From Arthrobacter sp. Edens01 (lineage in GTDB: Bacteria > Actinomycetota > Actinomycetes > Actinomycetales > Micrococcaceae), in assembly GCF_001307035.1 (NCBI RefSeq), contig NZ_LKIU01000004.1, positions 31,811 through 95,810 on the forward strand: a DNA stretch of 64,000 bases, read 5' to 3'. A program made the position numbers and the translations under genes. Below the pieces are notes generated by a model that ran no database searches, was not told the origin of the DNA, and was given only the letters and a program-made list of their open reading frames with translations. Positions 1 through 64,000 of this stretch are shown here, piece after piece; within the stretch, counting starts at the first letter, position 1, and each line of letters opens with the position of its first letter.

Positions 1-633
1 GACGGCGGGGTTGTCCCAGTTGAAGTCGGGCTGGGTGGAGTCGAAGAGGTGCAGGTACCACTGGCCGGGGGTGCCGTCGGGGTTGGTGGTACGGGTCCAG
101 GCGGGGCCGCCGAAGTGGGACTGCCAGTTGTTGGGCGGGTTTTGACCGTGTTCTCCGGTGCCGTCGCGGAAGATGAACATGTCGCGGGCGGGGGAGTTTT
201 CGGGGGCGGCCAGGGCGGCTTGGAAGAGGGTGTGCTGGTCGGAGCAGTGGTTGGGGACGAGGTCCACGATGACCCGGATGCCGTGCTCGCGTGCGGTGGC
301 GACGAGGTTGTCGAAGTCGTCCAGGGTGCCGAAGAGGGGGTCGACGGCGCAGTAGTCGGCGACGTCGTAGCCGGCGTCTTTTTGGGGGGAGACGTAGAAG
401 GGGGAGAGCCAGATCGCGTCGATGTCCAGTTCGGCCAGGGTGGGGATTTCGGCGGTGATGCCGGGCAGGTCTCCGATGCCGTCCCCGCGCAGGTCGCGGA
501 AGGAGCGGGGGTAGATCTGGTAGATCACCGAGGAGCGCCACCACTGCCTCTCACGGTCGGTAGAGGCTTCATGGACCGGCACCAGGGCGGCACCGGGGAG
601 GTCGACGGACGGGACGGCGATAGAGCTCAGCAT
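1..633 (-). CDS. GH13 alpha-glucosidase / oligo-1,6-glucosidase, N-terminal part (cut by window edge)
   Basis: Cytoplasmic glycoside hydrolase of family 13 that would cleave short alpha-glucosides or maltodextrins. The visible 211 residues start at the ATG at 633, with AGGA 8 bases upstream. They show the family pattern: VIYQIYPRSF near residue 33, then GDGIGDLPGI, the barrel strand IDAIWLSPFY, GYDVADY, and conserved region I DLVPNH. The catalytic Asp/Glu regions (II-IV) lie beyond the window. It is divergent from malE with a LacI-type operator between them, which fits hydrolysis of sugars imported by MalEFG. Exact specificity (alpha-1,4 versus alpha-1,6, or trehalose) cannot be read from this part. 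Confidence 0.93.
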   Translation of the reverse strand, partial: MLSSIAVPSVDLPGAALVPVHEASTDRERQWWRSSVIYQIYPRSFRDLRGDGIGDLPGITAEIPTLAELDIDAIWLSPFYVSPQKDAGYDVADYCAVDPLFGTLDDFDNLVATAREHGIRVIVDLVPNHCSDQHTLFQAALAAPENSPARDMFIFRDGTGEHGQNPPNNWQSHFGGPAWTRTTNPDGTPGQWYLHLFDSTQPDFNWDNPAV

Positions 634-666
634 GCCTTGCATCCTAGAGGAGGGTACGCCCCTTCA

Positions 667-680
667 TGCAAACGCTTCCA
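667..680. promoter_or_regulatory. LacI-family (MalR-like) operator between the glucosidase gene and malE
   Basis: TGCAAACGCTTCCA; the other strand reads TGGAAGCGTTTGCA. It matches the LacI/CcpA-type pattern TGNAANCGNTTNCA, centred on CG. It lies 34 bases upstream of the glucosidase start and 222 bases upstream of malE. A local LacI-type maltose repressor is the expected ligand; no such gene is inside the window. Confidence 0.75.
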
Positions 681-800
681 CATTCGGTCGGAATTACGTC
701 TTCACTGAAAACTCCGCGCTCTCGCCTGTTGTTATAGGTATTCCAGCAGCGTGGCGTTCGGAGCGGGAAAAACTAGCTGTGTGTGACTGGACGCACAGTG

Positions 801-816
801 CGCACACGCTTACACT
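801..816. promoter_or_regulatory. Possible second LacI-type half-conserved operator over a -10 element of malE
   Basis: CGCACACGCTTACA (801-814) keeps the ACGCTT core and the CA end of the site at 667-680, with about three mismatches. It overlaps TACACT (811-816), a candidate -10 hexamer for malE. A repressor bound here would block the promoter. The degenerate left half makes this tentative. Confidence 0.4.
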
Positions 817-901
817 TGCGTCCATGCCGTCGTCCGGATCCCGGACAGGCACCAATTACCTCCCCGGCATTCCGGGGCCAGAACACAGAAGAGGTACACC
901 A

Positions 902-2194
902 ATGAAGGTGCGCACAACGGGTACGACGGCGTTTGGCCGCCGTACCTTTACTCTCGGTGCGGTGTCGGTCACCGCTGCCCTCGTCCTGAGCGCCTGCGGC
1001 GGCGGCTCGGATACCGGTGAAGGGGCGGAATCCAGCGACCTCGCGTCGGCCGGAGCCACCACCCTGACCATGTGGGTGGACGCCGAACGCTCCCCGGCCC
1101 TGACTGAGGTCACGGAGAAGTTCAAGGAAGACACCGGCATTGAAGTCAAGCTGGTCACCAAGGACTTCCAGCAGGTGTCCGACGACTTCATTACCCAGGT
1201 GCCCACGGGCAAGGGTCCGGACCTGATCGTCGGTCCGCACGACTGGCTGGGCAAGTTCGTGCAGAACGGTGTTGTGGCACCGATCGAACTCGGGGACAAG
1301 GCAGGCCAGTTCCAGGAAAGCGCCATCAAGGCGATGACCTATGAGGGCAACACCTACGGCGTGCCCTACTCGATCGAGAACATCGGCCTGCTGCGCAACA
1401 CCGACCTGGTCAGCGAACCTGCCGCCACCATGGACGAGGTCATTGCCAACGGAAAGGCCGCCGTTGCTGACGGCAAGGCAGAGTTCCCGTTCCTGGTCCA
1501 GATGGACCCCAAGCAGGGCGACCCCTACCACCTGTACCCGCTGCAGACCTCCATGGGCGTACCGGTCTTCGGCACCGACGAGACCGGCAGCTACGACGCC
1601 TCCAAGCTCGAACTCGGCAACCCCGGCGGCGTTGAATTCGCTGAGAAGCTGGTGGCCTGGGGCGATTCCGGCGAACGCATCTTCAACTCCAGCATTACCC
1701 CGGATATCGCCAAGGAGAAGTTCAACGCCGGCGCCTCGCCGTACCTCCTGACCGGACCGTGGAACGTGCCCGACGCCGTTGCGGCCGGCATCAACCTGGC
1801 CGTTGACCCGCTGCCCACCGCCGGTGACGCACCGGCACAGCCGTTCGTCGGCGTCAACGGGTTCTTCATCAGCTCCAAGAGCCAGAACGCACTGGCCGCA
1901 AACGAATTCGCCCTGAACTACCTCACCACCGAGGCTGTCCAGGACTCAATGTTCGAAGCCGGCGGCCGGCCCCCGGCCCTGACCGCGTCCTTCGACAAGG
2001 CCGCTGCCGACCCGATTGTTGCAGCGTTCGGCGAGATCGGCGCCAACGGCGTACCGATGCCCGCCATCCCGGAAATGGAAGCCGTCTGGGCCGACTGGGG
2101 CGGCACGCAGCTGGCCCTGATCAAGGGCGAAGCCGACCCGGCCACCGCCTGGCCCGCCATGGTCTCCAACATTGAGTCCAAAATCAGCAAGTAG
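902..2194 (+). CDS. malE: Maltose/maltodextrin ABC transporter substrate-binding lipoprotein
   Basis: Extracytoplasmic solute-binding protein (430 aa) that delivers malto-oligosaccharides to MalFG. The ATG at 902 follows AGAAGAGG and begins a typical signal: an Arg pair (GRRTFTLG, possibly Tat-compatible), a hydrophobic stretch, and the lipobox LSAC with the lipidated Cys at residue 32. The mature part reads TLTMWVDAERSPALTEV and later GKGPDLIVGPHDWLG, PYSIENIGLLRN, AGASPYLLTGPW and VGVNGFFIS, the standard MalE-type bilobed fold. An in-frame Met at 632 would place the lipobox far inside the protein and is rejected. First gene of malE-malF-malG. Confidence 0.95.
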   Translation: MKVRTTGTTAFGRRTFTLGAVSVTAALVLSACGGGSDTGEGAESSDLASAGATTLTMWVDAERSPALTEVTEKFKEDTGIEVKLVTKDFQQVSDDFITQVPTGKGPDLIVGPHDWLGKFVQNGVVAPIELGDKAGQFQESAIKAMTYEGNTYGVPYSIENIGLLRNTDLVSEPAATMDEVIANGKAAVADGKAEFPFLVQMDPKQGDPYHLYPLQTSMGVPVFGTDETGSYDASKLELGNPGGVEFAEKLVAWGDSGERIFNSSITPDIAKEKFNAGASPYLLTGPWNVPDAVAAGINLAVDPLPTAGDAPAQPFVGVNGFFISSKSQNALAANEFALNYLTTEAVQDSMFEAGGRPPALTASFDKAAADPIVAAFGEIGANGVPMPAIPEMEAVWADWGGTQLALIKGEADPATAWPAMVSNIESKISK

Positions 2195-2218
2195 CGGCAC
2201 CTAACACGCCGCAGGCGC

Positions 2219-2257
2219 CAAGTGGCCCGAACGGGTTCGTCCTGTTCGGGCCACTTG
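2219..2257 (+). promoter_or_regulatory. Intercistronic stem-loop between malE and malF
   Basis: Perfect 14-bp inverted repeat: CAAGTGGCCCGAAC at 2219-2232 and its reverse complement at 2244-2257, with an 11-base loop. No T tract follows, and the malF ribosome-binding site AGGAGA starts only a few bases later. Such hairpins after binding-protein genes usually protect the upstream message or cause partial termination, giving much more MalE than MalF and MalG. Confidence 0.8.
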
Positions 2258-2269
2258 TAGGAGAACTTC

Positions 2270-3877
2270 ATGGCAGTTTCAACGGACGCACCCGTCCGCC
2301 CCCTCAAACCCGCCCCCGCCAAAACGCGGCGCCGGAGTCCTGACTCGCTGGCCGGAACGCTGGCGAAGATCGTACTGCTTGGCCTGGTGGACGCCTTCGC
2401 GGTCTACGTCCTTATGGCACTGTTCCTGAACGAACAGTGGCTGGTGTTCGGCGTGGCCGCGGCAGTCACCGTGATCATCAACTGGATCTATCTGCGCCGC
2501 GGCGGACTGCCGGCCAAGTACCTCGCCCCTGGTGTCCTCTTCCTGCTGGTCTTCCAGGTTTTTGTGGTGGTCTACAGCGGCTACGTCGCCTTCACCAACT
2601 ACGGTGACGGGCACAACAGCACCAAGGAAGATGCCGTCGCAGCGATTCAGCTGACGGCCCAGCAGCGGGTCCCGGACTCACCGGCGTATGCCGTTTCGGT
2701 CGTTGAACAGGGGGATGAGCTGTTCCTGCTGGTCACGGATCCCGACGGCGCCGTGCAGCTGGGCGGCGCGGACCAGCCCCTCGAAGAAGTTGCCGGAGCG
2801 CAGATGGGTGGGGCCGGCAAAGCGACCGGCGCCGAGGGTTATGAAACCCTCGCCTTCAACGACCTGCTGAACCGGCAGTCGGAAATCCTGGAACTCAAGG
2901 TTCCGTTCTCCGAGGACCTCGACGACGGCACGCTTCAGACTGCCGACGGCTCCAATGCCTACGTCTACAAGCCGGTCCTGGTGTATGACGAGGCCGCCGA
3001 CACCTTCACCAACACTGAGACCGGGACTGTCTACCGCGACAGCGGGGAGGGATCCTTCGTCTCCGACGCGGGGGAGCGGCTGGCCACCGGCTGGAAGATT
3101 AACGTCGGCTTCGAGAACTTCGAACGGGCGGTCACCGACCCGGAGCTCCGCGGCCCCCTGATGAGCGTAATCGGCTGGACGTTCACCTTCGCCGTTGCCT
3201 CCGTGGCACTGTGCTTCGGATTGGGACTGTTCCTGGCCATCACGTTCAACCACCCCACGCTCCGCGGCAAGAAGATCTACCGTGTGCTGATGATCATGCC
3301 CTACGCGTTCCCGGCTTTCCTGGCCGGGCTCGTCTGGTCCGGCATGCTCAACCAGGAGTTTGGCTTCATCAACGGCACCTTCTTCGGAGGTGCTTCCATC
3401 CCCTGGCTGAACGATCCCTGGCTGGCCAAGGCCAGCGTGCTGCTGGTGAACACCTGGCTTGGCTTCCCCTATATGTTCCTGGTCTGTACCGGCGCACTGC
3501 AGTCGCTGCCGGAAGAGGTCAATGAGGCCGCCAGGATGGACGGCGCCGGAGCCTGGCGGATCTTCAAGTCCATCAAGCTGCCGCTGCTGCTGGTCTCCAC
3601 CGCTCCGCTGCTGATCTCAACGTTTGCGTTCAACTTCAACAATTTCAACGTGATCTTTATGCTCACCGGCGGCGGACCGCGCTTCCCGGGGACCAGCCAG
3701 GACATCGGTGCCACCGACCTGCTGATCACGGTGGTCTACAAGGTTGCCTTCGGCCAGGGCACCGGGCGTGACTACGGGCTGGCCAGTGCGCTGGCAATCC
3801 TGATCTTCATCATTGTGGCCGTTATCTCCGCTGTCAGCTTCAGGCAGACCAAGTCGCTGGAAGAAGTAAATTCATGA
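2270..3877 (+). CDS. malF: Maltose ABC transporter permease MalF
   Basis: Inner-membrane permease subunit (535 aa). The ATG follows AGGAGAACTTC. Three membrane segments lie in residues 30-105. A large extracytoplasmic domain of about 185 residues (110-295) follows, corresponding to the P2 loop of E. coli MalF that docks the binding protein. The C-terminal five-segment permease core carries the EAA loop VNEAARMDGAGAWRIFKSIK, which contacts the ATPase. The last four bases overlap malG (ATGA), so the two are translationally coupled. No ATPase gene is present; these systems often share an MsmK-type ATPase encoded elsewhere. Confidence 0.94.
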   Translation: MAVSTDAPVRPLKPAPAKTRRRSPDSLAGTLAKIVLLGLVDAFAVYVLMALFLNEQWLVFGVAAAVTVIINWIYLRRGGLPAKYLAPGVLFLLVFQVFVVVYSGYVAFTNYGDGHNSTKEDAVAAIQLTAQQRVPDSPAYAVSVVEQGDELFLLVTDPDGAVQLGGADQPLEEVAGAQMGGAGKATGAEGYETLAFNDLLNRQSEILELKVPFSEDLDDGTLQTADGSNAYVYKPVLVYDEAADTFTNTETGTVYRDSGEGSFVSDAGERLATGWKINVGFENFERAVTDPELRGPLMSVIGWTFTFAVASVALCFGLGLFLAITFNHPTLRGKKIYRVLMIMPYAFPAFLAGLVWSGMLNQEFGFINGTFFGGASIPWLNDPWLAKASVLLVNTWLGFPYMFLVCTGALQSLPEEVNEAARMDGAGAWRIFKSIKLPLLLVSTAPLLISTFAFNFNNFNVIFMLTGGGPRFPGTSQDIGATDLLITVVYKVAFGQGTGRDYGLASALAILIFIIVAVISAVSFRQTKSLEEVNS

Positions 3878-4809
3878 GTACCTCCACCGCCCTTCCTCCC
3901 CGCCCGGATGCCCCGGCGGTGCCTGCCGCACCGGCAGCCCGGCCGTCCCGCCGCAGGTTCGGTGCCTGGTTCAAGGACACCGGGTGGAGGCACCTGGTTG
4001 GTCTGGTGATGACCGCCTTCGCGCTGCTGCCGCTGGCCTACGTCCTTTCTGCGGCGCTGAGCCCCACCGGTACCCTGGTGGCTTCATCCGGTCTGTTCCG
4101 CGACATCGGGTTTGCGAACTTCCAGGCACTGTTTACCGACCCGCAGAAGCCGTTTGGCCGCTGGTTCCTGAACACACTGGTGATCGGGCTGATCACCAGT
4201 GCCGCCACTGTTTTCCTCGGAGCGCTTGCCGCTTACTGTTTTTCACGGATGCGTTTCACCGGCAGGCGCATGGGCCTGCTGAGCCTGCTGCTGCTGCAGA
4301 TGTTCCCGCAGATGCTCGGGGTTGTAGCCATCTTCCTGCTGCTCTCCGGCATTTCTGATGTGGTTCCGTGGCTGGGGCTGGGCAGCCAGATCGGCCTGAT
4401 TATGGTGTACCTGGGCGGAGCGCTGGGCGTAAACACCTACCTGATGTACGGCTTCTTCAACACGGTTCCCAAAACCCTGGACGAAGCCGCGCGGATCGAT
4501 GGTGCCGGCCATTTCCAGATCTTCTTCACCATCATCCTTCGGCTGGTCACCCCCATCCTGGCGATTGTTGGCCTGCTGACCTTCATCACCACCACGGGGG
4601 AGTTCATGATCGCCTCGATTGTGCTGAACGATCCCGACAGCCAGACCCTCGCCGTCGGGCTCTACTCCTTTGTTGGGGATAACCAGTCCCGCACCTGGGG
4701 AGTCTTCTCCGCCGGTGCCGTGCTCGCCGCCGTGCCTGTGATGGCACTGTTCCTGTTCCTGCAGCGCTACATCGCTTCGGGCCTGGTTGCGGGGGCCGTG
4801 AAGGGGTAG
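3874..4809 (+). CDS. malG: Maltose ABC transporter permease MalG
   Basis: Second permease subunit (311 aa), forming the membrane channel with MalF. The first 40 residues are Pro/Ala/Arg-rich and cytoplasmic. About six membrane helices follow, and the EAA loop TLDEAARIDGAGHFQIF lies near residue 205. The start overlaps the malF stop by four bases. It is the last gene of the operon; the next gene is convergent, with only 19 bases between, holding a 12-bp palindrome (CGCAGCGCTGCG, 4811-4822). Confidence 0.95.
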   Translation: MSTSTALPPRPDAPAVPAAPAARPSRRRFGAWFKDTGWRHLVGLVMTAFALLPLAYVLSAALSPTGTLVASSGLFRDIGFANFQALFTDPQKPFGRWFLNTLVIGLITSAATVFLGALAAYCFSRMRFTGRRMGLLSLLLLQMFPQMLGVVAIFLLLSGISDVVPWLGLGSQIGLIMVYLGGALGVNTYLMYGFFNTVPKTLDEAARIDGAGHFQIFFTIILRLVTPILAIVGLLTFITTTGEFMIASIVLNDPDSQTLAVGLYSFVGDNQSRTWGVFSAGAVLAAVPVMALFLFLQRYIASGLVAGAVKG

Positions 4810-4828
4810 GCGCAGCGCTGCGGGGAGC

Positions 4829-5815
4829 CTAGAAGCCCACGACGCCGTGGGGGACATAGTGCTCGGACAGCAGGGCCAGGTCCTCGGCAGTGAGCTCCAG
4901 ATCCAGGGCGGCGACGTCGTCGTCCAGCTGTGCCAGGCTGGTGACGCCGATCAGGGGTGCCGTGACCACCGGGTGCCCGAGCACCCAGGCCAGTGCAACC
5001 TGCGCCCGTGACACCCCATGGGCGTCTGCAACCGTGCCGACTGCGTCCGAGATCCTGCGGTCGGTTTCCTCGTGTGCCCCGTACATGGCATCGGCCAGGG
5101 CATCGTGTCCGCGGCGCCGGCTCTCGACATGCCAGGGCCGGGCAAGCCGCCCCCGGGCCAAGGGACAGTAAGCCAGCACACCGATGCCCTCGTCGAGGCA
5201 GAGCGGGTACATTTCCCGTTCCTCCTCGCGGTAAATGAGGTTGTAATGGTCCTGCATGGTGACGAAACCGGTCCAGCCGTTCTGCCGCTGCAGGTGCACA
5301 GCCTTGGCCAGCTGCCAGGCGTAGGTGGTGGATGCACCCAGGTACCGGACCTTCCCGTCCTGCACCAGCTGGTCCAGGGTGGAAAGGGTCTCCTCCAGTG
5401 GTGTGGATCCGTCCCAGCGGTGGATTTGGTACAGATCGATGTAGTCCGTTCCCAGCCGCCGCAGTGACTCTTCGACCTGCCAGAGGATGTGCTTGCGGGA
5501 GAGTCCCCAGCCGTTGGGTCCGGGCGCCATTTCTCCGTGTGCCTTGGTTGCAATCACAACTTCCTCCCGGCGGGCGTACTCCCGCAGGGCCTGGCCCAGG
5601 ATCCTTTCGCTGTCTCCGGCGGAGTAGACGTTCGCAGTGTCGAACAGATTGATTCCCAGCTCCAGGCCACGGCGGATGAGGTTCATGGATTCTTCCTCGC
5701 GCAGGGTCCAGGCATGGGTGCCGCGGTTGGGGTCTCCGAAACCCAGGCAACCCAGCCCGATGGCTGAAACGGTGGCCCCGGAACGGCCAAGCTTTACGTA
5801 GCGCATCGGGTTCAT
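4829..5815 (-). CDS. Aldo/keto reductase
   Basis: NADPH-dependent oxidoreductase of the AKR superfamily (328 aa, cytoplasmic). The N-terminal LGRSGATVSAIGLGCLGFG is typical. The catalytic tetrad can be assigned as D59 (NLFDTANVYS), Y64, K91 (VIATKAHG) and H132 (QIHRWDG). The C-terminal half contains YCPLARGRL and a cofactor-binding region with the family's usual spacing. It resembles the YajO/IolS-like group, but substrate cannot be predicted. It is convergent with malG and transcribed alone; nothing ties it to maltose metabolism. Confidence 0.93.
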   Translation of the reverse strand: MNPMRYVKLGRSGATVSAIGLGCLGFGDPNRGTHAWTLREEESMNLIRRGLELGINLFDTANVYSAGDSERILGQALREYARREEVVIATKAHGEMAPGPNGWGLSRKHILWQVEESLRRLGTDYIDLYQIHRWDGSTPLEETLSTLDQLVQDGKVRYLGASTTYAWQLAKAVHLQRQNGWTGFVTMQDHYNLIYREEEREMYPLCLDEGIGVLAYCPLARGRLARPWHVESRRRGHDALADAMYGAHEETDRRISDAVGTVADAHGVSRAQVALAWVLGHPVVTAPLIGVTSLAQLDDDVAALDLELTAEDLALLSEHYVPHGVVGF

Positions 5816-5934
5816 GGGCCTGGCCTCCAGAACGTTCGGCGGCGGTATTCCAGCCGTGGGGCCGGTAAAGCCGATGCTACGGCGGCCCCGGTCTCCGGGT
5901 ACAGGGGTCTAGCCCGGCTCGGGCATCCCGGACC

Positions 5935-5940
5935 TATACT
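5935..5940 (+). promoter_or_regulatory. -10 element for a leaderless CHAD gene
   Basis: TATACT ends 5 bases before the ATG at 5946 and no Shine-Dalgarno sequence is present. Transcription would begin at or next to the A of the start codon, the actinobacterial leaderless arrangement. No clear -35 hexamer is visible. Confidence 0.6.
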
Positions 5941-5945
5941 GGGCC

Positions 5946-6860
5946 ATGGCTTCCGCTACCGACCTCCCGGCCGCTGATACACGTGCACTGACTGGAACAG
6001 CGGGCGGGGTCCTGATGGCCTACCTGCAGGCGCAATACGCGGAAATGCTCAGCCAGGAGCAGCGGCTGCGGACAGAGGAGCCGGAGGCCGTGCACAAAAT
6101 GCGTGTCAGTACCCGCAGGATGCGCTCGGTACTCGCCAGCTACCGCAAAATGCTGCACCCGGAGCCGGCAAACGGCATTCGGGATGAACTCAAATGGTTG
6201 TCCCAGCTCCTCGGCGCCGCACGCGATGCCCAGGTAATGCGCCACCGCCTGCAGGAACTCCTCGCTGCGCAGCCGGAGTTCCTGGTCAAGGGGCCGGTTT
6301 CGGCGAGGATTGACGAGGAGCTGCTCGGAGACTATTCCGCTGCGCTCGATGCCATCCGCCGGGGACTCGACTCCCCGCGCTACGCCGCGCTGGTGCGGGA
6401 CCTGGGTGTGCTCGTGGCCGCTCCCCAGCTGACCGGCCGCGCCGAACGGCCCGCAGCCAAAGCGGGGAAGAAACTGGTTCGGAAGGACCTGCGGCGGCTG
6501 AAAAACCGCGTTCGTGCCGCCAAACAGGAAACCGGGGGCGCAGCACGGTCAGAGCTCCTCCACGAGGCACGCAAGGATGCCAAGAGACTTCGCTACGCAG
6601 CAGAAGCGTTCGTGCCCGTTGGCGGCAAAGCTGCCGAATCAATGGTGGAAGCGGCCGAAGGCATCCAGAAGGTGCTGGGAGAGCACCAGGACAGTGTGGT
6701 CACCCAGGACCTGCTGCTCCGTCTGAGCCGGCGTCCAGGCCGGGGAGGCGGCGGCTTTACCTACGGACGGCTGCACGCCGTGGAGGAGCAGCGGCTGAAG
6801 GCAGCGGAAAAGCGTTTTCGCCGCCTGTGGAAGGGCTTTGCCGGAGCGCACGGCTGGTAG
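5946..6860 (+). CDS. CHAD domain-containing protein
   Basis: Helical CHAD-domain protein (304 aa). CHAD domains carry conserved histidines and a basic surface and are known to bind inorganic polyphosphate. The signature is clear twice: H50-KMRVSTRRMRS near the N-terminus and HEARKDAKRLRYAAEAF near residue 205, plus LGEHQDSVV. No CYTH (triphosphatase) domain is fused and none lies next to it, so this is a standalone CHAD protein. The very basic C-terminal half supports polyanion binding. It appears leaderless. Confidence 0.9.
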   Translation: MASATDLPAADTRALTGTAGGVLMAYLQAQYAEMLSQEQRLRTEEPEAVHKMRVSTRRMRSVLASYRKMLHPEPANGIRDELKWLSQLLGAARDAQVMRHRLQELLAAQPEFLVKGPVSARIDEELLGDYSAALDAIRRGLDSPRYAALVRDLGVLVAAPQLTGRAERPAAKAGKKLVRKDLRRLKNRVRAAKQETGGAARSELLHEARKDAKRLRYAAEAFVPVGGKAAESMVEAAEGIQKVLGEHQDSVVTQDLLLRLSRRPGRGGGGFTYGRLHAVEEQRLKAAEKRFRRLWKGFAGAHGW

Positions 6861-6892
6861 CCGGCGCCCCGGGTGGCAGTCCTGCTCCAGTC

Positions 6893-7195
6893 TTAGGCAG
6901 CGGTGTCCTTGATAACGGTGTAGGAAGCGACGGCGTTGGGTGCCTGCATGCCCGGGGCCTGGTCATCGGAGTGGGATGCCTTGAACGAGTCAGACTTCAG
7001 CCAGGCCAGGAAGCTCTCCTTGGAATCAAATTCCATGGTGGAGAGGTAAGTGTTGGAGGAACCTTCGGGACGCATCAGCGTGCTGCGTCCGAGCCCTGGA
7101 ACTCCCTCAAGATGCGCCATGCTGTCGATGAAGGCCTTTTCAAAGGCTTCCGCGGTATCCGGCGTGATTTCCAGGGTATTGACTACCACATACAT
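6893..7195 (-). CDS. Antibiotic biosynthesis monooxygenase-family protein, probable IsdG/MhuD-like heme-degrading enzyme
   Basis: Small protein (100 aa) of the dimeric alpha/beta-barrel (ABM) family. The three residues that define heme-degrading members are present at the right positions: N6 (VVVNTLEI), W65 (FLAWLKSDS) and H75 (KASHSDD), compared with N7/W66/H75 in mycobacterial MhuD and N7/W67/H77 in IsdG. This predicts oxidative opening of heme to release iron in the cytoplasm. The ATG is preceded by AAAGGA at about 11 bases. It is divergent from an MFS exporter that itself carries a C-terminal domain of the same superfamily. Heme use is an inference from the triad. Confidence 0.82.
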   Translation of the reverse strand: MYVVVNTLEITPDTAEAFEKAFIDSMAHLEGVPGLGRSTLMRPEGSSNTYLSTMEFDSKESFLAWLKSDSFKASHSDDQAPGMQAPNAVASYTVIKDTAA

Positions 7196-7384
7196 GTTTG
7201 GGGCATCCTTTCAGGAACACTGGTGCCTTGGGCAACCAATTTTGGTGACACGCTGTCAGGATACTCCCTTCGCGCCTTCGCTCTGGACGCCGCAGACCGC
7301 CGCAACCTACTCTGCCAGTGAGCGCTCGCGCCGGTTTGGGGCACCATCCCGGCAGCGCAGCGCCGCCACTGACGGAGGAATCCG

Positions 7385-8950
7385 ATGGAATCTCCCTGGG
7401 CGCCGCTTCGCAGTAAATGGTTCCTGGTCCTCTGGCTGGCGCAGCTGGGCTCCAACATTGGCAGCTGGATGCAGACGGTGGGAGCACAGTGGTTCCTGGT
7501 GGAGACCGGCGCCAGCCCGGTCCTGGTGTCCTTGGTGCAGTCTGCGTCCCTGGCGCCGGCTCTCCTGCTTGGGCTGGTCGCCGGTGTGCTGGCTGATGCC
7601 TTCAACCGCCGCCGCCTGATCCTGGGGAGCAACCTGTTCGCTGCCGGTGCCGGCTGCCTGCTGACGGGAATCGCGGCACTGGGGCTGCTGGGGCCCGATT
7701 CCCTGCTCCTCTACACATTCCTCATCGGCTGCGGCGTAGCCCTGAGTTCGCCGGCCTGGCAGGCGGTCACCCCGTCGCTGGTGCCCCGCGAGCAGATCCG
7801 TTCTGCCTCCGCTCTGGGGTCCGTAGCGGTAAACACCGCACGGGCAATCGGGCCCGCCCTGGGTGGCCTGCTGGTCTCGGTGGCCGGCCCTGCTTTTGTG
7901 TTCGGCGTCAACGCCGTGTCCTTTATTGGTACGGCTCTGGCGGTGTTCCTCTGGCGCAGCGCACCCCAGAGTCCTGAAGACCGTGAACATTTTGGCGAGG
8001 CCATGGGTGCGGGGGTGCGGTACATCCGGGCAGCTCCGCGCATCCGGCGGATCCTGCTGCGGTGCATCCTCTTTATGGTTCCGGCCAGCGCGCTCTATGC
8101 GCTCCTGCCCGTTGCCGTAAACGGGCACCTGGGCCTGGGGTCCTCCGGATACGGTCTGCTGCTGGCAGCACTTGGAAGCGGGGCAATCCTGGGTGTGGTG
8201 CTGCTTTCAAGGACCCGCGCACTGCTCAATGACACAGCGCTGCTGGGTGCGTCCGCGGCGGTGTTTGCCGCCGCGGTCTTCTCCGCGGGGTACCTTCCGC
8301 CCCTGCCGCTGGGCCTGTTGCTGGTGCTGGCGGGCATGGCGTGGATCAACACGCTCTCCACCCTGAACAGTGCCATGCAGCTAACCCTGCCCGAATGGGT
8401 CCGTGCACGGGGACTCTCGGTCTACCTGATGGTGCTCACCGGCACCCAGGCTCTTGGATCGGTACTTTGGGGCTCGCTGGCCACCGCCTACGGTTACGCC
8501 CCCGTACTGGCGGCCTCCGCCGTCGTGCTCCTGCTCGTTGCGCTCAGCGTCCTGCCGCTTCCCCTGCTTCCTGGAACCGGGAAACTGGACCGCAGCGTTC
8601 CGGAACCGGACCTCGGCCTGGAAGTCGAGGCGGAGCCCAACCCCGGGGACGGGCCCGTGACCATCCTGGTGGCCTACGAACTTGAGCCCGGCAAAGCATC
8701 CGAGTTTGTGGAGTCGATGCGCGAGGTCCGGCTTTCCCGGCTGCGCACCGGTGCGACGACGTGGGAGCTGGTCCACTCTGTCACGGACTCCCGCCAGTTC
8801 AGGGAGATCTACGACGTCCCAACCTGGCGGGAGTACATGCGCCAGGAACACCAGCGCCTCACCGGTGCGGACCGGCAGAACATTGAACACGCAGCGTCCC
8901 TCGCGGAGGAGGAACCGCGCACGCGCTGGTTCCTCCCCACCTCGGTCTAG
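7385..8950 (+). CDS. MFS exporter (EntS-like, MFS_3) with C-terminal dimeric alpha/beta-barrel domain
   Basis: Twelve-helix major facilitator protein (521 aa). The start WAPLRSKWFLVLWLAQLGSNIGSWMQ is characteristic of the MFS_3/EntS group, whose members export siderophores, macrolides or other small molecules. After about residue 415 comes a soluble cytosolic domain (VTILVAYELEPGKASEFVE ... REIYDVPTWREYMRQEHQRL) that resembles an ABM barrel. This fusion recurs in the family. The ATG follows GGAGG. The stop overlaps the convergent downstream gene by three bases. Substrate unknown; the neighbouring heme-oxygenase-like gene and the family suggest an iron-related or toxic metabolite. Confidence 0.88.
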   Translation: MESPWAPLRSKWFLVLWLAQLGSNIGSWMQTVGAQWFLVETGASPVLVSLVQSASLAPALLLGLVAGVLADAFNRRRLILGSNLFAAGAGCLLTGIAALGLLGPDSLLLYTFLIGCGVALSSPAWQAVTPSLVPREQIRSASALGSVAVNTARAIGPALGGLLVSVAGPAFVFGVNAVSFIGTALAVFLWRSAPQSPEDREHFGEAMGAGVRYIRAAPRIRRILLRCILFMVPASALYALLPVAVNGHLGLGSSGYGLLLAALGSGAILGVVLLSRTRALLNDTALLGASAAVFAAAVFSAGYLPPLPLGLLLVLAGMAWINTLSTLNSAMQLTLPEWVRARGLSVYLMVLTGTQALGSVLWGSLATAYGYAPVLAASAVVLLLVALSVLPLPLLPGTGKLDRSVPEPDLGLEVEAEPNPGDGPVTILVAYELEPGKASEFVESMREVRLSRLRTGATTWELVHSVTDSRQFREIYDVPTWREYMRQEHQRLTGADRQNIEHAASLAEEEPRTRWFLPTSV

Positions 8951-10029
8951 TCCTCGGCCTCCGCCAGTGCTGCCCGGACCCTTGGGGCCACTTCGGTGCC
9001 GTACAGCTCGATGCACTTCATGAGGTTGGCGTGCGGCAGGGTGCCCAGGCTGTACTTCAGGTCGAACCGGGACAGCTCCAGTGTTCGTGCCGTGCGCGTG
9101 ATCTTGTCCGCAACCGTTTCCGGGGAGCCGATGAACAGGGCTCCGTCCGGTCCGGCACCGGCCTCGTACTCGGCCCGTGTGACAGGGGGCCAGCCCCGTT
9201 CGCGGCCGATCCGGTTCTGCATCTGGGCGTAGTGCGGCCAGGCTTCGTCGAGGGCCTGTTCGTCAGTAGCGGCGATGTAACCGGGGGAATGCGCTCCGAT
9301 CGGCAGGGACGGCTTGCCGAATTCCTTCAGCGCCCGCTTGTACAGCGATACGAAAGGCGTGAAGCGCGCGGGTTCCCCTCCGATAATCGCCAGCATCAGC
9401 GGCAGCTCATAGTGCGCCGCGCGCACCACTGACTGCGGGGTGCCGCCCACTGCTATCCAGGTGGGGATTCGTCCGTGCCCGGTCTGCGGGTACACCTGCA
9501 CGCCGCGCATCGGAGGGCGGATGCTGCCTTCCCACGTGACCGGCTCTTCGCCCAGCAGGCGGGTGAAAAGATCAAGTTTCTCTTCGAACAGCACCTCGTA
9601 GTCCGCTAGGTCAAAGCCGAACAGCGGGAAGGATTCGGTGAAGGAGCCGCGGCCCAGGATTACTTCGGCCCGGCCGCTGGACACGGCGTCCAGGGTGGCG
9701 AAGCGCTCGTAGACCCTGATGGGGTCATCGGAGGAAAGCACGGTCACGGCGGAGCCGAGCCGGATGCGGCTGGTCTGTCCGGCAATTGCCGCAAGGACGG
9801 TTTCAGGCGAGGTCACCGCGAAGTCGTCGCGGTGGTGCTCTCCGATTCCGATGAAGTCCAGGCCCACGGAGTCGGCCAGCACGGCTTCAGCCACCACATT
9901 GCGGATCACTTCATGCATGGGCAGCTTCGCTCCGTCCGCCGCCTGCGTCACGTCTCCGAACGTGTCCAGTCCCAGTTCAATCTGCTGTGCCACTACCGCC
10001 GCCTTGTCGTCGTAAATATGCGTATGCAT
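8947..10029 (-). CDS. LLM-class flavin-dependent oxidoreductase
   Basis: Luciferase-like monooxygenase (360 aa, TIM barrel, FMN or F420 dependent, cytoplasmic). Visible family features: the N-terminal LGLDTFGDVT, GLDFIGIGEHHRDDFAVTSP, TSRIRLGSAVTVLSSDDPIRVYERFATLDAVSSGRAEVILGRG (positions 75-120), and the C-terminal FIGSPETVADKI. It belongs to the group often annotated as Atu2307/SP_0267-like. Substrate unknown. It converges on the MFS gene, with stops interleaved. No Shine-Dalgarno is visible before the ATG. Confidence 0.92.
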   Translation of the reverse strand: MHTHIYDDKAAVVAQQIELGLDTFGDVTQAADGAKLPMHEVIRNVVAEAVLADSVGLDFIGIGEHHRDDFAVTSPETVLAAIAGQTSRIRLGSAVTVLSSDDPIRVYERFATLDAVSSGRAEVILGRGSFTESFPLFGFDLADYEVLFEEKLDLFTRLLGEEPVTWEGSIRPPMRGVQVYPQTGHGRIPTWIAVGGTPQSVVRAAHYELPLMLAIIGGEPARFTPFVSLYKRALKEFGKPSLPIGAHSPGYIAATDEQALDEAWPHYAQMQNRIGRERGWPPVTRAEYEAGAGPDGALFIGSPETVADKITRTARTLELSRFDLKYSLGTLPHANLMKCIELYGTEVAPRVRAALAEAED

Positions 10030-10139
10030 CTATTGTTGCGCACAACCGCCGCAGTGGCCGGGCTATTCCCGTGCCCGGCCGGGCGGCGTCCGTCCGGCGC
10101 GCCGGGGATCGGCCGTGCAGGGTGCCCCCGCCCGGCAGA

Positions 10140-10145
10140 TAGACT
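10140..10145 (+). promoter_or_regulatory. Candidate -10 element for the FemX-like gene
   Basis: TAGACT lies 74 bases before the TTG start at 10220, in the 190-base divergent region between the flavin oxidoreductase and the FemX-like gene. The -35 region is not recognisable, so this is a weak call. Confidence 0.35.
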
Positions 10146-10219
10146 TGGAACGGCCCGGAGCCGGTGCTCCGTGCGGGGGCGGAAGAACGATCCACCAACC
10201 GAGGACTAGTTGAGGAATT

Positions 10220-11296
10220 TTGCGAGACTTTAGTGCACGCCTGGCCACCGCCGAGGAGATTGCGGACTGGGACAAGCTGGTTCAGTCCAACCCAAACGGC
10301 GGCAACGTCCTGCAATCAGCCGCTTACGCCGAGGTCAAGTCACACCACGGCTGGAACCCTATCCACGTTGTGTTCAGCTGCCCGGAATACACCTCCTACA
10401 ACCTGGTCATCGAGAAGAAGGTTCCCGTCCTGGGCAGCCTCTGGTACCTCATCAAGGGCCCTGATGCAGCTGCTCCAGAGGACGTGCCGGCCATGGCCCG
10501 GGCGCTGGGCCGGTTCATCAAGGAAACCCGCCGCCGCGTCTTCGCGCTGAAAGTGGAGCCGGACATTATTGACGGTGACGACATCCGGGAGCTCTTCTCT
10601 TCCGCCGGCTTCGTCAAGACGTTCAACCTGCAGCCGAACGACTCCACCGCTCTGCTGGACACCACCCCGGACACCGAGCAGATCCTCAAGAACATCTCCT
10701 CCCGCGCCCGCAATGCGGTCCGCCGCGCCATCCGTGAAGGCGCCGACGTGCGCCGCGTGGAGCCCACCGAGGAAAACATGCGGGCCATGTACAAGCTGAT
10801 GAGCCACATCGAGGACCGCTCCGATGCCCGGATGCGCTCCTACGAGTACTACCACCGGTTCTGGTCCAACTTCGTGGCCGCCGGACAGGGCCGCTTCTAC
10901 TTTGCGTTCGACGAAGACGGCGAACCCACCGTTGGTGCCTTCGTCATCGCCTATGGGAAAAAGGGAACTTACAAGGACGGCGGGTCCAAGCCGCGCCGCA
11001 AGCAGTACGGTGATTCCCACCTTGTGCAGTGGACCGCGCTCACGGAACTCAAGGAAGACTTCGGAATTGAGGAATACGATTTCTGCGGCACTCCGCCCAG
11101 CAGCGAGCTGAAGAACAAGGAACACCCGCACCACGGGCTGGGACTGTTCAAGACGAGTTTCTCCAAGACCGTCACGGACTTTGCCGGGTGCTGGGACCTG
11201 GTGCTGGACCCGCTCCGGTACCGGATCTGGAACACCATCGGGGAACGGGTGACGCGCCAGATTTACTGGCGTCGCCACCACCAGCCGTTCTACTAA
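10220..11296 (+). CDS. FemX/FemAB-family peptidoglycan bridge aminoacyltransferase
   Basis: Transfers amino acids from aminoacyl-tRNA to the peptidoglycan precursor at the inner membrane face (358 aa, double GNAT-like fold). Motifs: NGGNVLQSAAYAEVKSHHGW, LQPNDSTALLDTTPDTEQIL, ISSRARNAVRRAIREG, GAFVIAYGKKGTYKDGGS and IEEYDFCGTPPS, all typical of FemX proteins. The start is TTG at 10220: a stop codon lies three codons upstream in frame, and GAGGA sits only 3 bases before it, a short spacing. Arthrobacter-type walls have interpeptide bridges, so a bridge-forming role is reasonable; the amino acid is unknown. Confidence 0.88.
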   Translation: MRDFSARLATAEEIADWDKLVQSNPNGGNVLQSAAYAEVKSHHGWNPIHVVFSCPEYTSYNLVIEKKVPVLGSLWYLIKGPDAAAPEDVPAMARALGRFIKETRRRVFALKVEPDIIDGDDIRELFSSAGFVKTFNLQPNDSTALLDTTPDTEQILKNISSRARNAVRRAIREGADVRRVEPTEENMRAMYKLMSHIEDRSDARMRSYEYYHRFWSNFVAAGQGRFYFAFDEDGEPTVGAFVIAYGKKGTYKDGGSKPRRKQYGDSHLVQWTALTELKEDFGIEEYDFCGTPPSSELKNKEHPHHGLGLFKTSFSKTVTDFAGCWDLVLDPLRYRIWNTIGERVTRQIYWRRHHQPFY

Positions 11297-11323
11297 ACCG
11301 CATTCACCAGGAGGGAAGCAGGG

Positions 11324-13171
11324 GTGGACACCGTGGATAACGACGACGACCGCCGCAAGCCTGCGCCCGCGAACGATCCGGTCGTGGGGTTGATTCCCAT
11401 CATCAAGGTGCCCGAGCGCCGCGAGGGGGAGAAATCCAGGAGGCCGCCGGCAGCTGCACCGGGTGCCCCGGTGGAGGGGCCAGGCGCCAAGACGCCCGCA
11501 GCAGGCCTGCCCGCGGTGCCCGGAACCGGCGGAATCCGCAGCACTAAGCCGAAGCCTCCGCCTGCCACTTCCTCGGTTCCCAGGATGCCGAAGGGTTCCT
11601 CCAAAGCCGCTGCGGCACGCAAGGCTGGTGAGGCCAGGGCCGGCGACCCCAAAGCAGGGCGTCCTGCCGGCACTGTGCCCCGGACCGGTAAGCCCAGGGC
11701 CCGCAAGACGACCCCCCGCCAGCACAGTCCCACGGCCGCGCAGCGGACGGATTCATCCTCCGCTGCAGCCCGGCGCGTTCTCCGCAGGCTGGTGCAGGGC
11801 GAGACTCCGCCCACGCAGGCCATGTCCATCGTGGAGCGGCTTGCCGGCAGTCCGTACGCCAACCCGCGGGTACGCTCCGGCGGCCCGGACGCCAGTGCCC
11901 GAAAGACCCTGGACCTGGCACTGGGCATGGCGGAGACCATGTTCCGTTACGGGGCGGGTGCCCTTGAAGTGGAAACCGCGATGATCGCCGTCACGGCCGC
12001 ATACGGCCTGGAGAGCATCGAGGTGGACATCACCAATCAGTCCGTCCTGCTCAACTATTCGCCCAAGGACCAGACACCCATCACCGTGATGCGTGTGGTG
12101 CGTTCCTGGACCAACAACTACGCCGGGCTGGCGCTGGTCCATCGTCTGGTGACGGACATTGTGGACGGTAATGTCACCCGTGCGGAGGCATCGCAGCAGC
12201 TAAACGCGATCGTCCACAAGCCCAAGCCCTTCCCCCGGTGGGCCGTTACGGCCTCAGCCGGGCTCTTCTCTGCAGCCATCGTCGCGTTCATTGGCGGCGG
12301 GCCGCTCGGTTCGCTTGTTGGCTTCGTCAGTACGATCCTGGTGAGCCTGCTCCAGCGGGTTCTAGGCCGCTGGCGCGTTCCGGATTTCTTCACTACGGCG
12401 GCGAGCGGGTTCCTGGTAACCGCGGTCGCCATGCTGTTCTGGTGGCTGGATGCCACTGACGTGGCCGATGTCGATATGGCGCCGGGAATCGTCGTAGCGG
12501 GCGGAATCCTGCTGCTGCTTCCCACGGGTCGTCTGGTTTCCGCGGTGCAGGATGCCATCAACGGCTTCCCTGTCACTGCCGCGGGCCGTTTCCTCTCCGC
12601 CTTCCTGACCTTCGGCGCGATTGTGGCGGGCATCGCCGTCGCGCTGGTCGCGGGAGCCCTGGCCGGGATGCCGCGCCTGGAAGTGACCGAGGTGGCTTCC
12701 TCCCAGTACCCGTTTGCCGTGACCGTCCTCGCACTGGCCGTTGCCCTGGCTACGATCAGCATCACCGAACAGTCGCCGGCGAACCTGGTGCTGCCAACAG
12801 TGCTCATTGGAGCGGGCGGGTTCCTGGTGTCCGTCGCCTCCGAAGCGGTCGGAATCGGGCCCCGGCTGACTCCGGCGATCGCCGCGATCGTGATCGGCAT
12901 GGCCTCACGCATCGTGGCGCTTCGAATGGGGGCCCCGCAGCTGGTAATCGCCGTCCCGGCGATTCTGTTCCTGTTCCCCGGACTAAGCATCTTCCGCTCG
13001 ATGTACGGGCTGAGCATTGGACTCGAGGACATTTCTAACGGGGTGATTGGCCTCTTCAACGCGCTGACCGTGATCCTTGCGATTGCGGGGGGAGTGGTCT
13101 TCGGCGACAACCTGGCGCGGCCGCTGACCCGGAACCTGAACGGCAACGACCGCCGTAACCGGCGCCGCTAG
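11324..13171 (+). CDS. ThrE-type threonine/serine exporter family membrane protein
   Basis: Full-length ThrE-like carrier (615 aa, GTG start after AGGAGG). Residues 1-160 are a disordered, Pro/Ala/Lys/Arg-rich cytoplasmic tail (repeated AGxPxxxP). Next comes the conserved soluble domain (LDLALGMAETMFRYGAGALEVE ... YGLESIEVDITNQSVLLNY), then about ten membrane helices carrying the second ThrE domain (IVVAGGILLLLPTGRLVSAVQDAINGFPVTAAGR; VPAILFLFPG). Corynebacterium ThrE exports threonine and serine using the proton gradient. The long N-terminal tail is unusual in length. It follows the femX-like gene by 27 bases, a likely operon. Confidence 0.87.
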   Translation: MDTVDNDDDRRKPAPANDPVVGLIPIIKVPERREGEKSRRPPAAAPGAPVEGPGAKTPAAGLPAVPGTGGIRSTKPKPPPATSSVPRMPKGSSKAAAARKAGEARAGDPKAGRPAGTVPRTGKPRARKTTPRQHSPTAAQRTDSSSAAARRVLRRLVQGETPPTQAMSIVERLAGSPYANPRVRSGGPDASARKTLDLALGMAETMFRYGAGALEVETAMIAVTAAYGLESIEVDITNQSVLLNYSPKDQTPITVMRVVRSWTNNYAGLALVHRLVTDIVDGNVTRAEASQQLNAIVHKPKPFPRWAVTASAGLFSAAIVAFIGGGPLGSLVGFVSTILVSLLQRVLGRWRVPDFFTTAASGFLVTAVAMLFWWLDATDVADVDMAPGIVVAGGILLLLPTGRLVSAVQDAINGFPVTAAGRFLSAFLTFGAIVAGIAVALVAGALAGMPRLEVTEVASSQYPFAVTVLALAVALATISITEQSPANLVLPTVLIGAGGFLVSVASEAVGIGPRLTPAIAAIVIGMASRIVALRMGAPQLVIAVPAILFLFPGLSIFRSMYGLSIGLEDISNGVIGLFNALTVILAIAGGVVFGDNLARPLTRNLNGNDRRNRRR

Positions 13172-13188
13172 CGCAGGGGTGCGCGGGC

Positions 13189-14034
13189 TTAGAGGATCTT
13201 GCCGATGGGGGTGCGCTTCTCTGCCTGGAAGGTGTCTTCCGTGCGGCCGTCGGCCCAGTAACCGGAGAGCGAGACCCGGCTGCGGTCAAGCTTATGCCGG
13301 TTGAAGAATATGTCCCGCAGCCCCTTCATCGCCTCACGCTCGCCGTGGGCAAACACCTGCACATCGCCCGGATGCCAGGGCAGGGCGTCGACGGCGGCGA
13401 TCAGCAGGTTACCGGTGGGCTTGGCGCCGCCGCGGTACAGCCAAGTGACTACTACACCGGCGGGGGCGGTTAGCGGGAGCTCATCAGCGGGACCGTCAAC
13501 TTCAATAAATGCGTGTCCGACGGCGCCTTGGGGCAGGGCTTCAAGAGCAGCGGCAGTGGCCGGCAGGGCTGATTCGTCTGCTGCGAACAGGTACCAGTCC
13601 GCTTCGGGATCCGGTGCGAAACCGCCTCCCGGTCCGCCGAACGTCAGGACGTCTCCCGGCTGGGCGTTCTCGGCCCATGGGCCGGCAAGGCCTGCGTCTC
13701 CGTGCACTACGAAGTCCATTGCCAGTTCCCGCCGGGCCATGTCCACCCAGCGGACGGTGTAGGTGCGCGAGACAGGCCAGTCCTCACGTGGTGTCTGCTC
13801 CCTCAGCGTCTCCAATGAGACGGACCCGTCCAGCGGGCGGCCGTCGCGGCCAAACCAGATCTTGCAGTACGCGTCGGTGCTCTCACTCGGAGTGAAAGTA
13901 TCGAAGCCAGCGCCCCCGGCAACGATGCGCACCAGATGCGGCGAGAGCTGCTCGCGGCGCAGCACAGTCATGGTGTGGGTTGGCCGTGCACGCCGGGCCG
14001 GAGCCGGAACGCGGGTGGCAGGGGCATCAGGCAT
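13189..14034 (-). CDS. Siderophore-interacting protein (FAD-dependent ferric-siderophore reductase)
   Basis: SIP/ViuB family (281 aa, cytoplasmic), which reduces ferric siderophores to release iron. FAD-binding pattern RTYTVRWVD near residue 91, then MDFVVHGDAGLAGPWAENAQPGD and FGGPGGGFAPDPEADWYLFAADESALPA (phosphate and NAD-side region). The C-terminal GYWADGRTED is conserved. The ATG follows AAGGAG. It lies 33 bases downstream of ung on the same strand, so the two may be co-transcribed. Iron control would be expected; no clear IdeR box is seen in front of it. Confidence 0.92.
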   Translation of the reverse strand: MPDAPATRVPAPARRARPTHTMTVLRREQLSPHLVRIVAGGAGFDTFTPSESTDAYCKIWFGRDGRPLDGSVSLETLREQTPREDWPVSRTYTVRWVDMARRELAMDFVVHGDAGLAGPWAENAQPGDVLTFGGPGGGFAPDPEADWYLFAADESALPATAAALEALPQGAVGHAFIEVDGPADELPLTAPAGVVVTWLYRGGAKPTGNLLIAAVDALPWHPGDVQVFAHGEREAMKGLRDIFFNRHKLDRSRVSLSGYWADGRTEDTFQAEKRTPIGKIL

Positions 14035-14067
14035 TGCTGTGTCTCTCCTTGACTTGCGGTAGTTCCT

Positions 14068-14877
14068 CTACCGTACCCCGGGCAGTCTCCAGTCAATTGG
14101 TGAAGCTCCCTGCTCCCGCAGCAGGGCGTTAACCCTGCTGAACGGACGTGAGCCGAAGAATCCCCTGGACGCGGAGAGCGGACTGGGATGCGCGGACTCG
14201 ATCCGTGCCGCCGCGCCAAGCAGCGGTGACAGCGCCTGGGCCTGGCGTCCCCACAGAACAGCTACGAGCGGTGCAGGCGACCCGTCCGCGCGCCGGCGTG
14301 CGGCAAGGGTGCGGACAGCAAGTTCCGTGATGGGTTCCCAGCCCAGGTTCCGGTGGGAGTTTGCCTGCCCGGCGTCCACGCTCAGGGCACGGTTGAGCAG
14401 GAGGACACCTTGGTCTGCCCAGGCGCTGAGATCACCGTGCGCCGCAGGCTCTATCCCAAGGTCGTCCTTCAGCTCCCTGTATATGTTCACGAGGGAACGC
14501 GGCAGCGGCCGTACCGTGGGGGCGACGGAAAAGCTGAGCCCGACGGCATGTCCGGGTGTGGGATAGGGGTCCTGGCCAATGATGAGGACCTTGACCCGTT
14601 CCGCCGGGAGGGCAAAAGCACGCAGGATGCTCTCAGGCGGCGGGAGGATGTGCGTTCCACTCCTGCGGCGGCGCTCAAGTTCATCACCGATGCTGTGGAG
14701 CCGGGCAGCCTCGGGAGCCAGTGCCTCTGCCCAGTCCGGGGCCATGAGGTCCGCCAGGGAGCTGCCGGTTGTGAACGGGACGGGAGTCTCCGGTGCGTTC
14801 GCGGCGGCAGAAGCGGCGGCGTCGAGGTCAAAGAGGGTGGGTTCAGGACTGCTGTTCACCCTTCCAGTCTTGGGCAT
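14068..14877 (-). CDS. ung: Uracil-DNA glycosylase, family 1
   Basis: Removes uracil from DNA in base excision repair (269 aa). The water-activating motif GQDPYP (D103; Pro replaces His of E. coli GQDPYH, as usual in Actinobacteria) and the DNA-intercalation loop [14 protein letters not shown] are both present, as are [14 protein letters not shown] and [13 protein letters not shown]. The N-terminal 40 residues are a poorly conserved extension. The ATG at 14877 lacks a clear Shine-Dalgarno; a GTG at 14859 is a possible alternative. Confidence 0.95.
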
Positions 14878-15026
14878 AGCGGGCCAGGATCCCAGCCGGA
14901 GTGCGGCAGCGCTTGAATGACAACGGTGTTATTCCGGTTTACGATTACAGGTGGAAGCACACTCTTTACCCAGGCCATGCCCTTTTGCGCCTGTGTCCGG
15001 GTACAGCAGGAAACGGGGACCATAGA

Positions 15027-15335
15027 TTGGCAGGATCAGCCGAAGCCGCGGCGTTTTCACTCGACGGTGCGGTCGATCCCCAGAGTCCCCTCAGCGAACG
15101 GGACCAGCAAATGCTCGCCCTTGAGCGCTCGTGGTGGAAGTACTCCGGTGCAAAAGAGCAGGCCATCCGCGACTTGTTTGGCATGTCGGCCACGAGTTAC
15201 TACCAGGTCCTTAACGCCCTGATCGACACCGAGGAAGCACTGGCGCACGATCCCATGCTGGTAAAACGCCTGCGTAGACTGCGTACTACACGCCAGCGCG
15301 CGCGTACCGCCCGCCGCATGGGCACGGACGCCTAG
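15027..15335 (+). CDS. DUF3263 family small DNA-binding-like protein
   Basis: The conserved DUF3263 core is clear: SPLSERDQQMLALERSWWKY, then an HTH-like stretch AIRDLFGMSATSYYQVLNAL and a basic tail RLRRLRTTRQRARTARRMG. The family is restricted to Actinobacteria and resembles a small sigma-region-4 or HTH protein; its function is unknown. The TTG at 15027 (102 aa, GGGGA 8 bases upstream) is preferred, because residues encoded upstream (GTG at 14901) look non-coding. It sits 37 bases before the LytR_C gene, the same pairing as Rv0430-Rv0431 (virR) of M. tuberculosis. Confidence 0.82.
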   Translation: MAGSAEAAAFSLDGAVDPQSPLSERDQQMLALERSWWKYSGAKEQAIRDLFGMSATSYYQVLNALIDTEEALAHDPMLVKRLRRLRTTRQRARTARRMGTDA

Positions 15336-15372
15336 GGCAATTCCCCTTATACCAAGGACAGACAACGCAGCC

Positions 15373-15987
15373 ATGAGCCAATACCCCAGGGATGAGTTCG
15401 ATAAGGTCCCGGAGACCTCGACCCGCCAAGGCGTTCACCGTGAGCGGTTGATTCCGGCGCGCTCCAGCGGTGTTGGCCTCATCATTACCGTGGGTGTCCT
15501 TGCCCTCCTCGTGGGTCTTGCCGCGTACTTCGTCCTTCCAAGGCTCGGCATCGGTGCAGACAGCAGTGCCAGTCCCGGGGTGTCCGAGTCGACTAATCCC
15601 GCTGCTGAGGAATCCCAGGAGCCGCAGGAGTCTCCGAGCCCCAGTGTTTCGCCCTCTCCTGCAGAGACCCCAACCCCGACTCCCACTCCCACTCCGACCC
15701 CGGAGGCCGTGCCGGCGGATAAGACGCAGCCTGTTGTTGTGCTGAACGCCAGCGGCATTTCCGGCCTCGGCGCCGGGATCTCCGGCCGGATCGGTGCGGA
15801 CGGGTGGACCACTGCCCAGGTGGGCAACTGGGCAGGCGCGCCGCTCCAGACATCCGTCATCTTCTACAACGGTGAAGCGCAGCGGGTCAACGCTGAGGAG
15901 CTCTCGGCACTACTGGGCATTCCGACAATTACGGACTCTCCCGAGTTCTCCTTCGTCACCGTTGTGGCGGGACCGGGCTTCCAGTAA
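15373..15987 (+). CDS. LytR_C domain membrane protein (VirR-like)
   Basis: Bitopic envelope protein (204 aa). A short basic cytoplasmic N-terminus is followed by one membrane helix (residues 33-54: VGLIITVGVLALLVGLAAYF), a Ser/Pro/Glu linker with a Pro-Thr repeat (residues 95-112), and a C-terminal LytR_C domain (VVVLNASGISGLGAGISGRI ... TSVIFYNGEAQRVNAEEL). The LytR_C domain also occurs at the end of LCP cell-wall ligases. By position and architecture it matches mycobacterial VirR (Rv0431), which affects envelope permeability and vesicle release. Likely an operon with the DUF3263 gene. Confidence 0.88.
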   Translation: MSQYPRDEFDKVPETSTRQGVHRERLIPARSSGVGLIITVGVLALLVGLAAYFVLPRLGIGADSSASPGVSESTNPAAEESQEPQESPSPSVSPSPAETPTPTPTPTPTPEAVPADKTQPVVVLNASGISGLGAGISGRIGADGWTTAQVGNWAGAPLQTSVIFYNGEAQRVNAEELSALLGIPTITDSPEFSFVTVVAGPGFQ

Positions 15988-16175
15988 ACCTCCGCGCATG
16001 GACCATTAGTTAAGACTCAATAACTATCCTCTTTTCCCCGGGGCGCGCCGTTCTGCGCGTGGTTAGAGTAAGGGCCAGCCGTTTCGGGACGGCAGGTAAA
16101 CCACCTTGCCGTTCCGGTTCGGCTGCTGCCGTGGAACACCATCGCGGGAGTGGAGCCGAAAAGGGGAGAAAGAGA

Positions 16176-16379
16176 ATGGCGCAGGGGATCGTCAAATGGT
16201 TCAACGGAGAAAAGGGCTACGGCTTCATCACCGTTGACGAGGCCAAAACCGACGTATTTGTCCACTGGTCTGCAATCCAGTCCGCCGGTTACCGGACGCT
16301 GGAAGAAGGACAGAGGGTGGAATTCGAGATAGGTGAAGGCCAGAAGGGGCCGCAGGCCGAGGACGTCCGGACGGTCTAA
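16176..16379 (+). CDS. Cold shock protein (CspA family)
   Basis: Single-domain nucleic-acid-binding protein (67 aa), an RNA chaperone. RNP1 is KGYGFI and RNP2 is VFVHW, after [12 protein letters not shown]. The ATG at 16176 follows GGGGAGAAAG; an in-frame ATG at 16059 would add an unrelated basic tail and is rejected. The 188-base upstream region is free of genes and probably holds the long 5' leader typical of csp messages. A strong terminator follows. Confidence 0.96.
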
Positions 16380-16411
16380 TCACTAACCAGCACGTCCTGC
16401 CCGAAAACGCG

Positions 16412-16444
16412 GTGAGCCGGTGTCCCTGAGGGGCACCGGCTCAC
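16412..16444 (+). terminator. Intrinsic terminator after csp
   Basis: GTGAGCCGGTG (16412-16422) pairs with CACCGGCTCAC (16434-16444); TCCC and GGGG extend the stem, leaving a 3-base loop. It sits between the convergent csp and TM2 genes. The T tract is weak (TCGTCTTC). Confidence 0.8.
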
Positions 16445-16474
16445 TCGTCTTCGGAAGCGCTTGGGATCCGGCGC

Positions 16475-17041
16475 TTACTCCCGGAGGGGAACCCCGCGGG
16501 AGTCAGTCCGGAAGGACTGGGCCCCGGCGAGAATCATGATTCCTTCGACGAAACCCCAGATGGCACCGAAGCCGAAGGTGAAGAAGGTGACAAGGAGCTG
16601 CACGACTCCCAGCGTGGTGTACCCGAGGTAAAAGCGGTGTATCCCCAGCCCGCCGAGGAAGATCCCCAGCAAGCCGGCCGCAAGCCGGGACTTGGGTTCG
16701 GGGAAGCCGTAGTACGGTCCGGCAGCGCCCTGTGGATATCCCTGCGGGTAGGCGCCGGGCGGAGGGACCTGCTGATAGGGCCCGGGGGCCTGAGGTTGGT
16801 GGTACCCCTGCGGGGGCTGCTGGTAGCCGTGCGGAGCCTGCTGGTATCCCGGCTGCGGTGCCTGCTGATACCCCTGTGGTGCTTCCTGGTAGCCGGGCTG
16901 CTGCGGATCGTACTCCCCCGGGGGTTTGCCGTATGGAGGCGGCGGGGGAGTGGCACTGGCGCCGTGCGCCTGGGGTGCAGGGGTATGTTCTCCGCCGTTT
17001 TGCTCGGCAGAAGAATCGTTCGGGGGCTGGTCGGTCGCCAT
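16475..17041 (-). CDS. TM2 domain-containing protein with Gln/Pro/Tyr/Gly-rich N-terminus
   Basis: Membrane protein (188 aa). Residues 1-115 are a low-complexity cytosolic tail built from repeats such as GYQQAP and GYQQPPQ. The TM2 domain follows: SRLAAGLLGIFLGGLGIHRFYLGYT, then VQLLVTFFTFGFGAIWGFVEGIMIL, two helices joined by the conserved GxHRFYLG turn. TM2 function in bacteria is not established; aromatic/Gln-rich tails of this kind can mediate weak self-association. AGGAG lies 6 bases before the ATG. It is divergent from groEL. Confidence 0.88.
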   Translation of the reverse strand: MATDQPPNDSSAEQNGGEHTPAPQAHGASATPPPPPYGKPPGEYDPQQPGYQEAPQGYQQAPQPGYQQAPHGYQQPPQGYHQPQAPGPYQQVPPPGAYPQGYPQGAAGPYYGFPEPKSRLAAGLLGIFLGGLGIHRFYLGYTTLGVVQLLVTFFTFGFGAIWGFVEGIMILAGAQSFRTDSRGVPLRE

Positions 17042-17214
17042 GGCCTGCTCCTGGAGTTTGTCGATAAGCCACTGCCTGCAATCGGAGCAGGGGGCACAAC
17101 CTCCAATCTACGCTTGCGGCGCGGGCTGCGGGGGTATGACCCGGCGGTTTCTCCGCGCTTTCCTCAGCCAGCCTCCGATCAGGGCGCTGCGCCGGTCACA
17201 GGGGCGCGTGACTG

Positions 17215-17241
17215 CTTGCACTCAAAGGTTGGGAGTGCTAA
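17215..17241 (+). promoter_or_regulatory. CIRCE element 1 (HrcA operator) upstream of groEL
   Basis: CTTGCACTC (17215-17223), nine-base spacer, GAGTGCTAA (17233-17241). Compared with the consensus TTAGCACTC-N9-GAGTGCTAA, the left arm has two mismatches and the right arm is perfect. HrcA binds CIRCE and represses until heat shock. This copy lies 186 bases before the groEL ATG. Confidence 0.92.
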
Positions 17242-17249
17242 TTATTGAG

Positions 17250-17276
17250 TTAGCACTCTTGCGGACTGACTGCTAA
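17250..17276 (+). promoter_or_regulatory. CIRCE element 2 (HrcA operator) upstream of groEL
   Basis: TTAGCACTC (17250-17258), nine-base spacer, GACTGCTAA (17268-17276): perfect left arm and one mismatch in the right arm. It begins eight bases after CIRCE 1. The inner arms of the two elements also form a perfect 9-bp inverted repeat of their own (17233-17241 with 17250-17258). Confidence 0.92.
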
Positions 17277-17315
17277 GTCAGCGGCGTTGAGTGAACCAGC
17301 AAGCCACTGGGGTGA

Positions 17316-19064
<1,749 letters not shown>

Positions 19065-19110
19065 GCCCCTTCCGCAGCCGGGTTTCTGCCCGGCCTGCAC
19101 AACCCCAAAC

Positions 19111-19142
19111 AGGAGCGCGGTACCCCCGGGTACCGCGCTCCT
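19111..19142 (+). terminator. Intrinsic terminator after groEL
   Basis: AGGAGCGCGGTACCC (19111-19125) and its perfect reverse complement (19128-19142) give a stem of 14-15 bp with a tiny loop, 47 bases past the groEL stop, followed by GCGTGTTT. Confidence 0.88.
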
Positions 19143-19209
19143 GCGTGTTTGAAGCGAATGACGAGCATCGGTTTACCGGTGATCGAAGCGAGTCGGAGGA
19201 GGTGGCGGC

Positions 19210-20688
19210 CTAAGGCCCGCCCGGGTGTTCCTCATTGTCCGGCTCCTGGTCCGGCGAGCCATCGGCCGGGATGAACGGCAATCGGATGGACATGGTCGCT
19301 CCGCCGCCCTCCGTTTCGGTGAGCCGAACGGTGCCGTCGTGCTGGGCTACCAGGGCTGCGACGATCGCAAGGCCCAGCCCCGTACCGCCCGTCTCACGGT
19401 AGCGGGACGAATCAGCCCGGTAGAAACGCTCGAATACCCGCGCAGCGTCCTCTTCGGAGATGCCGGGGCCATGGTCCCGGACTTCAAGTACGGCATCCAT
19501 CCGGTTGTGGATCACTGGTGCCACACCGACGGCTACTTCGATGGGACTGCCGGGCGGGGTGTAACGCAGGGCATTCGTCATCAGGTTGGCCACCACCTGC
19601 CGCAGCCTTGCTTCGTCGCCCATGGTCGGTGCGCTGCGCGGGGAATTGCCGTCCAGGCCGATCACCCGGATCTCCCGGTCAGGAGCGCTGGCCCGGGCAT
19701 CAAGTGCTGCATCATTGCCCAGAATCATCAGGTCCACCGGCTGGTACTCCAGAGGGCGCTGCTCGTCGACCCGGGCAAGGGTCAGCAGGTCTTCGACCAG
19801 CTGGCCCATGCGTTTGGCTTCGCTCTCAATGCGGCCCATGGCCGCAGCAACGTCCTCAGGTTTCTGCAGGGCACCCTGGCGGTACAGTTCGGAAAAACCC
19901 CGGATGGTAACCAGCGGAGTCCGCAGTTCATGCGAGGCGTCCTGGACGAACCTGCGCATCTTTTGCTCAGAGGCGGTGCGCGCTGCGAAGGCCGTTTCGA
20001 TGTGGGCCAGCATGGCGTTGAGGGAACGTGAAAGCCGGCCGATTTCGGTGGCAGGGTTGCCCACTTCCACACGGCGGGAGAGATCACCGGCGGCGATGGC
20101 GGCCGCTGTCTTCTCCACTTGGCTCAACGGCCTGAACTGGCGGGTCACGGCCCAGTAAGCGATACCGGTGGCGCCCAGTGTCCCGAGCAGACCCACCGAG
20201 AAGACCAGCGAGGCCGCCTCATCCACCGTTTCCGCGACTGAGTCCAGGGGGACGGCGACGGCGATCGAGCCGGGGAAATTGGCTATGTGGAAGACCTTCA
20301 CCCGCCAGCCCTTGCTGCCCGGGGCGGTACCGGGGACGTCGAATCCGCGGCCGCCCAGGGCATCCACGTCCTCAGACGTGAGCGGGTCGATGACGGGGGT
20401 GTCGAAGGTTGGCTCCGAATGGGTTTCCGGACCGTGCGTGCCGTCTTCGTTGAGGTACAAACCGTAGAAGCGGAACAGGGACGCGTCCGTGCTTGCGCTG
20501 CCTGAGACCAGATACCGGGAGATCGCCCCGGCGTTGTCCTGGATATCGGTGTCCAGCCGGCTGATCAGGATCTGGCGGAGCACATAGATGGTTGCCAGTC
20601 CGGTGATGGTAACCGTCACGACCATCAATACGGCCATGATGACCACCAGCTGCGACCGCAGCGAGGCGGACTTCCAGCGCCGGAGCAA
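19210..20688 (-). CDS. Two-component sensor histidine kinase
   Basis: Membrane sensor kinase (492 aa), partner of the response regulator just upstream. One membrane helix at residues 12-36, an extracytoplasmic sensor domain (about 37-155), a second helix (VFSVGLLGTLGATGIAYW), a HAMP linker, and HisKA with the phospho-acceptor in FVQDASHELRTPLVTIRGF. The HATPase domain has the N box NLMTNALRYTPPG, G1 VRDHGPGISEED and G2 GGTGLGLAIV. The start is TTG at 20688, three bases past the regulator stop, with GGAGAA inside the regulator's end, so the pair is coupled. The stimulus is unknown; the architecture resembles TrcS and MprB. Confidence 0.94.
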   Translation of the reverse strand: MLRRWKSASLRSQLVVIMAVLMVVTVTITGLATIYVLRQILISRLDTDIQDNAGAISRYLVSGSASTDASLFRFYGLYLNEDGTHGPETHSEPTFDTPVIDPLTSEDVDALGGRGFDVPGTAPGSKGWRVKVFHIANFPGSIAVAVPLDSVAETVDEAASLVFSVGLLGTLGATGIAYWAVTRQFRPLSQVEKTAAAIAAGDLSRRVEVGNPATEIGRLSRSLNAMLAHIETAFAARTASEQKMRRFVQDASHELRTPLVTIRGFSELYRQGALQKPEDVAAAMGRIESEAKRMGQLVEDLLTLARVDEQRPLEYQPVDLMILGNDAALDARASAPDREIRVIGLDGNSPRSAPTMGDEARLRQVVANLMTNALRYTPPGSPIEVAVGVAPVIHNRMDAVLEVRDHGPGISEEDAARVFERFYRADSSRYRETGGTGLGLAIVAALVAQHDGTVRLTETEGGGATMSIRLPFIPADGSPDQEPDNEEHPGGP

Positions 20689-20691
20689 GGC

Positions 20692-21402
20692 TTAGCGCTT
20701 CTCCGTCGTACGCAGCAGGTACCCCACGCCGCGCTTGGTCTGGATCAGTGCCGGCGCATCGGGGCTGCGGTCAATCTTCCGGCGGAGATAGGAAATATAG
20801 GACTCCACGATCGACGCGTCGCCGTTGAAGTCGTACTCCCAAACGTGGTCCAGGATCTGTGCCTTGGACAGCACGCGGTTGGGATTGAGCATCAGGTAGC
20901 GCAGCAGCTTGAACTCGGTGGGGGAGAGCTCGATCGTCACTCCGCCCCGGCGCACCTCGTGGGCGTCGTCGTCGAGCTCCAGGTCTTCCACGCGGATGAC
21001 GGCGTCGTCATCGTCAAGCGGCTGGGTGCGGCGCAGGACGGCGCGGATCCGTGCCACGACCTCATCCAGGCTGAAGGGCTTGGTTACGTAGTCATCCCCG
21101 CCCACGGTGAGGCCGGTGACCTTGTCCTCCGTGTCGTCCCGGGCGGTGAGGAACACTACCGGGAAATGCCGTCCGGCGGCACGCAGGCGGCGGGTCAGGG
21201 TGAAGCCGTCCATATCCGGAAGCATGACGTCGAGTACGGCGAGGTCGGGGCTGTGTTCATCCACCGCGGCCAGTGCCTCGCGGCCGTTACCCGCAGCGAC
21301 GACGTCGAAGCCGGCAAAGCGCAGCGACGTGGAGAGAAGCTCACGGATGTTGGGTTCGTCATCGACAACAAGGAGCCTGGCCTCAGGAGCAGATTTAGTC
21401 AC
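20692..21402 (-). CDS. OmpR/PhoB-family response regulator
   Basis: DNA-binding response regulator (236 aa). Receiver domain at residues 8-120 with the acidic pair in VVDDEP, phospho-acceptor D58 (LAVLDVMLPDMDG), T86 and K108 (YVTKPFS). A winged-helix Trans_reg_C domain follows (residues 135-232: IELSPTEFKLLRYLMLNPNR, FNGDASIVESYISYLRRKID, IQTKRGVGYLL). The start is GTG at 21402 with AGGA upstream. First gene of the regulator-kinase operon; its targets are not shown by the sequence. Confidence 0.96.
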   Translation of the reverse strand: MTKSAPEARLLVVDDEPNIRELLSTSLRFAGFDVVAAGNGREALAAVDEHSPDLAVLDVMLPDMDGFTLTRRLRAAGRHFPVVFLTARDDTEDKVTGLTVGGDDYVTKPFSLDEVVARIRAVLRRTQPLDDDDAVIRVEDLELDDDAHEVRRGGVTIELSPTEFKLLRYLMLNPNRVLSKAQILDHVWEYDFNGDASIVESYISYLRRKIDRSPDAPALIQTKRGVGYLLRTTEKR

Positions 21403-21610
21403 GTGTCCTAGTTTCTAGCATTTGGCTGATGGTTCCCTGAATGCTAACTCAGCGTCTGCTGGATGAATAGCGGGAACTGCAGTCAGCTGGGGACACGCTT
21501 AGAGGGTGAAGTTGGGGATGAATGGCTGCTTTCGGAGGACCACCGGGACCCGGGACCGGGGAGCATGGTTTGTAAGCAAAGTGCAGCTGAACCGGCGAAA
21601 GGGAACAAAG

Positions 21611-21859
21611 ATGCTGGGAACGACACCCGGGCCCAGGCAGCGCTCTCTCCGGCATGCGGGAACCGAAACCGGCACGCCGCCGACAGGCAGCCGGCCACCG
21701 GCCGGCGACCCGGCACCGCGGGACGCAGCCGCACCCGGAACAGCAGCAGAGCAGCACGTTCTCCCGGCACAGGCTGTGATCGCCGGACACTGGCCGGTGA
21801 GTTTCTACCGGCAGGAGCGGATTCTGCAGCTGCCGGACCAGAACGGCACTGGAGCTTGA
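21611..21859 (+). CDS. Possible small protein of unknown function in the regulator-LuxR gap
   Basis: The 587 bases between the response regulator (minus strand) and the LuxR gene (minus strand) hold no recognisable family. The best coding candidate is this 82-codon plus-strand frame: AAAGGG lies 8 bases before the ATG, about 70 percent of third positions are G or C, and it ends in HWPVSFYRQERILQLPDQNG. The sequence is Pro/Gly/Ala/Thr-rich and could be chance in GC-rich DNA. Longer overlapping frames on both strands show no better signal. Function unknown. Confidence 0.3.
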   Translation: MLGTTPGPRQRSLRHAGTETGTPPTGSRPPAGDPAPRDAAAPGTAAEQHVLPAQAVIAGHWPVSFYRQERILQLPDQNGTGA

Positions 21860-21953
21860 ACCCTCACACCCGCCGGCGAGCGGCCGGGCCCCAAGCCGGC
21901 TGCTTCCGGCTGCTTCGGCAACCCTGTACTCCACCGCCCGGAAGCCGCCTCGA

Positions 21954-21990
21954 GGGAATCCAGGCTTCCTTCGCCGGACCCTGGATTCCC
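21954..21990 (-). terminator. Stem-loop at the end of the LuxR-type gene
   Basis: GGGAATCCAGG (21954-21964) and CCTGGATTCCC (21980-21990), a perfect 11-bp stem with a 15-base loop. It abuts the stop codon of the LuxR gene. No clear T tract, so termination is inferred from position. Confidence 0.6.
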
Positions 21991-24587
21991 TAGAGAAGGC
22001 CCCTGCGCAGCGCTTCGTTCAGGGCCTCGTCCCGGCCGGTAACTCCGAGCTTCCGGTAGAGCCCCCGGAGCTGGGACTTGACCGTGTTCACCGAAACGAA
22101 TTGCATGCCTGCTATCTCCGCGAGTGAACCTGACTGGGCCAGCGAGTTCAGGATGGCCAGTTCGCGCGGAGTTAGCTCGGGTATCCCCGCAGTGCTTCCG
22201 ATGACGCTTGCCGGAAACGGTTCCAGCCCGACGTCGAGACCGGCTTCCGCCGCGGCGTCCCGGACGCGCTCCAGGCCGCCGGCGGGAAGGAGCGCGGTGG
22301 ACAGCCTGAGGCCTTGGCTTTGGTACAGGACCGACAGTCTGGCGAGCTCCAGTTTGACTCCGGGGGCCAGCCCGGGCCCGGGCTCCAGCTGCAGGCGGGC
22401 TGCGGCCGACAACCCGGCTACCTCAGCCTGCCGGCGCAGGGAACCGCCGGTGCCCAGCCGTATGACGGCGCTGAGGGTCTTGCCGGGCTGCCCCGTTGCA
22501 AGGTGGATCCGCGCTGTCACCAGATCCCGTTGGGTCTTTGGCAGGCTTCCCGCCACGGCGAGGGCACGGCCGGGGAAGCCGGCCGCGAGCATAAGGAACG
22601 ACTGCATCCGGACCAGCAGCGCATACTCCGTCCCGCCGGTGGGCGGAAGCCCCTCCCGGTGGGAGAGCACCTCTTCCAGCCGGGCGGCGGCCGGTTCCGG
22701 GTTGCCGGCAACGAGGTCTGAGAGGGCATCCAGATACCTGACCCGAGGCCATAATTCCATGGCATCCGCACGGTCGAGGACACGTGCCAGAGAGGCTTTG
22801 GCGGCAGCGGCGTCACCGACCTCCAGCGCGGTCAGCGCCTCGGCCAGCCGGAGTGGCGTCTCAGAATAGTGATGCAGTTCCCCAGTGCCCCAGTCCAGGG
22901 TGCTGCAAAGCCGCAGGAAATGTGCAGCGCCGGTCAGGTCTCCGCGGCCGGCCAGGAGACAGGCGCTGAGGGAATGGTAGTAGCCCTCGTAATCCGGTTT
23001 GTGCTGGGCTGCAGCCAGGGAAGCAGCCTGCGTGAACGCGGATTCGGCTTCCTCCGTGGCTCCGGCCCGCCAGAGTGAGATGCCCAGGTGCGCAACGGCT
23101 ACGGATTCGAGCGGACCGATCCTCTCACGTTCGGTCAAGGGCATTTCCATGTAGGTCTGCAGCCCGGACCTTGCACGCGCCGCTGACCTGTCCAGCTGGC
23201 CGCTTCCCCGCAGTGTGACTGCCTCAACCAGGATCAGCAGCAGCCGCTCTGCTTCGGGCATGGAGCGGAAGAGTACTCGTGCACCGGACAGTGCCAGAGT
23301 TGCCAGCTCCGCGCCTCGAACGCGGCGAAAGGCGGAAGAGTTGTAGAGGACGGCGAGGGCAAGGGCGGGTGCAGGCTGCCGGGCCAGCCTGCGCAGGGAG
23401 ACGCCCTCAAGGAGTTTCCTGGTCTCGGGACCGTGGAACGTGAAAAGTTCCAGGGCCCGGTGACGGATGATTTCGGTGGCCAGGTCCAGGCTGTCCGCGG
23501 CCATGGCGTGGCGCAGTGCTTCGAGGGGCTTCCCCTGCTCCAGAAAGTATCGTCCGCAGATCTCTTCCAGGGCGTGCACGCGTGCCGGGGACGACTTCCG
23601 TGCACCGGCCAGCACGGCGCTGCGCACCAGCGGAACCATCGCGGCGCCGCCGTCGCCGCTCCGGGTGAGGAGACCTTTCTGCTCAGCCTCGCGGATCATC
23701 GCGTCAGCGTTTTGGCTGCCCCAAATATGTGCCGCCAGGGAGGCCTGCAGTTCGTCCGGCACGCAGGCGCCCAGCAGGAAATCAGCGAACGCAGCGGAGA
23801 TCCTGGGCGGGGACAGCAGCTCAGCGAGGTCTGCGGCGCCGGCGTCCAGCACGGCTGACAGCTGCCGCCTCGGGATGCTGCAGGCAGGCGCCGTGGCGGT
23901 GAGCGCCATAAACCGGACCCACCGCGGCAGGCCGCTGGTTAGTGTCCGGATTTCCTGCGCCTGGCTCTGCAGTCCGGAGCCGGTGAGCGCGCGTTGGCAT
24001 TCCTCCGCGGTGAACGCCAGCTCCTCCGGGCCTATTACTGCGACGTCCAGTTCCAGAAGCGCCTTTCGCAGCTCAATACTTCCCAGCGCTGCCGTGCTGG
24101 CCACTATCCGCAGGCCGGGCATCGCCCGAAGCAGGTCAAGCAGCAGGTCCTCAGCCGGGAACCCGGTGGCCAGGTGAAGGTCCTCGAGGATGAGCAGGTC
24201 CCGGGCAGCCAGGTGCGCCAGTCGGGTCAGCATGGAGCGGAGTTCAGCCCCGTTGGCGGCCTCCCGTCCAACTTTCTCAATCAGGGCTGCCTCGGCCGGG
24301 CCCGGGACTTCGAAGGCCCCGGCAAGCAGTGCTGCGAGGAACCTGGCTGACGGGCCGGGCTGTTCCACCGGCGCCATTGGACTTCTGCGGGCCGAAACCC
24401 ATGCAGCAGGCCGCTCCCGCGCAGTGGCCCAATGCTGCAGGAGCGTGGTTTTTCCTGCTCCGTCCGGGCCGCGCACGAGCGTGAGCGGGGCAGCAGCGGC
24501 GTCGTCGAGCGCGTGCAGCAGCCTGGCGCGGGAGAGGACGAGCGGATTCGGGCGCGGGGGGCCCGGGACTACGGCGAAGTGCGGCAT
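21990..24587 (-). CDS. Large LuxR-family (MalT/LAL-type) ATP-binding transcriptional regulator
   Basis: STAND-type ATPase regulator (865 aa). Walker A GPDGAGKTT lies at residues 40-48 and a Walker B-like DLLILEDLHLA near 133. A long helical TPR-like repeat region fills the middle (about 330-780), and a C-terminal LuxR HTH follows (TPRELAILNSLAQSGSLAEIAGMQFVSVNTVKSQLRGLYRKLGV). In MalT, ATP plus an inducer drives oligomerisation and activation. It is not next to the maltose genes and no neighbouring target operon is evident. The HTH spacing (FVSVNTVKSQL) is canonical. The inducer is unknown. Confidence 0.92.
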   Translation of the reverse strand: MPHFAVVPGPPRPNPLVLSRARLLHALDDAAAAPLTLVRGPDGAGKTTLLQHWATARERPAAWVSARRSPMAPVEQPGPSARFLAALLAGAFEVPGPAEAALIEKVGREAANGAELRSMLTRLAHLAARDLLILEDLHLATGFPAEDLLLDLLRAMPGLRIVASTAALGSIELRKALLELDVAVIGPEELAFTAEECQRALTGSGLQSQAQEIRTLTSGLPRWVRFMALTATAPACSIPRRQLSAVLDAGAADLAELLSPPRISAAFADFLLGACVPDELQASLAAHIWGSQNADAMIREAEQKGLLTRSGDGGAAMVPLVRSAVLAGARKSSPARVHALEEICGRYFLEQGKPLEALRHAMAADSLDLATEIIRHRALELFTFHGPETRKLLEGVSLRRLARQPAPALALAVLYNSSAFRRVRGAELATLALSGARVLFRSMPEAERLLLILVEAVTLRGSGQLDRSAARARSGLQTYMEMPLTERERIGPLESVAVAHLGISLWRAGATEEAESAFTQAASLAAAQHKPDYEGYYHSLSACLLAGRGDLTGAAHFLRLCSTLDWGTGELHHYSETPLRLAEALTALEVGDAAAAKASLARVLDRADAMELWPRVRYLDALSDLVAGNPEPAAARLEEVLSHREGLPPTGGTEYALLVRMQSFLMLAAGFPGRALAVAGSLPKTQRDLVTARIHLATGQPGKTLSAVIRLGTGGSLRRQAEVAGLSAAARLQLEPGPGLAPGVKLELARLSVLYQSQGLRLSTALLPAGGLERVRDAAAEAGLDVGLEPFPASVIGSTAGIPELTPRELAILNSLAQSGSLAEIAGMQFVSVNTVKSQLRGLYRKLGVTGRDEALNEALRRGLL

Positions 24588-24880
24588 GTGGCTGGATCCG
24601 GCTCGGCGGGACGTGGATGCCCGAAGCCGCGCTGAAGCGCGCCCGGAAGCAGTTTCAAGATATCCGCTGCCAATCCCGGGGCGCTATTATGTGACGCCGT
24701 CCCAGGTGTGTGAGGCGGGCAGCCGGATGAACCAGGAACTCTGTTCCTGGGGGCGTCAGGATCCTGTGAAAGCGGAAACGATGTCGCGGTACGCCATTCC
24801 GGAGGTCACCGGCTCAAGCGTGGCATGTTTCTCGTCGGGATAACCAGCGCTGGGCCGATGAAGAGGCGAATTGAAGGGAG
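24588..24880. other. Intergenic region between XPB and the LuxR-type gene
   Basis: 293 bases without a convincing gene; both flanking genes are on the minus strand, so this must hold the LuxR gene promoter. A short perfect hairpin, CCAGGAAC-TCT-GTTCCTGG (24732-24750), is the only structure seen; it has no T tract on either side. Confidence 0.5.
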
Positions 24881-26527
24881 CTAGGCGGGCTTTTCGATGT
24901 CCGCGGCGTCCTGGATGGAGTAGGCGTAGCCCTGCTCGGCGAGGAAACGCTGCCGTTTGGCGGCGAAGTCCTGGTCCAGGGTGTCCCGCGCGACGACGGT
25001 GTAGAAGTGAGCAGCCCGGCCGTCTGACTTCGGGCGCAGCAGGCGGCCGAGCCGCTGGGCTTCCTCCTGGCGGGAACCGAAGGAACCGGAGACCTGGATG
25101 GCCACCGAAGCTTCCGGCAGATCGATGGAGAAGTTGGCAACCTTGGACACAACCAAGGTCTTCAGTTTGCCTTCGCGGAAGTCGTTGAACAGCCGCTGGC
25201 GTTCCTTGACCGGCGTTCCGCCCTTGATTACGGGTGCGTCCAGCCGCTCAGCCAGCTCATCCAGCTGGTCGATGTACTGCCCGATCACCAGGATCTGGTC
25301 GCCCTCATGCCGGCGCACCAGGTCCTGCACCACCTTGGACTTCGTTTCCGAAGTCGAACACAGACGGTACTTGTCCCCGTCCTCGGCCATGGCATAGGCA
25401 ACCCGTTCTTCCCGCGGCAGGTCCACCCGCACCTCGATGCACTCGGCCGGGGCGATATAGCCCTGCGCCTCGATGTCCTTCCAGGGAGCGTCGTACCGTT
25501 TGGGGCCAATGAGGGAAAAGACTTCGCCCTCGCGTCCGTCTTCGCGGACCAGGGTGGCAGTCAGGCCAAGCCGGCGCCTGGCCTGCAGATCCGCTGTCAT
25601 CCGGAAGATGGGTGCCGGAAGCAGATGCACCTCGTCATAGATGATCAGGCCCCAGTCATTGGCGTCGAGCAGTTCAAGATGCGGGTAAAGCCCGCCGCGC
25701 TTGAGGGTGAGCACCTGGTAGGTGGCGATGGTGACGGGACGGACTTCCTTGACCGCACCCGAATATTCGCCAATCTCGTCTTCGGTAAGCGAGGTCCGCT
25801 TGAGCAGCTCATCTTTCCACTGCCGGGCCGAGACCGTATTGGTGACCAGGATCAGCGTAGTGGTGGAACTGGTGGCCATCGCTGCGGCACCAACGAGTGT
25901 CTTGCCGGCACCGCAGGGCAGCACAACCACCCCGGAGCCGCCGGCCCAGAAGTTCTCGGTGGCAACCTTCTGGTAGGGCCGCAGTGTCCACCCATCCTCG
26001 TTCAGCAGGATCGGGTGCGGGGTGCCGTCCACATATCCCGCAAGGTCTTCAGCCGGCCAGCCCAGCTTCAGCAGCAGCTGCTTGAGCTGCCCGCGCATGG
26101 CGGACTGGACAACTACGGTCTCACCGTCGATCCGCGGCCCAAGCAGCGGCTGGATCTTCTTGGCGTGAAGGACCTCTTCAAGCACGGGGTAGTCATTGGT
26201 GCGCAGCACCAGTCCGTGCTGGGGGTCTTTCTCCAGCCGCAGCCGCCCGTAGCGGGACATGGTCTCTTCGATGTCCACCAGGAGGGTGTGCGGCACGGGA
26301 AAGCGTGAATAGGTCAGAAGCGTGTTCAGCACCTGCTCGGCGTCCAGCCCCGCGGCACGTGCGTTCCAGAGTCCCAGCGGGGTGAGGCGGTAGCTGTGGA
26401 TGTGCTCCGGTGCGCGCTCAAGCTCCGCGAAAGCGGCAATCGCGTGCCGCGCTTCCACAGCCTGGGGATGGTCCACTTCCAGCAGGATGGTCTTGTCGCT
26501 CTGGACGATCAACGGTCCGTCAACCAT
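24881..26527 (-). CDS. DNA repair helicase XPB (bacterial)
   Basis: SF2 ATP-dependent 3'-5' helicase (548 aa), homologous to archaeal/eukaryal XPB and to Rv0861c. The N-terminal damage-recognition-like domain is followed by Walker A LPCGAGKT (203-210), TNTVSARQW, DEVH box IIYDEVHLLPA, SAT-like LGLTATLVREDGREG carrying the RED motif typical of XPB, and the second RecA domain (VIGQYIDQLDELAERL; VSGSFGSRQEEAQRLGRLLRP). The ATG overlaps the upstream partner gene by 8 bases, so they are translationally coupled. A nucleotide-excision-repair or transcription-related role is inferred from the family. Confidence 0.95.
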   Translation of the reverse strand: MVDGPLIVQSDKTILLEVDHPQAVEARHAIAAFAELERAPEHIHSYRLTPLGLWNARAAGLDAEQVLNTLLTYSRFPVPHTLLVDIEETMSRYGRLRLEKDPQHGLVLRTNDYPVLEEVLHAKKIQPLLGPRIDGETVVVQSAMRGQLKQLLLKLGWPAEDLAGYVDGTPHPILLNEDGWTLRPYQKVATENFWAGGSGVVVLPCGAGKTLVGAAAMATSSTTTLILVTNTVSARQWKDELLKRTSLTEDEIGEYSGAVKEVRPVTIATYQVLTLKRGGLYPHLELLDANDWGLIIYDEVHLLPAPIFRMTADLQARRRLGLTATLVREDGREGEVFSLIGPKRYDAPWKDIEAQGYIAPAECIEVRVDLPREERVAYAMAEDGDKYRLCSTSETKSKVVQDLVRRHEGDQILVIGQYIDQLDELAERLDAPVIKGGTPVKERQRLFNDFREGKLKTLVVSKVANFSIDLPEASVAIQVSGSFGSRQEEAQRLGRLLRPKSDGRAAHFYTVVARDTLDQDFAAKRQRFLAEQGYAYSIQDAADIEKPA

Positions 26528-28955
26528 GTGCTGGGCTGCCCTCCACTATTTCCACATCCATTATCCGATGTATCGACACTACGCGTTCAACGTCCCTGCG
26601 CGGATCGAAGACCCTTACCCGGCCTTCACTTACGGAAAGAGGAACGAAGATCTCCTGCCGTTCATTCCCCTGGCTGTCCACAACACCCATTCGGACCGAG
26701 GACTTGGTCCGAATGGCCTTGCGCAGCGTTTCCAGCCCTACCAGCGGAACGGATTCATCTCCCTTTGGCGCCACCGCGGGTCCTCTCCCGCGGAGGGCCG
26801 CCAGCTGCGCTTCAAGGTCGTCCTCGCCGAGTTCCCACTGGTTTATCCGGGTGGGGGAGGACGACGGCGCCGGCACGGGCGGGCGGGCGTGGGAACCGTT
26901 CGCTTCGCGGGCGCGTCCTTCCATGACCGGGGAGTAGCCCAGATCGCGGATCGCCAGGGCGAGCTCCTGCGGAGTAGCGGCCGATGAGATCACAGTGGGT
27001 GCAATCCTCGTCAGTCCCAGTGCCCCGGCACGGGGGTCTGCCATGAGTGCGTTCAGCCCGGTTTCGTCGTCACTGCGAAGGTAGGACCAGGCTGCACCGA
27101 TGCGCAGCCGCCCGTGCCGTGCTGCCGTGTCCTCCACCAGATAGCGCAGCGGCTGCGGGACCTCCGTGGCCGAATAGTGGGCCAGGAACTCAAGGATCGA
27201 CGCCGCATCCATGTCAGCGTCCAGGGCCCGCCGGACCGAATTCGCGGAGAAACGGTAGATGGTCGCTGGTCCCTGCCCCTCGGCGTCGGCCACCAGGGAA
27301 AGCTGGCGGGCCACCTTTGGATCCAGGTAACCGGGGGCAACCGCGGTCAGGTCCGCCTGCAGCAGGAAGGAGCTCAGCGGTTCGGGAAGTGCCTCCCGCA
27401 GCCTCGCCGCGGCGCGGTCAAAATCTCCGGCGGCAACGGCGTGCCCCAGCTCGGTCAGGGCGCCGGACCCAACCAGTCCCAGCTGGGCGGCTTCCTTCAA
27501 CATGCCCGGAACCAGGCGGGCGAACCGGCGCTGCAGCCGCGGCTGGTGCCAGGTCAGGGCACCGATCAGGTCTTCGGCGTCGTAGGCTCCCGAATGTGCT
27601 TCCTCAAGCGACTCAGCCGCAGCAAGGGAAGCGAACATCTCCAGCATCCGGCGGCGGACCAGCGGTGCATCGGGACGGGAGAGTTCCCCCGCCAAAGCGT
27701 TGACGGAGCCGCCGCCTGGAAGCGGCGCACCGATAAGTGACGGCGCCCGTTCCGCGTCCAGCCAGGCTTTCACCAGATGCTGCCACTGCAGCTCGCGGTC
27801 CAGCGTGGGCCAGTCTGTTTCCGCGGCGCCCCAGCGGGACGTGGCCGCATCCAGCACGAGGAGCCCGGACAGTGCCGAGAGCTCAAGGAGCCAGGCAGTG
27901 GCCAGTGCATCCAGCCGGAGGGCATCGGACACCCGCCTGACTTCCCGGACGCCGACGCCGCCTGAGCGCAGGGTCCCCACGGGTGCTTCGGCTGCCACTG
28001 CCAGCAGTTCGGTGACCAGCCGGAGTGTTTCCGCCACGGCACCGTACGCTGCGTTATCCCGCAGGTTGTGGGGCACCGGGCGCGGAGTCGGCGGAACAGG
28101 ATCCAGCTGGAAGTCCGAGACGATTACGTGCCCCCGGGACGCCTGGCCAACCGGCCGCGGCAGCTCCACATGCAGGGCGTCCAGGGGGACAAGGAGACCA
28201 TGCGCCACCAGCCACTCCACAGGGGTGGGGGACGGATTGTCCAGCACCGCGCGGCTGATCGCAGCCTTGCGGGGGATGGTTCCCACCGGCGAGTACTTGA
28301 ACCGGCGCAGCAGGTCGTGGGTCTGGGGCGGGGCATCGGCCAGCAGTGCTTCCCAGCCGGCGGGGTCTGACACCAGATGGTGGAGGGAATGGGCTGCGGT
28401 GGACGGCGTATCTGCTTTTTCAATGGGCAGCCCGCGCTGGCGCAGGCCTTCGACAATGCCAACGAGGCGCTGACCGAACTCAGGCTGCTGGGCAGCGAGC
28501 GTTGAATAAGGGCGTCCCAGCCCTGCCGGGTAGGCGCCCAGTGCTTCACCCAGAACCGAAACCGGGAGATAGAACTTGCGTCCGGCGTCGGCTTTTGGTG
28601 CACCGGGATGAGGTGTGGCGCGGCGCAGCAGGGCCAGTGAATGCAGGTAGCTCAGGATCACGTCCAGGGACTTGATTGTCGATCCGGAGATGGAGGCCTT
28701 CAGCCACGAGGCCGTTGTGCTCAGGTGGGAGTCTTCGTTCGTTGTCAGGTCCAGGGCTTCCAATACCTGGAGCTGTGGTGCCGTGAGTTTTTCAAGCACG
28801 CGCTGTACGCTGATGCGCGTAGAAGCGCGGGCGGCCAGGGCCTGGAAATCCGGTACCGGAGGCAATGCCAGATCCGGCCGGGCGGTAAGGAGCTCACGCA
28901 GTTGTTCGTCACTGCGCGCTGCAAGGTCTTCGGCCAATGCTCGGATCGCGGACAT
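26520..28955 (-). CDS. Helicase-associated protein paired with XPB (Rv0862c-like)
   Basis: Large protein (811 aa from the ATG at 28955) found next to xpb across Actinobacteria. It has an N-terminal winged-helix-like region (RALAEDLAARSDEQLRELL; TAPQLQVLEALDLTTNE) and a C-terminal helicase-associated domain (FSANSVRRALDADMDAASILEFLAHYSATEVPQPLRYLVEDTAARHGRLRIG) that resembles the XPB N-terminal domain. No Walker motifs were seen, so it is not itself an ATPase. An in-frame ATG at 29027 would add 24 unrelated residues. TAACGT lies 8 bases before the chosen ATG with no Shine-Dalgarno, suggesting a leaderless message. Confidence 0.88.
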   Translation of the reverse strand: MSAIRALAEDLAARSDEQLRELLTARPDLALPPVPDFQALAARASTRISVQRVLEKLTAPQLQVLEALDLTTNEDSHLSTTASWLKASISGSTIKSLDVILSYLHSLALLRRATPHPGAPKADAGRKFYLPVSVLGEALGAYPAGLGRPYSTLAAQQPEFGQRLVGIVEGLRQRGLPIEKADTPSTAAHSLHHLVSDPAGWEALLADAPPQTHDLLRRFKYSPVGTIPRKAAISRAVLDNPSPTPVEWLVAHGLLVPLDALHVELPRPVGQASRGHVIVSDFQLDPVPPTPRPVPHNLRDNAAYGAVAETLRLVTELLAVAAEAPVGTLRSGGVGVREVRRVSDALRLDALATAWLLELSALSGLLVLDAATSRWGAAETDWPTLDRELQWQHLVKAWLDAERAPSLIGAPLPGGGSVNALAGELSRPDAPLVRRRMLEMFASLAAAESLEEAHSGAYDAEDLIGALTWHQPRLQRRFARLVPGMLKEAAQLGLVGSGALTELGHAVAAGDFDRAAARLREALPEPLSSFLLQADLTAVAPGYLDPKVARQLSLVADAEGQGPATIYRFSANSVRRALDADMDAASILEFLAHYSATEVPQPLRYLVEDTAARHGRLRIGAAWSYLRSDDETGLNALMADPRAGALGLTRIAPTVISSAATPQELALAIRDLGYSPVMEGRAREANGSHARPPVPAPSSSPTRINQWELGEDDLEAQLAALRGRGPAVAPKGDESVPLVGLETLRKAIRTKSSVRMGVVDSQGNERQEIFVPLSVSEGRVRVFDPRRDVERVVSIHRIMDVEIVEGSPAHG

Positions 28956-28995
28956 CGTCCAATACGTTACCCGAGTGGGACCGAAAACAAACGGG

Positions 28996-29322
28996 TTAGC
29001 CTCGGCGCCGCCGCACGATTGAGTCAATTACCAGCCCGGCCATCAGCAGGAAAGCTATGGGCAGGGCGTAAAACGCCCCGGCGGCGAACCCGGGCCAGAT
29101 GACTTCTCCGCGGAATGCTTCCAGCAGGAGCGCGGCAAGGCTGCCAACACCGGCCACAGCCAGGATGCCGGCCAGCACGGTCATTACAACCCTCAGCGGT
29201 GAACGCTTGGAATGCACCGGAGCTGTACCGGCGGTTGCAGTGAGTTTTTCCCCGCCGATGCGGGGGGTGGTTTCGCGGCCGTTTGAGGCGGCGTTTGCGG
29301 GGTTTGAACCCAAGTGCTCCAT
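28996..29322 (-). CDS. Small two-helix membrane protein of unknown function
   Basis: Not assigned to a family. 108 aa: a hydrophilic N-terminus of 40 residues, helix 1 (RVVMTVLAGILAVAGVGSLAALLLEAF), a short loop, helix 2 (FYALPIAFLLMAGLVIDSIV) and a basic RRRRG end that would stay cytosolic. It is upstream of and co-oriented with the helicase pair but 40 bases away, so an operon is possible. The positive-inside pattern supports a real protein. Confidence 0.65.
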   Translation of the reverse strand: MEHLGSNPANAASNGRETTPRIGGEKLTATAGTAPVHSKRSPLRVVMTVLAGILAVAGVGSLAALLLEAFRGEVIWPGFAAGAFYALPIAFLLMAGLVIDSIVRRRRG

Positions 29323-29562
29323 GGTCTTTAACGCTAACAGCTAAAAATCCGTGAACCCAAAGCGGGGCAGGCCGAGGATTAGGGAGCTCGGGATATTCTA
29401 ATGGGAAGACTCTTCCCCGTAGTATCTCAACAGGCATCCGCCGCCCGCATGATCCAGTGCTGGCATGGAAGCGGCCGGATGACTACGCGCGGATGTACCA
29501 CCCTTTCATCACGAGATGCGCTCGAGAGACTGCATCCCACAGCAAAGAACGAGGTAAGCGAA

Positions 29563-29946
29563 GTGCCCATCGGCAAGGTCAAGTGGTTCGACACTGGCAA
29601 AGGATTCGGATTCCTGGCCACTGACGACGGCCAGGAAGTCTTCCTGCATGCATCTGCGCTTCCCGCTGGCGTGAGCGAGGTGAAGCCCGGAACGCGCATG
29701 GAGTTTGGTGTGGCTGACGGACGGCGTGGCCCGCAGGCTCTCTCGGCCCGAATCCTGGAAGCGCCGCCGTCGGTGGTCAAGGCCACCCGCAAGCCTGCCG
29801 ACGACATGGCCGTGATTACCGAAGACCTCATTAAACTGTTGGATGGAATCTCCAACGGACTGCGCCGGGGCAGGTACCCCGAGAAGAAGCATGCGGCCAA
29901 GGTGGCTGCAGTGCTGCGGGCCGTTGCCGACGACCTTGATGCATAG
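29563..29946 (+). CDS. Cold shock protein with a C-terminal helical extension
   Basis: 127 aa, about 60 longer than a classic Csp. Residues 1-66 form the cold shock domain (PIGKVKWFDTGKGFGFLATD with RNP1 KGFGFL, RNP2 VFLHAS). The extension (residues 70-127) is predicted helical (VITEDLIKLLDGISNGLRRGRYPEKKHAAKVAAVLRAVADDLDA). The start is GTG at 29563, with GAGG 8 bases upstream. The extended form is known in Actinobacteria near xpb (Rv0871 region). It probably binds RNA; the extension's partner is unknown. Followed closely by the DUF3027 gene. Confidence 0.9.
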   Translation: MPIGKVKWFDTGKGFGFLATDDGQEVFLHASALPAGVSEVKPGTRMEFGVADGRRGPQALSARILEAPPSVVKATRKPADDMAVITEDLIKLLDGISNGLRRGRYPEKKHAAKVAAVLRAVADDLDA

Positions 29947-29961
29947 GGGCAGAACCACCGA

Positions 29962-30507
29962 GTGAAAACCACCGACGCGACCAATACCGACCAGACGCCG
30001 AAGCCTGCCGCGCGGAAACCTCCGCGCAAACCGTCGAAGCCTGACGCAGTGCTGGCCGCTGCCGTGGAAAGCGCGCGGGCAGCTCTGCTGGAAGTCGTGC
30101 CGGAGGAACAGGTGGGGGAATGGCTGAGCGTCGTTCCCGATGCAGACCGGCTCGTGACCCACCGGTTCCGGGCCAACCGTCCCGGTTACCGGGGCTGGGA
30201 ATGGTATGCCACCGTGGCACGCGTGCCGCGCGGCAAGGTTGCCACTGTCTGCGAAGTGGGCCTGCTGCCCTCAGCCGACGCGGTACTGGCCCCTGAGTGG
30301 GTGCCGTGGTCTGAGCGGGTCCGCCCCGAAGACGTCGCAACCCAGGAACCGGGCGAAGAAGCCGCAGCTGGGAGCCAGCCTGATGGTGCCCCGGTGAAGG
30401 AACCCGAAGCAGCAGCGGAGGCCACCCCGGCTGAAACTGAACCTGAAACTGAAGCGGAAGATGAACAGGAAGCCGCAGCGTCACCTGCGGCCGTGGAGGA
30501 CGAATAA
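29962..30507 (+). CDS. DUF3027 family protein
   Basis: Actinobacterial protein of unknown function (181 aa, GTG start). The core is conserved: VESARAALLEVVPEEQVGEWL, VTHRFRANRPGYRGWEWYATVARVPRGK, TVCEVGLLPSADAVLAPEWVPW. The C-terminal 55 residues are an acidic Glu/Ala-rich disordered tail. Fifteen bases after the csp gene, so co-transcribed. In Mycobacterium the homologue (Rv0883c) lies beside serC, as it nearly does here. Confidence 0.85.
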   Translation: MKTTDATNTDQTPKPAARKPPRKPSKPDAVLAAAVESARAALLEVVPEEQVGEWLSVVPDADRLVTHRFRANRPGYRGWEWYATVARVPRGKVATVCEVGLLPSADAVLAPEWVPWSERVRPEDVATQEPGEEAAAGSQPDGAPVKEPEAAAEATPAETEPETEAEDEQEAAASPAAVEDE

Positions 30508-30562
30508 GCGGTGAGTGCATGGAACGCGGTTCACGATCCCGGACGGGAGAAGTGAACCCAAA

Positions 30563-31846
30563 ATGTTCCGTTCGCTTCGAATCTTCAACTACCGCATCTG
30601 GTTCCTTGGAGCCCTGGTCTCCAACATCGGAACCTGGATGCAGCGCACCGCCCAGGACTGGCTTGTCTATGACATCCTGACGAACCAGGACGCCGCGGCC
30701 ATGGGTATTGTCATGGCCCTCCAGCTTGGACCGCAGCTGCTGCTGGCGCCGTGGGCCGGGCTGGTGGCAGACACCTATGACCGGCGCAAGGTGCTGCTCA
30801 CCACGCAGGTCTCCATGGCGGCGCTTGGTGCCGGACTGGGCCTGCTGGTCCTCTCCGGCCACGCACATCTGTGGCATGTCTACGCTTTCGCCCTGGCGCT
30901 GGGCGTGGTCTCCGCTGTTGATGCCCCGGCCCGCCAGAGCTTTGTCTCCGAAGTTGTCAGCGAGGAAAACCTTCCCAATGCCGTCGCGCTGAACAGTGCG
31001 TCCTTCAACGGGGCGCGGATGGTCGGTCCGGCAGCCGCCGGCCTGCTTACCGTTGCCGTCGGACCAGGATGGGTTTTCCTTATTAACACCGTGACTTTCG
31101 CGGCAATGGTCCTGGCACTGCTGAAGATGCGTTCTTCCGAGCTGCGCGTGCTGCCCAAGGCCCCACCCGGCAAGGGCCGCATCCGCGCCGGACTGAAATA
31201 TGTGCGCTACCGTCCGGACCTGGTGATGGTCCTGGTGGCGATCTTCATCGTAGGTACCTTCGGGCTTAACTTCGCTGTCTATATAGCTGCCATGGCACGT
31301 ACCGAGTTCGGTCAGGATGCCGGGATCTTCGGGCCGCTGAACTCGATCATGGCCATCGGGTCCGTTGCCGGTGCGCTGCTGTCTGCACGCCGTGACAAGC
31401 CGCGGCTCCGGTTCATCTTCGGAGCAGCCGGCGCTTTTGGAGTTGCCTGCATGCTGGCCGCACTTTCGCCGAATCTCTGGATCTTTGCGCTTTCCCTGAT
31501 TCCGGTGGGACTGTTTGCCCTCACCCTGATGACCAGTGCCAACGCCTACGTGCAGACCACCACAACGCCGGTGATGCGCGGCAGGGTCATGGCCCTGTAC
31601 TTCGCGATTTTCCTCGGCGGCACCCCGCTGGGAGCACCGATCGTGGGCTGGGTGTCCAACGCCTTCGGTCCACGCTGGAGCCTGGGTGTTGCTGCTGCCT
31701 CCGGTCTCATTACCGCCGTGATCGGCCTGGTCTGGGCCTGGCGGGCCCACCATCTGCGACTGCACTACGACCGCACGATGCCGCGGCGCCTCTACCTGAC
31801 AAGCAACGCCACTGAGTCCATAACCGAAGAGGACCCCAGACCGTAG
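30563..31846 (+). CDS. MFS exporter (EntS-like, MFS_3)
   Basis: Twelve-helix membrane carrier (427 aa). It opens with MFRSLRIFNYRIWFLGALVSNIGTWMQRTAQDWLVYD, the characteristic MFS_3 start, and continues with LLAPWAGLVADTYDRRKVLL (motif A) and VDAPARQSFVSEVVSEENLPNAVALNSASFNGARMVGPAAAG. ATG 30563 is preferred over a GTG at 30515 because homologues begin at this Met; GGGAGAAG is upstream. It lacks the C-terminal barrel of the exporter at 7385. Substrate unknown. Confidence 0.9.
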   Translation: MFRSLRIFNYRIWFLGALVSNIGTWMQRTAQDWLVYDILTNQDAAAMGIVMALQLGPQLLLAPWAGLVADTYDRRKVLLTTQVSMAALGAGLGLLVLSGHAHLWHVYAFALALGVVSAVDAPARQSFVSEVVSEENLPNAVALNSASFNGARMVGPAAAGLLTVAVGPGWVFLINTVTFAAMVLALLKMRSSELRVLPKAPPGKGRIRAGLKYVRYRPDLVMVLVAIFIVGTFGLNFAVYIAAMARTEFGQDAGIFGPLNSIMAIGSVAGALLSARRDKPRLRFIFGAAGAFGVACMLAALSPNLWIFALSLIPVGLFALTLMTSANAYVQTTTTPVMRGRVMALYFAIFLGGTPLGAPIVGWVSNAFGPRWSLGVAAASGLITAVIGLVWAWRAHHLRLHYDRTMPRRLYLTSNATESITEEDPRP

Positions 31847-31859
31847 AACGGTGCTGGGG
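31834..31859 (+). terminator. Stem-loop terminator over the MFS stop codon
   Basis: CCCCAGACCGT (31834-31844) pairs with ACGGT-CTGGGG (31848-31859, one bulged G), with the stop codon inside the hairpin. Lies between the convergent MFS and serC genes. Confidence 0.6.
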
Positions 31860-31894
31860 CCCTCTCTATGCGGCCACGGCCGCGTACGTTGTGT

Positions 31895-33094
<1,200 letters not shown>

Positions 33095-33244
33095 CTATTT
33101 GTGACCGCTGGGAAGTGAGCGATTCACAGGGGTGGATAATTCTGTCCGTCTTGCGCCGATGGGCTAACGTGGAGACGAAACCGGCGGCGCGGTCTGTGCC
33201 GCAGCGGTTATTCACTTCCGCACGATTGCTAGGAGCGGCTGGTC

Positions 33245-33946
33245 ATGACGGACCTCATCGACACAACTGAGATGTATCTTCGAACCATCCTTGAGCTCGA
33301 AGAAGAGAACATCGTCGCACTGCGGGCACGCATTGCAGAGCGTCTGCGCCATTCCGGCCCAACCGTTTCACAGACCATCGGGCGCATGGAGCGCGACGGG
33401 CTGGTAGTCGTTTCCGGTACCCGTCAGCTTGAACTGACGGATCTGGGCCGCAGGCGAGCCACAGAAGTGATGCGCAAGCACCGGCTCGCCGAACGGCTGC
33501 TGGCTGACGTGATCGGCCTGGACTGGGCGTACGTCCATGACGAGGCGTGCCGGTGGGAACACGTTATGAGTGAGCGGGTGGAGCGCCGTCTCTACGATCT
33601 GCTCGGCAAGCCCACCGAGTCTCCCTACGGAAATCCAATCCCCGGCCTGGAAGCACTGGGCGGAGCGGCCGCCGTTCCTCCCGCGATGCCCTACCAGGAC
33701 CTTCTCTCCGCCGTCGGGACGGCAGGTGCAGGGCAGTCGATGGTCCTGGAACGGCTCGCCGAACCTATCCAGGTGGATCCGGAGCTCCTGACCCAGCTCG
33801 ACGAAGCCGGGCTGCGGCCCGGTGCCACCATCACTGCCGAGGTTGTGGGAGGCTACGTCTCAGTCCGCGTCCCGGGGATCGAAGGCGCCCTTGAGCTTCC
33901 CGCTGAAGTCGCTTCGCACGTGTTTGTCTCCGCCTCCAGTTCGTGA
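33245..33946 (+). CDS. ideR: Iron-dependent regulator IdeR (DtxR family)
   Basis: Fe(II)-activated repressor of iron uptake genes (233 aa). The N-terminal winged HTH (RARIAERLRHSGPTVSQTIGRMERDGLVVV) is nearly the IdeR sequence. Every metal ligand is in place: primary site M10, C102, E105, H106; ancillary site H79, E83, H98. The C-terminal SH3-like domain (GATITAEVVGGYVSVRVPG) is present, which supports IdeR over MntR. AGGAG lies before the ATG. Likely targets in this window would be the siderophore-interacting protein and the heme-degrading protein, but no clear IdeR box was found in front of them. Confidence 0.95.
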   Translation: MTDLIDTTEMYLRTILELEEENIVALRARIAERLRHSGPTVSQTIGRMERDGLVVVSGTRQLELTDLGRRRATEVMRKHRLAERLLADVIGLDWAYVHDEACRWEHVMSERVERRLYDLLGKPTESPYGNPIPGLEALGGAAAVPPAMPYQDLLSAVGTAGAGQSMVLERLAEPIQVDPELLTQLDEAGLRPGATITAEVVGGYVSVRVPGIEGALELPAEVASHVFVSASSS

Positions 33947-34048
33947 CCTTCCGCCGCTGAAGGTAACGGAATGGTATCTTTCAGGCTTTTTCCCCTATAG
34001 TGGCTTCTGACTACAGCAACAACACCGTTAACCGGTCCAACAGCCTAA

Positions 34049-34238
34049 CCCTGCCACTGGACCGCAGGTGCCACCGTTCGCGGGCAGGGGCGGAGGACCC
34101 AACAACCGGCAGCCCAGCTGCCTTGGGGTGAAGCCTCCGAGCACCACAGGAACATCCAGGACTGGATATCCCTGTGCGTCGGGGGCCGAGTTTCTCTACT
34201 CGAATCCGACAGCTAACTTCGCAGGCTTGTAGAGAGGG
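34049..34238 (+). ncRNA. Cyclic-di-AMP riboswitch (ydaO-yuaA class) upstream of the M23 peptidase
   Basis: Conserved blocks in order: CCCTGCC/GGCAGGG closing helix (34049-34055 with 34083-34089), CGGAGGACCCAAC, TTGGGGTGAAGCC, GGGGGCCGAG and CGAATCCGACAGCTAAC followed by TCGCAGGC. TCTCTAC (34193-34199) can pair with GTAGAGA (34229-34235), which overlaps the ribosome-binding site AGAGAGGG. A candidate -10, TATAGT, lies at 33996-34001. This class is usually an OFF switch for c-di-AMP and in Actinobacteria commonly controls wall hydrolases. Confidence 0.93.
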
Positions 34239-34244
34239 AACCAC

Positions 34245-35012
34245 TTGTCGAAGCATGCTGCTTCGGGCAGGCGCAGGGCCGAATCACCGGCCATGGAACT
34301 GCGCCCACGCACCGCTAACCGGTCCGCCGGCAGGCGCCGCGCCGAACCTGCCCACCGTCCACTGGGCGGTTCCGCCCAGAAATTTGCCATCACCGCTGCG
34401 GCTTCCGGACTCGTCCTCACCGTCGTAATGCCTACGACGGCGGCCGCCACGGACCCCGTCATGGAACCGGAGCCCACAGCAGCGGAGATGCCGGTCTCGG
34501 CTGATCCGGATGCGGTCCTGTCCTTTGACCGGGCGGCGCTGACTTCCAAGTTCGATCCCGACGCCAAGCTTCGCGGGCTGACTGTCGCAGGGACGGACGT
34601 CATCCCGGCTGCGGCCAAGGGGACGCTGGCCAACCCGCTGGACTCCGAGCCCGTCCAGACCTCCGCTTTCGGTTACCGGGTCAGCCCGATCACCGGCGCA
34701 GCCGGAGAGCTGCACACGGGTCAGGACTACGCGGCAGCCTGCGGGACCGAGGTGACCGCCGCCGCTGCCGGGACTGTGAAGTCGGCCGGCTGGCATCCGT
34801 ACGGTGGCGGAAACCGTGTTGTTCTCGACCACGGCAACGGAGTGGAGACGACCTATAACCATCTCTCCGCCATGAGCGTCTCGGTAGGCGACACCGTGGA
34901 GCGCGGACACCTTGTTGGCGCCAGCGGAAGCACCGGCGCATCGACGGGATGCCACCTGCACTTCGAAGTACTCGTAAATGGCACTCCAGTCGACCCCCTG
35001 GCCTGGTTGTGA
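34245..35012 (+). CDS. Secreted M23-family peptidoglycan endopeptidase
   Basis: LytM-type zinc peptidase (255 aa) that cuts peptide bridges of peptidoglycan outside the cell. TTG start at 34245 with AGAGAGGG upstream. A basic N-terminus and a hydrophobic segment (FAITAAASGLVLTVVMPTTAAAT, 47-69) form a signal sequence. The C-terminal M23 domain has ligands H157 and D161 (LHTGQDYAA) and H239, with catalytic H206 (YNHLS) and H237 (GCHLHFE). It sits behind a c-di-AMP riboswitch, linking wall cutting to osmotic and wall stress signalling. Confidence 0.93.
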   Translation: MSKHAASGRRRAESPAMELRPRTANRSAGRRRAEPAHRPLGGSAQKFAITAAASGLVLTVVMPTTAAATDPVMEPEPTAAEMPVSADPDAVLSFDRAALTSKFDPDAKLRGLTVAGTDVIPAAAKGTLANPLDSEPVQTSAFGYRVSPITGAAGELHTGQDYAAACGTEVTAAAAGTVKSAGWHPYGGGNRVVLDHGNGVETTYNHLSAMSVSVGDTVERGHLVGASGSTGASTGCHLHFEVLVNGTPVDPLAWL

Positions 35013-35062
35013 CCGCCGCAATACCCTTTCGTGACCTGAGCGTGACATTTCAGTGATGTTGT

Positions 35063-35104
35063 TATATTCTCGTCACCGTGCCTGATTCGCCAAAGATCAG
35101 GCAC
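35063..35104 (+). promoter_or_regulatory. Candidate promoter and leader hairpin of the second riboswitch operon
   Basis: TATATT (35063-35068) is a good -10; a TGACAT at 35043 is close to a -35 but the spacing is short. Directly downstream, GTGCCTGAT (35078-35086) pairs with ATCAGGCAC (35096-35104), a 9-bp stem that could end read-through from the M23 gene or form the leader's 5' end. Confidence 0.45.
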
Positions 35105-35123
35105 TCTCGAACAGATAGCCGAG

Positions 35124-35290
35124 CTCTGCCACTGTCCGAGATCCGTTCGCAAAATCGCATGGCAGAGGCGGGGGAACCAATTTCGGGTTTCGCAAGAAGC
35201 CCTAGGGGTTAAGTTGCCGGACTTAGCAGTCCAGCAACCGGGTGACTCCCATCCGAATCCGACAGCTCACCTCGTAGGCATTGGGAGAGG
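35124..35290 (+). ncRNA. Cyclic-di-AMP riboswitch (ydaO-yuaA class) upstream of the NlpC/P60-like pair
   Basis: Helix CTCTGCCA (35124-35131) with TGGCAGAG (35160-35167), then GCGGGGGAACCAA, AGGGGTTAAG, CCGGGTGACTCCC and the hallmark CGAATCCGACAGCTCACCTCGTAGGC. CTCCCA (35246-35251) pairs with TGGGAG (35282-35287), which includes the ribosome-binding site GGGAGAGG. The architecture equals that of the first riboswitch though the helix bases differ, which supports function. Confidence 0.94.
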
Positions 35291-35298
35291 CAAAAACT

Positions 35299-36105
35299 GT
35301 GTCATCAGTCAATTCTGGCCGCCGTCGTGCAGCCACCCCGCAGGTAAGCACGCTTACCGCACTGTCCAAGGCCGTAACCGCTAACGCAGGTTCGGTAGGC
35401 CGCCAGGCAGCCGTCGTCGTCGCAGCTTCCGGCCTTGTTCTGGCCGCCGGCATGCCGGCCCAGGCAGCTCCGGTTTCCACCGATCGGCAGGCTCTCGAAG
35501 CCACCCCCCTCAACGTTGTGACCTCGAACGGAACCGTCACGGTTTCCGAGCAGGCACCCTTCGAACTTCCGGTCCAGCCGCTGGCCGGCTCCCTCTCCGG
35601 AGCCGAGACCCGCGCACAGATCGCCGCCGCAGAGCAGGCAGCAGCCGAAGAAGCAGCAGCTGTTGCTGCCGCTGCCCAGCAGGAGGCCGTAGCCGCTGCT
35701 GAGGTGGCTGCCCAGCAGACCGCCGCTGCCCCGGCTCAGGCCGCCGGCAACGTCACCACCGCATCTTCCGCTCCCGCAGCGCCCGAGGTTGGCGCCAGCG
35801 GCGTCGCCGCCGGGCTCGTCGCCTCCGCCTACGCCCAGATCGGCGTTGCCCAGGACTGCACCGCCATGGTTGAGAACGCTCTGCGTTCGGTTGGCAAGTC
35901 CGTTGGCGACCTCGCACCGGGCCAGTTCTTCGCCTTCGGCGCAGTTGTTGGCAGCCCGCAGGCCGGCGACCTCGTTATCACCGGCGGCCACGTCGCTATC
36001 TACGTAGGCAACGGCCAGGTCATCAGCGGTGGCCTCAACGGCATGAACACCGGTCTGCACTCCCTGTCTGATCTTCCCGGCGCAAGCTTCGTCCGCGTCA
36101 GCTGA
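35299..36105 (+). CDS. Secreted NlpC/P60-like wall hydrolase (paralogue 1)
   Basis: 268 aa. The start is GTG at 35299, 8 bases after GGGAGAGG. Signal segment RQAAVVVAASGLVLAAGMPAQAA (35-57). A long Ala/Glu/Gln helical linker (100-150) could be coiled-coil. A C-terminal NlpC/P60-like domain has C187 (IGVAQDCTAMVENAL) and H231 (TGGHVAIYVGNGQVISGG). The usual YDCSGLV around the nucleophile is altered to QDCTAMV, and the domain is short, so activity is probable but unproven. It lies behind a c-di-AMP riboswitch and 36 bases before its paralogue. Confidence 0.85.
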   Translation: MSSVNSGRRRAATPQVSTLTALSKAVTANAGSVGRQAAVVVAASGLVLAAGMPAQAAPVSTDRQALEATPLNVVTSNGTVTVSEQAPFELPVQPLAGSLSGAETRAQIAAAEQAAAEEAAAVAAAAQQEAVAAAEVAAQQTAAAPAQAAGNVTTASSAPAAPEVGASGVAAGLVASAYAQIGVAQDCTAMVENALRSVGKSVGDLAPGQFFAFGAVVGSPQAGDLVITGGHVAIYVGNGQVISGGLNGMNTGLHSLSDLPGASFVRVS

Positions 36106-36141
36106 CGCTCAGTTGCCAGAACCAACGGAGAAAACCCCTAA

Positions 36142-36915
36142 ATGACCACGTCAACTGAGCGTGCGCGCCACCGCGCGCCTGTACAGCGCAACAACTCCCT
36201 GTCCGCCCTTGCTGACGCTGTCAGCAGTGCCGGCAACGTTGGCCGCCAGGCAGCCGTCATTGCAGCCGCTTCCGGCCTCGTCCTGAGCACGGGCGTTGCA
36301 GCAAACGCTGCGGGCCCTGAAGTTTCCCGTGACGTGCAGACCAGCAAGCTGGACCTGTCTTCGATCCCGCTGCAGGTTCCGGCCGACGCAATCGGTCCTG
36401 ACCTGACACTTACACCCGTTCCGGGCGTAACCGTGGCTCCCGAAGTTGCTGTCCAGTCCCAGGAAGTAGCCGTCCAGGCAACTGAGGAAACCGTGCAGGC
36501 GGCTCCCGCAGCCAACGGCACTTCCACGGCAGCTCCGGCCGCCGCGCCGGTTGCTTCCCCGGCTGCCGCTCCCGCAGCTGCCTCCGGTACCGCCGCAACC
36601 ATCGCAGCTGCTGCATACGCACAGCTTGGTGTTATGCAGGACTGCACCATGCTTGCCACAAACGCACTGGCTGCTGCCGGCATCAACTTCCACGACTGGC
36701 CTGCCGGCTACCTGTCCCTGGGCCGCACGGTGAGTGCTGCCGAGGCAATTCCCGGCGACCTGATCTACTACGCCGACGGCGGCATGGGCGTTGCCCACAT
36801 CGCTGTCTACGTTGGTAACGGTCAGGCCGTCCACGGAGGGTTCTTCGGCAACCAGACCGTTGTTGCTCCCGCTGAGCTTGGTTCCGGCGGAGTTTACATC
36901 CGCGTAGGCGGCTAA
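36142..36915 (+). CDS. Secreted NlpC/P60-like wall hydrolase (paralogue 2)
   Basis: 257 aa, a tandem copy of the preceding gene. Same signal segment (GNVGRQAAVIAAASGLVLSTGVAANA), a Pro/Ala/Val-rich linker in place of the helical one, and a matching C-terminal domain with C168 (LGVMQDCTMLATNAL) and H219 (GVAHIAVYVGNGQAVHGGF). GDLIYYADGG before the His is standard for NlpC/P60. The shared QDCT nucleophile motif marks a distinct subfamily. Co-transcribed and therefore also under the riboswitch; a strong terminator follows. Confidence 0.86.
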   Translation: MTTSTERARHRAPVQRNNSLSALADAVSSAGNVGRQAAVIAAASGLVLSTGVAANAAGPEVSRDVQTSKLDLSSIPLQVPADAIGPDLTLTPVPGVTVAPEVAVQSQEVAVQATEETVQAAPAANGTSTAAPAAAPVASPAAAPAAASGTAATIAAAAYAQLGVMQDCTMLATNALAAAGINFHDWPAGYLSLGRTVSAAEAIPGDLIYYADGGMGVAHIAVYVGNGQAVHGGFFGNQTVVAPAELGSGGVYIRVGG

Positions 36916-36945
36916 TAGCTTTACGGACTCTGACACAGTTCTATG

Positions 36946-36975
36946 AAGGGCCCTGCTGGGAACAGCAGGGCCCTT
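36946..36975 (+). terminator. Intrinsic terminator after the NlpC/P60-like operon
   Basis: AAGGGCCCTGCTG (36946-36958), GGAA loop, CAGCAGGGCCCTT (36963-36975): a perfect 13-bp stem. Only a modest T-rich stretch (CGCCGTTTCC) follows. Confidence 0.88.
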
Positions 36976-37150
36976 CGCCGTTTCCAATGCTGCCCCGCGG
37001 CATGCTGAAGCCTCCGCCCAACTGTTCTCGTGCCCTTTAAATAGCGGGATCGGGCTTGGCGGCTTACCCTTGCAGTGAACATTCGAAGTACCGCGGCGCC
37101 GGTAAACACGATTTCTCTCCGGCTGGCGGGTGGGGCGAAGAGGAACGTGC

Positions 37151-37648
37151 ATGCGAACCCTTGTTCTGAATGCGGGCTATGAGCCGCTGGCGGTAGTGAC
37201 CTTTCGGCGTGCCCTGGTCCTCGTGCTGTCCGGAAAAGCGAGTGTGCTGGCTGAGAGCGGTGACCCGGTAGTTGGCCCAGGCGACGTCTTTGGGCGGCCT
37301 TCCGTAATCCTCCTAAACCGCTACGTGAACATTCCTTACCGTGATTCGACTGTGGCCACCCGCCGTGGCGTACTGCGCAGGGACGGGCATTCGTGCGCTT
37401 ATTGTGGAAAAGCAGCATCTACCGTCGACCACGTAGTACCCAAATCGCGCGGCGGCCAGGACAGCTGGGAAAACATGGTGGCGTGCTGCCTGCGCTGCAA
37501 CAACAACAAAGGGGACAAGACTCTGAACCAGTTGGGTTGGAAGCTGCGGTTTACACCGCGGGCTCCCCGGGGAACCAGATGGCAGATCCGTGAGCTGGAA
37601 CGGCCGGCGGAACAATGGAGCCCGTTCCTTGGGGACACCGCAGCATGA
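37151..37648 (+). CDS. HNH endonuclease family protein
   Basis: 165 aa. N-terminal MRTLVLNAGYEPLAVVTFRRALVLVLSGKA is the standard start of the widespread actinobacterial/cyanobacterial HNH group. The HNH/zinc module follows: CAYCGKAASTVDHVVPKSRGGQDSWENMVACCLRCNNNKGD (paired CxxC motifs, DH, N, and final N/K). ATG 37151 follows AGAGGA; a start at 37130 is not needed. It overlaps mobA by four bases (ATGA), so it is translationally coupled to molybdenum-cofactor genes. Natural substrate unknown; not obviously a defence or homing enzyme. Confidence 0.9.
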   Translation: MRTLVLNAGYEPLAVVTFRRALVLVLSGKASVLAESGDPVVGPGDVFGRPSVILLNRYVNIPYRDSTVATRRGVLRRDGHSCAYCGKAASTVDHVVPKSRGGQDSWENMVACCLRCNNNKGDKTLNQLGWKLRFTPRAPRGTRWQIRELERPAEQWSPFLGDTAA

Positions 37649-38283
37649 GCGGACCCGGCGAAGAGAGTTTCAACGCGGTAATCCTGGCCGGCGGTCGTTC
37701 CTCCCGGCTTGGGGGCGAGCCAAAGGCGGGACTCCTGGTCAACGGGGAACCCCTCCTGGTACGCACCCTGCGGGCGGCTGGTGACGCTGTTCAAACCGCA
37801 GTCGTGGGCCCGCCCGGGCTGGCCGGCCTGCTGTCCGGAGTTCCTTTCGCCGGAGTCATAGTGCGTGAAGATCCTCCATTCTCCGGACCCGCTGCGGCGG
37901 TGGGAGCTGCGGTCACTGCCCTCACAGAGCTGCAGGACGAGAACCCTCCAAGTCCGTGGACCCTGGTCCTGGCCTGTGACATGCCGGAGTCAGCGCGCGC
38001 CGTTGACGCGCTGCTGGAAGCGGCGCGGCTGGGTCCGCCGCAGTCCGTGCTCGCGGTGGATTCAAGCGGGAAGGCACAGCCGTTGGCCGGGATCTACCGG
38101 ACAGATGACCTGCTTGCAGCGGTAACCGGATCTCCGGACGGGCTGGCAAATCTTTCAATGTTCAGCATGCTTGCTAGGGTGCAGTGGAGAGAGGTTGCCG
38201 TCCCGGAAGGAAGTACCGCGGACGTGGACACCTGGGCCGATGCCGGGAAATGGGGTATTCAGCGCGGACCACGTACCGCCTGA
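37645..38283 (+). CDS. mobA: MobA-like molybdenum cofactor guanylyltransferase
   Basis: Nucleotidyltransferase (212 aa) that attaches GMP to molybdopterin to make the MGD cofactor. The N-terminal signature NAVILAGGRSSRLGGEPKAG is the LAGGxSxRxGxxK motif; LACDMPESARAVDALL supplies the metal-binding Asp, and QPLAGIY is also conserved. The start is an ATGA overlap with the HNH gene. The bis-MGD product is what the FdhF/YdeP-type enzyme 1.5 kb downstream requires. Confidence 0.88.
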   Translation: MSGPGEESFNAVILAGGRSSRLGGEPKAGLLVNGEPLLVRTLRAAGDAVQTAVVGPPGLAGLLSGVPFAGVIVREDPPFSGPAAAVGAAVTALTELQDENPPSPWTLVLACDMPESARAVDALLEAARLGPPQSVLAVDSSGKAQPLAGIYRTDDLLAAVTGSPDGLANLSMFSMLARVQWREVAVPEGSTADVDTWADAGKWGIQRGPRTA

Positions 38284-38328
38284 CTCCGTCCCGGGCCCGC
38301 AGCCGCAGTCAAGGACGAAGGAGCCAAG

Positions 38329-38613
38329 ATGGGAACCCAGCAGCAGGAACTCGAGGATTGGACGCAGCGCTTGCTGCGGGCCTTCGAACTCGATGAGACG
38401 CAGGTGGACATCAATGCGGTACTGGACCTGGCCGCCGCAGCAGCGCACAATGTGGTTCGTCCGGCCGCACCCCTGACGACTTTCGTTGCCGGCCTTGCCG
38501 CGGGACTCGCGGCAGGGAGCGGCCAGGCCGATGAATCCGTGGCAATACGGGCGGCGATCCGTGCAGCCCAGCGCGAATGCGATGCGGTCTCAACACAGGA
38601 GGAAACCCAGTGA
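38329..38613 (+). CDS. DUF6457 family small protein, molybdenum-cofactor associated
   Basis: 94 aa, mostly helical: ELEDWTQRLLRAFELD, VDINAVLDLAAAAAHNVVRPAAPLTTFVAGLAAGLAAG. The DUF6457 family is repeatedly found between mobA and moeA in Actinobacteria; its role is unknown. The stop overlaps the moeA start (GTGA), so it is co-translated. An accessory role in cofactor assembly or transfer is an inference from context. Confidence 0.82.
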   Translation: MGTQQQELEDWTQRLLRAFELDETQVDINAVLDLAAAAAHNVVRPAAPLTTFVAGLAAGLAAGSGQADESVAIRAAIRAAQRECDAVSTQEETQ

Positions 38614-39899
38614 ACGGTCCTCTCCCGGTGATACTTCCCCTGCAGCCGAACACGTCATGGGAACAGGCCCGCAGGGCGGCCTACGCTGCGGCCCGTCCCC
38701 TTCCTTTTGAAACGGTGCCCCTTGCCGAAGCCCTGGGACACACTCTTGCCTCCGACGCCGTGGCCCTGCACGCCGTGCCGCACTACGCCTCTTCTGCGAT
38801 GGATGGCTGGGCCGTGTCCGGACCGGAACCGTGGACGATCGTGGTGCCCGAACCTGACCCCGAGCCGTGGCAGATCCACAAGGAATCCGGACGCCGTCCG
38901 CTGAAGTCAGGGGAGGCAGTGTCCATCCTGACCGGAGGGCTTGTCCCAGCGGGTGCTGAGGCCATCCTGCGGTCCGAGAACGGCATCCTGAACCCCACTG
39001 AGCCGGCGACGCTCGTTACTGCAGCCACAGCCAGGGAGGACGAGCCCCGCCTGGGCGAGCACATCCGGCCGGCCGGAGAAGAAGCTGCTGCCGGGGAAAC
39101 CACCATCCCCGCCGGGACTGTGCTCAATCCGGCGCACATCGCCCTGGCGGCGGTCTGCGGCCATGACACGCTTCCGGTCCTGCGGGCACCGCGCGTGTCC
39201 CTGCTCTTCACAGGGGATGAAGTCATCGAGTCCGGCCTGCCGGACTCCGGGCAGGTTCGCGACACCTTCGGGCCGCAGCTGCCGCAGCTCGTTGAGATGC
39301 TGGGAGCACGTGTGGATGCCGTCCGGCGCCTCCCGGACCGACTCGATGACGTTATTGCGGCGCTGAGCACCGACGCTGTGGACGAAACCTCGCTGGCAAT
39401 GTCTTCAGGGGACGTCCTGGTGACCACCGGCGGCACCGGAATATCCGACGCCGACCACCTGCGGCGCGCACTGGAGGCCGTTGAGGCTGAACTGCTGATT
39501 GACGGTATTGCGATGCGGCCAGGTCATCCGACGCTGCTGGCCCGGCTGCCCGACGGCCGGTTTGTCGTAGCGCTGCCCGGCAACCCGCTCGCAGCCATGA
39601 TGGCCGTCTTCACCGTGCTCCAGCCGCTGCTGGAAGGTCTCCGCGGAGCGGCGCCGGCGCCCGAACACCATGTCCTGGCGGGTGTGGACGTTGCGCCCCT
39701 GCCGGGGCGCACCCGCCTGGTTCCGTGCCGGATCCAGGACGGGCGCGCTCTTCCCTCGCAGTACTTCAGGTCCGGCATGCTGCGGGGCCTCGCAGAGGCC
39801 GACGCAATTATGGTGCTGCCTGAAGAGGGCTGCACCGCAGACCAGTCTGTTAGTGCGCTGCAGCTGCCGTGGCCGGTGAAGCAGCCTCCAGCCGGATAA
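38610..39899 (+). CDS. moeA: Molybdopterin molybdotransferase MoeA
   Basis: Inserts molybdate into adenylylated molybdopterin (429 aa). The start is GTG at 38610, eight bases after AGGAGG. Motifs: HYASSAMDGWAV (the conserved MDG(Y/W)A), LTGGLVPAGAEAILRSE, RVSLLFTGDEVI, VTTGGTGISDADHLRRAL, GIAMRPGHPTLLARLPD and ALPGNPLAAMMAV. Domain IV is at the C-terminus. The last 50 bases overlap the end of the opposite-strand molybdoenzyme gene. Confidence 0.94.
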   Translation: MNGPLPVILPLQPNTSWEQARRAAYAAARPLPFETVPLAEALGHTLASDAVALHAVPHYASSAMDGWAVSGPEPWTIVVPEPDPEPWQIHKESGRRPLKSGEAVSILTGGLVPAGAEAILRSENGILNPTEPATLVTAATAREDEPRLGEHIRPAGEEAAAGETTIPAGTVLNPAHIALAAVCGHDTLPVLRAPRVSLLFTGDEVIESGLPDSGQVRDTFGPQLPQLVEMLGARVDAVRRLPDRLDDVIAALSTDAVDETSLAMSSGDVLVTTGGTGISDADHLRRALEAVEAELLIDGIAMRPGHPTLLARLPDGRFVVALPGNPLAAMMAVFTVLQPLLEGLRGAAPAPEHHVLAGVDVAPLPGRTRLVPCRIQDGRALPSQYFRSGMLRGLAEADAIMVLPEEGCTADQSVSALQLPWPVKQPPAG

Positions 39900-42210
39900 T
39901 CACGGACTTGGACGTTGGGGTGCCGCTGACTTCGGCGACGGAGTCCAGCGGCACCAGCACGTTTGCCTCAGGGTAGTAGGCCGCTGCGCAGCCAACAGGC
40001 GTGTTGTAGGCAACCGCCCGGAAGGACTCGGCACGGCGTTCGACGCCGTCCTCATACTCCGAAACCATGTCCACCATGTCCCCGTCCTTGAGCCCGGCGG
40101 CCGCCAGATCCTGCTTGTTGACGAATACCACGCGGCGTCCGCCGTAGATGCCGCGGTAACGGTCGTCCTTGGCGTAGATGGTGGTGTTGTACTGGTCATG
40201 GGCCCGCAGGGTCTGCAGGATCAGCCGGCCTTCGGGCACCTTCGGGTAGGCAAGTTCGTTGGCGGTGAACCGGGCCTTACCGGTCTCCGTGGCGAATTTG
40301 CGTCCGTCGCGGGGGCCGTTGGGCAGGACGAATCCGCCTCCGCCGTGCTTGATCTTCGCCTCGAAACCCTCAAAACCGGGAATGACGTTTTCAATGTGCC
40401 GGCGGATGAGCGAGTAATCGGCACGCGCGCCAATCCAGTCCAGCTGGGGAGCGTTCGCACGGAACGGGGCGTTGTCTCCGGTGAAGAGGCGTTCCGAGAG
40501 CTCACAAACAATCGCGACCTCAGACCGGACCTGCGGACCCGGAGGATCCAGCCTGCCCTGGGAGGCATGAACTGCGCTCATCGAGTCTTCAACGGTGACC
40601 CGCTGGTCTCCGCCGGCCTGGGTGTCGCGGTCTGTCCGTCCCAGTGCGGGCAGGATGAGGGCGCGGCGGCCGTGCACCAGATGGGACTTGTTGAGCTTGG
40701 TGGAAACCTGGACAGTGAGTGCCGTGTTGCGGAGGGCGTCCTCGGTGACCGCGGAATCCGGAGTTGCCCGAATGAAGTTGCCGCCCATGGCCATAAAGAC
40801 CCGCACCTTCGAATCCCGCATGGCACGGATCGCATTGACCGTGTCGAACCCGTGCCGCCGCGGCGATGCGAAGCCGAATTCGGCGTCGAGCCGGTCGTGG
40901 AAGGGCTCGGGCATCCGCTCGAAGATGCCCATGGTGCGGTCGCCCTGAACGTTCGAGTGCCCGCGGACCGGGCAGACACCGGCGCCGGGGCGGCCGACGT
41001 TGCCCTGCAGGAGCAGGACATTGACAATGTCGCGCAGCATCGGCACGGAGTGCTTGTGCTGCGTCAGGCCCATCGCCCAGCACACCACAGTGGATTTTGA
41101 GGCGATCAGCCTGGCGCCGGTGGTCTCAATCTGTGGGCGCGTCAGACCGCTGGCGAGGCAGATCTCATCCCAGGATGTTTTCCGGAGCTCAGCCAGGTAG
41201 GCATCCAGGCCATCGGTGTAAGCACTGATGAATGCATGGTCGAAGACATTGCCGTGCTTTTCCTCCTGCTCCAGCAGGTACTTGCCAAGGCCCTGGAAAA
41301 GCGCCTGGTCACCGCCGAGGCGGATCTGCAGGAAGTCGTCCGCGAGCTGGGTGCCGCCGCCGAACTTGGTTCCGAGCAGGCCCGACGCCGTCTGCGGGTT
41401 GTCGAAGCGCAGCAGGCCCGCTTCCGGCAGGGGATTTACCGCAATGATTGTGGCGCCGTTCTTCTTGGCACGTTCCAGGGCGGTCAGCATGCGCGGGTGG
41501 TTGGTGCCGGGATTCTGCCCGGCCACGATGATCAGGTCGGAGTTTTGCACGTCGTCCAGACTGACGGTTCCCTTGCCTATGCCCAGCGTTTCGGTCAGCG
41601 CGGAGCCCGAGGATTCATGGCACATGTTGGAGCAGTCGGGCAGGTTGTTGGTGCCGAGGCCGCGGACCATGAGCTGGTACAGGAACGCTGCCTCATTGGA
41701 GGTGCGGCCCGAGGTGTAGAAGACGGCCTCGTCCGGGCTGTCCATTGCAGCCAGTTCCTCGACAATGATGCTGTAGGCGGCATCCCAGCTGATGGGACGG
41801 TAGTGCGTATCGCCGGCCTCCAGCACCATGGGGTGGGTCAGGCGTCCCTGCTGTCCCAGCCAGTAATCGTCCTTTTCAAGCATGTCGGCCACGGAATGCT
41901 CGGCAAAGAACTCCGGTGGAACCTTGCGCTTGGTGGCCTCTTCGGCCACAGCCTTGGCGCCGTTCTCGCAGAATTCGGCTGCGTGCCGCTTGTCGCCTTC
42001 AGGCCAGGCGCATCCGGGACAGTCAAAACCCTTTTTCTGGTTGACGTTCAGCAGCGTCTTGGCGCTGCGCAGCGGTCCCATCTGGTCGAAGGAAATACGC
42101 AGGGAGTTGATGACTGCCGGCAGTCCGACGGCATGGGTTTTCGGATCACCGACCCGCAGCTCTGATTCGTTGATTCCATCTTTCGGAGCCTTGCTTGGCA
42201 CAGCTACCAC
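39850..42210 (-). CDS. FdhF/YdeP-family molybdopterin oxidoreductase (formate dehydrogenase alpha-like)
   Basis: Bis-MGD enzyme (786 aa). KKGFDCPGCAWPEGDKRHAAEFCENGAKAV holds the N-terminal Cys cluster expected for an Fe-S centre. YRPISWDAAYSIIVEELA, FYTSGRTSNEAAFLYQLMVRGLGTNNLPDCSNMCHESSGSAL, GQNPGTNHPRMLTAL and the C-terminal molydopterin-binding domain (RLILQTLRAHDQYNTTIY) follow. YdeP-type members have uncertain activity: formate oxidation or acid-stress electron transfer. No Fe-S or NAD-linked partner subunits are adjacent. fdhD is divergent 66 bases away. The 3' end overlaps moeA by 50 bases. Confidence 0.9.
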   Translation of the reverse strand: MVAVPSKAPKDGINESELRVGDPKTHAVGLPAVINSLRISFDQMGPLRSAKTLLNVNQKKGFDCPGCAWPEGDKRHAAEFCENGAKAVAEEATKRKVPPEFFAEHSVADMLEKDDYWLGQQGRLTHPMVLEAGDTHYRPISWDAAYSIIVEELAAMDSPDEAVFYTSGRTSNEAAFLYQLMVRGLGTNNLPDCSNMCHESSGSALTETLGIGKGTVSLDDVQNSDLIIVAGQNPGTNHPRMLTALERAKKNGATIIAVNPLPEAGLLRFDNPQTASGLLGTKFGGGTQLADDFLQIRLGGDQALFQGLGKYLLEQEEKHGNVFDHAFISAYTDGLDAYLAELRKTSWDEICLASGLTRPQIETTGARLIASKSTVVCWAMGLTQHKHSVPMLRDIVNVLLLQGNVGRPGAGVCPVRGHSNVQGDRTMGIFERMPEPFHDRLDAEFGFASPRRHGFDTVNAIRAMRDSKVRVFMAMGGNFIRATPDSAVTEDALRNTALTVQVSTKLNKSHLVHGRRALILPALGRTDRDTQAGGDQRVTVEDSMSAVHASQGRLDPPGPQVRSEVAIVCELSERLFTGDNAPFRANAPQLDWIGARADYSLIRRHIENVIPGFEGFEAKIKHGGGGFVLPNGPRDGRKFATETGKARFTANELAYPKVPEGRLILQTLRAHDQYNTTIYAKDDRYRGIYGGRRVVFVNKQDLAAAGLKDGDMVDMVSEYEDGVERRAESFRAVAYNTPVGCAAAYYPEANVLVPLDSVAEVSGTPTSKSVIIRLEAASPATAAAAH

Positions 42211-42276
42211 GTCCTTGTGTAGGAAATCCCCTAGTCTGAAGTGAGGCCAGTCTAAGACTTATTGAGGAGCGATGGG

Positions 42277-43125
42277 ATGGGACGGGTTTCACGGCGTGCC
42301 CGCATTACGAGGTTCCGCACTGACGGGACGGTCAGCAGGCGCGATGACATGCTTGCGGGGGAGGAACCGCTGGAGATCCGCTTCCAGGGACGCTCCTTTA
42401 CCGTCACCATGCGCACCCCCGGAGACGACTTCGACCTGGTGGCCGGATTCCTGGTGTCCGAGGGAGTGATCTGGGAGGCCGGCCAGCTGATCTCTATGCG
42501 CTACTGCGCGGGGGTGGACGAAGAGGGGCAGCAGACCTTCAACGTGGTGGACGTCCAGCTGCGTCCGGGTACGGCATTGCCGGACACGGGCATGGAACGG
42601 CACGTCTACACGTCCAGCTCCTGCGGTATCTGCGGTACTGCCTCGATTGAGGCGGTGCGGAAGTCCTCGCACTTCGACGTAGCGGACGACGGCGTGCGGG
42701 TGCCTCTGCAGGTGCTGGCGGCGCTGCCCGACCGGCTGCGCGAAAGCCAGGCCCTGTTCGACAAGACCGGAGGCGTCCACGCCGCCGGTCTGTTCACTGC
42801 CGACGGGGAACTGCTGTGCCTGCGTGAAGACGTTGGGCGGCACAATGCCGTGGACAAGGTAGTGGGCTGGGCACTGCGCTCCGGGCTCCTGCCGCTGCGC
42901 GGCACGGTGCTGCAGGTATCCGGCCGGGCGTCTTTTGAACTTGTTCAAAAAGCCCAGCTCGCCGGCATCCCGGTGCTGGCTGCCGTTTCTGCGCCGTCGT
43001 CGCTGTCAGTAGAACTGGCGCACGACGCCGGGATGACACTTGTTGGCTTCAGCCGCGGCAACTCGCTGAACTGCTACTGCTATCCGGAGCGGATCGAGGC
43101 GCACGCGACCGTCGGCGTCCAGTAA
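42277..43125 (+). CDS. fdhD: Formate dehydrogenase accessory sulfurtransferase FdhD
   Basis: Transfers sulfur to the molybdenum cofactor of formate-dehydrogenase-type enzymes (282 aa). The catalytic cysteines are C116 and C119 (TSSSCGICG). GVHAAGLFTADGELLCLREDVGRHNAVDKVVGWAL and the C-terminal GFSRGNSLNCYCYPERI are standard. ATG 42277 follows GAGGAG; an upstream in-frame TTG (42262) is less likely. Divergent from the FdhF/YdeP-type gene, its obvious client. Confidence 0.95.
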   Translation: MGRVSRRARITRFRTDGTVSRRDDMLAGEEPLEIRFQGRSFTVTMRTPGDDFDLVAGFLVSEGVIWEAGQLISMRYCAGVDEEGQQTFNVVDVQLRPGTALPDTGMERHVYTSSSCGICGTASIEAVRKSSHFDVADDGVRVPLQVLAALPDRLRESQALFDKTGGVHAAGLFTADGELLCLREDVGRHNAVDKVVGWALRSGLLPLRGTVLQVSGRASFELVQKAQLAGIPVLAAVSAPSSLSVELAHDAGMTLVGFSRGNSLNCYCYPERIEAHATVGVQ

Positions 43126-43129
43126 AGGC

Positions 43130-44812
43130 CTAGCTTGCCGGGAGCTTTACCTCGGCGCAGGTTCCCTTGCCCATCTCGGATGTGATGCAGAGCTTGCCGC
43201 CGTGCTGGTTGACGATGTCCTGGACGATTGACAGGCCGAGTCCCGTTCCCGGGATGGCAGCCGACGTTGCGTTGGACGCCCGGAAGAACCGGCTGAAGAG
43301 TTTTGGGAGGTCTTCCTCGGGGATCCCAATTCCGGTGTCACGGACGCACACGCGGATCATGGGCGGGCTGCCGTCTTCGGCCTCGGCCAGGTCTGCTCCG
43401 ATCCGAACGGAGCCGTTGGGCGGCGTGAATTTCACCGCGTTGGAGATCAGGTTGGAGAAAACGCGTTCAAGCTGCTCCCTGTCTCCGTCCAGCCTCAAAT
43501 CCAGCCGGAGCTCCGGATCGGTTTCATCCAGGGTCAGGGTGATGTTCCGGCTGGTTGCCGACGGCGTCAGGGATGCGATCACCGGTTCAAGGAGATCCCG
43601 CAGCACAAGCTCTTCGACGTCCATCCGGGTTTCCTCAGCATCGGAACGGGAGATGGTGAGCAAATCCCCGATGAGGTGGTTCAGCCGGTTGGCGTTGCGG
43701 CCGACGATTTCGAGCATCTGGGCAATCTCCGGGGAGATTCCCTCTCCCGTGGTGTCAAGAATGAGGTCCAGGTAGCCGGTGATGGAGGTCAGGGGAGTGC
43801 GCAGCTCGTGGTTGATGGTGGCCACGAAGTCTGTCTTTTCCCGGTCCAGTTCCCGCTGCCGCGCCAGCACTGTTCGCTGCGCAGTGATCAAATGGCCCTG
43901 CACCAGTCCGTGTGCCAGGTTGCCGCTGACGTGCTGGATCAGTGACAGCTCAGTGGGTGTCCAGACGCGTTCTTCGTACTCTCCGGCCAGCCAGATGATG
44001 CCGAAAGGGCGGTCTCCGTGGCCCAGCGGAACAATTACCGATGTGCGAAGCCCAGCCTCGCGCGGCGCCGGGTACAGGATGGGGTGTGTGTCGCAGTCCG
44101 GGTCCAGATGGTCACGGGCGGCAAGCATCTTGCCGTTTCCCCACAGCAGCCTGGCCACCTGGCCCGCCTGTTCCGGATTCGGAACCGGGATCTGCGCACT
44201 GGTGCCAGGACGGCTCCAGCAGTTTTCCAGGGCTGGCACACGCTCATCGGCAAAGGTGGTCAGGAGCACATGGTCTGCGCCGAACGCGTCCCCCAAACCC
44301 GACACAACGGCGTCGGCCATGACATGCGGGTCATTGGTTGCCCGAACTGCGGCGGAAATGACACGGGTTTTCCCGCGCAGGAGCGCATTGACCTCGCGGC
44401 GGCGGCGTACGGCCAGTGATTCGGCGCGGATGAGGGCTGCCCGGTAGGTAAGTTCGTCCATGGAAACCGGAGCGAGGACGAAATCGGTGATTCCCCGGCG
44501 GACCATGTCCTCAACATCAAGCAGCTCACCGGAGGAGATGAGAATTACCGGCGGCCCGGAACCGTCAGCAGCGGGCAGGAGCCAGCGCCGGAGATCAGGC
44601 CCGGCCGCCTCTAAGGCAGCGGTATCCACCACGGCCAGGACCGGCAGCGGTCCCTCGGCATCCCCGCCGCGGCGGACGGGACGCAGCCGGGCATGCCCAA
44701 GGGCCCGTTCAACGTCGGCCGTCAGCGATGAGTCACCGACGGCGACCAGCGCCGGCAGGTCTTCGCTGAGGCTGTCCGCGAACATGCTCTCCTGGGTTGG
44801 CGCCGTCGGCAT
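43130..44812 (-). CDS. Orphan sensor histidine kinase: degenerate receiver, GAF, HisKA, HATPase
   Basis: Cytosolic kinase without membrane helices (560 aa from the ATG at 44812, AAAGG upstream). Residues 20-135 resemble a receiver (LPVLAVVDTAALEAAG ... PPVILISSGELLDVEDMVRRGITDFVLAPVSMDEL) but lack the paired acidic residues and the conserved Lys. A GAF domain (about 155-325) precedes HisKA (FVATINHELRTPLTSITGYLDLIL) and HATPase (NLISNAVKFTPPNGSVRIG; VRDTGIGIPEEDLPKLFSRFFRA; GTGLGLSIVQDIVNQHGG). No response regulator is adjacent. Convergent with fdhD, five bases apart. Confidence 0.9.
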   Translation of the reverse strand: MPTAPTQESMFADSLSEDLPALVAVGDSSLTADVERALGHARLRPVRRGGDAEGPLPVLAVVDTAALEAAGPDLRRWLLPAADGSGPPVILISSGELLDVEDMVRRGITDFVLAPVSMDELTYRAALIRAESLAVRRRREVNALLRGKTRVISAAVRATNDPHVMADAVVSGLGDAFGADHVLLTTFADERVPALENCWSRPGTSAQIPVPNPEQAGQVARLLWGNGKMLAARDHLDPDCDTHPILYPAPREAGLRTSVIVPLGHGDRPFGIIWLAGEYEERVWTPTELSLIQHVSGNLAHGLVQGHLITAQRTVLARQRELDREKTDFVATINHELRTPLTSITGYLDLILDTTGEGISPEIAQMLEIVGRNANRLNHLIGDLLTISRSDAEETRMDVEELVLRDLLEPVIASLTPSATSRNITLTLDETDPELRLDLRLDGDREQLERVFSNLISNAVKFTPPNGSVRIGADLAEAEDGSPPMIRVCVRDTGIGIPEEDLPKLFSRFFRASNATSAAIPGTGLGLSIVQDIVNQHGGKLCITSEMGKGTCAEVKLPAS

Positions 44813-45027
44813 AGCGGCCTTTCGTTCAGTGGCCCGGGCGGGTGCGGGCAGTTTGCAGTGTATCCCAGCGTGAGCTGTGTTACCCGTGGTGCAGGGCACA
44901 ACCGAGCGTGTCCTTATTCCGGCCTTGTGGGAAGGGAATTCGCCGATGCAGGGCGGTGTTATGTCCTCGGGTCGCGGCCCGTACAGCGACTAGGCTGGAA
45001 GGCAGCGCTAAGTAAGGAAGACAAGAC

Positions 45028-46923
45028 ATGAGCATGGAAGGCGCGGCCTGGAGTTCGCTGCACAAGATCTCCACCGCCAAGGGCACCGACCGGAAAATCT
45101 CGCGCGAGACATTGAAGCGCATTCTGGCCTTCGCATCGCCGTACCGCCGGCAGCTGATCGGGTTCCTGGTCCTGTCCACCGGCGGAGCGTTCCTGGCTGT
45201 GGCAACACCGGTCCTGGCAGGGGAAGTGGTCAATGCGATCGTGGCCGGTTCATCGGTGGACACCGTGATCTGGCTGGCCGCACTCATCGCCCTGGTCGCA
45301 ATTGCAGACGCCGCGGTATCCCTGGCTACGCGCTGGTTCTCCTCCAAAATCGGTGAACAGGTGATCCTGGACCTTCGCACCGCTGTCTTTGACCACGTGC
45401 AGCGCATGCCCATTGCATTCTTTACGCGTACCCGCACAGGGGCCCTGGTGAGCCGGCTGAACAATGACGTGATCGGCGCCCAGCAGGCCTTCAGCGGCAC
45501 GCTCTCCGGGGTGGTCAGCAACCTCGTTGCCCTCATCCTCACCCTGATCGTTATGCTCACGACGTCGTGGCAGGTGACTGTCCTTGCCATGCTTCTGCTG
45601 CCGGTGTTCCTGATCCCGGCCCGCCGGATGGGCAGCAGGCTTGCCGCCCTGCGGCGTGAAGCCGCGAACCACAACGCTTCCATGGGCACCCAGATGACGG
45701 AGCGTTTCTCCGCGCCGGGCGCCACACTCGTCAAGCTGTTTGGCCGGCCGGACCAGGAATCGACGGAGTTCGCCGTCCGCGCGGCACGGGTGCGCGACAT
45801 CGGCGTCAAGACCGCCATGATGCAGACGGTCTTTGTCACCGCACTGACCCTGGTTTCCGCCCTGGCCCTGGCTCTCGTCTACGGTCTTGGCGGCTGGTTC
45901 GCCCTGCAGGGAACCCTGAACACCGGCGACGTGGTGACTCTGGCCCTGCTGCTGACGCGCCTGTACGCACCGCTGACTTCCCTGGCCAACGCCCGGGTGG
46001 AAATCATGAGTGCCGTGGTCAGTTTTGAACGGGTCTTCGAGATTCTGGACCTCAAGCCGCTGATCCGTGAAAAAGAGAATCCCGCACCCGTCCCGCAGGG
46101 ACCGCTGGGAGTTGAGTTCGACGACGTGACTTTCGCGTATCCGACGGCGGACAAGGTCTCCCTTGCATCCCTGGAGGACGTTGCAGTCCTGGACAGCCGA
46201 GGCGGCGAAGACGTCCTGCACAGTGTCTCCTTCCGGGTTGAGCCGGGACAGACGGTGGCGCTGGTGGGCAGCTCGGGCGCGGGCAAGTCAACGATTGCCC
46301 AGCTGCTCTCCCGCCTGTACGACGTCGATTCAGGCGCCGTGCGCTTCTCCGGCACCGATGTGCGGGACTTGAGCTTTGAAGGAATGCGCTCCGCGCTGGG
46401 CATGGTGACCCAGGACGGGCACCTGTTCCACGAGACCATCCGCTCGAATCTGCTGCTGGCGAACCCGGGTGCCTCGGATGAGGAGATTTGGGATGCACTC
46501 CGGCGGGCACGGCTGGAGGAAATGATCCGTTCGCTTCCCGACGGACTCGAAACCATGGTGGGGGAGCGAGGCTACCGTCTCTCCGGCGGAGAACGGCAGC
46601 GCATGACCATTGCCCGGCTGCTGCTGGCCCAGCCGCGGATCGTGGTCCTGGATGAGGCGACGGCAGCGCTGGACTCGACGTCGGAAGCCGCGGTTCAGGC
46701 TGCCCTGACCGAGGCACTGGAAGGGCGCACCGCCGTCGTGATTGCCCACCGGCTCTCCACGATCCGCAACGCCGACCGGATCCTGGTGATCGAGGACGGG
46801 CGGATCGCCGAACAGGGAACGCATACGGAGCTGCTGGCGAAGGGCGGACGTTACGCCGAGCTCTACAACACCCAGTTCGCAGCGGCGGAGCCCGAGGCTG
46901 TCGGCGGGCAGGGACAGGCATAA
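45028..46923 (+). CDS. ABC transporter, fused permease and ATPase (multidrug/lipid exporter type)
   Basis: Half-transporter exporter (631 aa). Six membrane helices lie in residues 40-330 with the coupling segment MPIAFFTRTRTGALVSRLNNDV. The ATPase half has Walker A VGSSGAGKST, Q loop GMVTQDGHLFHETI, signature RLSGGERQR, Walker B IVVLDEATAALD and H loop VIAHRLSTI. An unusual insertion (residues 370-392) separates the A-loop YPTADK region from the strand before Walker A. Works as a dimer; substrate unknown. It ends just before an opposite-strand tRNA. Confidence 0.93.
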   Translation: MSMEGAAWSSLHKISTAKGTDRKISRETLKRILAFASPYRRQLIGFLVLSTGGAFLAVATPVLAGEVVNAIVAGSSVDTVIWLAALIALVAIADAAVSLATRWFSSKIGEQVILDLRTAVFDHVQRMPIAFFTRTRTGALVSRLNNDVIGAQQAFSGTLSGVVSNLVALILTLIVMLTTSWQVTVLAMLLLPVFLIPARRMGSRLAALRREAANHNASMGTQMTERFSAPGATLVKLFGRPDQESTEFAVRAARVRDIGVKTAMMQTVFVTALTLVSALALALVYGLGGWFALQGTLNTGDVVTLALLLTRLYAPLTSLANARVEIMSAVVSFERVFEILDLKPLIREKENPAPVPQGPLGVEFDDVTFAYPTADKVSLASLEDVAVLDSRGGEDVLHSVSFRVEPGQTVALVGSSGAGKSTIAQLLSRLYDVDSGAVRFSGTDVRDLSFEGMRSALGMVTQDGHLFHETIRSNLLLANPGASDEEIWDALRRARLEEMIRSLPDGLETMVGERGYRLSGGERQRMTIARLLLAQPRIVVLDEATAALDSTSEAAVQAALTEALEGRTAVVIAHRLSTIRNADRILVIEDGRIAEQGTHTELLAKGGRYAELYNTQFAAAEPEAVGGQGQA

Positions 46924-46928
46924 AAAAG

Positions 46929-47002
46929 TGCCCCCGGCCGGAATCGAACCGACGACCTGCCCTTTAGGAGAGGGCCGCTCTATCCTACTGAGCTACGGAG
47001 GC
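46929..47002 (-). tRNA. tRNA-Arg (anticodon CCT)
   Basis: Cloverleaf on the minus strand. Acceptor GCCTCCG (from 47002) pairs with CGGGGGC, with one T-G pair. D arm GCTC/GAGC, anticodon stem GCCCT/AGGGC around loop CTCCTAA (anticodon CCT, reading AGG), T arm GTCGG/CCGGC with loop TTCGATT, and discriminator A. The 3' CCA is not encoded; six T residues follow immediately (46922-46927), serving as the terminator. No integrase lies near it. Confidence 0.96.
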
Positions 47003-47034
47003 GTGGCCGCCGGCGTCCGGCAGCGATAAACAGC

Positions 47035-47598
47035 TTACCTGTTTTCGGCTCCGGGTGCCGCGCGGCCTGCACGGACGCCCTGCCGGGGCGTGGCCGGGCG
47101 GGCGGATGGGTCCGGATGGTGGCCGTCGGCGCCGTCGATCCGCTGGAGGTAGGTGTTGTAGGCCTGCCGCATTCCGGTGAGGAAGCCGTGGATCGTCTCC
47201 AGCTCTGCCTCGGAGTAGCGGTCCATCACCTCAGTAGTAAGGGCACCCAGCGGTCCGAAGTACGCTCCGGCAAGCTCGCGGGCAAGTGGTTCAAAGTGAA
47301 GCGTGACTTTGCGCCGGTCCTCTTCCGAGCGTGCGCGGTGGATATGCCCGATTTTCTCCAGGCGGTCAATGACTGCGGTCGTGGCCCCGGTGGACGTGCC
47401 CAGCAGGGCGCTCAGGCGCCCGGCAGTGAGCGGTTCCCCCCGGACCTCTGCCTCCATCACCAGGGTAAGTGCCCGCATGTCCGTGGAATTCAACCCGTGG
47501 TTGTGGGCAAATGCGTCCGCAACCAACTGGCCATCCAGGCCCATGCCACGGACAGCATTGACTATCTCCCGACGCAGCGCGTTCATCTCCACCATCAC
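47035..47598 (-). CDS. MarR-family transcriptional regulator
   Basis: Winged-helix repressor (187 aa). HTH region: LTLVMEAEVRGEPLTAGRLSALLGTSTGATTAVIDRLEKIGHIHRARSEEDRRKVTLHF (residues 43-101), with the DRR wing typical of MarR. The C-terminal 35 residues are a disordered Pro/Ala/Arg tail. The start may be the GTG at 47598 or the ATG four codons later; neither has a clear Shine-Dalgarno. Divergent from the MMPL transporter with a perfect inverted repeat between, so it very probably represses that gene and itself. Confidence 0.93.
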   Translation of the reverse strand: MMVEMNALRREIVNAVRGMGLDGQLVADAFAHNHGLNSTDMRALTLVMEAEVRGEPLTAGRLSALLGTSTGATTAVIDRLEKIGHIHRARSEEDRRKVTLHFEPLARELAGAYFGPLGALTTEVMDRYSEAELETIHGFLTGMRQAYNTYLQRIDGADGHHPDPSARPATPRQGVRAGRAAPGAENR

Positions 47599-47615
47599 AT
47601 AGTAGCTTCACGTTG

Positions 47616-47640
47616 AAGTATCTCTAAATAAGAGATACTT
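47616..47640. promoter_or_regulatory. MarR-type operator between marR-like gene and mmpL
   Basis: AAGTATCTCT (47616-47625), spacer AAATA, AGAGATACTT (47631-47640): a perfect 10-bp inverted repeat. A smaller repeat CTTCA-CGT-TGAAG (47606-47618) adjoins it on the regulator side. Located 18 bases from the regulator start and 43 from mmpL, in the divergent promoter region. Confidence 0.88.
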
Positions 47641-47683
47641 TGTTCTCTAGTTACTTTGCTTCCTACCACCAGGAGTACCACCC

Positions 47684-49816
47684 ATGAGCTCGAAGATAGT
47701 TAAATCCGCGAGAGCAGCGTTAATTACGCTGTTCCTCGGCCTGGTGGTGATCGTGGGGCTCTTCTCCATCCCGGTCCCCGAGAATGAGTCCTCCACGGTG
47801 GGCCAGCTCAGCGACAAGTACCAGGTCACCCAGGTGCAGGAGCTGCTCAAGGAGTTCCCTGATGCGCAGCAGTCCACCGCGCTCGTTGTCGTTTCGCGCG
47901 AAGACGGCGGCGAAATGACGGAGACAGACATTGCGGGCATCGCTGACATTAGTGCGGCGGCAACGGAAGCCGGCGTCGAAGCCCCTCCCGCGCAGGTTCC
48001 GCCGCTGGTCTCCGAGAACGGCGTTGTGGCCCTTATCCCCGTTACCCTGCAGGCTGCCAGTGACGACGGCGATGCCGTGGGCGATGAAGTCGCAGCCCTG
48101 CGTGAGGCAGTCAGCGACGCCGCGCCCCAGGGTCTGAAGGCCGAACTCACCGGCGGAGCTGCGTTTACCGCCGACCTTGCCGGTGTTTTCGCCGGCGCAA
48201 ACTTCACCCTCCTGGCGGTCACGGCTGCAGTTGTGGCACTGCTGCTGATCATCACCTACCGTTCGCCGTGGCTGTGGATCGTGCCCCTGGCCATCGTGGG
48301 CACCATCGAACAGCTTTCGCTCCGCATGGTGGACGTGCTTGCGCCGCTCGCGGGGATTGAGGTTGACCCGTCCGCCGTCGGCATCACCAGTGTCCTGGTG
48401 TTCGGTGCCGCGACGAACTACGCCCTTCTGCTTATCGCCCGCTACCGGGAAGAACTCCGGGTACACGACAGCGTCTACGCTGCGATGGGCAAGGCACTCA
48501 GCCGCACCCGCGAAGCGATCATCGCCTCCGGCGGCACCGTCATCCTGGCGCTGCTGACCCTGCTCTTCACGGACACCATGAGCTACCGCGGCCTTGGCTT
48601 CTCTGCAGCAGTGGGCATCGTCTTTGCCATCCTCAGTGCGCTCTTCCTGCTTCCAGTGGCTCTGGTGCTGCTGGGACGCAAGCTGTTCTGGCCGTTCGTG
48701 CCCAAGGTCGGAGACCCGGCACGTGAAGGCAAGTTCTGGGGCAAGCTGGGCGACGCAACGGCCCGTAAGCCGAAGACGATCGCCGGCATCGCCGTCATCG
48801 TCCTGCTGGTCATGGCCAGCGGTCTCTTCAGCGCCAAGATCGGCCTGAGCGAAAACGAACAGTTCACTGACAAGCCCGAAGCGGTGACTGCCGCAGAGAC
48901 GCTTTCCGAAGGCTTCGCCGCAGGTTCAACCTTCCCGGTGATCGTGCTGGTGGACTCGGATGAAGCAGAAGCGGCAGCCGAAGAGCTGGGGAGTGTGGAC
49001 GGCGTGGACAACGCCACCGTCAGTGCCGAGCATGACGGGCTGACCCGGATCGACCTGATTACCGCCTACGAAGCCGGCACCGATGAGGCCAACACCTTCA
49101 TCCGGGACCTTCGCTCGGACCTGGCGGAAAACCCGGACTACGGAGCCCTGGTAGGTGGCGAGGCAGCCGAGCGGGTTGACCAGCTGGACGCAAATACGCA
49201 TGACGTGACGCTGGTTGTTTCCCTGGTCATCATCCTGGTGTTCCTCGTGCTGCTGGTGCTGCTGCGGTCCCTGGTAGCCCCGTTCCTGCTGGTCGCCTCC
49301 GTGCTGCTGACCTTCTTCGCGGCAAGCGGCCTGAGCTGGCTGCTGTTCGAGAACGTGCTGGGCTTCCCGGCGCTGGACACCCTGACACTGCTGTACAGCT
49401 TCCTGTTCCTGGTGGCCCTGGGTGTTGACTACAACATCTTCCTGGTCACCCGGGCCCGGGAGAACGCCGGCACCATGGGAACCAAGAAGGGCATGCTGGC
49501 AGCACTGCGCTCCACCGGCGGCGTGATTACCAGTGCAGGCATCCTGCTGGCCGCGGTATTCGTGGTGCTCGGTGTGCTGCCGCTGGTCACCCTGACCCAG
49601 GTGGGCATCACCGTGGCGATCGGCGTCCTGTTCGACACCCTGATCGTGCGGACCGTTATTGTGCCGGCCCTAGTGTTTGTCCTCGGTGACAAGTTCTGGT
49701 GGCCGTCCCGGCCGGGCGCTAAAAACGGCAAGCACGGACGCCACCAGGCTGAGCCCGAGGAGGACCCAGCGGGCGACCGTGAGGATGCTGGCCAGGCCAG
49801 CGTCACCGGCCGCTAG
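47684..49816 (+). CDS. MMPL-family RND transporter
   Basis: Twelve-helix proton-driven exporter (710 aa, YdfJ/MmpL type), exporting lipids or drugs. Helix 1 at 8-28, a large extracytoplasmic domain (30-170), then a helix block with GITSVLVFGAATNYALLLIARYREEL and MSYRGLGFSAAVGIVFAI. A second extracytoplasmic domain (about 385-500) is followed by the second block with LVALGVDYNIFLVTRARE, which contains the proton-relay Asp-Tyr pair. AGGAG precedes the ATG. Regulated by the divergent MarR protein. Its last 147 bases overlap an opposite-strand gene. Confidence 0.93.
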   Translation: MSSKIVKSARAALITLFLGLVVIVGLFSIPVPENESSTVGQLSDKYQVTQVQELLKEFPDAQQSTALVVVSREDGGEMTETDIAGIADISAAATEAGVEAPPAQVPPLVSENGVVALIPVTLQAASDDGDAVGDEVAALREAVSDAAPQGLKAELTGGAAFTADLAGVFAGANFTLLAVTAAVVALLLIITYRSPWLWIVPLAIVGTIEQLSLRMVDVLAPLAGIEVDPSAVGITSVLVFGAATNYALLLIARYREELRVHDSVYAAMGKALSRTREAIIASGGTVILALLTLLFTDTMSYRGLGFSAAVGIVFAILSALFLLPVALVLLGRKLFWPFVPKVGDPAREGKFWGKLGDATARKPKTIAGIAVIVLLVMASGLFSAKIGLSENEQFTDKPEAVTAAETLSEGFAAGSTFPVIVLVDSDEAEAAAEELGSVDGVDNATVSAEHDGLTRIDLITAYEAGTDEANTFIRDLRSDLAENPDYGALVGGEAAERVDQLDANTHDVTLVVSLVIILVFLVLLVLLRSLVAPFLLVASVLLTFFAASGLSWLLFENVLGFPALDTLTLLYSFLFLVALGVDYNIFLVTRARENAGTMGTKKGMLAALRSTGGVITSAGILLAAVFVVLGVLPLVTLTQVGITVAIGVLFDTLIVRTVIVPALVFVLGDKFWWPSRPGAKNGKHGRHQAEPEEDPAGDREDAGQASVTGR

Positions 49817-50314
49817 CTCCGCGGACCCCAGAACGCCGTCAATGGCGACGTTCTCCCAGAGATCCGCTATGACAAAGAGGATCGGAAAGGCCCACAACAC
49901 CCAGCGGAGCGAACGCCGCCGGGTATTGAGCCCGATGATCAGCAGCCACGCGAATCCGAAGATCAGGGGAAAGAGGGTGCCTGCCGTCTTGTGGACGTAG
50001 CTGAGCTGGCCCAGCGCATCGGCATCCAACGCCGAGCGCAGGGCCGCCAGGTACTCCATGTCGTACCCGCCGATCAGCGAGTCCGGCATGGCCAGGCCCC
50101 CGGAAAGCTGGGTCATCTGGTCCAGCACCAGCAGGTGGTAGTACCAGAACATAAACAGCGCGGTGGCCGCCGCGGCAATCACGACCAAATTGGCGTTGGT
50201 CTTGGCCTGCTGCGGCGTCCGCTGCGTTGTTGGATTGGCAGGGACCTGTGCCCCTGCCGGAAGCTGTGCCTTGTCGCCGTGCTTGGCGGCGCGCTGTGCC
50301 GGAGTTTTACCCAT
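49670..50314 (-). CDS. Four-helix membrane protein of unknown function, antisense-overlapping mmpL
   Basis: Not assigned to a family (214 aa). Basic N-terminus, then helix 1 (LVVIAAAATALFMFWYYHLLVL), an extracytoplasmic loop (70-108), helix 2 (LFPLIFGFAWLLIIGL), helix 3 (LRWVLWAFPILFVIADLW) and helix 4 (ILTVARWVLLGLSLVASVLAVFSA). Helix 4 is encoded entirely inside the mmpL reading frame on the other strand, so both genes appear to use the same 147 bases. The clean helix and positive-inside pattern support translation. Confidence 0.75.
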   Translation of the reverse strand: MGKTPAQRAAKHGDKAQLPAGAQVPANPTTQRTPQQAKTNANLVVIAAAATALFMFWYYHLLVLDQMTQLSGGLAMPDSLIGGYDMEYLAALRSALDADALGQLSYVHKTAGTLFPLIFGFAWLLIIGLNTRRRSLRWVLWAFPILFVIADLWENVAIDGVLGSAELAAGDAGLASILTVARWVLLGLSLVASVLAVFSARPGRPPELVTEDKH

Positions 50315-50344
50315 ACCTCCAGTATGGCGGAGGCCTGCCCGCTC

Positions 50345-50373
50345 CTTGCTGCATGTGGCAGCCGGGCTAGGCT
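50345..50373 (+). promoter_or_regulatory. Promoter of the leaderless inositol-phosphatase-family gene
   Basis: TTGCTG (50346-50351), 16-base spacer, TAGGCT (50368-50373), ending six bases before the ATG at 50380. No Shine-Dalgarno; transcription should start at or beside the A of ATG. Confidence 0.65.
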
Positions 50374-50379
50374 AAGGGC

Positions 50380-51183
50380 ATGAGTGCCTACGCCGCCGAA
50401 GAAGATTTCGCCCTGGCCGCCTCCCTGGTCCGTGAGGCAGGGGCGCTCGCCCTGGCCATGCGCCGCGAAGGGCTGACCGGGAAACAAAAAACCTCAGTCT
50501 CAGACGTAGTGACCGCAGCTGACCATGCTGCGGAAGAACTCGTCCTCGAGACCCTCCGCCGGCTGCGGCCAGAGGACGGGATCCTCGGTGAAGAGGGTGC
50601 CAGCCACGAGGGGACCTCCGGGCGCACGTGGGTCATCGATCCTGTGGACGGCACCTACAATTTCCTCTCCGGCTCTACCTACTGGTGTTCTGCGCTCGCT
50701 CTGCGGGACGATCGGGAAGCGGACACGGTGAGCGGGAACCCGCCCGTGCTGCTTGGTGCGATCTTCCAGCCCCAGGAGGACCGGCTGTGGCTGGGCGGAC
50801 CCGGGCATCCGGCAACCCTGAACGGTGAAGAGCTTCCCGCGTTGAAGGATGCCGACCTGGACCGGCTCAGCGCCGGCACCTACCTCCACCCGACCTGGCT
50901 GAAGCGCGAAGATGTTGCCGGCCCCTGGACCCGTGCGGCCTCAGGCGCCGCAACCCTGCGCATGCTGGGTTCGGGATCCTGTGACCTCGGTTCCGTGGCA
51001 ACGGGCCGGCTGGGCCTCTGGTTCCAGCACAGCTGCCCCGAATGGGACTGGCTGCCGGGCAAGGCAATCGTTGAAGCGGCTTCCGGCACGACGGCGGTGA
51101 TCGAGGTCCGCGGCTTCCGCTGGTACATAGCCGGACCCGCAGCAGCCGTCCGCGAAGTCCAGCGCCGGCTGGCGGACAGCTAG
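50380..51183 (+). CDS. Inositol monophosphatase-family phosphatase (SuhB/HisN type)
   Basis: Mg-dependent sugar-phosphate phosphatase (267 aa). Metal and catalytic motifs: ILGEEG (Glu), WVIDPVDGTYNFLSG (DPxDGT) and the C-terminal WDWLPGKAIVEAA. It could dephosphorylate inositol-1-phosphate or histidinol-phosphate; the sequence does not decide. The actinobacterial HisN/ImpA type is likely. It lies 77 bases upstream of pcrA on the same strand. Confidence 0.92.
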   Translation: MSAYAAEEDFALAASLVREAGALALAMRREGLTGKQKTSVSDVVTAADHAAEELVLETLRRLRPEDGILGEEGASHEGTSGRTWVIDPVDGTYNFLSGSTYWCSALALRDDREADTVSGNPPVLLGAIFQPQEDRLWLGGPGHPATLNGEELPALKDADLDRLSAGTYLHPTWLKREDVAGPWTRAASGAATLRMLGSGSCDLGSVATGRLGLWFQHSCPEWDWLPGKAIVEAASGTTAVIEVRGFRWYIAGPAAAVREVQRRLADS

Positions 51184-51260
51184 GCAAAAGGTCCAGGGAC
51201 CGGACGCCGGAAACGGCGTTCGGGAAAATGTCCGGGCCAGCACCTAGACTTAAAACCACC

Positions 51261-53753
51261 ATGGACTATCTCTTTGATCCGTACTTTTCCACGCCCGCGA
51301 AGACCAAGGCCTCCGCGGACTCCGCAGACGAGCAGGGCGGCCAGGACAAAACGGCGGAAGCTGCCAGGCAGGATGCAGGGCATTCCCGCGGCCGTTCCCC
51401 GCGCGTGGATGAAGCACGGGCCGCGGATCTGCTGCGCGGTCTGAACCCGCAGCAGGAGGAGGCCGTGAAGCACGCGGGATCGCCGCTGCTCATCGTGGCC
51501 GGCGCCGGGTCGGGCAAGACCAGGGTGCTCAGCCACCGGATCGCCTACCTGATGGCTACCGGCCGCTCCAATCCCGGCCAGATTCTGGCCATCACGTTCA
51601 CCAACAAGGCCGCAGCGGAAATGCGTGAGCGGATTGAATCGCTTGTGGGCGGGGTGGCCAAGACCATGTGGATCTCCACCTTCCACTCATCCTGCGTGCG
51701 CATCCTCCGCCGCGAGGCCAAAGCCGTGGGGATGAACTCCAACTTCTCCATCTATGACTCCGCAGACACCCTCCGGCTGATCACGCTGGTGGCCAAGGGC
51801 CTGGACCTGGACCCCAAGCGGTTCGCGCCCAAGGCGATCGCCAACAAGATTTCGGGGCTCAAAAACGAACTCATCGACGACGAGTCCTATGCGTCCAGCG
51901 CCAACTATTCGGATCCGTTCGAGCAGGCCGTGGCCCAGGTCTACACCGGGTACACCCAGCGCATGCGCCAGGCCAACGCCATGGACTTCGACGACCTGAT
52001 CGCCCAGACCGTCTACATGTTCCGTGCCTTCCCCGGTGTGGCGGAGTACTACCGGCGGCGCTTCCGGCACATTCTGGTGGACGAGTACCAGGACACCAAC
52101 CACGCCCAGTACGCCCTGGTCCGTGAACTCGTGGGGGTGGAGGGTGAAGGCCACCTGGACATTCCGCCCGCCGAACTCACCGTTGTCGGCGACTCCGACC
52201 AGTCCATCTACGCCTTCCGCGGCGCAGATGTCCGCAACATCGTGGACTTTGAGAAGGACTACCCTTCCGCCCGGACCATCCTGCTGGAACAGAACTACCG
52301 CTCCACGCAGACCATCCTCTCGGCGGCGAATGCGGTGATTTCCCGCAACCCCAACCGGCCGGAAAAGAAGCTCTGGACCGCCGAAGGGGACGGCGCCAAG
52401 ATCGTGGGCTACGTAGGGGAGAACGAGCACGAGGAAGCCCGGTTCATCGCCGAGGAAATCGACCGCCTGCAGGACGAAGAGAACCTGCGGCCCGGCGACG
52501 TCGCCATCTTCTACCGCACCAACGCCCAGTCCCGTTCACTTGAAGACGTGCTGGTGCGCGTCGGCCTGCCGTACAAAGTGGTGGGCGGCACCAGGTTCTA
52601 CGAGCGCAAGGAAATCAAGGACGCGCTGGCGTACCTGCGCGTGCTGGCCAACCAGGACGACGTCGTGAACCTGCGGCGCATTCTCAACGAGCCAAAGCGC
52701 GGAATCGGCGACCGCGCGGAGTATTCCGTGGCCGCATTGGCGGAGCGGGAACGGATCAGCTTTATGACGGCACTGCGCCGGGCAGAAGAGGCTCCCGGCC
52801 TGGCCACGCGGTCGCTGAACGCCGTGAACGGATTCGTGAAGCTGATTGACGACCTGGCGGAAGTCGCATCAGGATCCGGAGCGTCGGCAGCACTGGAAGC
52901 CGTGCTGGAACAGACCGGTTACTTGGCGCAGCTGCGTTCCAGCGCCGATCCCCAGGATGAATCGCGGGTGGAGAACCTGGCTGAACTGGTCGCCGTCGTG
53001 CGTGAATTCGAACGCGACAATCCCGAGGGGACGCTTGAGCAGTTCCTGGAGCAGGTGTCCCTGGTCGCGGATGCGGACCAGATTCCGGACGCCCCGGAAG
53101 GCTCCGCCGAGGAAGTCGCCGCCGCCGTCGAGGAATCCCGCCGTCAGGGCGTTGTCACGCTGATGACGCTGCACACCGCCAAGGGCCTGGAGTTCCCGGT
53201 GGTGTTCCTGACTGGTATGGAACAGGGCATCTTCCCGCACCAGCGCTCCGCTACCGATCCCGCAGAGCTGGCAGAAGAGCGGCGCCTGGCTTACGTGGGA
53301 CTGACCCGCGCCCGCCAGCGGCTCTACCTGACCCGGTCCGAGGTGCGGAGCATGTGGGGGCAGAGCCAGTACAACCCGGCCAGCCAGTTCGTGGGGGAGG
53401 TGCCTGCGGACCTCATCGAATGGAAGCGTGAAGGCATGGACCGCCCAACCTGGGGAGGCGGCGGAAGCATCACCTCCAGCCGGTACAGCGGCTCACACTG
53501 GGGTGCGGGCTCGTCCTCATCAACGGGCGGCAGCATTGCGGCCGCACCGGTGTCCAAGGCCATGGGCCGCGTCCAGCCGCAGAAGGAAGTCATTTCGGTG
53601 GCGGTCGGAGACAAGGTCAACCACACATCCTTTGGCCACGGCACCGTGCTCGCCGTTGAAGGGGCGGGGGATAAGACGGTGGCGAAGGTTAAGTTCGACG
53701 CCGGGGAGAAGCGCCTGCTCCTGCGATACGCCCCGCTGACCAAGGAGTCCTAG
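51261..53753 (+). CDS. pcrA: ATP-dependent DNA helicase PcrA/UvrD1
   Basis: SF1A 3'-5' helicase (830 aa from the ATG at 51261). Motif Q LNPQQEEAVKHAGSPLL, Walker A VAGAGSGKTRVL, Ia FTNKAAAEM, II VDEYQDTN, III VVGDSDQSIYAFRGAD, IV LEQNYRST, V TLHTAKGLEFPVVF and VI VGLTRARQRLYL. The C-terminal Tudor-like region (VGDKVNHTSFGHGTVLAVEG) contacts RNA polymerase or Ku in homologues. TAGACT ends 10 bases before the ATG, so the leader is very short. Followed by sucC-sucD, as in Mycobacterium (Rv0949, Rv0951-0952). Confidence 0.97.
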   Translation: MDYLFDPYFSTPAKTKASADSADEQGGQDKTAEAARQDAGHSRGRSPRVDEARAADLLRGLNPQQEEAVKHAGSPLLIVAGAGSGKTRVLSHRIAYLMATGRSNPGQILAITFTNKAAAEMRERIESLVGGVAKTMWISTFHSSCVRILRREAKAVGMNSNFSIYDSADTLRLITLVAKGLDLDPKRFAPKAIANKISGLKNELIDDESYASSANYSDPFEQAVAQVYTGYTQRMRQANAMDFDDLIAQTVYMFRAFPGVAEYYRRRFRHILVDEYQDTNHAQYALVRELVGVEGEGHLDIPPAELTVVGDSDQSIYAFRGADVRNIVDFEKDYPSARTILLEQNYRSTQTILSAANAVISRNPNRPEKKLWTAEGDGAKIVGYVGENEHEEARFIAEEIDRLQDEENLRPGDVAIFYRTNAQSRSLEDVLVRVGLPYKVVGGTRFYERKEIKDALAYLRVLANQDDVVNLRRILNEPKRGIGDRAEYSVAALAERERISFMTALRRAEEAPGLATRSLNAVNGFVKLIDDLAEVASGSGASAALEAVLEQTGYLAQLRSSADPQDESRVENLAELVAVVREFERDNPEGTLEQFLEQVSLVADADQIPDAPEGSAEEVAAAVEESRRQGVVTLMTLHTAKGLEFPVVFLTGMEQGIFPHQRSATDPAELAEERRLAYVGLTRARQRLYLTRSEVRSMWGQSQYNPASQFVGEVPADLIEWKREGMDRPTWGGGGSITSSRYSGSHWGAGSSSSTGGSIAAAPVSKAMGRVQPQKEVISVAVGDKVNHTSFGHGTVLAVEGAGDKTVAKVKFDAGEKRLLLRYAPLTKES

Positions 53754-53900
53754 CACACAAGGTCTCCATAACGGACAGCCGGATTTTCTACAAACCATAG
53801 AACTGTGCCCTTCATCACTAAAGCGGTAGTCTGTGAGGGGCCTGAAGAGCCGAGGGACTAAAGTTCCAATGGGGCAGCCCGGCTTCATGCATCTGCTTCG

Positions 53901-53914
53901 CGATCAGCTGATCG
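53901..53914. promoter_or_regulatory. Palindrome in the sucC leader
   Basis: CGATCAGCTGATCG, a perfect 14-bp palindrome, 37 bases before sucC. TAGTCT at 53827-53832 is a candidate -10 upstream, so the palindrome is in the leader or is a repressor site. Its factor is unknown. Confidence 0.4.
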
Positions 53915-53951
53915 AATGTAAACCTACTTCGACGTAGAAGGACACTAGCCC

Positions 53952-55121
53952 GTGGACCTGTTTGAATATCAGGCGCGCGATCTGTTTGAGGCGCACGGTG
54001 TACCCGTGCTCGCCGGAATCGTGGCGCACACTCCTGAAGAAGCCAAAGCTGCAGCCGAGAAGATTGGCGGCGTTGTAGTCGTCAAGGCACAGGTGAAGGT
54101 TGGCGGCCGCGGCAAGGCCGGCGGCGTCAAGGTGGCAAAGACCGCTGACGAAGCCTTCGAGCACGCCAGCAACATCCTCGGGATGGACATCAAGGGCCAC
54201 ACGGTCAAGAAGGTCATGATCGCCCAGGGTGCCGACATCGCCGAGGAGTTCTACTTCTCCGTCCTGCTGGACCGCGCCAACCGCAACTACCTGGCCATGT
54301 GCTCGGTTGAAGGCGGCATGGAAATCGAGCAGCTCGCCGTTGAGCGTCCCGACGCCCTTGCCCGCGTCGCCGTTGACCCGGCAGTTGGCATCGATCAGGC
54401 CAAGGCCGAAGAAATCGTCGACGCAGCCGGCTTCGCTCCGGAACTGCGCGAAGGCGTGGTCAACGCCATCCTGAAGCTCTGGGATGTCTTCACCAAGGAA
54501 GACGCCACACTCGTGGAGGTCAACCCGCTGGTCAAGACCGGTGCAGGCGACATCGTTGCCCTGGACGGCAAGGTCTCCCTGGATGAGAACGCTGACTTCC
54601 GCCAGCCCGGCCACGCCGAGCTGGAAGACAAGGATGCAGCCGACCCGCTGGAAGCCAAGGCCAAGGCGAACGACCTCAACTACGTCAAGCTCGACGGCGA
54701 AGTTGGCATCATCGGTAACGGTGCCGGCCTGGTTATGTCCACGCTCGACGTCGTTGCCTACGCCGGCGAAAAGCACGGCAACGTCAAGCCCGCCAACTTC
54801 CTGGACATCGGCGGCGGCGCCTCCGCAGCCGTGATGGCTGCCGGCCTGGACGTCATCCTCAACGATGAGCAGGTCAAGTCTGTCTTCGTGAACGTCTTCG
54901 GTGGAATCACCGCCTGCGACGCCGTTGCCAGCGGCATCGTCAAGGCTCTGGAGATCCTCGGCGACGAGGCCAACAAGCCGCTCGTAGTCCGTCTGGACGG
55001 CAACAACGTCGAGGAAGGCCGCCGCATCCTGGCCGAGGCCAACCACCCGCTGGTCACCCTCGCAACCACCATGGACAACGGCGCCGACAAGGCTGCCGAG
55101 CTCGCCAACGCAGCTCGCTGA
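53952..55121 (+). CDS. sucC: Succinyl-CoA ligase (ADP-forming), beta subunit
   Basis: TCA-cycle enzyme subunit (389 aa) that binds the nucleotide and succinate. GTG start; [44 protein letters not shown] (ATP-grasp), [54 protein letters not shown] and [13 protein letters not shown] are all canonical. Length is normal. Thirty-one bases precede sucD, so the two form an operon. Confidence 0.98.
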
Positions 55122-55152
55122 CCGAGCCGATCCCCAGAAAGAGAATTCACAT

Positions 55153-56055
55153 ATGTCTATCTTCTTGAACAAGGACTCCAAGGTCATCGTTCAGGGCATC
55201 ACCGGCGGCGAAGGCACCAAGCACACCGCCCTGATGCTCAAGGCCGGGACCCAGGTTGTGGGCGGCGTCAACGCCCGCAAGGCCGGCACCACCGTGACGC
55301 ACGGCGATGTTGAGCTGCCCGTCTTCGGCACCGTTACCGAGGCCATGGAGAAGACCGAGGCTGACGTCTCGATCGTCTTCGTCCCCCCGGCATTCACCAA
55401 GGACGCCGTGATGGAAGCAATCGACGCCGGCATCGGCCTCGTTGTGGTCATCACCGAAGGTGTTCCCGTCCAGGATTCGGCTGAGTTCTGGGCACACGCC
55501 CAGTCCAAGGTCGACGCTGACGGCAACCAGGTCACCCGCATCATCGGCCCGAACTGCCCCGGCATCATCACCCCCGGCGAAGCACTGGTCGGCATCACGC
55601 CGAACAACATCACCGGCAAGGGCCCGATCGGTCTGGTCTCCAAGTCCGGCACCCTGACCTACCAGATGATGTACGAACTGCGCGACCTCGGCTTCTCCAC
55701 CGCCATCGGCATCGGCGGCGACCCGGTCATCGGCACCACCCACATCGACGCCCTCGCAGCCTTCGAAGCTGACCCCGAGACCAAGGCGATCGTGATGATC
55801 GGCGAAATCGGCGGCGACGCCGAAGAGCGCGCAGCCGAGTTCATCAAGGCCAACGTCACCAAGCCGGTTGTCGGCTACGTGGCCGGTTTCACCGCTCCCG
55901 AAGGCAAGACCATGGGCCACGCCGGCGCCATCGTCTCCGGTTCCGCAGGAACCGCCCAGGCCAAGAAGGAAGCCCTTGAAGCTGCAGGCGTGAAGGTCGG
56001 CAAGACGCCGTCCGAGACCGCTGAACTGCTGCGCGAAGTCTTCGCTTCGCTCTAA
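55153..56055 (+). CDS. sucD: Succinyl-CoA ligase, alpha subunit
   Basis: 300 aa. Binds CoA and carries the phosphohistidine. CoA-binding Rossmann start [19 protein letters not shown] and the middle motif [14 protein letters not shown] are present. The active-site His is H256 ([20 protein letters not shown]). Works as a heterotetramer with SucC. AGAAAG lies before the ATG. A strong terminator follows, so the operon ends here. Confidence 0.98.
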
Positions 56056-56070
56056 GCTCCACCAGCACGG

Positions 56071-56109
56071 CCCCCGTGCCCGGATTCATTTCCGGTGCAC
56101 GGGGGTTTT
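56071..56109 (+). terminator. Intrinsic terminator after sucD
   Basis: CCCCCGTGC (56071-56079) with GCACGGGGG (56097-56105), extended inward by CCGG/CCGG with one bulge, followed by TTTT. The next gene's leader begins immediately after. Confidence 0.92.
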
Positions 56110-56137
56110 GTGCGTTCACCATCAGAAAGACAATTCA

Positions 56138-57523
56138 ATGAGTTCCAAGCCAGCCGCTTCCCGCAAAGTACCGGGGGACCACCGCCGGGCACTGCGCCGG
56201 GCCACCTGGATAGCCACCCTTGGCGGTTTTCTCTTCGGTTACGACACCGGAGTGATCAACGGGGCGCTGCCCTACATGCAGGATGATCTGGGGCTGACCC
56301 CCTTTACTGAAGGCCTGATCACCTCCAGCCTGCTCTTCGGTGCCGCATTTGGTGCCGTTGGAGCCGGACAGCTCGCGGACCGGCTGGGCCGCCGCCGCCT
56401 CCTGCTGATCCTGGCCGTAGTCTTTATGGCCGGTGCCGCGGGCACCGCTGCTGCGCCGGGCGTGGGACTGATGGTGCTCGCCCGCGTTGTGCTGGGCCTA
56501 GCCGTCGGCGGCGCGTCCGCCGTCGTGCCCATGTTCCTCGCCGAGCTGGCCCCGGCGTCCCGCCGCGGCCAGCTGGTCACCCGCGACCAGCTGATGATCG
56601 TTACCGGCCAGCTGGCGGCCTTTGTCTGCAACGCGGTGATCGGCAACCTCTGGGGTGAAGAGGGCAATGTCTGGCGGTGGATGCTGCTCGTGGCCACCGT
56701 TCCGGCAGTCGCGCTCTGGATCGGCATGCACTTCGTGCCGGAGAGCCCGCGCTGGCTGGGGTCAAAGGGCCGATACGCGCAGATGCTGACGGCGCTGCAG
56801 GAAATCCGCAGTGCTGAAGAAGCCCAGGCGGAGTACGAAGAGATCAAGGGGCTGGCAGGCACCACACGCACCGGCCGGCTGAAGGACTTCGCCGAGCCGT
56901 GGCTGCTGCGGGTGCTGCTGATCGGCATGGGACTCTCCATCGTCCAGCAGATCACCGGCGTCAACGCGATCATCTACTACGGCACCCAGATTTTGGCTGA
57001 CGCCGGCTTCGGCACCGAAGCTGCGCTGACGGCCAACATAGCGAACGGCGTTGTCTCCGTTGCCGCCGCCCTGATCGGCATTTGGCTGCTGGGTAAGGTA
57101 TCGCGCCGGCCCATGCTCATCACCGGCCTGCTGGGTACCACCACCACCCTTGCGCTCATCGGTGCTGCCTCGATCCTCATGCCCGAAGGCACCGCCCGCG
57201 GTTTCACCGTCCTGTCCCTGACTGTCCTGTTCCTGGCCTTCCAGCAGGGTGCTGTCTCCCCGGTGACTTGGCTGATGCTGGCGGAGATCTTCCCGCTGCG
57301 CGTCCGTGGCTTGGGCATTGGACTGTCCGTGTTCGTTCAGTGGATGGCCAACTTCGCGGTCGGCTTCTCCTTCCCCATGCTGATGGCCGCCCTGGGTATT
57401 TCCAACACGTTCTTCATCTTCGTTGCCCTGGGTATCTGCGCGGTGCTGTTCGTCAAGCGGTTCATGCCGGAGACCCGCGGTCTGTCCCTGGAAGAGGTCG
57501 AGCTTAAGCTGCGCAAGGCCTAA
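56138..57523 (+). CDS. Sugar porter family MFS transporter
   Basis: Twelve-helix sugar:proton symporter (461 aa). Sugar-porter signatures: GGFLFGYDTGVINGALPYM, GQLADRLGRRRLLL, RVVLGLAVGGASAVVPMFLAELAPASRRGQLVTRDQLMI, VPESPRWL, QQITGVNAIIYYGTQIL and the final FMPETRGLSLEEVE. Closest known types are the IolT/XylE/AraE-like importers; the substrate (inositol, pentose or hexose) is undecided. The ATG at 56138 is chosen because upstream codons fall in the sucD terminator. Confidence 0.94.
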   Translation: MSSKPAASRKVPGDHRRALRRATWIATLGGFLFGYDTGVINGALPYMQDDLGLTPFTEGLITSSLLFGAAFGAVGAGQLADRLGRRRLLLILAVVFMAGAAGTAAAPGVGLMVLARVVLGLAVGGASAVVPMFLAELAPASRRGQLVTRDQLMIVTGQLAAFVCNAVIGNLWGEEGNVWRWMLLVATVPAVALWIGMHFVPESPRWLGSKGRYAQMLTALQEIRSAEEAQAEYEEIKGLAGTTRTGRLKDFAEPWLLRVLLIGMGLSIVQQITGVNAIIYYGTQILADAGFGTEAALTANIANGVVSVAAALIGIWLLGKVSRRPMLITGLLGTTTTLALIGAASILMPEGTARGFTVLSLTVLFLAFQQGAVSPVTWLMLAEIFPLRVRGLGIGLSVFVQWMANFAVGFSFPMLMAALGISNTFFIFVALGICAVLFVKRFMPETRGLSLEEVELKLRKA

Positions 57524-57524
57524 C

Positions 57525-57559
57525 CCCGGGTGCGGCCCTTTTGCCGGGCCGCACCCGGG
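57525..57559. terminator. Bidirectional terminator between sugar porter and secreted hydrolase
   Basis: CCCGGGTGCGGCCC (57525-57538), loop TTTTGCC, GGGCCGCACCCGGG (57546-57559): perfect 14-bp stem between two convergent stops (57523 and 57565). Confidence 0.88.
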
Positions 57560-57564
57560 TCCGG

Positions 57565-59139
57565 TTACTGCACCACCGGGTAGTCGGCAATCACGGGCAG
57601 GGACACCGACGCCGTGAAGGACGTCAGCGCCGTGACCTTCGGGGAGATGTAGACCGAAGAGCTCGGCGTCACCTGCAGTACCAGCCTGCTTTGCGGCGTC
57701 ACCAGGTAGGAGATTTCCTCCAACGGGACGGTGACCGTCCGTTCGGTGCCGTCCAGAATGAGCGGCACCGGCGTCACCTGGTTACCTGCCACCAGTGAGC
57801 TGCGGGACTTGTCGATAATCTGGGCGTACACATGTGTGTTCGGGGTCCGCGAAGTTCCGCGGTAGGTGAGCGTCAGCTGCGGCGCACCAAAGACCTGGGT
57901 TGCCGCGGCCGGGGCGGTGACGGGAGCGTTGACGGCTACCGGCGCCCAGGCCGCCGCAATGACGCCTCCGCTGACGGCAGCGGGGGAGAGAAGCAGGGTT
58001 CCCTTCCCGGTTCCGGTCAGTGAACCGACGGGAGCGGGATAACCGTCCGCGGCACGGCTGGTTCCGAGCTGGTCGATGAACTCAAAACCGGGACCGGTTG
58101 AAACATCGTTGCCGTCCAGATGCTTGCTGAACCAGTTCAGGACGGCGCCGGTGATCCGGTCCGGTCCGGCCACGCCGGAAGTGCACAGTCCGTGTCCGCC
58201 GCAGAACTGCAGCATCTTCACTTCGGTGCCGGCTGACTTGATCAGGTTGTAGTTCCGGGTGGCTTCGTTGAGCGTAAACAGGGTGTCCACAGTGCCCTGG
58301 ATTATCAGTGTGGGCGCAGTGATCGACGTGAACATGCTCTGCGGAGTCAGGGATTCGAAGTACGCCAGGGACTCCGGACTCAGGGTGTTCGGATAGCGCA
58401 TTCCCTCGCGGCAGGCCTTGCGCACCGGCGCGGCAAGGGCGCCGCTGTTGCCGACCAGTTCGCCCAGCTGGCCGGTGAGCGTACCTTCCAGGCAGAGCAG
58501 GCTGCCCCAGCCGGATTTAAATGACCCTTCCTTGTACAGGCTGGTGGTTAGGTTGTTCCACGCGATCGTCGGCGCGATGGCGTCCACCCTGTCATCCATG
58601 GAAGCAAGGACAAACTGGATGCCGCCGCCGTAGGACGCTCCGGCCATGCCCAGTACCGGATCGCCGGGAGCATCGAGGGCGGCCTCGGGCTGGTTGGCGA
58701 TGAAATCAATGAGGACCTGCCCGTCCCGGCCCTCATAGGCTGGATTGTTGACGTACGCCTCGCCGCCGCTGAAACCGAAACCGCGGGGATCCCAGGTCAG
58801 CACGTTGTACCCGGCTTCCCGCAGCGGGGCGAGTCCGATGGAGCCGATCAGGGTACTGGTGGAAGTGGACGGGATACGCCCGCCGGGCAGGCCGAATCCG
58901 GGGCCGACCATGACCGTCGGTGCCTTTTCGCCCGCCTGCAGGCCCAGGGCGGGGAAGAAATTGGTGTGTATCGGCGTCCCGTCGAAGGACTGGACTACGA
59001 CGTCGGTGCGGACCTTGGGTGCTGCGGCACCCGCGTCCGGATCCGTCAGCGCCGAGGCAGGCGGGGCTGCCAGGACGGAGGCGGCCACAAGGGTACCCGC
59101 AGCGAGCAGGGCTGGGAGCTTGCGCAGAGGAGACCTCAT
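57565..59139 (-). CDS. Secreted alpha/beta-hydrolase (CocE/S15 peptidase-like)
   Basis: Exported serine hydrolase (524 aa). Signal peptide LPALLAAGTLVAASVLAAPPASA (8-30). Catalytic triad: nucleophile Ser in GMAGASYGGGIQF, Asp in IIQGTVDTLFTL, His in FCGGHGLC. LTWDPRGFGFSGG contributes the oxyanion region. A C-terminal jelly-roll-like domain (residues 395-520) resembles the X-prolyl dipeptidyl peptidase/CocE C-terminal domain. Substrate could be a peptide or an ester. Transcribed alone. Confidence 0.88.
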   Translation of the reverse strand: MRSPLRKLPALLAAGTLVAASVLAAPPASALTDPDAGAAAPKVRTDVVVQSFDGTPIHTNFFPALGLQAGEKAPTVMVGPGFGLPGGRIPSTSTSTLIGSIGLAPLREAGYNVLTWDPRGFGFSGGEAYVNNPAYEGRDGQVLIDFIANQPEAALDAPGDPVLGMAGASYGGGIQFVLASMDDRVDAIAPTIAWNNLTTSLYKEGSFKSGWGSLLCLEGTLTGQLGELVGNSGALAAPVRKACREGMRYPNTLSPESLAYFESLTPQSMFTSITAPTLIIQGTVDTLFTLNEATRNYNLIKSAGTEVKMLQFCGGHGLCTSGVAGPDRITGAVLNWFSKHLDGNDVSTGPGFEFIDQLGTSRAADGYPAPVGSLTGTGKGTLLLSPAAVSGGVIAAAWAPVAVNAPVTAPAAATQVFGAPQLTLTYRGTSRTPNTHVYAQIIDKSRSSLVAGNQVTPVPLILDGTERTVTVPLEEISYLVTPQSRLVLQVTPSSSVYISPKVTALTSFTASVSLPVIADYPVVQ

Positions 59140-59289
59140 TCGGTGACTTCCTTGTCAGAGAGGTGTAAAGCTACCGGGCGGTAGGTAGCCAGAGACTAGG
59201 ATCCCTAACGACTGGGAGACAAGACCCTGGCCCTACTTCGGGGGCTTTTCGGCGGGAACCGGTTATCCACGCACTCCGTCAGGAGGGGC

Positions 59290-59898
59290 CTAGGTGGCAG
59301 GATTTCCGGTGGCGGCCAGCGCCGGGTCCGAGGAACATGCAGAGGTGATCTGCAGCGTCTGTTCGTAATCGGTGGCCGAGAACTTCACGATGCCGCCCGC
59401 AAAGGATGCCGTGAAGGTGTAGGCGGTTTCCGGCGGCGCATCAGGTCCCGGGGTCAGCGCTGAGAGCATATCCGCACCCGAGCCCAGCAGGACCCGCTGG
59501 GCACGGTCACGGGCGGATTCGGGGGAGGCAGGTGCGGGGCCGGCCAGCTGGAGTTCCAGCAAATGGCGCCGCGGTCCTGCGGCGCTCCCGGTTCCCTGAG
59601 TCACGGCTGTCCCGGACGAAGCCGGGCACGCCACGGGCCGCGGTACCGGAGGAGTACCTGGCCTCAGTGCGCTGCCATCCTGGTAGGTCCAGCCGGCCGG
59701 GTCCAGTGCATCCGTCAGGGACCCGGCCAGCACCTGCTGTTCTTCGCCGAGCTCAGCGGCGGTAAGTTCGGCGCCGCCGGCTGGGGGACCGGCGGCGGGG
59801 GCGGCAGGCGGTATGGGGGATACCGAGCCTGCTGCCAGCACGATCCCGGCGGCTACGACGCACATGGAGCGTGGATCTGGCCTTCTCATCTGCGGCAT
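59290..59898 (-). CDS. Secreted protein of unknown function
   Basis: Not recognised. 202 aa with a signal segment (MCVVAAGIVLAAGSVSPIPPAAPAAG, residues 12-37) and an Ala/Pro/Gly-rich linker. The mature part has WTYQDGSALRPG, HLLELQLAGPAPASPESARDRAQRVLLGSGADML and YTFTASFAGGIVKFSATDYEQTLQITSACS, a beta-rich pattern. Two cysteines in the mature part could form a disulfide. The start may be Met1 or Met4. Probably a wall-associated or extracellular protein. Confidence 0.7.
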   Translation of the reverse strand: MPQMRRPDPRSMCVVAAGIVLAAGSVSPIPPAAPAAGPPAGGAELTAAELGEEQQVLAGSLTDALDPAGWTYQDGSALRPGTPPVPRPVACPASSGTAVTQGTGSAAGPRRHLLELQLAGPAPASPESARDRAQRVLLGSGADMLSALTPGPDAPPETAYTFTASFAGGIVKFSATDYEQTLQITSACSSDPALAATGNPAT

Positions 59899-60292
59899 TT
59901 TGCCGGTGAGAAGAAAATCTGTCGAGAGTAGTACGGCCTAGGCTGCCCTGACGCAGCCGGGAATGCGCTTCCACGTGCGGCGGCAGAGTGTCCGCGGTAC
60001 CCGTGCCTGTGGAGCCAGACGGACTGGCAGACCCTTGCAGTGCCTAAGCATTTTCCACCCGTTTCTTGCTCGTATCCTGCCATCAAAGCCGTGTCCGGCA
60101 GCGGTGTCCGGAGCCTTCCCAGGGGAACTGGACTGGGAACTGAACCGGGTCTCGGGCTGCCGTTTGGCCCTCACTGCCCACGGTAATCCGGAATTCGTAA
60201 TCCGCACATGGGGAGAACTACCCATGCACCTGGCTTTCCCTTACGCCGTTAGGCTGGTATGAGAACCTTTGCCCGCTTACAGAAAGGCCATT
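59899..60292. other. Intergenic region between the secreted protein and alcohol dehydrogenase genes
   Basis: 394 bases with divergent flanking genes. A TAGGCT-like element occurs near 59938, but no matched -35 or operator stands out. A 99-codon plus-strand frame (59963-60262) has Arg/Cys/Pro-heavy composition and no Shine-Dalgarno and is not believed to be a gene. Confidence 0.4.
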
Positions 60293-61348
60293 ATGCGCGC
60301 CACCATCATCCACGGTCCCGGCGATATCCGCGTTGAAGACAGGGAGTATCCGCAGGTGCTGCGCGATGGCGACGCGGTTGTCCGGGTGAGCGCGGCCTGT
60401 GTCTGCGGATCCGACTTGTGGCCCTACCGCGGTATCCGCGAAACCCGCGAGCCGCGGGCGATTGGCCATGAATTCGTGGGTGTAGTTGAAAGCGTGGGAA
60501 CCGGCGTTGCGTCTCTGGCCCCGGGCGACTTTGTGATTGCTCCGTTTACCGGTAACTGCGGGAAATGCCCGCCCTGCCGCTCCGGCGTCACGGTCGCGTG
60601 CGAAGAACTGGTCGGATGGGGAAGCACAGATACCCGCGGGGACTTTGTCCAGGGTGCGCAGGGCGAAGCGGTCCGGGTGCCCAATGCGGAGGCAACCCTG
60701 GTGAAGGTTCCCGGCGTCGTTGATCCCGATGACGCACTGCTGGCTGACCTGCTTACGCTCTCCGATGTGATGGGCACCGGCCACCACGCTGCCGTCAGCG
60801 CAGGCGTGGGTCCGGGGCAAACCGTAGTCGTGGTGGGAGACGGCGCGGTCGGCCTCTGTGCCGTCCTGGCCGCCTCGCGACTGGGCGCCGGGCGGATCAT
60901 CGCCATGTCCCGGCACGAGGACCGGGCAGCGCTTGCCCGCGAATTCGGAGCCACCGACGTCGTAGCCGAACGCGGCAGGGAAGGCGCGGCCCGGGTCCGT
61001 GAGCTGCTCGGCGGCGTGCCCGCGGATGCAGTGCTGGAATGCGTTGGGACGGCGGAGTCGATAGACCAGGCCCTGCGCTGCACCCGTCCCGGCGGGCGCG
61101 TCGGATTCGTCGGAGTGCCCGCGGGCGGGGCGGAACTGCCCATTGGAGTACTTTTCGCCAAGAACATCACGGTGGGCGGCGGGATGGCGCCTGTGCGCAC
61201 CTATCTGCCGGAGCTCCTCGAAGACGTTCTGGCGGGAAAGATCCATCCCGGCAGGGTGTTTGACTCCGTGCTGTCCCTGGAGAAGGCCCCGGAAGCTTAT
61301 GCGGCCATGGACCAGCGGCAGGCCGTGAAAGTCATGCTCAAGCCGTAA
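60293..61348 (+). CDS. Zinc-dependent alcohol dehydrogenase (medium-chain)
   Basis: NAD(P)-dependent MDR enzyme (351 aa). Catalytic zinc ligands lie in ACVCGSDLWPYRG (Cys) and AIGHEFVG (His-Glu). Structural zinc lobe GNCGKCPPCRSGVTVAC holds four Cys. The Rossmann motif is VVVGDGAVGLCAVL. AGAAAGG precedes the ATG at 60293. Related to glutathione-independent formaldehyde or threonine-type dehydrogenases; substrate not decided. An inverted repeat and tetR follow. Confidence 0.93.
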   Translation: MRATIIHGPGDIRVEDREYPQVLRDGDAVVRVSAACVCGSDLWPYRGIRETREPRAIGHEFVGVVESVGTGVASLAPGDFVIAPFTGNCGKCPPCRSGVTVACEELVGWGSTDTRGDFVQGAQGEAVRVPNAEATLVKVPGVVDPDDALLADLLTLSDVMGTGHHAAVSAGVGPGQTVVVVGDGAVGLCAVLAASRLGAGRIIAMSRHEDRAALAREFGATDVVAERGREGAARVRELLGGVPADAVLECVGTAESIDQALRCTRPGGRVGFVGVPAGGAELPIGVLFAKNITVGGGMAPVRTYLPELLEDVLAGKIHPGRVFDSVLSLEKAPEAYAAMDQRQAVKVMLKP

Positions 61349-61375
61349 AAATGCTCAGCCTCCTGTGATTCTTTG

Positions 61376-61399
61376 CACAACTGCAATTTTGCAGTTGTG
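61376..61399. promoter_or_regulatory. TetR-type operator upstream of tetR-MFS
   Basis: CACAACTGCAA (61376-61386), TT, TTGCAGTTGTG (61389-61399): perfect 11-bp inverted repeat with a two-base centre, 31 bases before the TetR start. Position and form are those of a TetR autoregulatory site. It could also touch the promoter, for which no clear hexamers are seen. Confidence 0.88.
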
Positions 61400-61429
61400 A
61401 AAATTACCCCCTGATGACAAAGTAGTTCG

Positions 61430-62068
61430 GTGAGTCAACTACTTTCCCTCCGCGATCGCAAGCGCGCCGAAACCTGGGCGGCGCTGCACGCCGCCGCGGC
61501 CCGCCGCGCCGTCGAAGACGGACTGGAAGGGGTGAACGTTGAAGTCGTCGCCGAAGAGGCAGGTGTTTCAGCGCGGACGTTCTTCAACTATTTCCCGTGC
61601 AAGGAAGATGCCGTCCTGGGCCTCCGGGATCCGTGGGTGGACCCGGCCATGCTCGAGTCCTTCGACATCGAAGGGGACCTGCTGGCCGAAGTCAGCACGC
61701 TGATGCTCTCCGTCCTGCGCACCATCCAGGGTGGGGAAGACTCCGCTGAACAGCGGGCCCGCATCTATGAGGCCTTCCCGCACCTGCGTCATCAGCGCTA
61801 CCAGTACATCCTCAAGGTCGAGCAGCTGGTCCTTGAGACTGTCCGGAACCAGCTGGCTGAATCCCGCCGCTGGCGCGAGCAGGGACCTGACTCCGGCTGG
61901 TATGGACACGACGTCGACGACGTCGCCTTCACTATCGTCCTCACCGCCAGCACCCGCATGCGCTACGTCATGCAAAAAACCTGGCTTACCCCCACTTCCA
62001 CCGCACAGTTCGAGGCCCTCGACCAGGGCCTCGAACTCCTCCGAGACGTCTTCAAGGAACTTCTATGA
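61430..62068 (+). CDS. TetR-family transcriptional regulator
   Basis: Repressor (212 aa, GTG start). N-terminal HTH (residues 36-64): NVEVVAEEAGVSARTFFNYFPCKEDAVLG, a typical TetR_N. The C-terminal ligand domain is helical (residues 80-212). The stop overlaps the MFS start (ATGA), so both are made from one message. Together with the operator upstream this is a self-contained efflux switch: ligand binding would release repression of the exporter. Confidence 0.95.
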   Translation: MSQLLSLRDRKRAETWAALHAAAARRAVEDGLEGVNVEVVAEEAGVSARTFFNYFPCKEDAVLGLRDPWVDPAMLESFDIEGDLLAEVSTLMLSVLRTIQGGEDSAEQRARIYEAFPHLRHQRYQYILKVEQLVLETVRNQLAESRRWREQGPDSGWYGHDVDDVAFTIVLTASTRMRYVMQKTWLTPTSTAQFEALDQGLELLRDVFKELL

Positions 62069-63702
62069 CGAAAACAGCTGCCAAAGCAGCTCCCACGAGC
62101 AACGGGAAGAAACCCAGCCTCGTCCTGGTATTCACCGCACTGGTCCTGGCCATGCTCCTTTCAGCGCTGAACCAGACCATCCTCGGCACCGCACTGCCCA
62201 CGATCGTGGGTGAACTCAATGGTGCCAACCTCATGCTCTGGGTCATCACGGCCTTCATCCTGGCCTCCACGGTGATGATGCCCATCTACGGCAAACTGGG
62301 CGACCTGATCGGACGCAAGTACCTCCTGGTCGCGGCGATCATCATCTTCCTGGCAGGTTCCGTTGTCGGCGCACTGTCACCGGACATGACCTGGCTGATC
62401 ATTGCCCGCGTCATCCAGGGCATTGGTGCCGGCGGCCTGATGATCCTGTCCCAGGCGATCATTGCCGACGTCGTGCCTGCCCGTGAGCGCGGCAAGTACA
62501 TGGGCTGGATGGGCGGCGTCTTCGCGTTCTCGTCCGTAGTTGGCCCGCTCATCGGCGGCTGGCTGACCGAGGGTCCGGGCTGGCGCTGGGCGTTCTGGTT
62601 CAACATCCCCGTCGGCGTGCTGGCACTGCTGGGAGCACTGTTCTTCCTCAAGCCGCGTGCCGTGACGTCACGTCCCAGGATCGACCTGTGGGGCATGGTC
62701 TTTATTGCGCTGGCCACCACCGGCCTGGTGCTGGTGAGCAGCTGGGGCGGCAGCACCTACGAATGGACCGACCCGGTAATCCTGGGCCTGGTCGCCGGTA
62801 CCATTGTTTCCGCCGTCGTCTTCGTGATGGTTGAACGCCGCACCGCCGAGCCGATCATCCCGATGGAACTGTTCCGGGACCGGAACTTCAACCTCTCCAC
62901 CGCCTCCGGCCTGCTGACTTCCGTGGCCATGTTCGGCGCCATCGGCTACCTGCCCACGTACCTGCAGATGGCCACCGGCGCCAGCGCCACCGAGGCCGGC
63001 ATGCTGATGATCCCCATGATGGGTGCCCTCCTGTTCAGCTCAGTGCTGTCCGGTTCACTGGTCTCCAAGACCGGACGCTACAAGTGGATGCCCATTGCAG
63101 GCTCGGCCATCATGATCCTGGCGCTGCTGCTGATGGGGTCCATCACAGCCGACTCGCCTGTCTGGCAGCTGTGCGTCTACATCGCCGTCCTTGGCCTTGG
63201 CCTGGGCCTGAACATGCAGATCCTGGTGCTGGTGGTGCAGAACTCCTTCCCCATGCGGCAGGTGGGCACCGCCACGGCAGCGAACAACTACTTCCGCCAG
63301 ATCGGTGCCACCCTGGGCTCGGCCGTAGTCGGCAGCCTCTTCGCGCACCGGCTTTCGGACCTGCTCGGCGAGCGGCTTCCCGCCAGCGCCGCCTCGGCAA
63401 CCGGAGGCGGCAATTCGCTGACGCCGAAGCTTGTCCATGAGCTGCCCGAAGCCATTCAGGACATCATCATCCGGTCCTACAATGAGGCCCTGATTCCGCT
63501 GTTCCTCTTTATGGTGCCCATGGCAGTTGTAGCGACGATCCTGTGCCTGTTCATCAAGGAGAAGCCGCTGGCTACCCGCCTTGAGCCGGAAGTCATGCCC
63601 GAAGCCATCGGTGAAGGCAACGTCCTGATCAGCGCCGAGGACGAGGGCAACGGCCCCAGCACCACGGAGCTTCGCCAGGTCAGCGCGTCCACTCCGCGCT
63701 AG
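62065..63702 (+). CDS. DHA2-family MFS drug exporter (14 helices)
   Basis: Proton-coupled multidrug exporter of the EmrB/QacA group (545 aa). LNQTILGTALPTIVGELNG (helix 1 motif), motif A GKLGDLIGRKYLL, RVIQGIGAGGLMILSQAIIADVVPARERGKYMGWMG, motif C FSSVVGPLIGGWLTEGPGWRWAFWFNIPVG, and 14 predicted helices. The acidic C-terminal tail is cytosolic. Coupled to tetR by a four-base overlap. Substrates cannot be predicted. Confidence 0.94.
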   Translation: MTKTAAKAAPTSNGKKPSLVLVFTALVLAMLLSALNQTILGTALPTIVGELNGANLMLWVITAFILASTVMMPIYGKLGDLIGRKYLLVAAIIIFLAGSVVGALSPDMTWLIIARVIQGIGAGGLMILSQAIIADVVPARERGKYMGWMGGVFAFSSVVGPLIGGWLTEGPGWRWAFWFNIPVGVLALLGALFFLKPRAVTSRPRIDLWGMVFIALATTGLVLVSSWGGSTYEWTDPVILGLVAGTIVSAVVFVMVERRTAEPIIPMELFRDRNFNLSTASGLLTSVAMFGAIGYLPTYLQMATGASATEAGMLMIPMMGALLFSSVLSGSLVSKTGRYKWMPIAGSAIMILALLLMGSITADSPVWQLCVYIAVLGLGLGLNMQILVLVVQNSFPMRQVGTATAANNYFRQIGATLGSAVVGSLFAHRLSDLLGERLPASAASATGGGNSLTPKLVHELPEAIQDIIIRSYNEALIPLFLFMVPMAVVATILCLFIKEKPLATRLEPEVMPEAIGEGNVLISAEDEGNGPSTTELRQVSASTPR

Positions 63703-63713
63703 CAGACGCTGCA

Positions 63714-63753
63714 CAGAAACTGCCCGTATGAGCGCTCATACGGGCAGTTTCTG
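63714..63753. terminator. Perfect 40-base palindrome between convergent MFS and VIT genes
   Basis: A perfect palindrome: CAGAAACTGCCCGTATGAGC (63714-63733) followed directly by its reverse complement (63734-63753). As RNA it folds into a very long stem. Eleven bases past the exporter stop and 22 before the opposite gene's stop, so a bidirectional terminator is expected. Confidence 0.85.
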
Positions 63754-63774
63754 TTATCTGGATGGGAGGGGCGG

Positions 63775-64000
63775 CTAGAGCGGGCCGGTCCCGAACAGCA
63801 GGCCCAGGGCGTACGTGACTGCGGCAGCACCCAGTCCAATACCGAGCTGGCGCAGTCCGCGCTTGAGCGGGGACGCCCCGGAGAGCAGCCCGACAATTGA
63901 CCCGGTCAGCAGGAGGGCGATGCCCACCAGGACGCAGGAAAGAACGACGGCGGACAACCCGCCCATCCCGAACAGGTATGGCAGGACGGGAATGATGGCG
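63775..64000 (-). CDS. VIT1/CCC1-family metal transporter, C-terminal part (cut by window edge)
   Basis: The last 74 residues of a larger protein running off the right edge. They read PVLPYLF, then a helix (AVVLSCVLVGIALLLTGSIVGLLSG), the conserved PLKRGLRQLGIGLGAAAVTYALGLLFG and a stop. The arrangement of two final helices joined by SPLKRGLRQLGIG is that of bacterial VIT1/CCC1 iron/manganese carriers. The in-frame Met at 63966 is internal, not the start. Metal cannot be determined. Confidence 0.85.
   Translation of the reverse strand, partial: AIIPVLPYLFGMGGLSAVVLSCVLVGIALLLTGSIVGLLSGASPLKRGLRQLGIGLGAAAVTYALGLLFGTGPL

Follow-up and report, generated by a model that had tools for sequence, protein, structure and literature searches.

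Two neighbouring c-di-AMP riboswitch leaders of Arthrobacter sp. Edens01 carry the Shine-Dalgarno sequence within their pseudoknot helix

In the analysed window, a stretch of 64,000 nucleotides of the Arthrobacter sp. Edens01 genome, two neighbouring leaders each contain a single c-di-AMP aptamer. Their distinctive point is that the 3' strand of the aptamer pseudoknot doubles as the Shine-Dalgarno (SD) sequence of the following gene. The best reading of this arrangement is probably translational OFF control by the SD-containing helix, to which we give a probability of about 0.8; ligand binding, the direction of the switch and translation, rather than the mRNA level, as its target are inferred.

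Materials and Methods

The comparison covered 331 records (the window and L001-L330). The 375 sites found in 319 records were reduced to 360 unique sites from 312 records, all of which were used for the start-codon counts and for the wide-flank helix search, while the permutation test was based on 308 unique strand pairs without N. The sites were taken from among the matches listed by a pattern scan and from the best-scoring loci of genome searches; 80 more places were hand-picked from the lists, and the sample leans toward strong matches. Site groups were assigned by us, the named loci by name and the others by kinship. In twelve records, no site got through the three-motif filter (L083, L086, L116, L121, L128, L142, L146, L152, L160, L170, L176, and L177); these records came from the pattern scan and may include chance matches as well as real aptamers that were missed.

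The start codon was defined as the first ATG, GTG or TTG 3' of the pseudoknot strand whose frame stays open for 100 codons or more, with 55 codons sufficing for frames open at the edge; this rule fails for some records (L131, L162). On the basis of the known ydaO topology, the boxes of the helix search were narrowed to loop L5 and the first 20 nt past P1, a choice made only after the result of the wide-flank search had been seen. Statements on the cited papers refer to the accessible parts of their texts.

Results

The two leaders and their genes

Both leaders scored above the gathering score of RF00379 (38 bits) in a covariance-model search, and the aptamers cover the model in full (1-134). 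The features of the region are collected in Table 1.

Table 1. Features of the two leaders and of the adjacent genes (positions in the window).
Feature	Position	Strand	Evidence
c-di-AMP (ydaO/yuaA) riboswitch aptamer 1, long peripheral insertions	34032..34243	+	Rfam RF00379, 67.6 bits, E 1.6e-13
Leader 1 pseudoknot 5' strand, loop L5, TTTCTCTAC	34191..34199	+	Sequence; Watson-Crick core 34193-34199; helix search
Leader 1 pseudoknot 3' strand, GTAGAGAGG	34229..34237	+	Sequence; overlaps SD AGAGGG (best anti-SD match)
M23 peptidase gene, TTG start 34245	34245..35012	+	Pfam PF01551, E 1.7e-31
Sigma-70-like promoter match, weak, in the gap 5' of leader 2	35042..35070	+	1 found vs 0.5 expected in shuffles
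c-di-AMP riboswitch aptamer 2	35138..35294	+	Rfam RF00379, 56.1 bits, E 2.6e-10
Leader 2 pseudoknot 5' strand, loop L5, CTCCCA, anti-SD look-alike	35246..35251	+	Sequence; helix search
Leader 2 pseudoknot 3' strand, TGGGAG	35282..35287	+	Contains SD GGGAG (best anti-SD match)
NlpC/P60 family gene, GTG start 35299	35299..36105	+	Pfam PF00877, E 8e-06
Second NlpC/P60 gene, ATG start	36142..36915	+	Pfam PF00877, E 2.1e-10

The preliminary description named the pair tandem c-di-AMP riboswitches, which holds for the identity of both aptamers but not for a double-aptamer arrangement: they lie about 1.1 kb apart, with one single-aptamer leader per gene. The published tandem riboswitches (PMC9481103) likewise have two neighbouring c-di-AMP aptamers, but these doublets mostly have a terminator between them, whereas each aptamer in the window has its own gene. 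The end of the region, set at 36915 in that description, takes in a third gene (36142), whose leader gave no riboswitch in the Rfam search and has a plain GGAG at 36127-36130, 5' of the ATG.

The leader pair and a third copy elsewhere occur in 29/29 genomes of the genus. Among the 53 genus sites, 28 are gene-1-type leaders with a TTG start (25 recognised by pattern and three by reading the sequence), and the remaining 25 stand at the gene-2 place with GTG (23) or TTG (2), one of these two TTG sites being the third copy in the window's own genome. A diadenylate cyclase domain gave one match in this genome.

The pseudoknot helix and its overlap with the SD

As read directly from the sequence, the 5' strands of both leaders lie directly upstream of the CGAATCCGACAGCT core and pair with 3' strands that include the SD, just as originally described. 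In leader 1, TCTCTAC (34193-34199) is complementary to GTAGAGA (34229-34235), and with G-U pairs counted the helix extends to nine pairs, 34191-34199 with 34229-34237; in leader 2, CTCCCA is complementary to TGGGAG. The overlap between SD and helix is 5 nt in either leader, and the spacing from the pseudoknot strand to the start codon is 7 nt in leader 1 and 11 nt in leader 2. The predicted duplex energy of the pseudoknot is -9.8 kcal/mol against -9.4 for the anti-SD duplex in leader 1, and -12.5 against -8.1 kcal/mol in leader 2.

The helix is not new: it matches in position the known pseudoknot of the class, formed by loop L5 with the strand after P1. The helix search recovered 8 bp from 4QLM, the crystallised ydaO RNA, and runs of 8 and 6 contiguous pairs from the two window leaders. 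RF00379 shares with them the conserved core and the pseudoknot placed as in 4QLM; it differs in that the Rfam consensus line shows the 3' strand unpaired, whereas in the window leaders this strand overlaps the SD, with no terminator-like site behind it.

Start codons, terminators and gene context

A start codon was located no more than 20 nt from the pseudoknot strand at 113/122 sites in the family, at 46/48 in the remainder of the order and at 86/100 in the remainder of the class (245/270 for the class as a whole), whereas shuffling the downstream sequence gave 8-10%; for Bacillota the count is 13/53. Among these near-start sites, the SD overlap was 3 nt or more in 99/113, 34/46 and 46/86 for the family, the rest of the order and the rest of the class, respectively. 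Terminator-like hairpins were detected at 4/122 sites of the family, 1/48 of the rest of the order, 2/100 of the rest of the class (7/270 in total) and 38/53 in Bacillota, with shuffle rates of 2.6%, 0, 2% and 13%. Between 33900 and 37100 of the window there was no terminator-like element (2.3 expected), and the window leaders lack the intrinsic terminator that stands between aptamer and start in the kimA-type ydaO switch of B. subtilis.

These counts bear on the most serious alternative, a transcriptional OFF switch in which c-di-AMP would end transcription early, within the aptamer or immediately behind it, through a non-canonical or factor-dependent terminator, so that the SD overlap would be incidental and the pseudoknot merely a part of the aptamer fold. 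The ydaO switches of B. subtilis and B. thuringiensis are described as terminating transcription, a survey based on read mapping likewise reports termination for ydaO-yuaA loci, and termination in vitro is reported for S. coelicolor rpfA, unlike what we propose here (via PMC10117811, PMC9960051). Moreover, a pseudoknot of at least 5 bp is present in 46/53 Bacillota sites, where terminators are common, so translational leaders are not alone in having it. We nevertheless consider this alternative unlikely, given the scarcity of terminator-like sites, the closeness of the start codon to the pseudoknot strand, and the C. glutamicum reporter mRNA, which is not affected by c-di-AMP (PMC9960051). Control of translation, which the preliminary description preferred to termination, is pointed to because the helix is conserved, pairs above permutation (see below) and contains the SD, while terminator-like sites are scarce.

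In one large-genome genus, presumably Streptomyces, 17 leaders have a pseudoknot that abuts the SD and does not contain it. These leaders were at first taken as rpfA, but by Pfam six sampled genes of the AGGAAGG type encode M23 peptidases; three leaders of a related shape belong to NlpC/P60 genes. From 30 picked relatives, 28 downstream proteins were scanned (one cut frame and one record without a start by the rule were left out), and an M23, NlpC/P60, SLT or Rpf-type transglycosylase domain was found in 24 of them, with no Pfam match in the other four. The M23 and NlpC/P60 genes of the window conform to this actinobacterial type of cell-wall context; c-di-AMP riboswitches of actinobacteria are described as preceding cell-wall genes (PMC9960051).

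Conservation and covariation of the helix

The bases of the helix differ between the two leaders and the pairing is kept, as had been noted; their registers, however, differ in an alignment of the downstream strand, so these two leaders provide no column-by-column covariation. With both strands shuffled in small boxes (20,000 shuffles each), an equally good helix arose with P=0.035 for leader 1 and P=0.016 for leader 2. Such single-leader shuffle evidence is weak, and the weight of the helix comes from the relatives.

In each of the six groups, strand matching was better than under permutation (z 3.8-7.9), and 0/500 permutations reached the observed mean. When strands were swapped between nearest relatives, the true partners won 136 times and lost 63 times in the class. 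The family covariation proposed as a check turned out to be modest against this control (53 wins, 16 ties and 23 losses; 49, 7 and 35 with G-U pairs counted), and it was absent from the rest of the order (22, 2 and 22). Strands exchanged between near neighbours thus match nearly as well as the true partners, so much of the match is a common CUC/GAG core, which the SD itself may fix. Differing helices are still paired in the relatives, for example CCTGAC/GTCAGG, CTCACG/CGTGAG and TCTCATG/CATGAGA.

In the class, individual columns show little covariation: column-wise mutual information after MAFFT alignment gave one plausible pseudoknot pair (rank 11) in the best 22 of 2790. For the set made up of Bacillota, other phyla and the phylum's other classes, inter-strand pairs stood at ranks 4, 10, 11 and 16 of 2775. 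The signal of the class is mostly uninformative because the variable length of the linker puts the 3' strand out of register; in a fixed-register check about 71% of cells pair at best.

Complementarity might also result from composition alone, that is, from SD purines facing a pyrimidine-rich loop without a functional helix. The marginal P values of the window helices, the equal swap counts in the rest of the order and the wide-flank free search, in which true and swapped partners were not separated, would agree with this explanation. We regard it as highly improbable, since permutation favours the true partners within each of the six groups, helices with different flanks still pair, and the same helix is formed in the crystallised ydaO RNA, where the pseudoknot is described as stable.

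In nested folds computed without the pseudoknot, the SD strand is on average only 30-37% unpaired, the linker and downstream sequence being its largest partner (26-28%) and the rest being spread, so without the ligand the SD may be less than fully open. An ON switch, in which another structure would hide the SD until c-di-AMP binding frees it, is the least probable option: the SD strand is 63-70% paired in these folds, but they reveal no single consistent alternative partner, and c-di-AMP riboswitches are described as OFF switches (PMC9960051).

Discussion

Under translational OFF control, each leader would act as a single c-di-AMP aptamer with no need of a separate expression platform. We suppose that the binding of c-di-AMP leads to a compact fold in which loop L5 meets the strand immediately following P1, and that the pseudoknot stabilised in this way covers the SD 7-11 nt upstream of the start codon. 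The ribosome would then be excluded and the cell-wall hydrolase not made. At low c-di-AMP the pseudoknot is expected to be weaker, and the tail of 16S rRNA would compete for the same strand.

This mechanism is not new, its translational version being already in print, and the window leaders are real and largely explained by it. From reporters, Reich et al. 2023 (PMC9960051) inferred a translational c-di-AMP riboswitch for C. glutamicum nlpC (cg2402): the c-di-AMP level left the mRNA unchanged, and in an artificial operon the first reporter alone was repressed, while the riboswitch sequence reduced the transcript level at any level of c-di-AMP. As in the window, a ydaO-type aptamer precedes an NlpC/P60 peptidase without a canonical terminator, and a CTCC complementary to the GGAG of the ribosome-binding site (RBS) was proposed to form a pseudoknot with a translational OFF effect. 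This likeness is by description. For the ligand-free state a hairpin of CTCC with an upstream GGAG was proposed there; in our folds no consistent alternative partner of the SD strand was found. The accessible text of that study contains no comparative test.

A 2024 review (PMC10907184) lists ydaO, along with preQ1-III, cobalamin and yjdF, among the interdomain docking classes, in which the ligand promotes docking of a downstream strand and the RBS is occluded; the docking helix overlaps the SD in both window leaders as well. In its accessible parts, the review gives neither an actinobacterial c-di-AMP example nor a distribution. The SAM/SAH riboswitch (PMC7367207) is similar by description, its SD being an integral strand of a ligand-stabilised pseudoknot helix, but it is an H-type pseudoknot with another ligand.

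The counts in relatives suggest that the layout with the SD in the pseudoknot is usual in this bacterial class. A broader proposal, for which we see even odds, is that throughout the class the c-di-AMP riboswitch dropped its terminator and took its own pseudoknot strand as the SD or, in the M23 leaders presumed to be from Streptomyces, set the SD immediately behind that strand. Cell-wall hydrolases in the class would then be controlled by translation as a rule, and termination would be the rule in Bacillota. The Streptomyces rpfA riboswitch is said to act by transcription termination, an account ascribed to St-Onge and Elliot in 2017. If the class-wide proposal is true, the transcriptional account for rpfA would be incomplete. 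The position of the SD relative to the aptamer pseudoknot is a simple structural difference that might help to explain why some reports describe translational and others transcriptional control. One published result on C. glutamicum becomes a testable expectation for the whole class. Within the window, translational control would predict that the riboswitch-less NlpC/P60 gene (36142) escapes control by c-di-AMP.

A separate plasmid search gave three matches, each from Arthrobacter and spanning 3 to 9% of the query.

Pseudoknot Helix in the Leaders of the Locus

The two c-di-AMP riboswitch (ydaO, RF00379) leaders contain the helix noted in the preliminary description: its pairings TCTCTAC/GTAGAGA (leader 1) and CTCCCA/TGGGAG (leader 2) are exact when the sequence is read directly, and the helix is conserved in relatives. 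Its 5′ strand is loop L5, immediately ahead of the 3′ strand of P5 and of the CGAATCCGACAGC core, and its 3′ strand comes after P1. In the crystallised ydaO RNA 4QLM (sequence in PMC5393176, the available text of which calls the pseudoknot stable), the same helix search finds 8 bp between CUCCUUCG and CGAAGGAG, which occupy the two corresponding positions. Because of this match, we infer that the helix of the leaders is the known pseudoknot of this riboswitch class. Its 3′ strand is unpaired in Rfam’s consensus line, and the helix is therefore invisible from the Rfam model.

Features of the riboswitch locus (window coordinates)
Feature	Position	Remarks
DtxR-type iron-dependent-repressor gene	33245-33946	Immediately precedes the cluster; Pfam PF02742, PF01325, FeoA domain
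c-di-AMP riboswitch aptamer 1	34032-34243	Rfam, whole model, above gathering score
M23 peptidase gene	34245 (start)	TTG start; preceded by aptamer 1
c-di-AMP riboswitch aptamer 2	35138-35294	Rfam, whole model, above gathering score
NlpC/P60 gene	35299 (start)	GTG start; preceded by aptamer 2
Second NlpC/P60 gene with upstream leader	36127-36915	ATG start at 36142; plain GGAG ahead of ATG

The family is taken as Micrococcaceae, as in the preliminary description; among plasmids, the window's close DNA matches are three short ones, all to Arthrobacter. A third aptamer copy is located elsewhere in the 3.64 Mb genome, ahead of a LysM-NlpC/P60 gene, and the diadenylate cyclase domain has one match in this genome. 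In 29/29 genus genomes searched there are three copies, with about 1.1 kb between two of them. Across the genus (53 sites), the start codons of both window genes are kept as TTG/GTG with a conserved frame and variable spacers: 28 are M23-type TTG, and the remainder comprise 23 GTG and 2 TTG, one of the latter being the third copy of the window’s own genome. Aptamer 1 is unusually long, since its alignment to the Rfam model passes over 33 and 42 nt (4 and 6 in the model), the extra length lying in two peripheral stem-loops.

Support for the Helix in Relatives

In shuffles confined to two small boxes, a helix scoring as high as the observed one arises with P = 0.035 for leader 1 and P = 0.016 for leader 2. 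Among relatives (360 unique sites drawn from 312 of 331 sequence records), partners were permuted over 308 unique strand pairs, 500 times per group; in every group the mean score of the true partners exceeded that of permuted ones, and 0/500 permutations reached the observed value. Permutation leaves shared ancestry in place; a stricter control exchanges strands between each site and its three nearest in similarity. In the window’s family, the rest of its order and the rest of its class together, such swaps gave 136/24/63 wins/ties/losses (p 2.5e-7), or 138/9/75 with G-U counted.

Helix scores and site layout by group of relatives (near, start codon no more than 20 nt from the pseudoknot 3′ strand; SD, near-start sites whose best anti-SD match shares 3 nt or more with that strand; unique, repeated strand pairs removed; swaps as wins/ties/losses with sign p; z (WC), Watson-Crick only, first five groups)
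Group	z	z (WC)	Swaps	Swaps, G-U counted	Near	SD	Near, unique	SD, unique	Terminator-like	Same, shuffled
Family	7.6	9.2	53/16/23, p 0.0008	49/7/35	113/122	99/113	83/91	70	4/122	2.6%
Rest of order	3.8	3.3	22/2/22	23/1/22	46/48	34/46	45/47	34	1/48	0%
Rest of class	7.8	7.8	55/6/24, p 0.0006	58/4/23	86/100	46/86	72/85	42	2/100	2%
Other classes of phylum	4.4	4.7	14/0/8, p 0.29		7/26	3/7	5/22	3	8/26	7%
Bacillota	7.9	7.5	36/1/16, p 0.008	41/0/12	13/53	11/13	13/53	11	38/53	13%
Other phyla	3.9				0/11		0/11		6/11	13%

Compensated strand pairs include CCTGAC/GTCAGG, CTCACG/CGTGAG, TCTCATG/CATGAGA and CTCTCTGA/TCAGAGAG. Our reading of these comparisons is that the helix is real. The covariation claimed previously is partly borne out, as compensation over long distances, but its visibility is limited among close relatives (wins and losses are equal in the rest of the order). 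There, it appears to be limited by a widely shared CUC/GAG core, which is probably fixed by the Shine-Dalgarno (SD) sequence. Column statistics are of little use in the class because linker length varies.

Two Layouts Downstream of the Aptamer

With shuffled downstream sequence, a near start codon occurs at 0.8 to 10%. The overlap of SD and pseudoknot strand is partly geometric, because a strand lying 5-15 nt ahead of the start codon occupies the necessary SD position. In five Mycobacterium and Nocardia sites, CCTCTC/GAGAGG or CCTCTTG/CGAGAGG overlaps the SD by 5 nt. The Bacillota counts indicate that the overlap extends beyond the actinomycete class.

Terminator-like hairpins were sought within 280 nt with a simple detector requiring T-rich runs, which are scarcer in G+C-rich genomes, and the shuffle rates by themselves therefore overstate the weight of low counts there. 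At 33900-37100 of the window, this detector found 0 such sites vs 2.3 expected by chance. In Bacillota, the hairpin accompanies 35/40 sites without a near start codon vs 3/13 with one. Judged by these motifs, the layouts fall into two: a pseudoknot followed by a putative terminator, or a pseudoknot strand that is itself the predicted SD. A minority of Bacillota also have the latter, e.g., Selenomonadaceae (L104, L110) and Selenomonas (L169).

Predicted Mode of Control

The earlier step from the helix to translation is probably right: we predict, with a probability of roughly 80%, that the leaders control translation. For the nlpC riboswitch of C. glutamicum, the available text of Reich et al. 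(2023, PMC9960051) describes an mCherry reporter repressed at raised c-di-AMP, with its mRNA unchanged and a second downstream reporter unaffected. They suggest that a CTCC pseudoknot with GGAG of the ribosome-binding site is possible, and state that translational action was previously unshown for the class. Concerning transcription, the same text reports that the riboswitch sequence cut the transcript level regardless of c-di-AMP, and termination is reported, in the parts available, for rpfA by a Streptomyces review (PMC10117811, from earlier papers) and at ydaO-yuaA loci by a read-coverage survey (PMC12121620). The translational and transcriptional models differ in the behaviour predicted for the second NlpC/P60 gene, which has a plain GGAG and no aptamer found by Rfam ahead of it.

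The predicted duplex energies of the pseudoknot and the anti-SD pairing are similar in magnitude: -9.8 vs -9.4 (leader 1), -12.5 vs -8.1 (leader 2) and -9.6 vs -9.6 kcal/mol (third copy). Nested folding without the pseudoknot, an estimate of little weight for a knotted RNA, leaves the 3′ strand 30-37% unpaired on average; its pairing probability goes to the linker and downstream sequence (26-28%) and L5 (6-20%), and the remainder is spread, which supports no particular competing fold.

Both helix and mechanism are already published, the 2024 review PMC10907184 (available part), which counts ydaO among riboswitch classes whose docking occludes the ribosome-binding site, being among prior accounts. 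The new element is distribution: a predicted SD within the pseudoknot, without a terminator-like site, is the common layout among sampled class members, a sample biased to strong matches. The titles and abstract openings searched, outside subscription papers such as the 2013 class paper, included no comparative analysis of SD overlap.

A variant occurs in 17 leaders (L042, L047, L228, L232, L249, L250 and 11 more), all of one large-genome genus of the actinomycete class, presumably Streptomyces. Here AGGAAGG or GGGAAGG forms the pseudoknot strand, with the SD AAAGGAG immediately after it and outside the helix; the ribosome site may be occluded by contact. The proteins scanned behind these leaders are M23 peptidases (6/6).
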